Of a stretch of DNA of 44,959 nucleotides, positions 1-44,959 are shown piece by piece. This DNA is from a virus. The notes under the pieces are model-generated. The model did not search any database and was not told the origin of the DNA. It saw only the letters and a program-made list of their open reading frames with translations. Where the stretch lies: positions 1 through 44,959 of the IMG/VR virus record IMGVR_UViG_3300028548_003250, one strand, 5' to 3'. Within the stretch, counting starts at the first letter, position 1, and each line of letters opens with the position of its first letter. Made by a program: the position numbers and the translations under genes.

Positions 1-3000
1 CTTAGATTTCGTTTCTTTTGTTTGCTCATCATTAGTTACTTCCGCAGTGTCAGTAGCGGAAGCTGATTTCTCAACCTCCGCTGAGGGCTTTTTTGCAGCG
101 GCCTCAATTGAATCATTAACTTTACCTTGGTGATTCATGAGGGCCAGTCTTAAATCAACAGCACTGCCGTTAGGTTTCCCCGTCTTAGTTCTATTTACAT
201 CCACTAAGCCAGCAGTTTCATTCTCACCTTCTAATCCCGTGACTTGGGCATCGAGGGCAGTTATGACCGCTTTAATTGCTGGAGCTTTCAAAGCACCAAT
301 ATCTTCCTCACTCATCTTCCTGAGTTTTATTTCTTCTTCAGTATGCTGAGCCACAGCCTTATCTACTGCGGCCTTAGCATTTGATTTAACCTTAGCTAAG
401 GCAGCATCTTTTTTGGTGGTGTTACTTTCAGCTTGATCAACCTCTACTTCTGAGTCCACAGGGGCTGCGACAGGAACGCCTATTAAATTGGCCTGACGTT
501 CAGCCAGAGCATTCAGCTTATTATTCTTTTCTCCAAGAGGAACCTTCGGGCCTGCAAGTGAATATTTAATATTGCCATCAAATGTATCCACGAATGGTAC
601 GCCTGAGTTTAAGTCCATGATCAACTGATTAATTTCTGGTAAAGCTAGGCCATTTAAATCATCCTTGGTCATAGCGGCTAGTCTTGCTTCTGCATCAGTC
701 TTTGTATCAGTGGTTCCCATGCTAGCAACAGTGGCTGTGGGTGGGGTAGTGGCTGTTTGTTTACCAGCTTTCTTTTTAGTTACCTCTGCTTTTGTTTTAG
801 CCGCTGTCTTTTCGGGACTTTTTTTACCTTTAGGTGCGTTACCTTTATCCTCAGATTTGGCTTCAACCTTTTCATCTACTTTCTTAGAGGGGGCTTCATC
901 TACTTTCTTAGGTACTTTCTTAGCTACTTTCTTAGCTACCTTCTTAGTAGCTTTCGGCTTGGCAGCAGGGACAGTATCCACGGCTGCTTCAGGAATAACG
1001 GCCTCTTCAACAACAGCCTCTTCAACAACTGCTTCTTCTACAGCAGCGTCCACTTCTTCAGGAGTCACTTCGTCAGAAATATAGTCTTCTCTAAGCCACT
1101 GCTTGTAACTTTTAGCGAAGAGTCTTCCCGATAAGTTCTCTTTGTATTCTAGATAGAGTTTTTCAGGACTAGGTGAAGCTGTTTCGTCAGTAGGATTGAT
1201 CTCTGACATTAAAGTAGACAGGTAAGCATTAGCTCCGTTGATACCGTAACTCGCTTCGACAGATGCGACTCTCATATCAATCATCTGTCTGCGATCCCTC
1301 TTGTCAAACTTTTCTACTTGAGGGGCATCGTTCACAGCCAATGTAACAATAGCTGTAGAGGCCTCACTACTTAATGGGCCAGCTTTCTTATCCTTGTCCC
1401 GTTGCTTCTTCAATATATAATTAGTTATGGATGTACGATCAGACTCTAATGATTCGTCCGATGTAGCTGGCCCTATAGACTCAGGCTCAATCGCCTGCTC
1501 CGCCGGTGCGCCATTCTGATTAACTCCTACAGTGGGGTCTGCTAAACTGTTCTCAACAATTCCCAAATCAGCGTACTGTTTAGTTACCCAAGCGTTGAGT
1601 AAACCAGCGGTAACGGGCTTGCCAAAAAGAGATTGATTGCCGCTAGCAGCTATGGCTAATTTACCAACTTTTAAAAGCGCATCCGAATTAGGATTGGACA
1701 TCTCTGCATTAATGATTCGCTCAGTTATTGGAGCAAATGATGGAGTGCCATCGTCTTCTAAACCAAGCCATACTTCTTTCTTCATAGCAGGTTTAATTGG
1801 TTTAATAGCGCTCTTCTTTGTTGCTTTGTCACGAGCTAATAAAGACTGAGTAACCCTTTGATAATTATTCATGGCTACAGTTTCAGCAGCAGGATTCTCA
1901 CCGTTACCTTGGTTAAGTTCCTTCTGATACTTTATCTGCATGGCGACTAATGTTGCACCATCAGTGTCACCTTCGCTCTCCCGCCTTACCCGCTCTTGGT
2001 TAAGCCCATCCAAACCTTGGTTGTTGTTAAACTCGTTAACGTCAGGATAGTTCGGTGTGTTCTGATTAGCTTGAGCTGCCCTTTGCTGTGCCGTCTGATC
2101 ATCACGTTGTGCATCAAAGATAGCTTGTTCTCTAGCCCTATCTGCCATAATCTGATCTGTGTACTGAACCTCAGTAGGTACAGTCACAGGGTTTTCTAGA
2201 CTGTTTGATCCACCAATAGAATTATTTTCCATTGTTGATTGTCGTGTTCTAACATCATCCAAATATACCTGCTTTTCTGCATCGGTAAGTTCTACCCCAC
2301 CGTTAGCTGCTGTTGCTTCAGCCAAGGCCTGTTGAAATCCACCTTGTTGTGCAGGGGCATCTGGTAATACGGATACAGGATCTGGGCCAGCAGGCATTCC
2401 ACCTACAGCCACTTGAGCAGGATCAGGAACTGCAGCTGTATCTACAGGAGCAACCTGTTGTGCAGATGAGTCTTGGCCTAACGCCTCAGCTTGCGCTGGA
2501 TCAGTAAGATCTACGGAGCCATCATCTGTCGCTGGTGTTTCGTTAGAATCCACTTGAGTGCTATCAACAGGCTGAATTGCTGCATCTAATTGCTCTTGGG
2601 TTGGTGCATCTTTTTGACCCACACCACTCATCTTAGCTAAAGGTAGAGTACCCGCAGCCATTGTGCTACCAGTAAGACCACCAATGGTTGCTCCCATTGC
2701 AATAGCTGGGGCTACATCTTTGTATTCATCTCTATCTGGATCTCCAAATTCTTGGACACTTTTGTTTGTGATGTATTGTTCACCACCAGATTCAATACCT
2801 TCTTGTACTGTTTCAACTGCACCAGCACTGATTATATTGTTGTACCATCTAGAGGCTAATCGGCCAACTAAGGCTTTCTCTAGCAATGGACTTAACAAAC
2901 CAGTACTCACTGTACCCATAATAGCTGCAGTTCCATAACCTGACGCAACAGCCTCTTCAATGATTATGGCTCTAGCTTCTCTGGCCATTTCCATTTCTGT

Positions 3001-3837
3001 TTTGTTTTCACCAGCCTCAGCAGACTTTTCTTTAATAACGTTGTAAGCCACTTTGAATGGAGATGACTTAGCCATTGTATCTAAGGGAATGTTCTCCATG
3101 TCTTGTCGAATAGACTCAGCTGTGCCACCACCAATAGCCTGACCTCCCACTGCGCCATAGCCTGCCATCTTGTAGCCCATCCCTACTGGAGCGGCAGTAG
3201 CAATTCTTGCTTTAGCGGCCTGACTACCAAGCTTTGCAGCAGCACCACGGCCAACCATTGATAGACCCTTTCCAGCAGCACCACCAAAAAGTAAAGTCGG
3301 TGCTGTTGAGCCAATGCCTTGACCAATGTGCATTAAAGCACCTTGCCAACTTGAGCCATCTTTTACTTTAAGATTTCCATCTTCATCTTCATCAAATCCT
3401 GTATTCACATAGTGGGATAAGTTCTCTGCCGAGAGATCTCCTAGCTGCTCCTCAGCTGTAGCCTTTAGACTCTTAGCGATACCTAAGTCAGGTGTATTTA
3501 AACCGAAAGCTTTTCCTAATTGATCAACACCTGTGACTATGCTACCCATTGTAGAAAGAGCGCCGTATTGGGACATATCTACCAAGTCGTCAAACAGCCC
3601 ACCCTTATCCCCATCTGAGGAAGGAGAGGCGCTGATGACTGGAGCGTTGCCCGTTGTACTAGGGGATGCTTGCTGGGATGATGAGTAATCTTGCTGAACA
3701 GTATCGTCAAACATATTATAGAAGGTGTCAAAATCTACCTTCTGGAATGATGGGTTATTCCCGTACTCCCAACGAGCTAATTTTTCAGGATCTGCATTGG
3801 CGTATTGTGGGTCTTTGAGGTAGTCAGAAAGATACAT
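1..3837 (-). CDS. Giant internal virion (ejection) protein, gp16-like, truncated by window edge
   Basis: Reading the minus strand from the ATG at 3837-3835 gives an open frame of 1279 codons with no stop before base 1, so the C-terminus is missing. An AAGGA ribosome site lies just upstream. The N-terminus is Asp/Tyr-rich. Residues about 180-250 are Gly/Ala-rich and hydrophobic, with further Gly/Ala hydrophobic stretches near 300-315 and 373-400 that could insert into a membrane. Residues about 415-515 are Pro/Gln/Asp-rich. Around 955-1010 there is a Lys/Ala/Val-rich stretch (KKVAKKVAKKVPKKV) resembling a nucleic-acid-binding tail. It is last in a cassette ordered like T7 genes 13-16, so I infer a counterpart of T7 gp16, which is ejected with the DNA. 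No lysozyme or transglycosylase motif was recognised in the visible part. Role inferred from size, position and composition. Confidence 0.72.
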   Translation of the reverse strand, partial: MYLSDYLKDPQYANADPEKLARWEYGNNPSFQKVDFDTFYNMFDDTVQQDYSSSQQASPSTTGNAPVISASPSSDGDKGGLFDDLVDMSQYGALSTMGSIVTGVDQLGKAFGLNTPDLGIAKSLKATAEEQLGDLSAENLSHYVNTGFDEDEDGNLKVKDGSSWQGALMHIGQGIGSTAPTLLFGGAAGKGLSMVGRGAAAKLGSQAAKARIATAAPVGMGYKMAGYGAVGGQAIGGGTAESIRQDMENIPLDTMAKSSPFKVAYNVIKEKSAEAGENKTEMEMAREARAIIIEEAVASGYGTAAIMGTVSTGLLSPLLEKALVGRLASRWYNNIISAGAVETVQEGIESGGEQYITNKSVQEFGDPDRDEYKDVAPAIAMGATIGGLTGSTMAAGTLPLAKMSGVGQKDAPTQEQLDAAIQPVDSTQVDSNETPATDDGSVDLTDPAQAEALGQDSSAQQVAPVDTAAVPDPAQVAVGGMPAGPDPVSVLPDAPAQQGGFQQALAEATAANGGVELTDAEKQVYLDDVRTRQSTMENNSIGGSNSLENPVTVPTEVQYTDQIMADRAREQAIFDAQRDDQTAQQRAAQANQNTPNYPDVNEFNNNQGLDGLNQERVRRESEGDTDGATLVAMQIKYQKELNQGNGENPAAETVAMNNYQRVTQSLLARDKATKKSAIKPIKPAMKKEVWLGLEDDGTPSFAPITERIINAEMSNPNSDALLKVGKLAIAASGNQSLFGKPVTAGLLNAWVTKQYADLGIVENSLADPTVGVNQNGAPAEQAIEPESIGPATSDESLESDRTSITNYILKKQRDKDKKAGPLSSEASTAIVTLAVNDAPQVEKFDKRDRRQMIDMRVASVEASYGINGANAYLSTLMSEINPTDETASPSPEKLYLEYKENLSGRLFAKSYKQWLREDYISDEVTPEEVDAAVEEAVVEEAVVEEAVIPEAAVDTVPAAKPKATKKVAKKVAKKVPKKVDEAPSKKVDEKVEAKSEDKGNAPKGKKSPEKTAAKTKAEVTKKKAGKQTATTPPTATVASMGTTDTKTDAEARLAAMTKDDLNGLALPEINQLIMDLNSGVPFVDTFDGNIKYSLAGPKVPLGEKNNKLNALAERQANLIGVPVAAPVDSEVEVDQAESNTTKKDAALAKVKSNAKAAVDKAVAQHTEEEIKLRKMSEEDIGALKAPAIKAVITALDAQVTGLEGENETAGLVDVNRTKTGKPNGSAVDLRLALMNHQGKVNDSIEAAAKKPSAEVEKSASATDTAEVTNDEQTKETKSK

Positions 3838-3862
3838 GGATATATTCCTTTAAAAAATAAGG

Positions 3863-5530
3863 TTAGATAGTTTTAGCCAATGCTACTAGTTCAAACAGAA
3901 GGGATTCTGTGTCTTTGTCTCTGGTGCCTCTCTTACGATAATCGTCAAGAGTGGTGGATAACTTTGCGACAAATTTTGGATTGGATGCCGATATCTGCTT
4001 GAGCAAAGCTAGCCTATCGGTGCTGTCACCAAATATATCAATCATGCTTTCTACATCTTTATTAAGCTGGCCCCCTGTTGGTGAAGGGTTAGGCATTAAG
4101 TAATTACTTATCTGATTTGCAATGTTGCCAAGTAGACTAGTGCTTGCGGGGGTAGCGTTGGTGGCAACAGACGTAGGATTCATTAAACTATCTAATTCAT
4201 CTTTTACTGTCTGAGACATCTCTGGTTGGTCAAAAGAATTATCCGCTTCGACTATTGGTTCATCTATAATTTTAACTTTAGCAGTAGAAGTAGAACCTTT
4301 ACCTAGCTCCGCTGCTATATCTATCTGATTTTGCTGTTTAGGATTTCTAAGACCCCACCCTAGATCAGATGGCATAGCCCTTTGTCTCATCAGGTCATTA
4401 GAGGATTGAACAGCATCTTCACTAGTCTTTGAGAAAATTGCACTGGCCTTAGCGTAAAGGTCTTCAGACTTCTTCATAAGTGACAAGTACTGAGAAATAG
4501 CACCTTCATTTACTGTAAGCCCCTTAGCATTAGTGGCAGCTGCAATCGCGTTTACATCACCATTAAACTGATTTAACAAATCATCAATGTTCATACCAGC
4601 AGCAGTGATCTGAGTGTACGAATCTCCCAAAGCTTTGGTAGCCAAGGCCGATGCGTCTTTAGCCTGTTGAACATATATGCCAGCCAATCCTTTATCTGAT
4701 TCAGAAATTTTAGAAGACCAACCTTGTTTATCATTTATCGCGTTTATTTGTGCTCGATATGGAGCGAATGCGGTGGATAGGGCAATCTTTCCAAAACCAC
4801 TATCAAGGATAGAGGACATCGGATGACCTACCTCGTTATCACCTTTTCCAACTGTTGATCTAAACTTTGTCATTGGAGCCTCATAGGTACCAATGCTTCC
4901 ATCATCTCTTTGGTAGCTGATCAATAAATCAGCACCCATCATTCCATTAGGTAAAGCATAGGTTTGCATTACCTTCTTGCCTGTTATCTTTCCATTTATT
5001 GTTTCAGGCTTATTTGGCATGCCGCCCTGTGGAATCATCATCCTGTTGTAGGTATCAGGGGTTTCATTAACTGTGACAAAATCACCTACGCCTCGGTTTA
5101 TCTCACCTTTAAATAAAACATTCATGTACTTGTTAAACTCAGTGGTTCCTACTTTCATTAGGCCGCTTTGAAAATAGTTAACGGCCTCAGTGAACTCTGG
5201 GGTAGCTGCCTGTTGGACATCAAAACCAAATTCCTTCATGGTATCCAGATCTTTTTGGTCAGCCATTCTTCCAGAGTCATAGGCTGATTTTATGCTAAAC
5301 GCTGCTTTTTCAGCAGCTTCTTTTAGATCAGATTTCTTTCTGTCAGCGAGTGCTAGCTCTTGATTTTCTTGAGTTATTTTAAAAGCGTCTTCCTTTAACT
5401 CCATAGATCTGTCAGCGCGTGCCGCATCATCGAGGTAGCTTTTTTTCTTTGCCTCGTTCATGTAGAATTTGTCCATCATCTCAAAGCCTTGAGTGAGTCC
5501 AGATCCGAAACCTTGATTTGATAAAGCCAT
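3863..5530 (-). CDS. Internal virion protein, gp15-like by position
   Basis: A 555-residue protein whose ATG follows an AAGGAAAT ribosome site. The N-terminal 95 residues are charged and helical (repeated Glu/Lys/Ala, likely coiled coil). The rest is mixed alpha/beta with no catalytic motif that I recognise. It lies between a small Gly/Ala-rich hydrophobic protein and the giant protein reaching the window edge, which is the position of gp15 in T7-type ejection cassettes. T7 gp15 is longer (747 residues), so this would be a reduced or unrelated counterpart. Start is MALSNQGFGSG. Virion function is inferred from synteny only. Confidence 0.6.
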   Translation of the reverse strand: MALSNQGFGSGLTQGFEMMDKFYMNEAKKKSYLDDAARADRSMELKEDAFKITQENQELALADRKKSDLKEAAEKAAFSIKSAYDSGRMADQKDLDTMKEFGFDVQQAATPEFTEAVNYFQSGLMKVGTTEFNKYMNVLFKGEINRGVGDFVTVNETPDTYNRMMIPQGGMPNKPETINGKITGKKVMQTYALPNGMMGADLLISYQRDDGSIGTYEAPMTKFRSTVGKGDNEVGHPMSSILDSGFGKIALSTAFAPYRAQINAINDKQGWSSKISESDKGLAGIYVQQAKDASALATKALGDSYTQITAAGMNIDDLLNQFNGDVNAIAAATNAKGLTVNEGAISQYLSLMKKSEDLYAKASAIFSKTSEDAVQSSNDLMRQRAMPSDLGWGLRNPKQQNQIDIAAELGKGSTSTAKVKIIDEPIVEADNSFDQPEMSQTVKDELDSLMNPTSVATNATPASTSLLGNIANQISNYLMPNPSPTGGQLNKDVESMIDIFGDSTDRLALLKQISASNPKFVAKLSTTLDDYRKRGTRDKDTESLLFELVALAKTI

Positions 5531-5542
5531 GATTCTATTTCC

Positions 5543-5899
5543 TTAAAATAAACTATCGAACAAGAAGCCAACACCCAAGCCAATCAGAGCACCCCAAGGC
5601 CCAGCTGCAGATCCAGCTGTGGCTAAACTTCCTGCTGTTGCTGCTGTTCCTGCACCAAGCAATCCACCAGTAGCCGCTCCCACTGTGTTAGCTACAGCCA
5701 AACCACCAGCGTTAGTCAATCCGTACTGTAATCCAGCGCCAGCTAAGGAACCCATTGTCTGTTTTTTTTGTGCATCCCTAGCTGAAGCTAGCTGCCTATT
5801 GCCCATCTCACGATTATTTTCAAGCTGAGCGGCAGAAGAAAATCCAGCATTAGCTTCGTTAGCTGTGTTACGCCCTACACCCATTAGTCCATAACTCAT
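5543..5899 (-). CDS. Small Gly/Ala-rich hydrophobic virion protein, gp14-like by position
   Basis: 118 residues. The first 48 are polar and helical (Asn/Glu/Gln/Arg). Residues 49-118 are almost entirely Gly, Ala, Leu, Thr and Val, ending GLGVGFLFDSLF, as expected for a membrane-inserting segment. The start codon overlaps the stop of the upstream gene as ATGA, suggesting translational coupling. Position before the gp15-like and gp16-like genes suggests a pore component of the ejection apparatus, like T7 gp14. This is an inference; no family was recognised. Confidence 0.55.
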   Translation of the reverse strand: MSYGLMGVGRNTANEANAGFSSAAQLENNREMGNRQLASARDAQKKQTMGSLAGAGLQYGLTNAGGLAVANTVGAATGGLLGAGTAATAGSLATAGSAAGPWGALIGLGVGFLFDSLF

Positions 5900-6474
5900 G
5901 ACTCTCCTCCTTTCGCAGTAACACCACTCAGTCCACCCGTCATTAGCTTGTCTTGTCTTTCATCTGCAGTTTTGTATAGTGTGTTATACGCATCAACAGT
6001 AGCCAAAGACTTGTTAAGACCCATAGACCTATCTCTTGCCTCATTTTCTAGGCCTGTGGACTGCATTCCGTAGCGGGACAAACTTCTATCAGCCATACCC
6101 TTCATTGAATTAAATGACTGATCAACAACGGTAGGTATTCGCTCTCTCTCACCTTCTAGCAGACCACCATTTTTAAATGCAGCGGCTAATCGATCTTCAT
6201 AAGGCTGAAATCTTAGCTTGTAATCTGCCCATTGATCACGAGTTATTCGTGCCATTTTGTCTGAAGCACTCTCAATACTATCACTGGAAGTTTGCGTTGA
6301 ATCACCTGAACTGTAATCCCTATCACTATAATCAATAGGGTCAGGTTTATAGCTGCCAGATCCTGCGGTACGCTGTTCATCAGTCATCCCGCCAGTGGCG
6401 TCACTAGTTTTTGCGTAAGAGCCGTGATTCAAGTAATCAAAATCTTCACCCGTACTTTTCCGCCAGAAGCTCAT
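5896..6474 (-). CDS. Hypothetical virion protein of the ejection cassette
   Basis: 192 residues, starting MSFWRKSTGEDF. A Ser/Asp/Gly/Tyr-rich, probably disordered region covers about residues 20-75, followed by helical sequence (ITRDQWADYKLRFQPYED and onward). The phrase resembling QW..Y...F.P.E is shared loosely with the gene just upstream (ADEKWERYQKVFVPLE), so the two may be paralogues. It overlaps both neighbours by four bases (ATGA), which is typical of a tightly coupled virion operon. No enzymatic motif. Function unknown; virion component by context. Confidence 0.55.
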   Translation of the reverse strand: MSFWRKSTGEDFDYLNHGSYAKTSDATGGMTDEQRTAGSGSYKPDPIDYSDRDYSSGDSTQTSSDSIESASDKMARITRDQWADYKLRFQPYEDRLAAAFKNGGLLEGERERIPTVVDQSFNSMKGMADRSLSRYGMQSTGLENEARDRSMGLNKSLATVDAYNTLYKTADERQDKLMTGGLSGVTAKGGES

Positions 6475-7208
6475 GTCCTATTACCTCCCATATAATCAAA
6501 ACCCATACCTTGATTTCCACCTGTAACATAGTCTCCATAGGCTGCTGGGGCTGCTGGTTTCTGTGTGCTGTTTGCATACATCCTTGTTCCAGCACCAATA
6601 CCTGTTCCGATGGTATTAGCTGTTGCTGAGTAACTATTGAATACATCTTCAGCATCTTGCCCAGCAATAACTGAATTGTTTTTAGCAATCTGGTTCATAC
6701 TTTTAGTTGTATCAGCTGACTGACCTTGGCCAATCTTAACTAGACCTTCCATTCGATTAAGCTTCTCTGTTCCTAAGTTTAAGTTAGCGTTATTAACCGC
6801 ATCTGAAAGAACCTTAGATCCTTTAGTCATTAGCGCTGTGTTAGCTCCTTTAAACTTTCCAGAGTTGGGATTAATACCACCTTGGAACATGCCTTGGTTT
6901 GCGCTCTCCATGGCTTGACCCATGCCAGACTTAACACCAGATGAAACCATACCGCCCACTTTGTTGTAGTTAGCATCTGAGTTAAAGCTGTCTACTTTTT
7001 TCATATACTGATTCTCAAGGGGAACAAAAACCTTTTGATAACGTTCCCATTTCTCGTCAGCTATTTCAGCAGCAGCAATCTCCTCAGCTGTCTCTGCTAT
7101 TTCTCCACCACCCTTACAAAGATCAACTGGCCCTTCGTATTCGTAGTAATTATCTTCTAGCACCTCACCTGTGGTCATACAGGTTACGACTCTAGTGTGT
7201 ATCTTCAT
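6471..7208 (-). CDS. Hypothetical virion protein of the ejection cassette
   Basis: 245 residues with start chosen at MKIHTRVVT because a strong AAGGAGAT site lies five bases before that ATG. A longer in-frame start nine codons upstream has no such site. The N-terminus contains a beta-rich stretch, then an acidic helical part (AETAEEIAAAEIADEKWE), then Asn/Gly/Met-rich sequence through the C-terminus (GMGQAMESANQGMFQGG). It overlaps the end of the GNAT-like gene by 17 bases and the next gene by four. The W.RY...F.P.E segment is like one in the downstream gene. No known family recognised. Confidence 0.55.
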   Translation of the reverse strand: MKIHTRVVTCMTTGEVLEDNYYEYEGPVDLCKGGGEIAETAEEIAAAEIADEKWERYQKVFVPLENQYMKKVDSFNSDANYNKVGGMVSSGVKSGMGQAMESANQGMFQGGINPNSGKFKGANTALMTKGSKVLSDAVNNANLNLGTEKLNRMEGLVKIGQGQSADTTKSMNQIAKNNSVIAGQDAEDVFNSYSATANTIGTGIGAGTRMYANSTQKPAAPAAYGDYVTGGNQGMGFDYMGGNRT

Positions 7209-7644
7209 GGGGTATCTCCTTTGTGAGAACGACATACTGCTGTTTAAAGTCAGCCCGCCTCCCCAATAACCTAGCCCAACCTTTACGTCCTAAGATTTCA
7301 AGATGTGAGCAATGCTTCTGTTTGGCAAACTTGTACAATGATTGCTCCATAAGTCGTCCCCATTTAAAGAAGCCTTTGCCTCCAAGGGTCACAACTAATA
7401 AAGTCTTTTTTTGTGGGTAATTTCGGACTTGTGTGGTGTAGGCAGCAATGATTTTTTCACCATCACCAATGCACCATAACTGCATTTTTTCTGACTTGAT
7501 CAAAGAAAGAATATCTTCTAAAAAGTATTCTCCTGCTGAATGTTTTAAGGCTGATTCAATATGCACATTAACTACTGGCCAGATGCCGTCAACTAGACTT
7601 ATGGGAGTGTATAAAATCTCATAGTCTACTGCGTCTGTGGTCAT
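7192..7644 (-). CDS. GNAT-fold internal core protein, T7 gp13-like
   Basis: 150 residues. The strand-helix pattern (LWCIGDGEKIIAAYTTQV, then LLVVTLGGKGFFKWGRLMEQ, then HLEILGRKGWARLLG and a terminal strand) matches the acetyltransferase-like fold of T7 gp13-type internal core proteins and podovirus 'acyltransferase' genes, including the GRKGWxRLL signature. T7 gp13 is 138 residues. It heads the ejection cassette as in T7. Whether it has enzymatic activity is unclear; in T7 the protein acts in virion assembly. An 85-base gap separates it from the upstream tail gene, the longest gap in this part of the operon. Confidence 0.68.
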   Translation of the reverse strand: MTTDAVDYEILYTPISLVDGIWPVVNVHIESALKHSAGEYFLEDILSLIKSEKMQLWCIGDGEKIIAAYTTQVRNYPQKKTLLVVTLGGKGFFKWGRLMEQSLYKFAKQKHCSHLEILGRKGWARLLGRRADFKQQYVVLTKEIPHEDTH

Positions 7645-7729
7645 ATAAAAGGCCTTGATTAGAAAACACTAGTACTAACAAGGTGCCTATTTTTTAACCA
7701 ATTATCAAGGACTATTTGCCTCTAAACTA

Positions 7730-9733
7730 CTATGCTTCTAGCGCATTTAGGCGGGTTAGTATTGATGTTAAATCAATTTCTATTCCCCCTGATTCAGGGT
7801 CAGCATAAGTCACATAACCATCACCACCATCACCACCATCTGTACTACTAACGACACCTTGGTTTCCATTAGGGCTTCCGCCATAATAGAAATGACCACC
7901 CGCTCCTCCTGCACCTAAGTAAACTGCAATCTGAGTCGCACCAGCAGGCACTGTGACCTCTTGAGATATGGTTGTTCCTGCATTAGCTACTGTTGTTACA
8001 GCCGCCGTAGAAGAATAGTTTTGATAACCACCACCCGGACTGCCACCACCACCACCTCTGTAACCATCTCCGGGCGCTGGAGTTCCCCCAGCACCTGCTG
8101 AGTTGGGTTGTGATGAAGCCTGTCCTGAAACGCCATTGTAGTATTGATTATTAGCTCGGTGAGTTATGGCTGATGACGCACCTCCAGCGGCTGTGTATCT
8201 TGAACCTACTCTTGTTCCAGAGCTATTGCGAAACTCTAACCATGAGGCCGTTCCAGCACCACCCGCAGTTGGGTTTTGTGGATATATATAACCATTAACA
8301 TTGGGAAGACCACTATTCGGAGCACCTGCTCCACCACCAACTATCAATATGGTCACTGTCCCTGTGCTACTAATACCTTGCGTAAGAACTGTTCCTACTT
8401 GGAAAAACTCAACTGGAGTTCCGGGGCCACCAGAATATAGTCGAACATTATTTAACTCGACTAAACCCGTTGAATCCGCATAAATTCCACCAGTTGTTCC
8501 ACCCACACGGAATCCAGCAACATTGCCCTCTCGTCCATAAAAAGCACCTGCCTGTTTATCAGCAAGAGTAGTTTTTTGAAATCTCACCCCAGAAGTTGTT
8601 GAAGTAAAATCCAAATAATGGTTTATGTCTATATTCGATGCGTCCAGCTGAATTGCTTCTATTTGGTTTGCCGTCAAGACTCCAGTAACATTTGCAAAAT
8701 CAACCGTAAGATTGTTAATCTTTGCTACATCTATAGACGCGTCAGCAATCATTGCCGATTCCATGTATGTGCCAGCAGCAAACCACTTTCCAAAAGATAT
8801 ATTTGTATCTGGTGGAGTGGTTGCACCCCCACTTTCTTGCCACGCTTTAGTTTGGTTGGTGTATTTCGTGCCATCTTGACCAACTGCCATACCCACACCT
8901 GTGACAATGAAGAAGGGTGTCGTTGAGCTAGATCCATTACCGACTTTAAATATGCCTGCGTTAACTGTGAACTCGCTAGAGTTCGGGCCAGAAGCAATTC
9001 CAAATCCTGCAACTTCTTGATGTGACCCCGCTGCGCCATTAATCCTAACGTAATGTTCTCCAGAAATAGCACCTAGAGCTGATGTGTGTGCGGTAACTGA
9101 TGTACCAATGGTACCAATGGTGGCAATGTCTGCTGACAAAGCAGTATCTAAGGAACTTAATCCAATGGATTCATTTAGGTCAGTTAGAATAGATGCTACT
9201 GTCTGATTAGTTTGTCCAAGGGTTCCAGAGCTAGCATTGAAGCTACCCTTTTGACTGAGTTTATTGACATGCCTAATCCAGTAGTAGTATGTGGATGCTG
9301 GGTTGACTGGCTCACTGTACATATGGTGCTCAACTGTGGCCACAAGGACTGATGAAGCCAGAAGATTAGTCTCATACCTCCAGACCTCAGTGCTTGTAAA
9401 CCCCTCAAAAGTTGGGGAATCCCACACAAGGAGTATGTTTGTGAACGCTCCTGAGATAGTTAGACCAGTTGGTGTTGTTGGAAACTGCACTACATCGGTG
9501 GCTAATGGCGTAACTGCGATAGCTATCTCACCAGCAACATCACTTGATGAGGTTGTTACCTTAATAACCCCAGCGGTTGAAAGATCTCTAGCGGTGAGTG
9601 CTCTATCTAAACCATCACCTCGTTTACCTTCAAGAACTTCAAGACATTCTTTTACAGATTCGTTAAACAGCTGCTGCGATCCTTCGTCAATTAATTCTGC
9701 AGAAATATTTGGTGTGTCAGGCTTTTTGCTCAT
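7730..9733 (-). CDS. Tail protein with Fn3 and lambda gpJ C-terminal-like (DUF1983) region
   Basis: 667 residues. Residues about 83-170 look like a fibronectin type III domain (PTTPTGLTISGAFTNILLVW, then YYYWIRHVNKLS). Residues about 225-350 have the pattern of the DUF1983 region in lambda gpJ-type tail tip proteins (SEFTVNAGIFKVGNG, PFFIVTG, then a SxIxVAKINNLTVDFANV stretch). The C-terminal 230 residues are Gly-rich (LIVGGGAG, GYRGGGGGSPGGGYQNY) and end near a coiled stretch. These features suggest a receptor-facing tail or fibre component. Start and stop overlap the upstream gene by one base (TAATG). Exact placement in the tail is not known. Confidence 0.66.
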   Translation of the reverse strand: MSKKPDTPNISAELIDEGSQQLFNESVKECLEVLEGKRGDGLDRALTARDLSTAGVIKVTTSSSDVAGEIAIAVTPLATDVVQFPTTPTGLTISGAFTNILLVWDSPTFEGFTSTEVWRYETNLLASSVLVATVEHHMYSEPVNPASTYYYWIRHVNKLSQKGSFNASSGTLGQTNQTVASILTDLNESIGLSSLDTALSADIATIGTIGTSVTAHTSALGAISGEHYVRINGAAGSHQEVAGFGIASGPNSSEFTVNAGIFKVGNGSSSTTPFFIVTGVGMAVGQDGTKYTNQTKAWQESGGATTPPDTNISFGKWFAAGTYMESAMIADASIDVAKINNLTVDFANVTGVLTANQIEAIQLDASNIDINHYLDFTSTTSGVRFQKTTLADKQAGAFYGREGNVAGFRVGGTTGGIYADSTGLVELNNVRLYSGGPGTPVEFFQVGTVLTQGISSTGTVTILIVGGGAGAPNSGLPNVNGYIYPQNPTAGGAGTASWLEFRNSSGTRVGSRYTAAGGASSAITHRANNQYYNGVSGQASSQPNSAGAGGTPAPGDGYRGGGGGSPGGGYQNYSSTAAVTTVANAGTTISQEVTVPAGATQIAVYLGAGGAGGHFYYGGSPNGNQGVVSSTDGGDGGDGYVTYADPESGGIEIDLTSILTRLNALEA

Positions 9734-11379
9734 TAGACAATCTCACTCATACTAGTGGCGACTGAGACACTATTAATAATATCAGTACCCACAACCTTTA
9801 CTTCAAACTGGTTAGATCTGTACCCAGAAGGGAGCCTAAAAGCATGTTCATTTAATACAGCCTGTGAATGCACTAAACCACTTTCAGCATAAACTGATAT
9901 AGTTATGTTTGAGTATGACTCTGCTTCAACCTGAGCCACGGCCATGTTGATGGGCCTTCCTAGTTTGTACTGTTTGGAATGCCACTCATAAACAATCTCT
10001 GATCCAGAATCGAATTTTTTTATCTGGCTAGAAGAATCTATAAAGTAAAGAGCGTCATCTTCTGGGTCAGAATAACCTCCAGTCAAAGTGGTCACTTGGG
10101 TAAGGTCAGACAATAGCAAAGTCTTAGGGTTAAATATAAATCCCTTCTGAACATTACTGACCTTATATAGACCAATGTAGTTACCCTCGTACATGTAAGC
10201 ATGTATAGTCTCAGGCTTCAAAGCTTGCCACTGAGAGCGGCTGTAGATCATATCTGTAGCAAGAGTGGCTGTTGTTCCAGAGGCTGATACAAGTCCATCT
10301 GGTGACGCATACATAACATGGCTGCCCATGTTAACAATAGACCGCTTAGACACACAGGATTGGTTTTCTCTCATTCGGGCAATGGTCATATTACTTGGGT
10401 GCGAACCTTGAACCACATAAGGATAAGCTTTAGTGGTAACAATCAAGCTACTTCCTACCGCCTTAATAGCTACGATAGAAAAATCTGTAGACATTCTATA
10501 TTTTGTAGGCCACGCATGAGGCATAAATGGCTCACAAAACATGACTTCGTTATCCTTAAACCCAGCCAATATCCCATTAGATAATGAAGTTAATCCAATC
10601 ATTCCTGCTGGAGGCGCAACCCAATCAGTGGAGGGAAGTGCGCCTTGTAACTGAAGTGCGGTTTTACTATCTGCATAGTCAGGGTCATTCAAAGTAACCG
10701 AGGCCACATACATATAGAATGTTCCAGCCGCTGAAGTGACAGTTCGATATATGTTCTTGACGTTTACATCAGAGGATACAGGTAGGCCAGTTTCTAAAGT
10801 TGTAAGATTTACCGTCTGAGTTGTGGGGTATACATCAAGCACATAACTAGGAGGAGAAGGTGGCCCTTCCTCCCCATTAAGTGACACAAATGTATAGACG
10901 TAAGATCTAGCTTCTTTTACCTCATTATCTGTATTGGCAGGAACTGCGCCGACAACTGTCATTGTGGGGGCTGTAGTTGGTGCAGGGATTCCTAATCTGA
11001 ATGAGACTGAGGGATACACAGTACCACCTCCAACAGCTACAACGTTATAGGTTACTCTAGGTCTCTTTTCATCTACTGAATCACCCGTAAAATAAACACG
11101 ATTAAAAGTGTTTGAGGCTATTGGAGACCTAACTACATCTACGTCCTCATCCCACCTAAACCACTGGTCTACACCATCGACTGTATCGTACTTATAAAGA
11201 CTGTTTTCTGTTCCAGCAGTTTCCGCAGTACTGGCAATGTCACTAAGCCCTCGTATGGGCGCTAAGTCTCCTGAATCTAATCGACAGTTAACTGCTGTCT
11301 TTGCAGCACCATCAGCCAACAATCGGGCTGACAGCTTAGGGGCAGTACCCTTGAATAAGTCTATCTTGAATATAGCCAT
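9733..11379 (-). CDS. Predicted tail tube/nozzle-position structural protein
   Basis: 548 residues, beta-rich throughout. It begins FKGTAPKLSARLLADGAAKT and continues with NCRLDSGDLAPIRG, an N-terminal pattern I have seen in phage structural proteins of podoviruses. Two Fn3/Ig-like stretches occur near residues 130-200 (YVYTFVSLNGEEGPPSPPS), followed by propeller-like strands. It sits immediately upstream of the gpJ-like protein and the gp13-like gene, where T7 has gene 12 (nozzle). I infer a nozzle or stabiliser role from position; the sequence alone does not prove it. Confidence 0.55.
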   Translation of the reverse strand: MAIFKIDLFKGTAPKLSARLLADGAAKTAVNCRLDSGDLAPIRGLSDIASTAETAGTENSLYKYDTVDGVDQWFRWDEDVDVVRSPIASNTFNRVYFTGDSVDEKRPRVTYNVVAVGGGTVYPSVSFRLGIPAPTTAPTMTVVGAVPANTDNEVKEARSYVYTFVSLNGEEGPPSPPSYVLDVYPTTQTVNLTTLETGLPVSSDVNVKNIYRTVTSAAGTFYMYVASVTLNDPDYADSKTALQLQGALPSTDWVAPPAGMIGLTSLSNGILAGFKDNEVMFCEPFMPHAWPTKYRMSTDFSIVAIKAVGSSLIVTTKAYPYVVQGSHPSNMTIARMRENQSCVSKRSIVNMGSHVMYASPDGLVSASGTTATLATDMIYSRSQWQALKPETIHAYMYEGNYIGLYKVSNVQKGFIFNPKTLLLSDLTQVTTLTGGYSDPEDDALYFIDSSSQIKKFDSGSEIVYEWHSKQYKLGRPINMAVAQVEAESYSNITISVYAESGLVHSQAVLNEHAFRLPSGYRSNQFEVKVVGTDIINSVSVATSMSEIV

Positions 11380-11396
11380 GATCTTATCTCTGTTAA

Positions 11397-11831
11397 CTAT
11401 TTAAACTTAGGGACTTTTGAAGAGATAACTTTCTCAAGCATGCCTCTCATACCGTAGATCACCACGACCATTCCAACCAAAGTGTACTGATACCACTGCG
11501 GCATCTTGCTGATGACTTCAAATCCACGCAGAGCGTATACATCCATGGTCGGTATAAAGGCTAGTACCATGGGGGTCATAAACACTATAAGAATTATTTC
11601 GTCCTTATAGGACTTCTCCATGTTTTGCATAGCAACCATGTCAAGGTTGAAGTTCTGAGACTGGCCTTCTGCAGCCATGCGAACCTTACCTTTAGCAATC
11701 GCCAAGGTAGTTTCAGCTTCTGCTTCAATGGCAATCAGCTGGCCTTTCAACTTAGCCCCTGCTAGTTCTTGTTTGCCTTTGAAGTAGCCACCTACGCTGC
11801 TTGATAGCGCACCAATGATTGAACCCCACAT
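11397..11831 (-). CDS. Holin, three-TM GTA-type family
   Basis: 144 residues from MWGSIIGALSSS, chosen because an AGGAGGT site lies four bases upstream of that ATG; the longer frame would begin inside this site. The sequence has an amphipathic N-terminus, a central charged helix rich in Ala/Glu/Lys (LIAIEAEAETTLAIAKGKV), then MxNSWKDE-like MEKSYKDEIILIV and two membrane spans (about residues 78-97 and 110-130) with the conserved MPQWYQY phrase. This matches the 'holin of 3TMs' family (PF11351 as I recall it). It follows the endolysin gene directly, and would permeabilise the inner membrane at lysis. Confidence 0.75.
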   Translation of the reverse strand: MWGSIIGALSSSVGGYFKGKQELAGAKLKGQLIAIEAEAETTLAIAKGKVRMAAEGQSQNFNLDMVAMQNMEKSYKDEIILIVFMTPMVLAFIPTMDVYALRGFEVISKMPQWYQYTLVGMVVVIYGMRGMLEKVISSKVPKFK

Positions 11832-11839
11832 AGAACCTC

Positions 11840-12205
11840 CTAATAACTCCAAACGGTAGGACGAGGGAAGCCATCTTCCGCTGTTAAATCGTCCAAGTGA
11901 ATAAATCTTGAACCGCCTTTCTGAGCAACACCGATACCAGTCATACCGTACTTGAGAGCGATTTCAATCAGACGGTGAGCCTTGTCACCCCTAACCGCTA
12001 TATCAATAGCATGACCTGAAGCGTGTGCTCCGGGCTTCTTCTTTCTTGCTTCGATAGGATGAGTGGGATGGCGGTAAGCAGAAGTCACTGTAAAAGGGAA
12101 CCCACAGACTTCTCTGATGGAGTTGACCTTAACCATAAATTCCTCATCCATCTCACACTCTCCAGAATGAGAGCACTTTAATTCGTCTTCAGAAAAATAA
12201 TTCAT
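11840..12205 (-). CDS. Endolysin: M15-type L-alanyl-D-glutamate/D,D-peptidase
   Basis: 121 residues, a single catalytic domain. It carries the M15 motifs: SAYRHP (residues 42-47), HASGHAID (61-68) and FIHLDD (101-106). The expected zinc ligands are His61, Asp68 and His103, all present. It is a typical length for phage peptidase_M15_3 enzymes that cut peptidoglycan stem peptides. There is no signal peptide, so release would depend on the adjacent 3TM holin encoded next. The upstream neighbours are coiled-coil membrane proteins, giving a four-gene lysis cassette placed between the fibre genes and the distal tail genes. Confidence 0.85.
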   Translation of the reverse strand: MNYFSEDELKCSHSGECEMDEEFMVKVNSIREVCGFPFTVTSAYRHPTHPIEARKKKPGAHASGHAIDIAVRGDKAHRLIEIALKYGMTGIGVAQKGGSRFIHLDDLTAEDGFPRPTVWSY

Positions 12206-12210
12206 ATGAC

Positions 12211-12483
12211 TTAACCGTTATAGTTTGCAAAGAAATAACCCACAGCGCAGGTTACGATAATAAATCCTATCCGCTCTAACACTCTGGCAACGCCTCCAGC
12301 TTTTATTACAGCGGTGTTTAATTTATCTAGACGGTTGCTGTGACTATCCAAGCGTTTGTCCTGCGTTGCTTGGTGGAGATTGAGGTGGTCTATCTTTGTT
12401 TCCACTGCGACTAGCTGAGAAAGCGCATCTACTAACTTGTCCAGCTTTGCCTCTATACGATCAAATCGTTTATCGCTGTCCAT
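12211..12483 (-). CDS. XhlA-like coiled-coil membrane protein of lysis cassette
   Basis: 90 residues starting MDSDKRFDRIEAKLD, with an AGGAAG site five bases upstream; a longer start 12 codons earlier is possible. Residues 5-65 form heptads of Leu/Ile/Val (IEAKLDKLVDALSQLV), and one membrane helix lies at the end (about 70-88, GFIIVTCAVGYFFANY). This layout, an N-terminal coiled coil plus a C-terminal anchor in under 100 residues, is that of XhlA-type accessory lysis proteins. It directly precedes the endolysin. The assignment rests on architecture and neighbours rather than on a diagnostic motif. Confidence 0.6.
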   Translation of the reverse strand: MDSDKRFDRIEAKLDKLVDALSQLVAVETKIDHLNLHQATQDKRLDSHSNRLDKLNTAVIKAGGVARVLERIGFIIVTCAVGYFFANYNG

Positions 12484-12522
12484 TAAGACTTCCTTTTTCT
12501 TTACTTGAAGGTTGTTCATAAT

Positions 12523-13017
12523 TTACTTCACCATCTTTTGGAAGTGTGATGGATGGCCTGTCATGCTAGACAGAGTGCTAGGGTTTTGTTTGATATAGAC
12601 TGCAGCTCCAAATAAAAATCCAATTATTAATACAAAGACTAGACCTATGACGATGGCTATATTTAAATTCTTGAGCATAACCTCTTGCCTTTTGGCTCTG
12701 TTCTTTCTTTCTTTCAGCTCCGACTCTCTCAAGTCTCGTGTGTACTCAGCTTTAAATTTTAAGAAATCCTGATAACCTTGTAATCGCTGCTTGTTGAGCA
12801 TGAACTTCAGCTCTTCCTCTTGCCTTGCCAGAAGTTCCTTGGCTTGGAAGGCTTCGAGTACATTGCCAGAAGTTGATGCTGCTTTTTTAGCAATGGCTTT
12901 TTCTGCTGTAAAATATTTATTGACCGCATCTCCAGCGTCCATCAGCTCCTTGCCATTCTGGAGCGTTTTCTTAATCACAGCGAAAGCTGCGTTGGCTATA
13001 GCTAATTCTGCAATCAT
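12523..13017 (-). CDS. Coiled-coil membrane protein next to lysis genes
   Basis: 164 residues. The N-terminus (MIAELAIANAAFAVIKKTLQ) is helical and apolar, and residues 50-112 are a highly charged helix (ESELKERKNRAKRQ). A single strong membrane span covers about 117-141 (IAIVIGLVFVLIIGFLFGA), with about 23 residues beyond it. I recall similar proteins beside lysis genes in marine phages, but no biochemical role is known to me. It could be a spanin-like or holin-accessory protein. No Rz1-type lipobox is visible. Confidence 0.55.
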   Translation of the reverse strand: MIAELAIANAAFAVIKKTLQNGKELMDAGDAVNKYFTAEKAIAKKAASTSGNVLEAFQAKELLARQEEELKFMLNKQRLQGYQDFLKFKAEYTRDLRESELKERKNRAKRQEVMLKNLNIAIVIGLVFVLIIGFLFGAAVYIKQNPSTLSSMTGHPSHFQKMVK

Positions 13018-13070
13018 ACATATACCTAATATATTATTAGTTCATACTGTTCTTTTAATTTTTACATAGC

Positions 13071-13256
13071 TCAACAGATCCATAGTCTCTGTGAGGCGTA
13101 ATCTGGAGTAAGGGAATAAGGGGGTTTAATTGGTTGTACTGGGGTGTAGCTTTGTAATCTGTATTCGGTTTGTGGTTCGATGACTAGCACCTGACCCTGT
13201 GCTGCTTGGGTCGGTGCTACATTCATGGGATACATCTCTACAGGAGATGACCACAT
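13071..13256 (-). CDS. Small Pro/Gln-rich hypothetical protein
   Basis: Up to 61 residues, beginning five bases after the previous stop; internal starts at residues 8 and 11 are equally possible because none has a good ribosome site. The sequence is Pro/Gln/Tyr-rich (YTPVQPIKPPYSLTPDY) with no signal peptide, lipobox or membrane span. It fills a gap in an otherwise gap-free minus-strand operon, which is the main argument that it is real. Function unknown. Confidence 0.4.
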   Translation of the reverse strand: MWSSPVEMYPMNVAPTQAAQGQVLVIEPQTEYRLQSYTPVQPIKPPYSLTPDYASQRLWIC

Positions 13257-13261
13257 TACAT

Positions 13262-13513
13262 TTACTCAGGAGCTGATTCTTCAGGAGCAACGTAAGCTGA
13301 GTTTACTGCCCATGTTGTGCCGTCAAATGTGTGCTTACATCCTACCCAACCAGCAGGAGCTGTTACGCCCTCGACCAAGGTACAGTTGCTTGCATTCATA
13401 TCTCCGATAATAAAATCAGGAGTTGTAATAGAGTCTGCACCCATAGTAATAGCTACTGAATTAGCAAACATATACTTGCTGATGTTTGTATCATTCTCGA
13501 TAATCGTCTTCAT
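13262..13513 (-). CDS. Small fibre-associated protein, unknown
   Basis: 83 residues (MKTIIENDTNISKYMFANS...). The pattern KYxFAxxxxIxM...FIIGDMN...GWVGCKHTFDGTTW is one I associate with short genes next to fibre genes in marine phages. It lies two bases downstream of the stand-alone propeller gene, indicating co-translation. It has two Cys residues and is compact and beta-rich. It may be a chaperone or small structural piece of the fibre; no direct evidence of function is visible. Confidence 0.55.
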   Translation of the reverse strand: MKTIIENDTNISKYMFANSVAITMGADSITTPDFIIGDMNASNCTLVEGVTAPAGWVGCKHTFDGTTWAVNSAYVAPEESAPE

Positions 13514-13514
13514 G

Positions 13515-15092
13515 TTAAATACCTTTTAATAAGATTGATGTTGTTGATAATGCTTTACCTACTTCTACAGATGGATCATCTGCGTTTGATCCCAAAGTTC
13601 CATCATTTTGAGCATAGTATGTAGTTCCTGCTGTTAATCCAGAAAGATTGGTTGCAATTCCCCCTTCTAAATTCAAAGTTGCCGTAGCAGTGTCTGCGTA
13701 AGCTGCACTTGAAATACCAATGAAATTAGTTGTTGTAAGATTGGTGGAACTTGTTGCTATAGTAGTAGGTATTTGACCGCATACCATTCTGCCTCTACTA
13801 CCATCTCCTGCGTCACTATATTTATATATAAATCTACCAGCTTGCAAGGGTGAAAACTCCAAAGAAACATAAGTATGATTACCTGCAACAGTAGTACCAG
13901 AATATAAATCACCTAACGTAACAGTAGTACCAGAAACTGACGCTTTCCTTATTTTACATTTAGGATGCGAAGCACCCCAACTAAAGTATTGGATAAGTAA
14001 TGAGCCAGCTGTGTCTGTTGGATGAAAACGTGCTGTACCAGCGTTAATGTTTTCTGATACAAAAGTAACTGCAGATCCTAAAGTTATAGTTGTACCACTA
14101 GCAGTTCCTGCTCGTATGTAGCCATAGCCAGTATCATCCTGCTTATATGTACTAACAAAACTACCCGCTGTTTGTGGATCCCATGAATGAGCAGTTCCGT
14201 CGTTTGGAAGGTAGGCATACCCACTTGTAGACACTTGTACAGAACTTCCAAAACTAAGAGTAGTCCCATTAACTGTACCAATAATAGCGTGAACTTGGGC
14301 TGCTGAAAAAGTGACTAGAAATCGCCCTGCTGTATTTGGGTCAAACGATATTGCAGGATTGTTACAAACTGATGTCTTAAAAACAGTTTTAGTACCAAAT
14401 GTAAGCACTCCATTAGCAGCAATAGTAGCTGCTCTGCACGTACCGTAAGAAGAGTTTGATTGATCAACATAACTAAACACTAATGATCCTGCGGTATTTG
14501 GATCAAATGATACTGATGGAGTAGTAGCTGTTCCTGTGTTGATTAAAAACTCACTGCCAACACTAAAATCAGTTCCACTGACTGTGCCTACTGCGCCACC
14601 TAAATGCCATGTACTGCTTCCATCAACATAAACAAAAACTATTTGATCAGCGTTGTTAGGGTTCCAAGCAACACCCTCGTAGTGAGTACTGGGTGCACTG
14701 TTAACTGGCCTCTCAGTTCCAAAAGAAATAGCATTACCAGTAATCTGACCAAGAACCGCTCTAGCAACCAAAGAGGCTGGATGATCTCTAAAGACAACAA
14801 CAAACTTTCCCGCTACTGTAGGAGAAAAAGCTACCGAATTAAATGATGTCTGACCATTGTTAAAAGTGTACACACTTCCGTCAGGAATAGTTGTGGTTCC
14901 AGTAGTTGTACTAGAAACAGTATTACCTGCCTCAGTCACAGTTCCATCAGAATTTAATATTAAAACTGTGCCGTCAGCCAGCGCTCCTGAAGCCACAAAA
15001 GTAGCTTGCCCACCTACACTATCAGAATATTTTTCTGCCTTAACTGAGCCGTCTGAGCCTAGTAACGTTGCTAAATTTCTTGCTTTACTCAT
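13515..15092 (-). CDS. Tail fibre: stand-alone seven-repeat propeller module
   Basis: 525 residues. It begins MSKARNLATLLGSDGS, a start seen in phage fibre proteins. Then comes a strand motif (FVASGALADGTVLILNSDGT), seven repeats of about 48 residues spanning about 80-430 (typical repeat: VSFDPNTAGSLVFSYVD, then a strand G-x-A, then VSGTTVTLG), and a cap of about 75 residues (FIGISSAAYADTATATLNLE to the C-terminus). The same order of motif, seven repeats and cap occurs four times in the giant fibre upstream. Seven repeats suggest one closed beta-propeller, probably for receptor or glycan binding. The start overlaps the preceding gene by eight bases. Confidence 0.72.
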   Translation of the reverse strand: MSKARNLATLLGSDGSVKAEKYSDSVGGQATFVASGALADGTVLILNSDGTVTEAGNTVSSTTTGTTTIPDGSVYTFNNGQTSFNSVAFSPTVAGKFVVVFRDHPASLVARAVLGQITGNAISFGTERPVNSAPSTHYEGVAWNPNNADQIVFVYVDGSSTWHLGGAVGTVSGTDFSVGSEFLINTGTATTPSVSFDPNTAGSLVFSYVDQSNSSYGTCRAATIAANGVLTFGTKTVFKTSVCNNPAISFDPNTAGRFLVTFSAAQVHAIIGTVNGTTLSFGSSVQVSTSGYAYLPNDGTAHSWDPQTAGSFVSTYKQDDTGYGYIRAGTASGTTITLGSAVTFVSENINAGTARFHPTDTAGSLLIQYFSWGASHPKCKIRKASVSGTTVTLGDLYSGTTVAGNHTYVSLEFSPLQAGRFIYKYSDAGDGSRGRMVCGQIPTTIATSSTNLTTTNFIGISSAAYADTATATLNLEGGIATNLSGLTAGTTYYAQNDGTLGSNADDPSVEVGKALSTTSILLKGI

Positions 15093-15435
15093 CTACGGCC
15101 ACCCATGCAGTTGTGCTCTCGTCCCATTTATATTCTTCACCATCTGAAGGGTAAGCAGTAGGTGCTTCCCATAGACAGGTAGCATCCACCAGAGTCCATG
15201 ATGAAAAAGGCTTAGGCGGAATAAACGCATCTTTAGAAGAATCATATGTGTACCCTATTCCAGCGTAGTTCTTACGCAGTGGAGTTCCACCATCAGCATG
15301 AACACCACCTTGAGTGTTATAAGATGTTTGAATCCATTCGCCCGGAGATGTATCAACAAACGAATCAAAAAAAACAGCTTCAGCTACAATCACTTGCTCA
15401 ACTGTTCCTGAATTTACTTTTGCATAATGTGCCAT
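15085..15435 (-). CDS. Conserved marine-phage structural protein, unknown
   Basis: 116 residues. It has the sequence signature KNYAGIGYTYDSSKDAFIPP, followed by PFSSWTLVDATCLWEAP, and a C-terminal W.ES...WV stretch. I recall this pattern as a widespread small protein in marine phages next to tail or fibre genes; its role is unknown to me. It is beta-rich with many aromatic residues. Its end overlaps the start of the propeller gene by eight bases (ATGAGTAA), so the two are likely translationally coupled. The ribosome site is weak. Confidence 0.6.
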   Translation of the reverse strand: MAHYAKVNSGTVEQVIVAEAVFFDSFVDTSPGEWIQTSYNTQGGVHADGGTPLRKNYAGIGYTYDSSKDAFIPPKPFSSWTLVDATCLWEAPTAYPSDGEEYKWDESTTAWVAVDE

Positions 15436-15462
15436 CTTTATTATCTCTTAAACTGCATATCA

Positions 15463-16779
15463 TTAACTAGTTGGGAATGCGGCAGTTGGTGGGGTGAAGT
15501 CAGCCGAATACCTACCAACACCGTTGGTTATTCTAAGATCATCAATGTAACTATCTATAGTATTACCGCTTTGGGTGTATGCCTTGCCTATACCTATGCT
15601 TGTATTTTGAGGCGCGAAATTTAGATTACTAGTAAACGCATGACCAACACCGTTAAGGAAGAATTTCATTGAACTACCTTGTCTTGAAACTGCCATGTGA
15701 TGCCATGTATTCAATGCAACATCACTTTGGGCAATAGGATTACTGATATAAGAAGTTCCTGAAGAATCTTCAATGGCAATACCGCCACTTGCCATAAACA
15801 TAAACTGAAAACCACCACTCCATTGCGCTATTAATTTGGTATATGAACTCCACGCAGTGGGGTATATCCAAAATTCCCAAGTAAAGTCTGTTGATGTTCC
15901 GTAATTCATATCTATACCTGAAGCTGGTACATAGAATGCATCACCTTGTGTTGATAAATCTATACTAGAACCACCAAATTTACTAATTGATGTTGAAACT
16001 GTAGGTGTACCTACTTTTGTAATGGTATTTGCAACTGAACTTAAATCTGTGAAAACAGAACTACCATTAGCGCCTGCACCTTGTAACAGTAGGGTAACAT
16101 TAGCCCAGTGAGGATCTGCTACATATACAGGTATAGTGGCGGAACTATTGGAAGCAATAGTAGCTGAGCCTAGTGCATTAGTGGCTGTCACAACACATTT
16201 TAGTGTGTTTGTCTCATCATCTGTAACTATCGTGTATGTATTATTTGTTGCGCCAGCAATATTAGATGCCCCTCTCTGCCATTGATATGTAAATGCAGGG
16301 GCTGGTGTGCCTGTCCACGTTCCATTTGAGGTTGATAGAGTGTTGCCAGTAGTTGCTGTGCCACTTAGTGCAGGAGCTACTGTATTTGCAAGAGCTACAT
16401 ATCCAAGTAAGCTGTGTACTTCTGCCTTTGTATAAAAGTTGTCTGAAGTGGATGCGTTTGAACCTAGAATTAATTGCACCTCATCAGCAAGATCAAGTGC
16501 TGGGGTAAATGTGACTGACGTACCATTGGTTGCTGTAAAGTCTGAACCCAACAACATCTTAGCCCCGTTAATATAACAATCTATACTGCCAACAAAATAA
16601 GTAAGCCCTGTTTTAGTCGCTTGGTTTGCAGTAGCTGTAAATTCAACTCGATTAGATGTTACAGACCTAACCTTCCAAGCTGTGCCTGTCCAATCGTAGA
16701 GCAAACCATTGATAACCAGCGAGTCACCAGAACTGGGAGAAGATGGAAAGCCACCTGATGTGTATACGTAATCTGTCAT
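15463..16779 (-). CDS. Tail fibre with Ig-like and LamG/concanavalin-like domains
   Basis: 438 residues. Residues 1-40 (MTDYVYTSGGFPSSPSSGDS, then a Y-x-W-x-GT-x-W motif) are nearly the same as the start of the giant fibre just upstream, so both probably dock to the same tail site. Residues about 135-215 look like an Ig-like repeat (FTYQWQRGASNIAGA; LKCVVTATNALGSA). Residues about 222-435 form a LamG-like jelly roll: FTWEFWIYPTAW, NTWHHMAVSRQGSSMKFFLN and YIDDLRITNGVGRY are classic LamG_3 phrases. Such lectin folds bind carbohydrates, so this is a likely receptor-binding fibre, a shorter alternative to its giant neighbour. Confidence 0.75.
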   Translation of the reverse strand: MTDYVYTSGGFPSSPSSGDSLVINGLLYDWTGTAWKVRSVTSNRVEFTATANQATKTGLTYFVGSIDCYINGAKMLLGSDFTATNGTSVTFTPALDLADEVQLILGSNASTSDNFYTKAEVHSLLGYVALANTVAPALSGTATTGNTLSTSNGTWTGTPAPAFTYQWQRGASNIAGATNNTYTIVTDDETNTLKCVVTATNALGSATIASNSSATIPVYVADPHWANVTLLLQGAGANGSSVFTDLSSVANTITKVGTPTVSTSISKFGGSSIDLSTQGDAFYVPASGIDMNYGTSTDFTWEFWIYPTAWSSYTKLIAQWSGGFQFMFMASGGIAIEDSSGTSYISNPIAQSDVALNTWHHMAVSRQGSSMKFFLNGVGHAFTSNLNFAPQNTSIGIGKAYTQSGNTIDSYIDDLRITNGVGRYSADFTPPTAAFPTS

Positions 16780-16791
16780 TTCTACTGCCCC

Positions 16792-19700
16792 TTAAACTGC
16801 ATATCTAATTATTACAATACCTGAGCCGCCAGATCCAGATGGTACAGCTGGAGGGTTTTCGTTAGTAGCTGAGCCTCCGCCACTTCCTGTATTAGTTAAC
16901 CCTGATACTGCTGATGCGCCTGTTGCCGCTCCTGCACCACCGCCTCCTGTTCCACCTAATCCTCTTAATGCACCCTGACTTGTTGCACCAGCACCACCGC
17001 CTCCAGCTCTGACCACTGCAGATCCTGTAATATTTGAGCTTGTTCCATCACCACCAGAACCTGATTGAGATCCTACACCATTGCTTCCAGCACTATTAGA
17101 ACCTCCACCACCGCCTCCAGCGTATGGACTTGATGTTACTGCGTTACCGCCATTAGTACCTTGCCCACTAGTACCAGAACCACCTGCAAGTGTACCACTA
17201 CCACCACTAGCTCCTGACCCAGAACCACCTGCAACGCCTCCTCCTATTGCTGCTTTTGCGCCACCTAACGAAATAATATTAGTAGCTATAGAGGAATTAC
17301 TGCCCTGAACACCATCAACATTATCAGCGTTTGCTCCAGCTCCACCTGCTCCAATTGTTATAGTGTAATTAGCTACACTCAAACTCAATACAGATTCAGC
17401 TGATGAAGCTCCACCAGAATTTTGTCCTACTACGCTAGATCTATAACCGCCAGCACCTGCTCCACCACCACGATTTCCCCCAGCTGCAGAACCACCACCT
17501 CCTCCAACAACTAAGTATTCAAAATCTCCTGCTGAAGTTACAGAAAAAGTACCAGATGAAGTAAATGTATGTATTTTATGAGTAGCTGTAGTTGTTATTG
17601 TTCCACCTGTAGCAGATGTTGTGCTTGGTACAGTAGAAGTTATCTGTTCCCAAGCAGTGCCATTACTGACATATAGGTCAGTTGTATCTGTTTTGAAGAA
17701 CAATGATCCAGCAGCTGTAACAGGGTCAGGCAACGTGGTACCTGTGGGCGTACCTGAAGACACAGTGCTATTTGCTGCTCCTTTGTCTAACCAAGCACTG
17801 TCTGTACCATCCGACAGGTATTCATAAAGAACACCTTGAGAAGTATCAAACCACTGCTGTCCTTGGGCTGGTGAAGTGGGGGCTGATGCTTGGCTTATTA
17901 AGACTAAGGCGGGTGTTCCAGCTGCTCCAGCACTTCCATTAGTACCGTCAGTACCATCTGTACCATCGGTTCCGTTAGTGCCATTAGTACCTGCTTCACT
18001 TGTTAGAAGTAAAGTAGTGGCAGACAAAGCTCGGCCTGCCTCTACGCTAGGTGTTCCAGCAGTAGTAGAAATAGCACCGTTAGTCTGAACATAATATGTT
18101 GAGTTAATAGTCAAACCAGATTGGTTATTTGCAACGCCACCAGCTAAGACAATGGAAGATGTAGCTCCATCAGCATAAGCTGCTGAGGACACACCTATAA
18201 AGTTATCTGCGGTTAGGTTGGTTGCTGGACTTGTTTCTGTGGATAATCGGTTTAATACTGCGGTACCTTGGGCTGAGTTACTGTTATCCATAAAGACAGT
18301 GATGAAATCACCGTCTGTATTTGGGTCAAATGCTATATCAGCTCCATAGAGAGTAGTTGCATGGAATGAAATCTTAGAGCCAAAAGTAATAGTGGTTCCT
18401 GAAACTGTTCCTAAGTTTGCTGTACCAAAGTTATTATTAGGATCATTGTACATAACAACAAACTTACCAGCATTGAAAGGATCGAAGGCTACTGCTGTAT
18501 TTTGGGTAGAAGATGTATTAAAAATAGCTTCATTTCCAAAGGTAGCAGAAGTACCTGAGATAGTTCCTACTTTGGCCTTACCTTTATGTGCATCTACATA
18601 ATCTTTATAGGCTACAACAAACTGACCAGATGTATTAGGGTCAAAAGATATTGATAAGTGCTCGGAACGACCATTTACAAATACATCTTTAGAACCCCAA
18701 CTAATAGTATTTCCAGTAACAGTTCCTACTACAGTCTTAGCAGTAGCAGTGGTTCTATACATTACAACTAACTTACCCGCATTATTGGGATCGTAAGCTA
18801 CAACTGCTTCATCTGGAGTTCCTGTATCATTAAAGTAACTATCACTACCAAAACTAATAGTATTTCCACTGACAGTACCTATGTATGTCGCAAAAGAAGT
18901 ACCTCTTATAAATGTTACAACAAACTTACCTGCAGTGTTGGGGTCAAAAGATATACTGTGACGGCTCTGATTTAAATATGAATCGAATACAACCACAGTG
19001 CCAAGAGTAATAGTGGTTCCAGAAACAGTACCTAAAACAGCAGAGCTGTATCCATTGTTACCTACGCCCGGATAAGTTACGACAAACTTATTTGCGTTGT
19101 TGGGGTCAAACGCTATTGCTATATTCTCTGTAGACCCTGCATTAAATTTAATTGCAGTACCAAAAGTAATAGTAGTTCCACTGACAGTACCTATTACAAC
19201 GTAGCCGTGGTTAGCTGCTGAGTTGTCCCTATAACCTACAACAAACTTACCTGCATTATTAGGATCATGCGATACCGACATAAGATCGCAACCTGCCGCA
19301 GAAAAGCGAGCTAAAGCACCTGCAGGTATAGCTTGTGGATTACCTGTAGTTACCATGCCAGCAGCTTGTACAGTTCCATCCGTTTTTAGTATTACAGGAG
19401 TTCCATTTGATAACGCTCCTGAAGCTACAAAGTCACGAACACCTCCGACTCCATCAGACCCATCTGTTCCGTTTGTACCGTTAGTACCATTGGTTCCGTT
19501 AGTGCCGTTAGTGCCGTTAGTGCCATCTGTACCGTCAGTTCCAGCAGCACCAGTAGCACCAGTAGCACCAGCCTCACTTGTTAACAATAGAGAAGTAGCT
19601 GATAAAGCTCTGCCTGCTTCAACACTAGGGTTTCCAGCAGTAGTGGAAATAGTGCCATTGGTTTGCACATAATAAATTAAATTGGTTGTTAAGCCTGATT

Positions 19701-22700
19701 GGTTAGAAGACACTCCTCCCGCTAGCACTATAGAAGCTGTGTCTGCATCTACATAAGCTGCTGAAGACATACCTATAAAATTGTCTGCAGTTAAATTAAT
19801 GCTTGTTACTGTTGCGGCTATTTGACCTACTGTTGCTTTACCACCACCAGATCCATATACAACTACAAATTTACCTGAGCCAGAAGTGTTAGGATCAAAA
19901 GCAATTTCTCCATGATTGTGAGTAGATGAAAGAAATACATACTCGCTACTGTAACTTATTGAAGTGCCTGATATTGTTCCTATAACAATTGTTCCGTAAT
20001 TTGAATTACTTACATCCTTATATTTAACAACAAACTTATTAGCGTTGTTAGGATCAAAGGCCATTTGAACGTATTGAGTGTTTCCTGAATTAAATGTGTA
20101 TTCAGATCCAAAACTTACCGAATTTCCTGATACTGTTCCAACCAGTGATTTACCAATGTATGCACTATTGCTATAAGCAATTGCAAATTTATTAGCTGTG
20201 TTTGGATCATATGCTATATCAGACCACCCTCCACCAGTGCCATATACATAAGCACTACCATAGCTAATTGAAGTACCTGATACTGTTCCTACTTTAACTT
20301 TATTTTGACCTGCAGAAAGATAACCTAGTACAAATTTTCCCGCTGTATTAGGGTCAAAAGATATTTGCAAGTAAGCTGGGGAACTTCCTGTAGTAAATGT
20401 ATATTCACTTCCGTAGCTAATAGAAGTTCCTGATATAGTTCCTATTACTGTTTTTGCTTCGCTTGAATCTTCATAATCTCTAAAACAAACTGCAAATTTG
20501 CTGGCTGTATTTGGATCAAAAGAAATGCCAAACCAAGCAGCATTGCCTGAACTAAATGCAAGCTTGGTTCCAAAGCTAAGTGAAGTACCTGAAACAGTAC
20601 CTACAATTGCTGTGCCAAATCTATTAGTAGGCATATTTGATTCGTCTTTATAAACGATCACAAATTGATTAGCTGTATTAGAGTCAAATGCTACGAATGG
20701 AATAGAAGCTTTACCAGTGTTAAATACATATTCACTGCCGAAGCTAATATCAGTCCCATTTAAAGTTCCAACGGCTGCTGTGCCGTTATTTGAATTAGCC
20801 CCATCCATATATGAAACAACAAATCTATTCGCATTGTTAGGATCAAACGCTATAGAGGGATATGTAGTAGCAGATGCTGAGTTATAACTAAACACAGTGC
20901 CAGCTAAACCATCAGACAAATTATTGGTAACTATTTTAACTGCTTCTACAGTTCCGTCACTTTTTAAAATAACAGGAGTTCCGTTTGGCAAAGTGCCTGT
21001 AGCCACAAAATCTTGTACACCACCTACCCCATCTGCTCCTGCTGCTCCCGCACTTCCATTAGTACCGTTAGTTCCATTAGTGCCATTAGTACCGTTAGTG
21101 CCGTTAGTACCATCAGTGCCATCAGTGCCGTTAGTACCACTAGTTCCAGCTTCACTAGTAAGAAACAACGATGTAGCAGATAACGCTCGTCCTGCTTCTA
21201 CACTAGGATTGCCAGCAGTAGTAGAAATAGTACCGTTAGTCTGAACATAATATGTTGAGTTAGTAGTAAGCCCTGTTTGATTAGAAGAAACTCCTCCTGC
21301 AAGAACAATAGAAGCTGTTGCTCCATCTGAATATGCTGCTGTAGATGTGCCTATAAAATTATCTGCAGTTAAGTTTGGTGATGCTGCTTGAGCTACTTGA
21401 CCCAATCTAACGTCAACTGATCCTTGCGACCCATTCTCAGTTCTAAAAATAGTTATAAAGTTTCCATTTACATTGGGGTCAAAAGCAACATCTGTATACC
21501 CTGTAATTGAGCTAGAATAATAAGGACTAGCACCGCTAGTGTTTACTATATTAAAAACAGATCCCAAAGATACTGAGTTTCCAGACACTGTGCCTATAAC
21601 TGCTACGGGGTAACGACCTGTTGATAGTTGATTTCTATGAACTGCCAAAAATTGGCCAGCAACAAAAGGATTAAACTCAACAGAATTGTAATACCCACTG
21701 TAACTGCCAGTTGGAATAGTTAATTTAGATCCTAAAGTAATAGAGTTACCAGAAATAGTACCCGCTTTTAATTGAGGCCCAGTAGAGCTATCAGGGCTAA
21801 CTACAACAAAACTATTTGGAGTGTTTGAATCTAAAGCTAAGTCATATTCAGGATGCGCCCCAGTAAGAATAGAAGCCACTGAGCCAGTAGTAATGCTGGT
21901 ACCTGATACTGTTCCTACTACACCACTGATAATAGATTGGCCACCATTCATGAAAGTATGAACAAATTTTCCTGAGCCACTGCCATCAAATTTAATTCTG
22001 TGCATACCAGTATTAGCAGAGTGTGAAACATGAGGAGTGCCATAAGTAATTGTAGTTCCAGAGACTGTTCCTAATATTGTACTAGCGTAGTAACCGTTAG
22101 CTAAATCTGTGTAAGCTATAACAATATTGCTTGTGCTTGGAACAAAAGCAAGCGACCATCCATTTTGATTTGATGAAGTAAATCCAACTGGTGTGCCCAT
22201 CGTAATAGACGTTCCAGAAATTGTACCTACAACAGACCTGCTGCCCGAAATACCAACAAACTTATTTGCGGTAACAGGATCAAAAGCAATTATTGGTTCA
22301 TAATTGTAACCAGCTATAAAATCAACAGTAGTACCAAAGCTTATGGTTGTTCCAGATACTGTGCCTACAACGACTTTTGTTCCACTACCACCCTTATAAG
22401 CGAATAAAAATTTATTAGCGTTATTGGGATCAAAAACTACATTAAAACTTTGATGAGTTTCGCTTCGTATAAGACGACCTGCTAAATAATTAGCTGGTGT
22501 TCCTGCAATAGTCACCGCTGCTACAGTGCCATCAGATTTAAGAATAACGGGAACTCCGTTTGACAACGTACCTGTTGCTACAAAGTCACGAACACCTCCA
22601 ACTCCATCAGAGCCATCAGTACCATTAGAACCGTCAGTACCATTTGTGCCATCGGTACCATTAGTTCCATTGGTGCCGTTAGTTCCATTTGTTCCATTAG

Positions 22701-24465
22701 TGCCGTTTGTTCCATCAGCTCCAGCGGGGCCAGAAAGTAATAAAGTCGTAGCATTTATTGCAAGACCTGCTTCAACTGAAGGCGTTCCTTCAGAAGTACC
22801 TAGCGTTCCATCACCTTGTACGTAATAACGATTTCCTGCTGTAAGACCAGATTGATTATCGCTAACACCACCTTTAAGAATAATAGATGCCGTTTGACTA
22901 TTTGTGTAAGCTGCTGATGAAATTCCAACGTAACTTAAAGACGTTAAATTTGTCTGCTCTTGTGGCAAACCTATTTGACCTAACCTGACTGCTCCTAGTG
23001 ATGAATTAGCTGCGTCTTTATAAGCTACAGCAAACTTACCTGAACCAAGAGGATCTATGGCAATACTTGTGTTTCCGCCATAACTAGCTAAAACGTATTC
23101 AGAACTAAAAGATAAACTTGTACCTGAAAGTGTTCCAACAATAGCTGTTCCAGCATTTCCGTTGCTATTGTCCATATAAGTAATAACAAATTTACTATTT
23201 GTAGAAAAAGCTATTTGAGGGGTCTCAACAGTGGATGGATTCCATGTAACGGCAGATCCAAAACTTATGGCAGTTCCTGCCAAAGTAGCAACCCTTGCTG
23301 CACCATGTTTAGCTCCACCAAAAAGGTTAGAAATTACAAACTTACCAGAATTAGGGTCATACGCTATTCGATTGTGTTTGTTGTACTGGCTGTCATATAC
23401 ATACTTAGAAGCGTAAGTTATGGTTGTGCCAGAAATATTTCCAACCATTGCTGTGCCGTAGCTTGAATTACTGTCGTCCTCAAATGCCAAAACAAATTGG
23501 CCTGAAACCGCATTATTAAAAGCTAAAGTAATATCGTCAGTTGACCCAGAATTAAATATTTGGGGAGAGCCAAAAGTAACTGAAGTTCCAGAAAGTGTAC
23601 CAACAATTACATATCCATTACTTCCAGTCTCATAACTAATTACAAACTTGCCTGAGTTATTAGGATCAAAAGCAATATTCTCGTAACTAGTAGAAGCGTT
23701 ATTAAACTGTACTGGCGATCCAAAGGTAACACTTGTTCCAGAAACAGTTCCTACAATGACTTCGCCTGTTGTGGTACTTGAGCCGTATGTGTAAGTAACA
23801 ACAAATTTAGTTGAGTCATTTGGGTCAAATGCCACCCAAGTAGATTCAGGACTTGGTTTAGTATTACTACTTGCCCTGAATATTACAGGCGTTCCAAAAC
23901 TTATAGAAGACCCTGAAACTTGTCCCATTACCGCCATGCCATTAACAACAAGATCGTCTTTATATACAATTACAAACTTACCTACATTGGTGCCGTCAAA
24001 TGCAACTTGACTCTCTTGAATTCGATTTGTAGGAGAGAATAAGGCAGATGCGCCTAATGGAACAGTATCAGCAGGTGTAGTTGTCCCTATACTAACGGCT
24101 TCTACAGTGCCGTCTGCTTTTAAAACAACAGTAGCTCCGTTAGGTAATGTGCCGCTAGCTACAAAATCTCTAACACCGCCTACTCCATCTGCACCGTTGG
24201 TACCGTTTGTGCCATCAGAACCATTTGTGCCGTTAGTTCCATTTGTTCCATTGGTGCCATCCGTACCATTGGTGCCATCCGTACCATCCGTACCATCCGT
24301 ACCTGCTCCACCTGCGGCTCCCGTAGCACCAGTTGGGCCAGCGGGTACAGCAGTAGCTATCCAAGTAGTACCATTCCAACTGTATTGAGCAGAATTAATA
24401 GTTAATGTATCACCAGATACGGGTGATGATGGAAAACCACCTGATGTGTAAACGTAAGCTGTCAT
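16792..24465 (-). CDS. Giant modular tail fibre: four propellers, collagen-like linkers, Gly-rich tip
   Basis: 2557 residues in one uninterrupted frame. Order: docking motif (1-40); collagen-like Gly-Thr-Asn/Asp triplets (about 43-97); then four units each made of a strand motif (FVASGTLPNGATVVLKADGT type), seven repeats of about 48 residues, a cap of about 75 residues and the next collagen-like stretch. The seven-repeat blocks span about 145-495, 665-1018, 1202-1550 and 1725-2073. After the fifth collagen stretch (about 2155-2183) comes a segment shared with the 378-residue neighbour (EYLSDGTDSAWLD), then a Gly-rich C-terminus (about 2300-2557, YLVVGGGGGSAAGG to GSGGSGIVIIRYAV). Collagen-like triplets trimerise phage fibres, and Gly-rich tips bind receptors in other phages. 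The propeller fold is my inference from the count of seven in every block. Confidence 0.78.
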   Translation of the reverse strand: MTAYVYTSGGFPSSPVSGDTLTINSAQYSWNGTTWIATAVPAGPTGATGAAGGAGTDGTDGTDGTNGTDGTNGTNGTNGTNGSDGTNGTNGADGVGGVRDFVASGTLPNGATVVLKADGTVEAVSIGTTTPADTVPLGASALFSPTNRIQESQVAFDGTNVGKFVIVYKDDLVVNGMAVMGQVSGSSISFGTPVIFRASSNTKPSPESTWVAFDPNDSTKFVVTYTYGSSTTTGEVIVGTVSGTSVTFGSPVQFNNASTSYENIAFDPNNSGKFVISYETGSNGYVIVGTLSGTSVTFGSPQIFNSGSTDDITLAFNNAVSGQFVLAFEDDSNSSYGTAMVGNISGTTITYASKYVYDSQYNKHNRIAYDPNSGKFVISNLFGGAKHGAARVATLAGTAISFGSAVTWNPSTVETPQIAFSTNSKFVITYMDNSNGNAGTAIVGTLSGTSLSFSSEYVLASYGGNTSIAIDPLGSGKFAVAYKDAANSSLGAVRLGQIGLPQEQTNLTSLSYVGISSAAYTNSQTASIILKGGVSDNQSGLTAGNRYYVQGDGTLGTSEGTPSVEAGLAINATTLLLSGPAGADGTNGTNGTNGTNGTNGTNGTDGTNGTDGSNGTDGSDGVGGVRDFVATGTLSNGVPVILKSDGTVAAVTIAGTPANYLAGRLIRSETHQSFNVVFDPNNANKFLFAYKGGSGTKVVVGTVSGTTISFGTTVDFIAGYNYEPIIAFDPVTANKFVGISGSRSVVGTISGTSITMGTPVGFTSSNQNGWSLAFVPSTSNIVIAYTDLANGYYASTILGTVSGTTITYGTPHVSHSANTGMHRIKFDGSGSGKFVHTFMNGGQSIISGVVGTVSGTSITTGSVASILTGAHPEYDLALDSNTPNSFVVVSPDSSTGPQLKAGTISGNSITLGSKLTIPTGSYSGYYNSVEFNPFVAGQFLAVHRNQLSTGRYPVAVIGTVSGNSVSLGSVFNIVNTSGASPYYSSSITGYTDVAFDPNVNGNFITIFRTENGSQGSVDVRLGQVAQAASPNLTADNFIGTSTAAYSDGATASIVLAGGVSSNQTGLTTNSTYYVQTNGTISTTAGNPSVEAGRALSATSLFLTSEAGTSGTNGTDGTDGTNGTNGTNGTNGTNGTNGSAGAAGADGVGGVQDFVATGTLPNGTPVILKSDGTVEAVKIVTNNLSDGLAGTVFSYNSASATTYPSIAFDPNNANRFVVSYMDGANSNNGTAAVGTLNGTDISFGSEYVFNTGKASIPFVAFDSNTANQFVIVYKDESNMPTNRFGTAIVGTVSGTSLSFGTKLAFSSGNAAWFGISFDPNTASKFAVCFRDYEDSSEAKTVIGTISGTSISYGSEYTFTTGSSPAYLQISFDPNTAGKFVLGYLSAGQNKVKVGTVSGTSISYGSAYVYGTGGGWSDIAYDPNTANKFAIAYSNSAYIGKSLVGTVSGNSVSFGSEYTFNSGNTQYVQMAFDPNNANKFVVKYKDVSNSNYGTIVIGTISGTSISYSSEYVFLSSTHNHGEIAFDPNTSGSGKFVVVYGSGGGKATVGQIAATVTSINLTADNFIGMSSAAYVDADTASIVLAGGVSSNQSGLTTNLIYYVQTNGTISTTAGNPSVEAGRALSATSLLLTSEAGATGATGAAGTDGTDGTNGTNGTNGTNGTNGTNGTDGSDGVGGVRDFVASGALSNGTPVILKTDGTVQAAGMVTTGNPQAIPAGALARFSAAGCDLMSVSHDPNNAGKFVVGYRDNSAANHGYVVIGTVSGTTITFGTAIKFNAGSTENIAIAFDPNNANKFVVTYPGVGNNGYSSAVLGTVSGTTITLGTVVVFDSYLNQSRHSISFDPNTAGKFVVTFIRGTSFATYIGTVSGNTISFGSDSYFNDTGTPDEAVVAYDPNNAGKLVVMYRTTATAKTVVGTVTGNTISWGSKDVFVNGRSEHLSISFDPNTSGQFVVAYKDYVDAHKGKAKVGTISGTSATFGNEAIFNTSSTQNTAVAFDPFNAGKFVVMYNDPNNNFGTANLGTVSGTTITFGSKISFHATTLYGADIAFDPNTDGDFITVFMDNSNSAQGTAVLNRLSTETSPATNLTADNFIGVSSAAYADGATSSIVLAGGVANNQSGLTINSTYYVQTNGAISTTAGTPSVEAGRALSATTLLLTSEAGTNGTNGTDGTDGTDGTNGSAGAAGTPALVLISQASAPTSPAQGQQWFDTSQGVLYEYLSDGTDSAWLDKGAANSTVSSGTPTGTTLPDPVTAAGSLFFKTDTTDLYVSNGTAWEQITSTVPSTTSATGGTITTTATHKIHTFTSSGTFSVTSAGDFEYLVVGGGGGSAAGGNRGGGAGAGGYRSSVVGQNSGGASSAESVLSLSVANYTITIGAGGAGANADNVDGVQGSNSSIATNIISLGGAKAAIGGGVAGGSGSGASGGSGTLAGGSGTSGQGTNGGNAVTSSPYAGGGGGGSNSAGSNGVGSQSGSGGDGTSSNITGSAVVRAGGGGAGATSQGALRGLGGTGGGGAGAATGASAVSGLTNTGSGGGSATNENPPAVPSGSGGSGIVIIRYAV

Positions 24466-24480
24466 TCTAATAAGCCTCGA

Positions 24481-26226
24481 TTAAATTCTAACTTGTATCG
24501 TAGTTGCATTAACCGCAATACCAACAAAAACTGAAGAAGCAACTTTAGTAGAAGTTACAGTGGCATCCTGTTGGACGTAATGTTTTGCTCCAATAGTCAA
24601 TCCAGAAAACCCTCCAAGTTGTCCAGAATACTGTACAGCTTTAGTGTCACCTGTTGATCCTGTGGCAGTTACAAAGCCCATAACCTTGTCAACACTAAGA
24701 CTAGATACTGGTGCTTTTGCATGTTGGTTTAATATCGCGCCCCCTGTTCCTTCCATAAGTGAGAGATATTTTCCAGTTGCGCCTAAATTAACTAGCATGG
24801 GGTAGCTACCGTTAGCTAAACTAACCCCATTTCCACTAATAGTTTTAGAGACAAGTGTTGTCGGTGCAGTTATTTCTAATCCATCTAAAGTACATGCACC
24901 TATAAAATTAGTACCTATAACAACAGAAGTCTTGTTAAAAGGACTAAAAGCTATATTTGATATGTACTCACTCGTTTCGAGAGAAAGTGCCGTATTTCCA
25001 CCTACTGTTGTTTCAGACCAATTAAAAGCGGTACCTACTGCGACTGTGCCACTACCGCTACTAGTAACAGATCCAACAACAAAATCAGCTCTATCATGAG
25101 CCGATGCGCCAGTTAATCCATTAACCAAGAGTCCAAATCTATAGCCAGTAGTGGAGTCGCCATTAGGTTCCCATGCAAAACCTTTAGCTCGAAAGTAAGC
25201 TGTTCCTGCATCTCCCATGACTACTTCAGTGCCCAGAGTAAGTGAATTATCCGCATTAACATCTGCTACTCTTGCTTTAGAACCACCATTTTGACCATAA
25301 AGTAATAAAATTTTAGAGCCGTCATCTGGAAAAAACTCACCAATGTGTGAGTTTGCAGTGTCAGCGCCAATAGATGTTGTGGACAGTGTAGTAAAAGAAG
25401 TGTTTGAATCTAAATTACAATACTTAATCTCGTTACTAGCTCTATTAGTAATAATGAACCTACCAGATACAGTCGGATGTAAACTTAATGTTCCCCAGTT
25501 GTAACCAGTAGAAGTCGAAAATGTCCCTAACTGTGTCATAGTTGTGCCGCTAACACTCCATCTTGTAATACCTGATCCGCTGTACCCAGCCCTATGCCAA
25601 AGAACTCCGTCATTAACAGGATCCCATACCAGATCATGATGTCCTCCAGCTCCAGCAGCATAGCCAGCTTGTAGATCTGATCCCCAACTTACTGATCCGT
25701 CTGCTGCAACAAGTCCTACAATAACTCTCGCATCGCCGCCCATAACAACTGCAAATCTATTAGTGTTTGATGGGTCTACTGCTGCGTGGCACGCATGGCC
25801 TGTTTGGTTAGACTGACCAGCTGGGTAAATGGTATTTGTCATAAGGCTAGCTGTTATAGACGCACTTTGAGTAATAGCCTCAATCTTACCCGTAGAATCT
25901 ATCTGAGCTATTTGGTTTGCTGTCATGTTGCCAGCAAGTTCAAAATTATCTACACCTGATGCCGCTCCCCAAACAGGATTAGCCCCAGCACCACCACTTT
26001 TTAAGACTTGACCTGATGCACCTGCTGCCAACCGAGCTGGGCCAGTAGCATTTCGGTACAACACATCACCGTGTGCAGTAAGAACAGATGTTAAGCTGCT
26101 ACCTACGGTGGTAATTGCTTCTGCTGCTTTACCTAAAAGTAATAATTCTTTAGCTGCTGTCGAGCCTGTAGTTGCATTAAGTGCTGTCTGCAAGCTTGCT
26201 TCGACTGTAGTGGTATTGATGGTCAT
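24481..26226 (-). CDS. Tail fibre with diverged seven-repeat propeller
   Basis: 581 residues with a GGAG ribosome site. The N-terminal 120 residues are helical and then fibre-like (HGDVLYRNATGPARLAAG). A motif FELAGNMTANQIAQIDSTGK corresponds to the strand motif opening each propeller unit of the neighbouring fibres. Seven diverged repeats follow (for example VDPSNTNRFAVVMGGDARV and IAFSPFNKTSVVIGTNFIG), then a cap variant ending VGIAVNATTIQVRI. It is therefore an older paralogue of the module in the giant fibre. Likely a proximal or alternative fibre. Repeat count was made by eye and the fold is inferred. Confidence 0.66.
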   Translation of the reverse strand: MTINTTTVEASLQTALNATTGSTAAKELLLLGKAAEAITTVGSSLTSVLTAHGDVLYRNATGPARLAAGASGQVLKSGGAGANPVWGAASGVDNFELAGNMTANQIAQIDSTGKIEAITQSASITASLMTNTIYPAGQSNQTGHACHAAVDPSNTNRFAVVMGGDARVIVGLVAADGSVSWGSDLQAGYAAGAGGHHDLVWDPVNDGVLWHRAGYSGSGITRWSVSGTTMTQLGTFSTSTGYNWGTLSLHPTVSGRFIITNRASNEIKYCNLDSNTSFTTLSTTSIGADTANSHIGEFFPDDGSKILLLYGQNGGSKARVADVNADNSLTLGTEVVMGDAGTAYFRAKGFAWEPNGDSTTGYRFGLLVNGLTGASAHDRADFVVGSVTSSGSGTVAVGTAFNWSETTVGGNTALSLETSEYISNIAFSPFNKTSVVIGTNFIGACTLDGLEITAPTTLVSKTISGNGVSLANGSYPMLVNLGATGKYLSLMEGTGGAILNQHAKAPVSSLSVDKVMGFVTATGSTGDTKAVQYSGQLGGFSGLTIGAKHYVQQDATVTSTKVASSVFVGIAVNATTIQVRI

Positions 26227-26238
26227 GGTATGGCTCCT

Positions 26239-27375
26239 CTAGAGTCCGATAAGTGCTAAGATTTCAGCATCTTCAGCTATTGATGATGCAGTAGCTAATA
26301 CGCTTTGTACGGGGTTACTTGCATAGACAACAAATGCGTAAGGCCAGCTAGAAGGTGACATATTTCCAGTGCCTGCTGTGTCTTTTGATTGCAAAACAAA
26401 AGAAGTAGTTGTTCTACTACTTACTATTACTTGGTGTGCATCAAAATTTTCTTTATCTGTAATGACAGAGTAATTAGTATCTGCCATTGCTGTGTTAAAA
26501 GTTACAGTTGTATTACCACTAGAGTAAGCGCTGTAAGAACATCCTGCTGCTGTGCCTGACGCTTCTGTGCTAATACGGCCCTGTGCTATAGGTGCAATGA
26601 TTGATGCAGTAATTGTTGGTTCTGGCCCAACAGTGGTGCCTGATGAAATGTCTAGCCAAGCTGAATCAGTGCCGTCACTTAAATATTCTTGAAGAACGCC
26701 TGTAGTAGTATTAAACCATTTAGTACCAACAGAAGGATTAGCAGGCGCTGTAGCTGATTGTATTGTTGTAAGGTTATCTACATCAGCTGCAGTTAGTGCT
26801 TGGAAAAATGAATCACCTGCTGACCATGCCTGATCTCCAAACGCAGACTCAGCATTTTTAACAACTCCAGTCAGTGTCCAATAACTAACAACTGATGCAC
26901 TCCCACCCATGCCTGCGTGATAAGAACAATAATAATACAAAGCTGCTGGAGTGCTATCAGATACGACAACCGTAGTTTGTGTTGAGCTATTGTGGGTTAC
27001 ACCTGTGGTGTATTCTGACCCACCTCCATGTGTACCATCAGCAGTAGTAGAAAATCGAAACGGATGGCCTGATGGATAAGTGAATATATAAGTAGATCCA
27101 ACTTTTAAAGTTAGCGTTTGTTGTCGTACACCATTGATGTAATACTTATTACCTGACTCCGTACTAACTGAAGTAACTGCAAAAGTTTGGCTATTAGTAG
27201 GATTAGTACGCGCTGTATAAGTAATGATCTCAGTCTTGTCTGTGGCAGACAAAGTAAGCCGACCTGAAGCAGGGACATCCTTCTTAGGAGCAACAGCTTT
27301 TAGAACATCAACAGTAGTTGCTGCGACAGCAATATTAGCGTGCAGCTTACCTTGTACATTATTTTCAAAGGCCAT
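26239..27375 (-). CDS. Virion/fibre protein with cupredoxin-like domain
   Basis: 378 residues. Residues 1-55 (MAFENNVQGKLHANIAVAAT, then EIITYTAR) are a fibre-base type N-terminus. Residues about 75-162 form a cupredoxin-like domain: SGHPFRFSTTADGTH and YYYCSYHAGMGGSASV. The candidate type 1 copper ligands are His104, Cys150, His153 and Met156, giving the Cys-x2-His-x2-Met spacing known from amicyanin. Residues about 208-245 (PSVGTKWFNTTTGVLQEYLS) are shared with the giant fibre. A beta domain ends the protein. Copper binding is not shown; the domain could be a structural relic. Located between the fibre-tail adaptor-like gene and the fibre genes. Confidence 0.66.
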   Translation of the reverse strand: MAFENNVQGKLHANIAVAATTVDVLKAVAPKKDVPASGRLTLSATDKTEIITYTARTNPTNSQTFAVTSVSTESGNKYYINGVRQQTLTLKVGSTYIFTYPSGHPFRFSTTADGTHGGGSEYTTGVTHNSSTQTTVVVSDSTPAALYYYCSYHAGMGGSASVVSYWTLTGVVKNAESAFGDQAWSAGDSFFQALTAADVDNLTTIQSATAPANPSVGTKWFNTTTGVLQEYLSDGTDSAWLDISSGTTVGPEPTITASIIAPIAQGRISTEASGTAAGCSYSAYSSGNTTVTFNTAMADTNYSVITDKENFDAHQVIVSSRTTTSFVLQSKDTAGTGNMSPSSWPYAFVVYASNPVQSVLATASSIAEDAEILALIGL

Positions 27376-27377
27376 TT

Positions 27378-27650
27378 TTATGCGTCCTTAACTTTTACTT
27401 TAAAGTTCACTTCTTTAGTTCGACCCTGACTTGTGTCCACCGTGACAGAAACTATGTAGCTCTTTTTGTCCACGCCAGCAGCAACCCAAACTTTAGGTAT
27501 GATCGTAGCGGCATCAGTAACATAAATGGTTAAACCAGCAGGAGTAGAACTAGTTACAGTGGTTACTATCGCGTCCCCAGTAGGAAGCCAATTAGTAAAA
27601 TCAATGTCATAGTCCAATCTCTCAGTCGGCTGTTTGGTATACGTTTCCAT
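27378..27650 (-). CDS. Fibre-tail adaptor-like small beta protein
   Basis: 90 residues. The pattern RLDYDIDFTNWLPTGD, a central Ig-like strand run and a C-terminal GRTKEVNFKVKVKDA matches small phage proteins, described as fibre-tail adaptors, in which an Ig-like sheet follows a YDIDW/F-type opening. It lies two bases upstream of the cupredoxin-like fibre gene and after the large Ser/Ala-rich protein, which suits a connector between tail and fibres. No catalytic motif. Family assignment is from recalled pattern, not a search. Confidence 0.6.
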   Translation of the reverse strand: METYTKQPTERLDYDIDFTNWLPTGDAIVTTVTSSTPAGLTIYVTDAATIIPKVWVAAGVDKKSYIVSVTVDTSQGRTKEVNFKVKVKDA

Positions 27651-27662
27651 AAATATCTCTCT

Positions 27663-30600
27663 TTAAGCTGCATCGACAAAAATTATTCTAATTTCTGCTT
27701 CTGCAATGAATTCTCTATCTGGAGCTTCGACTGTGATTGATCTATCTTCTGCTTCGACCAGTATGAGAATGCCGTTGCTTCGGCTACCTTCTTGGGCGAC
27801 TATCGCAAAGCCGTTAACAAAATTAGCTTGTGCATTAACTGAAGTGCTACTAACAATCTTTAGGATGGAAGGCGTTGCAGTTAAATCTGCAGATGAATTT
27901 AAGTCTGCGGAGGCTGAGTTAACTCCAAGACCAACAACCGCAACTGAAGCTTGGGCGACAACATTAGCCTTGCCGTATCTCTGGTAATCTGCATCAGCGG
28001 AGATTAACGCTTGAGAGGTCACTCCAAACTCTGCAAACGGGGTTACATGAGATGCAGAGACAATGGCTCCGCTTCCAACAAAATCACCCTGTCCATGGAC
28101 GTTAAGTTGGTAATCTAATAAGACAGACGCACTAGCAATAACGTCAGCTTGAACATGAACAAGAAGAACGTCTGTGGCTAATACTGATGAAGATGCGCTG
28201 GCATGAGCTTCTCTCCAAGCGTAAACGCGGAAGTCACTAGCAGACAACTCTGAACTGGCGGTAAAGTCAGCACGACCAACGCGTGAATAATCACCCGCTG
28301 ATATAGTGACGCTGCTTCCGTTAAATGTTCCTTGTGCGTTGGCGGTATTAACTGCACTTTCTACAACCTGTGCGTCTGCAGTAATGCTGTTAGAAGTAGC
28401 AAAGACTGCAATAAAGGTGTCACTGGTAGTGTTAGCACTTGCTGTGATAACGGACGATGCAGGTGACTCAACATACTGAGACCCAGAAGCAGAAGCGGTT
28501 GCGTCTACTTGACCCTGAACAAAGGATTCGACATTTGCAGAAGCGACTGCGTTGGAACTAGCATTAACCTCTGCGCGAACACGGACAATACCGTTACCAG
28601 CCGAGATAGTAATACTACTGCCTGTAAACGCGCCTTGGGCGTTAGCTGTGTTAACTGCAGTTGAGCTAGCGTTGGCATAGGCATAGAGCTGTACAGATGT
28701 AAATACAGTGCAGTCAGCAGTAACATATGCTGAAGGTGAAGTTCCAGTGAAAACAAAGACCGCTGGATGTGTAGTAGTAACTCTTCTCTTAATAGAGCCA
28801 TTGTAACCACGTAGTCCATCTCTATAAGCAACGCCACTTAAACTAGTAACATATGAAGTTCCTGCTGCTGCTCCTGCATTTAATGTGTTTCGTATCGTAG
28901 CAATATAATTATTGCCACTATAAGTAGTTTCACTATAAGGAGCTATGCTTTCCCATATACCAGTAATAACAAGTTCTTGACCGTCATCACGTTCCCAATA
29001 TGCGGCAGCTAAAAAGTCCTCAGTAGTATCGTAGCTAGGCGCTGTATAACCTGTGTCCGTAACAGGGGCAGAAGCTATTATTAACCTCTGTCCAACAGCT
29101 GTTGTGGTAGAGCTTGAAGAAATAGAGGCTTGTACTAGGTGAACAATTGAGGCACTTGCAGCGACTGAGCTAGAGGCTGCAAAGGTTCCAACTTCAGTAT
29201 ATAGGGTGTGGCTACCTGCGCTTGCATCTGTAGAAGCACTGGCACTTACACTGGCAGTACAGAAAACTAGGCCATGCGTAACGGGTGTCGAAGTAACCCC
29301 AGCACTGGCACTTACAGCTGCGCTAGCCGAAGATAATATAAATACGTCAGTTGTTAACTGGGCTGACCCAGTTGGGTAAGCAAAACTGCCAGTCAGTACG
29401 GAGCATTCTGCAACTATAGAAGCTGTTGGTTGGAATCCTGTTTGAGTAGTAACCGCTGGATGGTTCGTTGCATGAGTAGTAACTGTGTCTTCTAATATCT
29501 TATAGGAAGCAGCAGAATGGTTTACTCTAACTGAACCCATGCCACCAATGTTTACAAACTGCTGGTGACTGGCATAGCCAATCGAGGCACCTTTATATCT
29601 AGTGCCTCCTAAACTTCCAACTGCAGATCCATTATTACCCCAAGTGGAGTATTCCGTAGGTGCAGTAGAATTTTGATATTGGCTAGCAAAAGTCCAATCA
29701 TAATCTGCGCCTTGATACAAAGCGTAGACATCAAACAAAACTCCAGAGAAATAATGTGGGGTACCGCCATTGTCAACTACAGATCTAAATGAGGGTACAG
29801 GACTGTAGCGGCCTATCTCAGCCGTGGTAGTTGTGTCATGGTAAGAAGTATAAGCAGCAACCGTAGTATATTGGTCAGAAACAAGTGCTATGGCTTGGAC
29901 TGGGGTCTCTACTATTGCCGAACTAGCAACAGAGGCATTACAAGCAGCGGTTGCTTGGGCATTACTATCATTTCTTGCTACGCCAGATAAACTAGCATAA
30001 CACTCAACCAAAGCATGTCCGACTGAAATTTTATTGCTAATTGATATAGAAACAGCAAAGCTGGAGATTGATGCAGAAACATCAATGTAGTTGCCTGCAC
30101 TTCCATTGGTTTGAGCTGTACAAGTTATACCAGCACTAGCGTCAACTACGCTTCCAGAAGAAGCTGATACTATAGCGCTTGCCGTTACCTGTGCCTCACC
30201 AGATGCAACCTTAGAAGCAGTTGCGCTAGATTGAGATGAGCAACTAGCATTTGCTTCAGCCGATGATTTAGTTATGCAGACAGAAGTGGCTGTTGCTGAT
30301 GCTGTAAACTGAGCATGGCCTACTGAAATCTTATTGCCGACAGATATAGAAAGAGCAAAGCCTGAAACCGAAGCTGATACATCAATAATTCTAGAAGCTG
30401 AAGAGTCTACAGAACTAGAAGCGATAACCGAAGATGAAACAAAATGGTCAATGTTTGGAGATGTGCTTACTAAGGCTGTGCTTGTTATAGAGGCATTTGC
30501 GTGAGAAAAGATTTCTGCTGAAACATCTGCAGCACTGACTACAGAAATTGCTCCACCCATTCCTGAGTGGTAAAGACAAAAATAGTAAAGACTGGCTGGT

Positions 30601-31715
30601 GTTGAGTCACTTACTGTTAAAGATATAAATGATCCAGCTTGCCCTTGAGTACCAGTAACAGTTACACCGTTACTAATCCCGCTAAATGTAGTTCCGCCAC
30701 TATGAGTTCCATTGCTAGTTGTGCTGAATCGTAGAGGATGGGAACTCAGACTGGAGTCTGACAAATCGAATGTGTAAGTAGAACCAGATCTTAAAGTTAA
30801 AGACTTATTGGACTGACCATCAATGACAAGGTTGCCACCTGCGGCAGTAACAATAAGTGTTTGGGTATCTGATTTTGATATTGAACTACTAGCAATGACA
30901 CTAGCATTAACACTGTGAGTAACATTTGATGCCACACTAACAATAGCTTGGGCATTAAGTTGTGCAGAAACAAACAACCCTGTTGATCCATCTGCACTTA
31001 CTTGGGCACTTGCAACTATGGTCGTGTGGGCAACTGCCCGTTTTTCACCGACTGATATGGCTAAACTTGAGCCAGTAAATACGCCAGAAGCCCTAGAAAT
31101 AACGTGGCTAGAGGATGACAGTGTGCTTGAGGCTGTAACTGTTGCGGCCAAATCACGCAAGCAGTGTGCTGAAGAGTTAACCTCAGCTTGTGCTGTGGCA
31201 TTAGCAGCAGCATTAGATTCGATTGAGGCAGCAGATGAACATACAGCCGAAGCAGTAATGCCAGTTGCCGAAACAAAGATGACCCCACCTGAGTTAGCAG
31301 TGAAGCGGGCGTCTGCTTGTAATGAAGCAGTCGCAAAGGCCACCCTTGATCCAAGAGCAACAACCGAACCTAAAGCCGCAACACTTGCGACTGCTTGATG
31401 TGTAACAATAGCATTAGCAGCACTATTTGCTGCACACACTATTTCAGCGTTACTAAACTTAACCCTATGCCCATCTACGTTTGCAGCGGCTGAACAACCC
31501 ACTGAGGCAGTCGCCCTTGCAAAACGAACCACAGATTGAGTGGTCGTTAATGCAACTGAATTGATTGCAGATGCAACCGCATGTGAGTGAAGGATAGCTT
31601 GAGCAGAAACACTGGCTCCCGTACTAAATGATCCCGCACCCTCATGCACCTCTGCCGAAGCAGAGACAGTGCTTTGTACGCCAATGGCGTGTGTATTGAG
31701 GGCCGAGAAATTCAT
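27663..31715 (-). CDS. Large Ser/Ala-rich repeat virion protein with cupredoxin-like insert
   Basis: 1350 residues, very rich in Ser, Ala, Val and Thr. It is built of short strand repeats (ASAxVxASA) and longer recurring units such as GSSITISAGN and ALSISVGNKISVGHAQF, seen about five times, suggesting a beta-solenoid. Residues about 290-395 are a cupredoxin-like insert (SSHPLRFSTTSNGTH; YYFCLYHSGMGG) with candidate ligands His326, Cys380, His383 and Met386. Two larger aromatic-rich inserts lie near 625-770 and 930-1060. The C-terminus (NGILILVEAEDRSITVEA) is distinct and charged. It starts directly after the stop of the preceding gene. Likely an elongated tail or whisker component; role inferred from position. 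Confidence 0.6.
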   Translation of the reverse strand: MNFSALNTHAIGVQSTVSASAEVHEGAGSFSTGASVSAQAILHSHAVASAINSVALTTTQSVVRFARATASVGCSAAANVDGHRVKFSNAEIVCAANSAANAIVTHQAVASVAALGSVVALGSRVAFATASLQADARFTANSGGVIFVSATGITASAVCSSAASIESNAAANATAQAEVNSSAHCLRDLAATVTASSTLSSSSHVISRASGVFTGSSLAISVGEKRAVAHTTIVASAQVSADGSTGLFVSAQLNAQAIVSVASNVTHSVNASVIASSSISKSDTQTLIVTAAGGNLVIDGQSNKSLTLRSGSTYTFDLSDSSLSSHPLRFSTTSNGTHSGGTTFSGISNGVTVTGTQGQAGSFISLTVSDSTPASLYYFCLYHSGMGGAISVVSAADVSAEIFSHANASITSTALVSTSPNIDHFVSSSVIASSSVDSSASRIIDVSASVSGFALSISVGNKISVGHAQFTASATATSVCITKSSAEANASCSSQSSATASKVASGEAQVTASAIVSASSGSVVDASAGITCTAQTNGSAGNYIDVSASISSFAVSISISNKISVGHALVECYASLSGVARNDSNAQATAACNASVASSAIVETPVQAIALVSDQYTTVAAYTSYHDTTTTAEIGRYSPVPSFRSVVDNGGTPHYFSGVLFDVYALYQGADYDWTFASQYQNSTAPTEYSTWGNNGSAVGSLGGTRYKGASIGYASHQQFVNIGGMGSVRVNHSAASYKILEDTVTTHATNHPAVTTQTGFQPTASIVAECSVLTGSFAYPTGSAQLTTDVFILSSASAAVSASAGVTSTPVTHGLVFCTASVSASASTDASAGSHTLYTEVGTFAASSSVAASASIVHLVQASISSSSTTTAVGQRLIIASAPVTDTGYTAPSYDTTEDFLAAAYWERDDGQELVITGIWESIAPYSETTYSGNNYIATIRNTLNAGAAAGTSYVTSLSGVAYRDGLRGYNGSIKRRVTTTHPAVFVFTGTSPSAYVTADCTVFTSVQLYAYANASSTAVNTANAQGAFTGSSITISAGNGIVRVRAEVNASSNAVASANVESFVQGQVDATASASGSQYVESPASSVITASANTTSDTFIAVFATSNSITADAQVVESAVNTANAQGTFNGSSVTISAGDYSRVGRADFTASSELSASDFRVYAWREAHASASSSVLATDVLLVHVQADVIASASVLLDYQLNVHGQGDFVGSGAIVSASHVTPFAEFGVTSQALISADADYQRYGKANVVAQASVAVVGLGVNSASADLNSSADLTATPSILKIVSSTSVNAQANFVNGFAIVAQEGSRSNGILILVEAEDRSITVEAPDREFIAEAEIRIIFVDAA

Positions 31716-32105
31716 CTAGTCTAGAGTCACCGTAACACCGTTTACAGCAAACGATAGTACATCGTCAGCGGTTAGTGTCTTGGACGTTGCCAAGTTGGTG
31801 TGGTAAAGCATGTTGCCACTGGCTGCCGCATCGAAAATGCCGATGTGAGAAATGGTTACGTTTGAACCAACCAATGCAGGGAACTGAATCTGTGTCGAGC
31901 TATTTACTGCTCCACCAGATACAGCACCAAATGCCATAGCTTGACGCGCATAGTTAGTCCACGAACCTTCAGCACCACCAGAGGCGGCATCTGTTGGATC
32001 GCCAATAAATACAGCCAAATATGCTGTAGCGATTGAAGGGAATGCGACACCCCTCAATGTAGAATCGAGAATTTTTGTCTCGAGGTAATCAGAAAACTTA
32101 GACAT
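31716..32105 (-). CDS. Phage tail-fibre-type small protein
   Basis: 129 residues. I chose ATG (MSKFSDYLETKIL) with a GGAG site six bases upstream rather than the TTG four codons earlier. The sequence follows a familiar small phage protein pattern: YLAVFIGDPTDAASGG, NYARQAMAFGA, ISHIGIFDAAASGNMLYHTN and FAVNGVTVTLD at the end. Database entries with this pattern are usually called tail fibre proteins without proven function. It sits between the two adaptor-type genes and the large repeat protein, at the head-tail junction of the gene order. Confidence 0.62.
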   Translation of the reverse strand: MSKFSDYLETKILDSTLRGVAFPSIATAYLAVFIGDPTDAASGGAEGSWTNYARQAMAFGAVSGGAVNSSTQIQFPALVGSNVTISHIGIFDAAASGNMLYHTNLATSKTLTADDVLSFAVNGVTVTLD

Positions 32106-32163
32106 TGCTAACTCCAAATTTGGTTTTAAATTGCACTACATGTGCATGATTGGGCCAGCGCCC

Positions 32164-32808
32164 CTACGCCCCAAATCGAACTGATTTAACGCGGAGATTT
32201 GTACTGTCGTAACCTTGCATCTGAGCAACCTTCGCCCTACCAAGTTCACGATCAAATAATTGCCTGTAATAGGCCGCACGATTCGGGTCATACCATTCTG
32301 TATTCGCCATCATGCAAAGGAAGTGTTTCGCCCCAGTTTCAATAGCAGTGCGCCATCGAACACCGAGTTCGTAAGGAATGGTGGTTGCATTCTGTTTCGG
32401 CTTTAATGCCATACGGCACTCAAGTTCTTCAGATACATTAGGTATGGGGTACATCCGCGTAGTTAATATTCCATCTGTAGAGTAGTAATTAGGTGTACTC
32501 CAACGGGTTTCATCCGCAACATCACCTTGATACTGTGACATCTTGCGAACTGTAATGGGTATTAACTCCACGCCTTTTCTAGAAATAGAAATAAGCTGAA
32601 CCAACTCTGCATTTCTTGGAACAGGTAAGTCATGCTCTATCTCACCAATGTCGGTATCTAGTGTATCCTCTGTCTGTTCCCATATAAGGGTTCGCTCACA
32701 AAGCTCTGAAGTCGCTCTGCGTAGAGAATGTATAATCGTAAATGATGGTGCGCCTTGAATCTCAACTACTACATCAGGAACAAGGGTCTCTAACTTTATA
32801 TCAGCCAT
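32164..32808 (-). CDS. Adaptor / tail-tube-A-like connector protein
   Basis: 214 residues. The opening (LVPDVVVEIQGAPSFTIIHS followed by LRRATSELCERTLIW) and the helical C-terminus (AAYYRQLFDRELGRAKVAQM) match podovirus adaptor proteins that form a ring beneath the portal. T7 gp11 and the SU10-type adaptors have a similar size. It follows a second adaptor-like gene. Role: joining capsid portal to the short tail. No catalytic motif. The assignment is based on pattern and gene order. Confidence 0.6.
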   Translation of the reverse strand: MADIKLETLVPDVVVEIQGAPSFTIIHSLRRATSELCERTLIWEQTEDTLDTDIGEIEHDLPVPRNAELVQLISISRKGVELIPITVRKMSQYQGDVADETRWSTPNYYSTDGILTTRMYPIPNVSEELECRMALKPKQNATTIPYELGVRWRTAIETGAKHFLCMMANTEWYDPNRAAYYRQLFDRELGRAKVAQMQGYDSTNLRVKSVRFGA

Positions 32809-32816
32809 GGGTATTC

Positions 32817-33527
32817 CTAAGAGTTAACTGCGTCTGCACCTTGAGCAGACCTCATCTGTGCGTTAGAGCCATCAATCTTTGACTTAACACCCAATGATGA
32901 TCCAAATGCGTTTAAGTGAGCGGATGAACGAACAGCATTTGCAGCAAACTCTGCGTCCTTGCTATAAGCACGATAAAGCATGAAGTCTAAAAGAGCGTTA
33001 GCATAAATATCGTCTAAGCTAATCATGGTAGTTGATGCACTAGAATTAAAAGTCTCATCTGCACTGACGATGGAAACTTTTGCAGGTACTGTAGAATAAA
33101 TAAGCTCAATTCTTGTTGCGCTGGTCGGGCGAGGGAATAGGTAAAATACCTTTGGGTCTCTCTCGTCATAAACGAAGTGCTCTATGTTGACCGAGGCTGT
33201 AGCGTTATGCCATGCAGGAACTTGGTCATCAAGAATAGATCGCTGTATTAATCGTATAGCTTTATATGTAGAAGTGGCCGCAGTGTTCCGAATTACCTCG
33301 ATCAATCTAAGGCCCGTTAAAGGGATTGTTTGCTTAGATGAATTAGCCGTAGGAGTGAATTCTTCATTCACTGTCTTAGCATCAGGTCGATAAAGCACAA
33401 CTGCAAACTGAGCATCATTTAGCCAAGCTTGTAGCTCAGAGTTGGGCCACCGAGTTCCAGCCACGCTAGTATCCTGTAACACAATCTTTGCTCTATCAAT
33501 AATATCCTTAGCTAAAGTGACGGCCAT
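32817..33527 (-). CDS. Head-tail adaptor protein (DUF6682-like)
   Basis: 236 residues. The N-terminus (AKDIIDRAKIVLQDTSVAGT, then RWPNSELQAWLNDAQFAVV) and the helix rich in YANALLDFMLYRAYSKDAEF are typical of phage adaptor proteins that bind the portal. The FYLFPRPTSATRIELIYS phrase belongs to the same pattern. It lies downstream of coat and a small gene and upstream of the second connector. It probably forms one of the rings between portal and tail. Confidence 0.66.
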   Translation of the reverse strand: MAVTLAKDIIDRAKIVLQDTSVAGTRWPNSELQAWLNDAQFAVVLYRPDAKTVNEEFTPTANSSKQTIPLTGLRLIEVIRNTAATSTYKAIRLIQRSILDDQVPAWHNATASVNIEHFVYDERDPKVFYLFPRPTSATRIELIYSTVPAKVSIVSADETFNSSASTTMISLDDIYANALLDFMLYRAYSKDAEFAANAVRSSAHLNAFGSSLGVKSKIDGSNAQMRSAQGADAVNS

Positions 33528-33537
33528 GGGGAAACTC

Positions 33538-33888
33538 CTAAGTTAATTTTCCATTCGCATCACAAGGTAGCCAATCAGGATTAATCTCACTCCAAGGAAT
33601 TTCTGGGTAAGCGAAACCATCCATAGGATTGCGAACAAATTTAATGGCTGCAGCTTTAGGTGCAGTAGCTTTTTTGCTAGCGGGTTCTTTAACGGCAATC
33701 CCCAAAGAATCTTCAATCATCTTTGTTGCATCTGCTCGTATGTCTGAAATCTTCCCTCGTTTATCTATATCGATGGAAAAATGATTTAGAATAAAGGCCT
33801 CAATTTGGTCTTTATTCATTAATGAGATCTTGTCTAAATCGTCCTTAGACACAGAAGGTTGTGCTTTTAGCTTGTCGCCTTGAGCCAT
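33538..33888 (-). CDS. Small hypothetical head/connector protein
   Basis: 116 residues, basic in the middle (EPASKKATAPKAAAIKF) with a C-terminal aromatic stretch (YPEIPWSEINPDWLPCDANG). The first 60 residues are helical and charged, with an LxxMNKDQIEAFILN motif suggesting a small SAP/HeH-like helix-extended-helix fold. It is the first gene after the coat terminator. It could be a head-decoration or completion protein. No family recognised with certainty. Confidence 0.5.
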   Translation of the reverse strand: MAQGDKLKAQPSVSKDDLDKISLMNKDQIEAFILNHFSIDIDKRGKISDIRADATKMIEDSLGIAVKEPASKKATAPKAAAIKFVRNPMDGFAYPEIPWSEINPDWLPCDANGKLT

Positions 33889-33906
33889 TGTATTCTCCAG
33901 TTAATA

Positions 33907-33938
33907 AAATCCCCCCTCCCCAGATCGGGAAGAGGGGT
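33907..33938 (-). terminator. Rho-independent terminator after coat gene
   Basis: Read on the minus strand, a CCCCTCTTCCC arm, a GATCT loop and a GGGGAGGGGGG arm are followed by ATTTTATT. It lies about 20 bases after the coat protein stop. This is the usual place for a terminator that lets coat mRNA accumulate in excess over the tail genes. A second small stem (TAGTCC/GGACTA, 33941-33958) overlaps the coat stop codon. Confidence 0.75.
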
Positions 33939-33955
33939 ACTAGTCCAAAGTAGGA

Positions 33956-34867
33956 CTACTGCTTAGCGTTAAGAAGAACACCAGCAGTTGGCTGTGTTAC
34001 TTTATAGCCATAGACCTTTAAGCCACGAACAGCGTCACCGAAGCGTGACTCAAGGCGCAAGGTTTCAGTCTTAACAAACTGACTAGCAAAGGTTGCAAAG
34101 TGAGTAGTACCTGCAAGGATCTTATACTGAGCATCAGCGTCAGCTTTGAGAGCAGCTCCAGCATCATCACCACGGATGGGGACACTGTTAGACTGATAGA
34201 TCGTAAAGCGATCAATGATGCCTAGCTTTCCATTACGCGCAATCGAGGTAGAATCACCTGACTGGTTAGCGTTCTGAAGATCAGACTTCTTGATCATTGA
34301 ACAGACCCAAGGTGGAAGGACTAACCAGCGTCCTGTTTCAGCAATATCAGCTTCATCCAGCTTGTTACCCATATCAATGATATTATCAATGACATTAGCT
34401 GCAGTGAGCTGTATGGCATTAGCATACGCTGCGCCACCAATGATATTTCCAGCAGCAGTGCCAGTGTAAATACCAGTTAAAACATCACTATCAACTGCAA
34501 TCTTCATACGCTCACCAGCGTCACGAGTTGCCTCGTTAACTAGTGGAATATCAGACTGAGCTGCCAGTACATCGTCAACCTTGAACTTAAAGATCTTAGC
34601 TTTGTCGATGACTAATTCCACCAAAGTATCGCTTAGGGAATCATAGCTAGTGATTGGTGTTGCAGCAGCTGGATCGTAATCTGAAATACCTACAACTGGA
34701 GTGTTGCGGATATTTACCTTACTGCCTTGGCCAGAGATCTCGCCTTGGTAGTCTGTGTTACAGATAGCGTCCAACACTGTGGTTTTATAAAAGTTTACAA
34801 GTAATTTCTTACTCCAAACTTCAGGGATAAAGCGGCCGCCTGCGCCGTTAGCAAATGGAAGTGCCAT
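33956..34867 (-). CDS. Major capsid (coat) protein, HK97 fold
   Basis: 303 residues with an AGGAA site before ATG. The opening (FIPEVWSKKLLVNFYKTTVL), the DYQGEISGQGSKVNIRNTP strand and the LVIDKAKIFKFKVDDVLAAQ phrase (E-loop and P-domain region) are those of a widespread podovirus coat family. ARDAGERMKIAVDSDVL-type spine-helix sequence and a C-terminal A-domain follow. It is preceded by an acidic scaffold gene and followed by a terminator, as in other phages. No cleavable prodomain is obvious because the separate scaffold is present. Confidence 0.85.
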   Translation of the reverse strand: MALPFANGAGGRFIPEVWSKKLLVNFYKTTVLDAICNTDYQGEISGQGSKVNIRNTPVVGISDYDPAAATPITSYDSLSDTLVELVIDKAKIFKFKVDDVLAAQSDIPLVNEATRDAGERMKIAVDSDVLTGIYTGTAAGNIIGGAAYANAIQLTAANVIDNIIDMGNKLDEADIAETGRWLVLPPWVCSMIKKSDLQNANQSGDSTSIARNGKLGIIDRFTIYQSNSVPIRGDDAGAALKADADAQYKILAGTTHFATFASQFVKTETLRLESRFGDAVRGLKVYGYKVTQPTAGVLLNAKQ

Positions 34868-34929
34868 AATAATATTCCTAACAAATATAAAAAGATTTGC
34901 GAGCTAGGAAGATTTTCTCTAACTCGTTA

Positions 34930-35928
34930 TTAGAGCTGGCCAGCCATCATTTGTGCATCAATTTCTTCAGCGTACTTTTCATAATCACTGAAGCTCATCT
35001 TTGCAATCTGATCCCTCGTAAATCGAGGTTGGCTGTTACCAGCCCCCGGATTGGAACGAACAGTAGAAACAGTCGGATCGGCCGCCTGTCGCGCATCGTC
35101 CAAAATTTGCTGTTCACGACTTACCTTTGTATTAGAGGTCAGTCCTACAGCAGTCTTGTACGAAGAAAGTAACCAAACTACATCGCTAGCTGCGCCAGTC
35201 TGAAGAAACTCTTGAACACTCTGTGGTTGACGTTGCACCCAGCCTTGAAAGTCGGGTGTATTAGAAACTTCAAACGCATCAGCATGGGCTTCGAGAATAG
35301 TTTTCTCATGCTCTGCTTGTGCTGTTTTCTTCTCTGCTTTCTTTGATGAACTTTCCATCGCTTTAAGCTTTTTATCTAAAGAAGAGATCGTTTCAGATTG
35401 AGACTTGATGCGGCTCACAATGGGGTCGAAGTCCTCGCCATAGTCCTCACTAAATGTATCTAGCGAGTCGCTATTTCCAGTCGAATCCGACTGAACATCT
35501 GCAGGATCTGGGCGTGTCTGTTGACTGTTTACCACTTGAGCAAACTGAGCTTTAAGTGATGCTACGTCAGTAGACAAGGCTTCGTTTTGTTTGCGAAGAT
35601 TGGCCGCTTCCATTGAGGATTGGGTCATCTTCTTGCGAGCGTGTTCATACGAGGCTTGAGCATTTTTAATTCGCTCTTCCGCGTTCTCAACCGTCATCCC
35701 ATCCGCTATAAATGGTTCAGAATTGTCCTCTGCTTGCGGCTGTTCAGCTTCAGCTTTGGGTTCCTCAACATCTGGTGCTTCTTGGGCTTGTTGTGGTTCA
35801 AGTTCAGCCTCAGCTTGCGCTTCAGCTTGGTTGGCTTCTGGTTCCTTATCCGTTTCGGGGGACTCATAAGCAAGTTTTAAAGTTTCTTCGGCTTCTTGTT
35901 CTAGCCGTTGCATTGTTTCGGGGGTCAT
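34930..35928 (-). CDS. Capsid scaffolding protein
   Basis: 332 residues, with a GGAGAAGG ribosome site. The N-terminal 75 residues are extremely acidic and Gln/Ala/Pro-rich. Residues about 80-130 and 175-215 are coiled coil (MEAANLRKQNEALSTDVASL; SLDKKLKAMESSSKKAEKKT). The C-terminus ends in a short helical tail (AKMSFSDYEKYAEEIDAQMM), the part that binds coat in P22-type scaffolds. It lies immediately upstream of coat. Acidic, helical, about 300 residues and adjacent to coat is the standard scaffold profile. No protease motif seen. Confidence 0.8.
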   Translation of the reverse strand: MTPETMQRLEQEAEETLKLAYESPETDKEPEANQAEAQAEAELEPQQAQEAPDVEEPKAEAEQPQAEDNSEPFIADGMTVENAEERIKNAQASYEHARKKMTQSSMEAANLRKQNEALSTDVASLKAQFAQVVNSQQTRPDPADVQSDSTGNSDSLDTFSEDYGEDFDPIVSRIKSQSETISSLDKKLKAMESSSKKAEKKTAQAEHEKTILEAHADAFEVSNTPDFQGWVQRQPQSVQEFLQTGAASDVVWLLSSYKTAVGLTSNTKVSREQQILDDARQAADPTVSTVRSNPGAGNSQPRFTRDQIAKMSFSDYEKYAEEIDAQMMAGQL

Positions 35929-36055
35929 TACCTTCTCCGTTGATGGGTTTCAGGGCTGATCGCAACCTTGTCCGTTTCTGGGGGCTTTAATTCAGGGATT
36001 CCTTCACCCGCTCCAAATCAGTCGGGGCTTTTACGCTTATCCGACCATCTAAAAG

Positions 36056-36307
36056 CTATTTCGCTATGGATTTGTTTGCTGTCTCAGCTAAGGAGAGCAC
36101 CATGCGAAGGGCACTTATAGTGCCTTGAAGAACACGTACTCGATCTATACTGAGTAACGGGTCTTCTAATTCTTTTGCCGCCAAATCACAGCGGCGACCT
36201 ACATAATCCATCATGAGTCCGTATTCATGGGGCAGCCTGCTCGACAAACCGATTACTGACTCAACTTCCTCTCTGGATAGTTGTGACCGTGGCGATACGG
36301 TGGCCAT
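36056..36307 (-). CDS. Small hypothetical protein between portal and scaffold
   Basis: 83 residues from MATVSPRSQLSREEVESVIG. This ATG has an AAAGGA site eight bases upstream, and the start lies inside the end of the previous gene (47-base overlap), so I prefer it over the longer frame that starts nine codons earlier. All helical, with a charged surface (LAAKELEDPLLSIDRVRVLQ). Function unknown. Downstream, 127 bases (35929-36055) before the scaffold gene hold no clear terminator. Confidence 0.55.
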   Translation of the reverse strand: MATVSPRSQLSREEVESVIGLSSRLPHEYGLMMDYVGRRCDLAAKELEDPLLSIDRVRVLQGTISALRMVLSLAETANKSIAK

Positions 36308-36635
36308 ATACTGGTTCCTTTTTGAGCAACCCATACTCAGTCGCCACTAATCGGATATAGTTCTCACTAATTCCAAGGTGGGATGCAAATGGATTGCTTG
36401 TTCGTCTGATAAAGCGAAGAGCGTCTGCAGATTTGTACCGATCTACACACCCTAAGTCTGAAATTGCTTGTCTTATTACTGCTAAGAACAACCTTTCCTC
36501 TGGGGATACTTGAGGAACAAGGTTTGAGATCTGTTCTGCGGCTAAATAGGCTCTAACTGAAATAGGAACATCACAGAATCTATCAGGATCACCATCAATA
36601 CGTTTAAACCAAAGATCTAAACGAGGCTTTCTCAC
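36261..36635 (-). CDS. Small hypothetical protein after portal gene
   Basis: 124 residues. It is basic and helical in its C-terminal half (DALRFIRRTSNPFASHLGIS, then ENYIRLVATEYGLL), which looks like a helix-turn-helix-type segment. It starts one base after the portal stop, so it is co-translated with it. It could be a DNA-binding or head-maturation accessory protein. No precise family recognised. Confidence 0.5.
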   Translation of the reverse strand: MRKPRLDLWFKRIDGDPDRFCDVPISVRAYLAAEQISNLVPQVSPEERLFLAVIRQAISDLGCVDRYKSADALRFIRRTSNPFASHLGISENYIRLVATEYGLLKKEPVYGHRIATVTTIQRGS

Positions 36636-36636
36636 C

Positions 36637-38760
36637 CTACTGATCCAATCCTGCAGGAGTTTTTCCTAGCTGAATGTCTTGCCTAGTCTGTTCTGCGTAG
36701 GCCATGTCTCTTGCAGCCTCGGCCTCACGTTCCATAGGTAATGTTTGAGCATCCACCATAGATCTTTGAGCATCTGCCATAGCCTGCTGCGCCTGTGCTT
36801 GAGCTTTTGCTGTTTGAGCCTGAACTCTCTGCATTTCCATCTCATAGGCTGCTTCTGCCTTTTGCATTTCCTTAGCGCCTTCTTCTTTCTGCTGAGCTTC
36901 TTCTTGCTCAGTCATTTCTGGCACCATCTTGTCTGGATCAAGGTCAAGAGACTTGGCTACTTCTTTAATCAACTCTCTTCGCTCAGTAAGTCGAATGTCT
37001 ACTGGGTTAGCAGTCATCTGCATGAACTGAATTAAACGTTGGCTGCGTACTTCTTTAGCAATTAATGCCGTTGAACCCGCAGCAACTACATTCATGTCCC
37101 CTTTAATAGACTCGTCAACACACCACCGCATATTCCAGTGGTACATAGAAGTGATTAAGGGTGTAGTCGCGTAATCATCAATGTTCTTAATTACTGACTT
37201 CATTGCTATGCTGGCAGCGCCCATTAACATGGACATGCCCGATGCAGTCTTAGTCATTCCGGGAGTATGTTGGCCATGACTATATGAAGGCATAGACGTT
37301 TCTTCATCAGCAAAGCGTCTAAACAACTCAATAACAGTAGTCAGATGAGCCGACACATTCTGGGGTTGGTAGAAACGAAGCATAGGAGTCCCTGCATCAC
37401 CTCCTTCTCTTAACCAGATTTTCCAAGGATGTATATCCGTAACGTCAGAACCAGGTGCAATCATGGATGTATTTACTTCCACCTGCGGGCCTGATGATAT
37501 TGCTTGATTATCAATAAAGATTCGTACTGCTGCGTTTATAGTGGCTTGAGAGTCCCGCATCATCTTGGGTACGCCAATTCCCCATAACTGATGAGGTGTT
37601 CTTTCGTAAGGGAATAAGTGATACGGAGTTGACTGTGCGCTAATAGGGTTCAGTCGTGCACGAATTACTTCGTTATCTGAGAACCATATATTTGCTTCGT
37701 ATTCTACTTCTGGATCTTTAACTTCTAAGCCAGCAGTGATCAAGTCATGACCATCTACCAAGCCCCAAAATTCTAGAACCTCATATCGGTCTGAGTTGTA
37801 GGATAAGTTGTGTCCCGCAATCTGTCTGCGCTCTAACTCATGATGCAATTCCAGATGATTGCCTTCTGGATTCCTAGAAATGGTATTGGTAATAGCTTCC
37901 GAAATAAATCCTTCTGTAGTTTTTAACTTTCGGAATTGGTGCTTAGTCATTACATGGCGGTGAAAAATACCTGAGAAGGCATCCAGCGCTTTTGAATGTG
38001 GGTCTGGGTACAAATCAAATATTGAAACGTGTTCTACATTTGGCTTGGGAGTTTCCTTGGATGTAGTTACCCAGTTACCCTTCTTGTCCTGAGTCCATCT
38101 TTGATCTTTGTCCATCCGAACAGTTGCGCCTTTAATCGCACCCGTACCAACAATACAAGCTTCCATAATGGACGACTTGTAAACTGACTCGTACTTTGCT
38201 TCAAGCAACTGATCTTTAATTTTTTCCTGCATCCGTACACTTCGTACTTTAGCTTCTTTCTTTAAGTCTTCTTTCATCCCATCAAGAATTTCCTTGACGC
38301 GAGCTTCGACTAAATCTGCTGGAACTTCTTGTATTGGAGTTCCTTGCTGTTCCATCTGTTGCATTAACTGCATTACTTCCATGATAGCTGTCTGCTTCAT
38401 TTCAGTTTCAGTTGGCCCATCAAATAAATCTGGGATAGGTGTAGGGTTGATGCTCCATGGATGGTCACTGCCATTAGGAAACAGTAGATCGATGATGCGA
38501 CCATACGCAGCCATGGTTTTTTCACGGGTAAGACGGACATAAATCTGTGAACGATTAGGATCACTGTCCAATGCAGCTTGTGTTGTGCTGTCATAAAGCG
38601 CTGAGAAGGCACGAAGATCTTCAATCCAGTCTTTTTCTATGTCACTACGAGCCTGACTCCACTCATCAAATCGTATCTTTAGCTTACCAACTAAGTTTCG
38701 GGCGACAGGATGCTCTTCTTTCTGCTCTTGCGGTTCACTATTGTCGTTTTGCATTAGCAT
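36637..38760 (-). CDS. Portal protein, P22-like
   Basis: 707 residues; start at MLMQND or two codons later. The N-terminal region (VGKLKIRFDEWSQARSDIEK followed by DWIEDLRAFSALYD) and the RLTREKTMAAYGRIIDLLFP phrase belong to P22 gp1-type portals, which are about 725 residues. Residues about 610-705 are a long Gln/Ala/Glu-rich helix (QAQTAKAQAQAQQAMADAQR), matching the extended barrel domain of P22-like portals. The upstream gene is the large terminase with no gap. This twelve-subunit ring is where DNA enters the head. Confidence 0.85.
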   Translation of the reverse strand: MLMQNDNSEPQEQKEEHPVARNLVGKLKIRFDEWSQARSDIEKDWIEDLRAFSALYDSTTQAALDSDPNRSQIYVRLTREKTMAAYGRIIDLLFPNGSDHPWSINPTPIPDLFDGPTETEMKQTAIMEVMQLMQQMEQQGTPIQEVPADLVEARVKEILDGMKEDLKKEAKVRSVRMQEKIKDQLLEAKYESVYKSSIMEACIVGTGAIKGATVRMDKDQRWTQDKKGNWVTTSKETPKPNVEHVSIFDLYPDPHSKALDAFSGIFHRHVMTKHQFRKLKTTEGFISEAITNTISRNPEGNHLELHHELERRQIAGHNLSYNSDRYEVLEFWGLVDGHDLITAGLEVKDPEVEYEANIWFSDNEVIRARLNPISAQSTPYHLFPYERTPHQLWGIGVPKMMRDSQATINAAVRIFIDNQAISSGPQVEVNTSMIAPGSDVTDIHPWKIWLREGGDAGTPMLRFYQPQNVSAHLTTVIELFRRFADEETSMPSYSHGQHTPGMTKTASGMSMLMGAASIAMKSVIKNIDDYATTPLITSMYHWNMRWCVDESIKGDMNVVAAGSTALIAKEVRSQRLIQFMQMTANPVDIRLTERRELIKEVAKSLDLDPDKMVPEMTEQEEAQQKEEGAKEMQKAEAAYEMEMQRVQAQTAKAQAQAQQAMADAQRSMVDAQTLPMEREAEAARDMAYAEQTRQDIQLGKTPAGLDQ

Positions 38761-40353
38761 TTAATAACCCACACCCGCTTGAGCGGCTTTATATTGTCTT
38801 AAATTCACGATTGTATTGGCATAACTACGCGGCATTCTTCTATACATCTCCGCTGCAATGGCATAGGACATAACTCTGTCATCAAAGTACCCTGCTCTGG
38901 CGTTAGTTGAGCCATTAGCAGCTACAATGTACGTTTCCATTTCACTAACAGTGTTCTCACATACAATTCCACTGTCCTCATCTCTAACAAGGCTAGCTAA
39001 GTTGTCTATGATTAAAGGCTTAGATCTACTTGTAGTTAACCAGCCCAGTTTCTTGAACTGCTTTCCATCATATTCACGCTCAAGTTCTTCTTGAATGTAG
39101 ATATTGGGATAGCCTTTGTTTTTTAAGATGGTTAGTGTCGTAAGTCCGTGGTTGTTTCTCTCTACACCCATGAAAGCTTTGCGGTATAACATGCCTAAAG
39201 CGTGTAACAGCTCTCCAAAATGATCAGGAGAAATCTTTCCATGCCATTGCGCCACTTGGTTGCCGTTCTCGTCCAGCACATCAGCGCAAGAGAAGTCTCC
39301 TTTTTCAAGGCCTTCAGCAACGTCAGCTCCAATCACATAACGTTTGTTAGTTTTAGGTAGATCCCAGACTTTAAGGCAGCCATCTTTCTTTTCTATCAGC
39401 TCGCCCGTATTAATATTAATGTCAGCCACAATCTTCGGTGAGTAACACTCATCTTTAGCGGCCATCAACCAAGTCGCAGGGAATACAGTTCGACCTGAAG
39501 AGATGAATGCTTCGTTGGCAGTCATCGGATATTCTTGACGGAATAGATCTTCGGAACGTAACTCGTAAATCTTGTTCCTACGCCAGAACATTTGTTCGTT
39601 TGTTAAGTCGTAGGTTTTTTGTATTTGTATTTCATCAGAGGTTAGCTCTAATGATTGAGGAGCCATCATCTTGTACTCTGGTTGCCAGTACCAAGGTACA
39701 AATATTAATCTGTACTGGCCTTCGCCACGCTGAGCAGTCTGAACCATGTCGTAGAAGACACCACCTACTCCATTAGCTGTGGACTCAAGGATTACCTCAG
39801 TGTCATTCTCTAAAGGCACTGCTTGTAAAATACCAGCCAAGTGTTCCTCGCCATTAGGCCAGAATCCCACTTCACTTCCGTGGAAGTACTGAAGTGTTTG
39901 TGATCGACCTACAGCTTTGTTACCAGCAGTACCCACCTTGTAACCTGAGTCCAACTTATCGAACACTAATTCTTTAGCGTTTGAACTAGAGACTGATGGC
40001 CTAAATGGATTGCCCTCATGGTAACGTCTAACCATGTCGAATAAGTTTGAAGTGGCTTCATGCTCATGTGTAAGTATGAACGCCCTCTTACCTTTACTCT
40101 GACTTACCTTGTGGTAAAGTCGGGCCTCAGCGTAGGTGCTACACCCTTGCTGGCGACCTTTTAATATCAGCACTCTTACTCGACCAATCTCAGACTTCTG
40201 CTCTTCAATCTTTTGGTGAATGTACATCTGAGCTTTGTTTAACTTAAAGCGTTCTTCTTGACCGCTCTTAGCTCTAATGTTTAAACACGCAGCAGCAAAG
40301 TAAGGGAAGTTTGTTTTGATGGCACGAAGCTTTTTTTGCTCAGTAGGTGTCAT
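38761..40353 (-). CDS. Terminase large subunit (packaging ATPase and nuclease)
   Basis: 530 residues. The ATPase has a deviant P-loop, KGRQQGCST (residues 65-73), in which the lysine sits at the start of the motif instead of the end, as in many podovirus terminases. Walker B is around 155-161 (LQYFHGSE) with catalytic Glu161. The nuclease domain has the three expected acids: Asp344 (VIGADVAEG), Glu398 (MGVERNNHG) and Asp492 (FDDRVMSYA). It follows the small subunit and precedes the portal. It pumps DNA into the procapsid and cuts the concatemer. Confidence 0.9.
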   Translation of the reverse strand: MTPTEQKKLRAIKTNFPYFAAACLNIRAKSGQEERFKLNKAQMYIHQKIEEQKSEIGRVRVLILKGRQQGCSTYAEARLYHKVSQSKGKRAFILTHEHEATSNLFDMVRRYHEGNPFRPSVSSSNAKELVFDKLDSGYKVGTAGNKAVGRSQTLQYFHGSEVGFWPNGEEHLAGILQAVPLENDTEVILESTANGVGGVFYDMVQTAQRGEGQYRLIFVPWYWQPEYKMMAPQSLELTSDEIQIQKTYDLTNEQMFWRRNKIYELRSEDLFRQEYPMTANEAFISSGRTVFPATWLMAAKDECYSPKIVADININTGELIEKKDGCLKVWDLPKTNKRYVIGADVAEGLEKGDFSCADVLDENGNQVAQWHGKISPDHFGELLHALGMLYRKAFMGVERNNHGLTTLTILKNKGYPNIYIQEELEREYDGKQFKKLGWLTTSRSKPLIIDNLASLVRDEDSGIVCENTVSEMETYIVAANGSTNARAGYFDDRVMSYAIAAEMYRRMPRSYANTIVNLRQYKAAQAGVGY

Positions 40354-40357
40354 CTAA

Positions 40358-41071
40358 TTAATGATCATCTTCTTTATCAATAAGCAGATCGTGCTCATCT
40401 AACAACTCAATATGATCTTCTTCGTACTGCATATCATCAAAGAGGTAGCTATCTTCTTCGTGTTCGATAACGTCATCGTCAAGATCAGGAAGCTCGGCAA
40501 TCACACTCTCAATTGAAAGGGTCGCATCAATTTCTTTTTTGTCTGTGAACATTGCAAGGTGTCGGCCAAGTTGAGTCCAAGCAGTTACCCTCGATCCGGG
40601 GGAACCATTGCTTTCATCTTTAGCTTCTTTTAATAAGCCTGTGATAATCTCAGCTTCAGTTACTTTCAATTTCTGTCTCGATATAGCTTGCCGTCTATCA
40701 ATAGCTCTAATCACATTAGGATTAGCCATGATGCTCTTGGCTTTTGTTGTCTTGCCGTATCCTGCGTATTCTTTGGCCGCCTTAAAATCTAAAGTGGCAC
40801 AGTAAGCTTCTACGAAAAGATTCTGTTTTGGCGTAACAAGATCACCTGTTAACGCATTGATCGTTCCACCCCACCTCTTATGAGCTGTCTCAATCCCAAT
40901 CTCTTGGCTTCTTCGACTACGTGCAGCCTTTACCCGCTTCTCATAATCTGAGCGAGCCTTATACTTTTGATCGACAACATCCTGCTTAGCGCGGAACTTT
41001 TTATTTTCCTCGGTCTGCTTAGCGTTGTTAAAGATTGATTTTTTCTGAGGTGGGTTAATGTCTTCTGACAT
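40358..41071 (-). CDS. Terminase small subunit
   Basis: 237 residues, first gene of the late block. The central part (LVTPKQNLFVEAYCATLDFK, then AAKEYAGYG and MANPNVIRAIDRRQ) is the Terminase_2-type DNA-binding domain (HTH). The N-terminus is basic and the C-terminal 50 residues are strongly acidic (DDDVIEHEEDSYLFDD), which may contact the large subunit. The large subunit gene follows four bases later. A possible minus-strand promoter (TTAAGT, 18 bases, TATAAA) lies about 40-70 bases upstream; it is weak and unproven. Confidence 0.82.
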   Translation of the reverse strand: MSEDINPPQKKSIFNNAKQTEENKKFRAKQDVVDQKYKARSDYEKRVKAARSRRSQEIGIETAHKRWGGTINALTGDLVTPKQNLFVEAYCATLDFKAAKEYAGYGKTTKAKSIMANPNVIRAIDRRQAISRQKLKVTEAEIITGLLKEAKDESNGSPGSRVTAWTQLGRHLAMFTDKKEIDATLSIESVIAELPDLDDDVIEHEEDSYLFDDMQYEEDHIELLDEHDLLIDKEDDH

Positions 41072-41160
41072 GATGTAACCCTTATGAAGTAAGCCTATCA
41101 GGGGAATGACGGCTTTATAGGAATGAAATACGATTACACTTAATTGTCTTCACTCCCAAG

Positions 41161-41169
41161 TTATCCACA
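41161..41169 (+). promoter_or_regulatory. DnaA box 1
   Basis: TTATCCACA, a perfect match to the strong consensus bound by DnaA. It is the first of three in the same orientation within 136 bases. Confidence 0.75.
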
Positions 41170-41202
41170 TTTTTAACATTCATTGTGCACACCGTCAAGC
41201 AT

Positions 41203-41211
41203 TTATCCACA
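41203..41211 (+). promoter_or_regulatory. DnaA box 2
   Basis: TTATCCACA, perfect consensus, starting 42 bases after the first box. An AT-rich stretch (GATTTATATCGTTATTTTAT) lies between this box and the third. Confidence 0.75.
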
Positions 41212-41287
41212 AATATGTTCAAATAAGGCACGCTGTTCTTATTGATTTATATCGTTATTTTATTGCACCTGTGTATAAGTGTGCATA

Positions 41288-41296
41288 TTATCCACA
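41288..41296 (+). promoter_or_regulatory. DnaA box 3
   Basis: TTATCCACA, perfect consensus, directly before the iteron array. A further near-match on the minus strand (TAATCCACA, 8 of 9) lies at 41764-41772. Confidence 0.75.
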
Positions 41297-41309
41297 ACCA
41301 TATTCCCCT

Positions 41310-41385
41310 ACCTAGTCCCCCTATGGCACCACCTAGTCCCACACAGACACTAGGGGTAGTCCCACACAGACACTTACCTAGTCCC
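41310..41385 (+). repeat. Iteron-like array, four TAGTCCC repeats at 21-23 base spacing
   Basis: TAGTCCC starts at 41313, 41334, 41357 and 41379, spacing 21, 23 and 22 bases, about two helical turns. Three copies are extended to ACCTAGTCCC (41310, 41331, 41376), and an 18-base direct repeat TAGTCCCACACAGACACT occurs at 41334 and 41357. Equal helical phasing next to DnaA boxes is the arrangement of initiator-binding iterons in plasmid and phage origins. The binding protein is unknown; the first plus-strand gene is a candidate only because it is nearest. Confidence 0.65.
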
Positions 41386-41398
41386 ACCGTGGGTCTCT

Positions 41399-41495
41399 AA
41401 CATACAAGTAAAAATACAAATATAAACAGGGGGTGATAAATCCTTGTCTAGGTGTGATCTATTTCCCCACAAATATAAAAAATTTTTTTGCAATA
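41399..41495. other. AT-rich candidate unwinding element
   Basis: Two A/T-dominated stretches (about 41402-41428 and 41468-41496) flank a short GC-rich piece. They include AAAAAATTTTTT and follow the iterons on the side towards the plus-strand genes, as expected for a duplex-unwinding element. Assigned by composition and position only. Confidence 0.4.
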
Positions 41496-41789
41496 TCCAA
41501 CTGAGGAATACTGGACTTGTATAAGGGCGGGTTCCTACAGACAGAGGATTAGCGGCTAAGGCTTCGAGAATGGCTGTCTAAGCAACGATTGATGTTAGGG
41601 GTAGGCCAACGTATAGGTTTAGATATTATGTGCGTTAGGAGAACTTCTAAGAGGCGTTTTAAAAAACGTTTTAAATTTTTAGAGGGTGTTTCTATATATA
41701 GGGTGGCCCACTCTTACAAAGACGGGCACACGCCCCATACCCCCCACGATTTGAGATTTTGCCTGTGGATTATGTTGGCTGGATTTAAT

Positions 41790-41806
41790 ATCAGGTTCAA
41801 CCCGAC
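41790..41806. repeat. Dispersed 17-base palindrome, copy 1 (degenerate)
   Basis: ATCAGGTTCAACCCGAC, 15 of 17 matches to GTCGGGTTSAACCCGAC; the left arm is mutated. It lies in the leader of the first plus-strand gene, just after a TAATAT that could be a -10 element. Confidence 0.7.
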
Positions 41807-41911
41807 TTGCATCTTTAAGGGGTCATTACGACTCAAAAAATAATAGTTGATATGATAGTTGCATGTTCTGGAGAAACCACGGGCATTAAACCAATTAATA
41901 GGAAATTTATT

Positions 41912-42667
41912 ATGACTTTATTAAATGAGAAAACAGCGGCTTATAATTCAGTTGAACCCGATCAATTAAAAATTGAAGGGTATAGAAAATCAATCAAGTT
42001 AAAAGGTTCTGAGATCTACAAAGTGATGAACGGTATTCTTGCTATATATGCGAGCAATACAAAGTTGATCACCGAGAATGATATCGGGCTAATGACACAT
42101 GATATTCAGACTGATTATAAGGTTCGGTTTGGCAAGGAAAGCAAAGAGAAAGGCAATGTCGGTTTAGACAAAGCCAGCCAAGTTGCTCGAGATTGGGTGA
42201 CTATTGCGAAAGCTTGCGTTAAGCATGGCGCTGTTGATATGTCGGAATGGTCGAACTCAAGTCAGGAGATGCGCTATTTAAGTGACCGCTATAATTGCTA
42301 TAAGCAATTGGGCGTCGAAGAGACAGATCAACTAATCGCCTCTGATGAATCCCATAAAAAGGATACTCAAAGCGGAATGCGTAACACCTTGAAGAAGATC
42401 AAAGATGAATCAATCCGAGAAAAACTTGTAAAGGCTAACTTGTTACCCAAACCCGAACCCATTGCTGAAGGGCTAGTGATGCTTTCTAAAGAAGAGCATA
42501 CGATGATCGAAGTTATTAGATCATTCCTAGACGGCTCTGATGCACAGTCAACTCACGACTGGATGGTAGTTCAAACTGGCCTCTTTTCTGAAATGATGAT
42601 GACTCAAGGCACTGCCGAAGTTGAGTCAGCACCGAAGAAGAAGAAAGGTAAAAGGAACGCCGCTTAA
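41912..42667 (+). CDS. Unknown first early protein beside the origin
   Basis: 251 residues from MTLLNEKTAAYNSVEPDQLK. I prefer this ATG to one 20 codons earlier because AGGAAA lies eight bases upstream. Helical and charged throughout. The C-terminus is a basic tail (APKKKKGKRNAA) that could bind nucleic acid. No HTH, ATPase, nuclease or primase motif is visible. It is a single-gene unit, closed by its own terminator, and is the gene nearest the iterons and DnaA boxes. It could be an origin-binding or regulatory protein, but this is only a positional guess. No recognised family. Confidence 0.65.
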   Translation: MTLLNEKTAAYNSVEPDQLKIEGYRKSIKLKGSEIYKVMNGILAIYASNTKLITENDIGLMTHDIQTDYKVRFGKESKEKGNVGLDKASQVARDWVTIAKACVKHGAVDMSEWSNSSQEMRYLSDRYNCYKQLGVEETDQLIASDESHKKDTQSGMRNTLKKIKDESIREKLVKANLLPKPEPIAEGLVMLSKEEHTMIEVIRSFLDGSDAQSTHDWMVVQTGLFSEMMMTQGTAEVESAPKKKKGKRNAA

Positions 42668-42682
42668 TCCGAAAGAAAGGAT

Positions 42683-42701
42683 AGCCCCGAAAGGGGCTTT
42701 T
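42683..42701 (+). terminator. Rho-independent terminator
   Basis: AGCCCC-GAAA-GGGGCT followed by TTT: a six-base-pair stem with a stable GAAA tetraloop and a T run, 16 bases after the stop of the first plus-strand gene. Confidence 0.85.
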
Positions 42702-42846
42702 CCCATGTCTCAAATTTAATTTCCACAAAAGATTTTACTAAAGCTAGTCCTCATTGGGCTGGGCTTTACTAAATACTTTTGGAGTTTAGCTAAGTATTTA
42801 TAACGTGTTGATTTATCTATCAATTATTTCAGCACTATTTTATCAA

Positions 42847-42863
42847 GTCGGGTTCAACCCGAG
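42847..42863. repeat. Dispersed 17-base palindrome, copy 2
   Basis: GTCGGGTTCAACCCGAG (16 of 17). It is followed by ATTGGAGAGTAT and the ATG of the 53-residue gene, so it lies just before the ribosome site. The left flank TATCAA is shared with copy 3. Confidence 0.85.
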
Positions 42864-42875
42864 ATTGGAGAGTAT

Positions 42876-43037
42876 ATGGATAGATTCTATCTAGCAGTCC
42901 AGAAACTGGAGCGTGACCTATCGGTTATGCGTCCAGAGTTTGGCATGTCTGGAGTTTCTATCAAGTCGGGTTCAACCCGAGTTCTCTTGTCTATCGGTAC
43001 GAACTCAGACCTATCTAGGAGTATGCACAATGGATGA
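42876..43037 (+). CDS. 53-residue unknown protein with embedded palindrome
   Basis: ATG preceded by GGAGAG. Reads MDRFYLAVQKLERDLSVMRP and on to the C-terminus SRSMHNG. Copy 3 of the palindrome lies inside it and is translated as SGSTR (residues 31-35). Its last eight bases overlap the start of the next gene (ATGGATGA). Too short for the supplied frame list length, but the ribosome site, palindromic leader and overlap support it. Function unknown. Confidence 0.55.
   Translation: MDRFYLAVQKLERDLSVMRPEFGMSGVSIKSGSTRVLLSIGTNSDLSRSMHNG
42965..42981. repeat. Dispersed 17-base palindrome, copy 3 (inside coding sequence)
   Basis: GTCGGGTTCAACCCGAG with left flank TATCAA as in copy 2. It is in frame within the 53-residue gene. 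Confidence 0.85.
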
Positions 43038-43128
43038 TCTATCATTCGCCATATTAAGCACGCTAATCATTGTTGGAGGTTATGCCTTATGGCTATCTAT
43101 CTATATGTCGGAGCGTGACGATGAATGA
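43030..43128 (+). CDS. 32-residue single-span membrane peptide
   Basis: ATG with AGGAG eight bases upstream. MDDLSFAILSTLIIVGGYAL and on, ending SIYMSERDDE: one membrane helix of about 20 residues with an acidic N-terminus and a charged C-terminus. It overlaps the preceding and following genes by eight bases each (ATGGATGA and ATGAATGA). Its frame continues further upstream, but the ribosome site decides this start. Could act as a small membrane effector in early infection; function unknown. Confidence 0.55.
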   Translation: MDDLSFAILSTLIIVGGYALWLSIYMSERDDE

Positions 43129-43636
43129 CATGATGCGGCTAGCTTTTAACCGAGCTGGCATTGCAAATCGGGTTCAACCCGACTTCTATCCTCTCCCCTA
43201 TCAAGTGGGTAGTAATGATGTGGAGACCTATGAAGACTATGACCCTGACCATATCTTAGTGCGTGCAGAGTTGCTCGGATGGGAGACACCTTTTGTGTGT
43301 TGGCTACCATCTAACGCTGTGCCTCCAAAGGTAGTTCAGCAAGTGAAGCCTACCATGCGTTACCACTACGAGGATGGTACGAGCCGCATAGGTAAGCGCA
43401 AGGCAACCTTTGCCAAGTCTATGGTTCAGTCTATGAAACTCAAGGAGGCTATGAAGAGACCTGTATGGCCTTCACCTAACGAGAGTAAGCATAGGATTGG
43501 AGTAGGTAAGGGTGGATTGTACGCCACCCCATCGGGTAAGCCTGTCGTTAAAGTGCGGCCGCCTATAAATATCCATCGGCTCATAAGACTAGGGCAGGAA
43601 GCCCAAGAGCGTATGGATAAACGTAATGAGTCGTAA
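43121..43636 (+). CDS. Basic hypothetical early protein
   Basis: 171 residues from MNDMMRLAFNRAGIAN, with GGAG eight bases before ATG; a longer frame exists upstream without support. Copy 4 of the palindrome is read in frame as RVQPD (residues 17-21). The middle contains acidic YEDYDPDHILVRAELLGWET, and the C-terminal half is strongly basic (RIGKRKATFAKSMVQSMKLK). No enzyme motif seen. Unknown function; possible nucleic-acid binding from charge alone. Confidence 0.6.
   Translation: MNDMMRLAFNRAGIANRVQPDFYPLPYQVGSNDVETYEDYDPDHILVRAELLGWETPFVCWLPSNAVPPKVVQQVKPTMRYHYEDGTSRIGKRKATFAKSMVQSMKLKEAMKRPVWPSPNESKHRIGVGKGGLYATPSGKPVVKVRPPINIHRLIRLGQEAQERMDKRNES
43167..43183. repeat. Dispersed 17-base palindrome, copy 4 (inside coding sequence)
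   Basis: ATCGGGTTCAACCCGAC (16 of 17), close to the start of the 171-residue gene and in frame with it. Confidence 0.85.
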
Positions 43637-43771
43637 GGGGTTTGTTATTACTCTCCCCTATGGCAGTTACCAATGGCCGTTTTTTCGGCATCGGGTAACA
43701 AAGAGAGTGTGAGTGGGGTATTTGAAGGGCTGGCATGTGTGTTTGCCTAGTACCTAGAATACTCCTAATGT

Positions 43772-43800
43772 CCCGCAAAGTCAATGGTGACGCGGGTTTT
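43772..43800 (+). terminator. Likely rho-independent terminator
   Basis: CCCGC, AAA, GTCA, ATGG loop, TGAC, GCGGG, TTTT: two stacked stems (five and four base pairs) with a three-base bulge and a T run. It lies in the 209-base gap after the 171-residue gene and just before copy 5 of the palindrome. I see no gene in the rest of that gap. Confidence 0.65.
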
Positions 43801-43809
43801 AGTATAGAA

Positions 43810-43826
43810 GTCGGGTTCAACCTGAC
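43810..43826. repeat. Dispersed 17-base palindrome, copy 5
   Basis: GTCGGGTTCAACCTGAC (16 of 17), followed by ATTAAATAAGGAG and the ATG of the 68-residue gene. Confidence 0.85.
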
Positions 43827-43845
43827 ATTAAATAAGGAGTGCTGT

Positions 43846-44052
43846 ATGCCAGATGACATACATGACAATTTGCTGAGAATCGCCTCGTTAACCGCTAGAT
43901 TAAGAATGCGCGAGAAAACATTAGAGTTGAAACGGGTTCAGTACCACGACCTCTGCGTAGAGCTGGTGGTGAAAGACAGAGACCTGACTAGAATCAAACA
44001 GGAGAATCTTGATCTTCGGGTTCAACTTAAATTAACTGACAAGTCGGGTTGA
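43846..44052 (+). CDS. 68-residue coiled-coil protein
   Basis: ATG after AAGGAG, ten bases upstream. MPDDIHDNLLRIASLTARLR and the rest are a continuous charged helix with Leu/Val heptads, likely a coiled-coil dimer. Its stop codon TGA (44050-44052) is formed by the centre of palindrome copy 6, and its last two residues (SG) are coded by the left arm of that palindrome. Two half-sites (CGGGTTCA at 43934, TCGGGTTCAA at 44016) lie inside the gene. Function unknown. Confidence 0.6.
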   Translation: MPDDIHDNLLRIASLTARLRMREKTLELKRVQYHDLCVELVVKDRDLTRIKQENLDLRVQLKLTDKSG

Positions 44053-44059
44053 ACCCGAC
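44043..44059. repeat. Dispersed 17-base palindrome, copy 6 (supplies a stop codon)
   Basis: GTCGGGTTGAACCCGAC, perfect with a G centre. It contains the TGA stop of the preceding gene and is followed by ATTGAATAAGGA and the ATG of the phosphatase gene. Confidence 0.9.
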
Positions 44060-44078
44060 ATTGAATAAGGAAATGTTT

Positions 44079-44959: not shown

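Follow-up and report, generated by a model that had tools for sequence, protein, structure and literature searches.

What kind of structure is built by a viral protein of 2557 aa that consists mostly of repeats and glycine triplets, and has such a structure been described? The question is raised by an unbroken minus-strand ORF at 16792-24465 of the IMG/VR virus record IMGVR_UViG_3300028548_003250. The record (44,959 bases, analysed in full and hereafter called the window) comes from a short-tailed phage known from metagenomic sequence alone. A first-pass annotation of this DNA had proposed a giant fibre of four seven-repeat units joined by collagen-like strings; the minus-strand orientation of the gene is added here. 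This study indicates that the protein probably serves an HMO-2011-like podovirus as a long, modular tail fibre, with four closed seven-bladed beta-propellers per chain, collagen-like rods and a Gly-rich tip.

Layout of the fibre protein

A repeat profile was built from 23 repeats and then iterated. It detected exactly 28 copies of a repeat of about 50 residues in the fibre protein, in four groups of seven (Table 1); the domain E-values range between about 1e-12 and 1e-25. The layout and the count read by eye in the first-pass annotation are thereby borne out. The repeat length given there, about 48 residues, was slightly too short, as the measured pitch is nearer 50-52, and the frames around the repeats had been missed. 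Each unit has an N-terminal frame of about 31 aa (DFVASGTLxNGxPVILKxDGTVEA) and a C-terminal frame of about 74 aa (NLTADNFIG...YYVQTNGTISTT...SLLLT). Between the four units, propeller identity is only 35-42% at the protein level and 49-54% at the DNA level, and the units are therefore not assembly duplicates. The frames, in contrast, are 55-88% identical. Fourfold-degenerate sites have diverged widely in frames and propellers alike; thus, selection, and not recent gene conversion, seems to have preserved the frames.

Table 1. Features of the fibre gene and of its neighbours in the window.
Feature	Position	Strand	Basis or remark
Whole fibre gene	16792..24465	-	uninterrupted ORF, 2557 aa
N-terminal module, residues 1-42	24340..24465	-	common to next fibre gene 15463-16779 (phmmer)
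Gly-X-Y rod 1, 19 triplets, residues 43-99	24169..24339	-	triplet run, Pfam Collagen
Unit 1: N frame, seven repeats (residues 146-498), C frame	22732..24168	-	repeat profile
Gly-X-Y rod 2, 16 triplets, residues 579-626	22588..22731	-	triplet run, Pfam Collagen
Unit 2: framed, seven repeats (residues 668-1019)	21148..22587	-	repeat profile
Gly-X-Y rod 3, 15 triplets, residues 1107-1151	21013..21147	-	triplet run, Pfam Collagen
Unit 3: framed, seven repeats (residues 1194-1552)	19570..21012	-	repeat profile; AlphaFold2 and Foldseek target
Gly-X-Y rod 4, 15 triplets, residues 1633-1677	19435..19569	-	triplet run, Pfam Collagen
Unit 4: framed, seven repeats (residues 1721-2075)	17992..19434	-	repeat profile
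Gly-X-Y rod 5, 9 triplets, residues 2159-2185	17911..17991	-	triplet run, Pfam Collagen
C-terminal tip, residues 2186-2557; Gly_rich_2 at 2302-2555	16795..17910	-	Pfam E 5.8e-16
Gp77-type podophage fibre-tail adaptor gene; heads fibre cluster, upstream of fibre gene	27378..27650	-	PF23148 E 1.8e-19
Neighbour gene, 581 aa, distant framed unit (probable propeller)	24481..26226	-	hhalign 97%, E 5.5e-11 against unit alignment
Second fibre-like gene (438 aa) with the N-terminal module of the fibre gene and a C-terminal LamG-type domain	15463..16779	-	Pfam, phmmer
Separate single-unit gene, 525 aa, seven repeats	13515..15092	-	repeat profile

Predicted fold and closure of the unit

Unit 3 was modelled with AlphaFold2 from an alignment of 62 sequences, taken from the window and IMG/VR loci only. 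The model is confident (mean pLDDT 93.3, pTM 0.86), and its strands track the repeats, four per blade. A Foldseek search of the PDB returned propellers, many of WD type, with Sec12 as the best match (E 3.5e-9; TM 0.72 normalised by target). Sec12 is a seven-bladed propeller. The unit is thus predicted to be a seven-bladed beta-propeller with four-stranded blades in a closed ring. An open solenoid was rejected on the confident propeller model, and another repeat number on the profile count together with the seven repeats found in relatives.

The phasing of the repeats shows how the ring closes. The repeats are joined by the pattern GTVSGTSISFG-S/T-xxx-F. Its SGTxISFG hairpin was present between repeats in 81% of cases, whereas it followed repeat 7 in 0 of the 178 seven-repeat units. 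The outer-strand motif stood directly before repeat 1 in 143 of the 178 units, against 4% in shuffles, at a position that corresponds to strand 49-52 of the model. This motif is loose and, in 56 of 178 units, also matched close to where repeat 7 ends; therefore, the absent hairpin is the stronger phasing evidence. Together, model and motifs show a velcro closure in which the strand missing from repeat 7 stands before repeat 1. Such closure is usual for propellers. The confident model, the WD-type neighbours in the PDB, this phasing and the fixed seven in relatives all support the closed propeller first proposed from a constant count of seven.

No WD40 profile in Pfam matched the fibre protein or the 62 unit sequences. 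Membership of the WD40 family by sequence was accordingly rejected, and the resemblance to WD-type propellers is one of fold only. Matches of Pfam PRY and Cyclophil_like2 to the repeats fell below the cut-off or covered few residues and were treated as spurious; the PDB yielded no useful match by sequence.

Collagen-like rods

Before, between and after the repeat groups lie five in-register Gly-X-Y runs, with 19, 16, 15, 15 and 9 triplets. The triplets GTN or GTD make up 45 of the 74, which agrees with the Gly-Thr-Asn/Asp strings noted at first pass, and Pfam Collagen matched five stretches of the protein (E 2.5e-12). Proline occurs in only 3 of 74 triplets, and the stability of a triple helix is therefore uncertain. 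The rods might then instead serve as flexible linkers, or form a glycine-rich helix of another kind, in a protein that works as a monomeric beaded chain; a four-unit relative on other linkers (L139, below) also fits this explanation. Against it, the triplet register is strict in all five rods, the Pfam Collagen profile matches at the E-value given above, and the collagen of related strings in two other loci (L044 and L007) is of a more classical phage type, e.g., GPAGPAGPAGADGADG and GIQGIQ. Moreover, the CD spectrum and shape of the prophage protein EPclA fit a triple helix (PMC3368898). We consider the linker explanation unlikely, and the fibre most likely trimerises through its Gly-X-Y rods. 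It is a reasonable inference that such a trimer would show twelve propellers. At 0.286 nm per residue the five rods sum to about 63 nm, although rod lengths could reflect short-tandem-repeat assembly; adding the four propellers and the tip gives a possible fibre length of about 85-95 nm.

Terminal modules

The N-terminal 42 residues recur on the 438-aa neighbour (phmmer E 2.6e-13) and on two proteins of the sister phage L001. This module had no match with a known attachment function; it is probably an attachment module. At the other end, the Gly-rich tip named in the first-pass annotation was recognised as Pfam Gly_rich_2 (PF21722; 59.6 bits against a cut-off of 24.3). The AlphaFold2 model of the tip had a pLDDT of 39.9, and the tip had no sequence match in the PDB. 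The S16 gp38-type adhesin, which is reportedly a polyglycine sandwich, may serve as a lead.

Fibre modules are shuffled, in the window within 15463-17910. A Gly-rich tip stands on a propeller string in the window and in L013 (8723-9724). In L001 it stands on a separate 436-aa fibre (15556-16866), whereas the 438-aa fibre of the window has LamG instead.

Genome context and place on the virion

The portal of the window is 32-33% identical to those of HMO-2011-like podophages. Together with the Gp77-type adaptor gene and the tail-fibre PHROG matches of neighbouring genes, it places the fibre gene within the tail-fibre cluster of a podovirus. With the clear seven-repeat unit at 13515-15092 and the distant one at 24481-26226, the virion gene cluster may code for six propellers in all. 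Another gene, at 27663-31715 on the minus strand, encodes a 1350-aa protein without a Pfam or PHROG match; its positional counterpart in L001 (4975-9102) has 1375 aa and many repeated Ala-Ser stretches.

Collagen-like segments and Hoc-like or LamG domains are also known in phage head proteins, and some PHROG matches of the fibre and of its neighbour are annotated "head and packaging". The protein could accordingly be a decoration fibre of the capsid or collar, by which virions adhere to cells or polymers, and not a tail fibre used in infection. We judge this quite improbable. The fibre-tail adaptor gene heads the cluster, the PHROG matches of the fibre protein are mostly tail fibre, and the strings of L044 and L007 match tail-fibre PHROGs outside the collagen, in their N-terminal parts. 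Further, a homologue is found in a cultured phage, Lentibacter phage vB_LenP_ICBM2. Its 515-aa protein (AYP28108.1), annotated as hypothetical, shares the framed propeller at the level of fold (BFVD E 4.2e-22, 20% identity), as a single unit without collagen. The gene lies between two tail-assembly-chaperone genes, in a region described by its discoverers as tail-fibre-encoding (PMC6775973). The adaptor gene just upstream and the locus of this homologue support a tail-fibre role.

Relatives of the unit

Neither Pfam nor PHROG has a family covering the unit, and a sequence comparison with 50,697 phage records matched it to a single unannotated marine record. A whole-protein scan of IMG/VR found a single relative, and unit alignments were needed for the rest. 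Scans with these alignments gave 52 loci and then the best 80 of at least 459 confirmed stretches; the family thus comprises at least 459 matching stretches in IMG/VR. Seven repeats were detected in 174 of 202 distinct framed units, which makes seven a property of the family. Fifteen units showed six repeats at the usual overall length (361-398 aa), so that one repeat probably fell below the threshold. Three units with fourteen repeats are doubles, and one with eight has a normal length and is probably a split match.

Among the complete genes of relatives, the single unit of about 480 aa predominates (147 of those tabulated); others are doubles of about 850 aa. Single-unit genes often occur two or three per locus. 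For example, L009, L010, L011, L008 and many others carry two or three in tandem with overlapping start and stop, suggesting several different propellers per virion. The doubles (L018 5476-8043, L021 3911-6427, L039 6816-9353 and L024 3686-6241) have two seven-repeat sets each, the second usually without an N frame of its own.

Besides the four in the window, collagen-linked units occur in L001, L044, L007, L025 and L013, and the string of the window is the longest found. L001, whose portal is 63% identical to that of the window, has one unit between two rods; L044 has three units in 2088 aa, L007 two in 1499 aa, and L025 one and the start of a second. The contigs of L044 and L025 carry a T4-type portal (E about 1e-106), and thus the collagen-strung design spans at least two phage lineages. 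The four-unit relative without collagen, L139 (PBTA01000007.1, 7388-14437), is a 2350-aa protein on a contig that was binned in a MAG labelled Euryarchaeota and may be viral. When 84,980 cell genomes were scanned, five loci emerged, some of them probably viral contigs in MAG bins. A cellular origin of the unit is therefore not supported. Fold matches in BFVD include giant-virus proteins, among them a Fadolivirus collagen-like protein and Pyramimonas orientalis virus proteins, perhaps through a convergent pairing of propeller and collagen.

Comparison with known fibres

The closest parallel was found outside phages. The eBAP3 fibres of extracellular contractile injection systems combine beta-propeller lectin domains with collagen-like shafts, as the window fibre combines propellers with its rods, and their authors stated in 2026 that this combination was yet undescribed in the phage literature (PMC12923769). 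These fibres belong to bacterial injection systems, not to phages, and have an eBAP3 anchor of about 200 aa and a TNFR-like C-terminal domain; the text consulted describes no string of four seven-bladed propellers such as that of the window (PMC12923769). An anchor of this size is unlikely at the N-terminus of the window fibre because only 42 residues precede rod 1.

Known phage proteins share single elements with the window fibre. The receptor-binding protein of the staphylococcal phages phi11 and 80alpha (gp45/gp61) is trimeric and includes a beta-propeller, the presumed binder of cell-wall teichoic acid; it has one five-bladed propeller per chain, an alpha-helical stem and tower domains, and no collagen string (PMC4901313, PMC7048315). 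The collagen-like part of 80alpha sits in a different protein, FibU. With seven repeats per unit, collagen rods and no tower, the window fibre was not assigned to this type. In the tectiviruses PR772/PRD1, the propeller-bearing receptor-binding protein P2 stands beside P5, a trimeric collagen-like stalk, but these are two proteins at the capsid vertex of a tailless phage, with one propeller and one short collagen motif (PMC6750898). EPclA of an E. coli prophage has a collagen-like rod that behaves as a triple helix in a phage fibre, whereas fibre proteins of its type have no propellers, other N- and C-terminal domains and proline-rich rods (PMC3368898).

The first-pass remark that no fibre of this architecture had been described thus holds among phage fibres in the open-licence literature, and fails for contractile injection systems, where the eBAP3 fibres provide a close parallel (PMC12923769). 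Considering the lack of a Pfam or PHROG family, the single matching phage record and the statement of the eBAP3 authors, the four-propeller string looks new among tail fibres.

Proposed function

Variability within the repeats is highest in the D-A and B-C loops and lowest in the C-D turn, with the A-B turn between. In propeller topology, the D-A and B-C loops lie on one face. The bottom of the unit is thus conserved and its top variable, a pattern that a binding face would be expected to show. Sialidases share this fold class, and sialidases and a GH74 enzyme were among the Foldseek propeller matches, so that the propellers might be enzymes, e.g., glycan-cleaving ones, rather than plain binders. 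This is very unlikely, as no enzyme family in Pfam matches the unit, the best fold matches are non-enzymatic WD-type propellers, and the variable loops appear to hold no conserved polar residues beyond the repeat pattern.

The likely function is multivalent, possibly multi-specific, surface binding. The N-terminal module would attach the fibre to the tail, possibly via the Gp77-type adaptor, and the Gly-X-Y rods would assemble the chains into a trimer. The variable top faces of the propellers may recognise surface molecules, most probably glycans; multivalent capture of cell-surface glycans would be the simplest function. A flexible string that makes numerous weak contacts would catch sparse cells more readily, and the final specific contact may fall to the Gly-rich tip. 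More tentatively, and this may well not hold, the string could be a multi-specific adhesin in which the frames allow propellers to be duplicated, swapped and diversified, and each top face binds a different ligand; the bead family, whether in single units or in strings, would then be a general phage receptor-binding module across podo- and T4-like lineages. If this is true, one fibre could recognise several glycans or hosts at once.

In sum, the unit represents a large, widespread and apparently undescribed seven-bladed propeller family of phage fibres, which suggests how phages of several lineages may recognise their hosts. In its beads-on-a-string design, valency changes by adding propellers, and the fibre provides a phage counterpart to a design so far reported for contractile injection systems.
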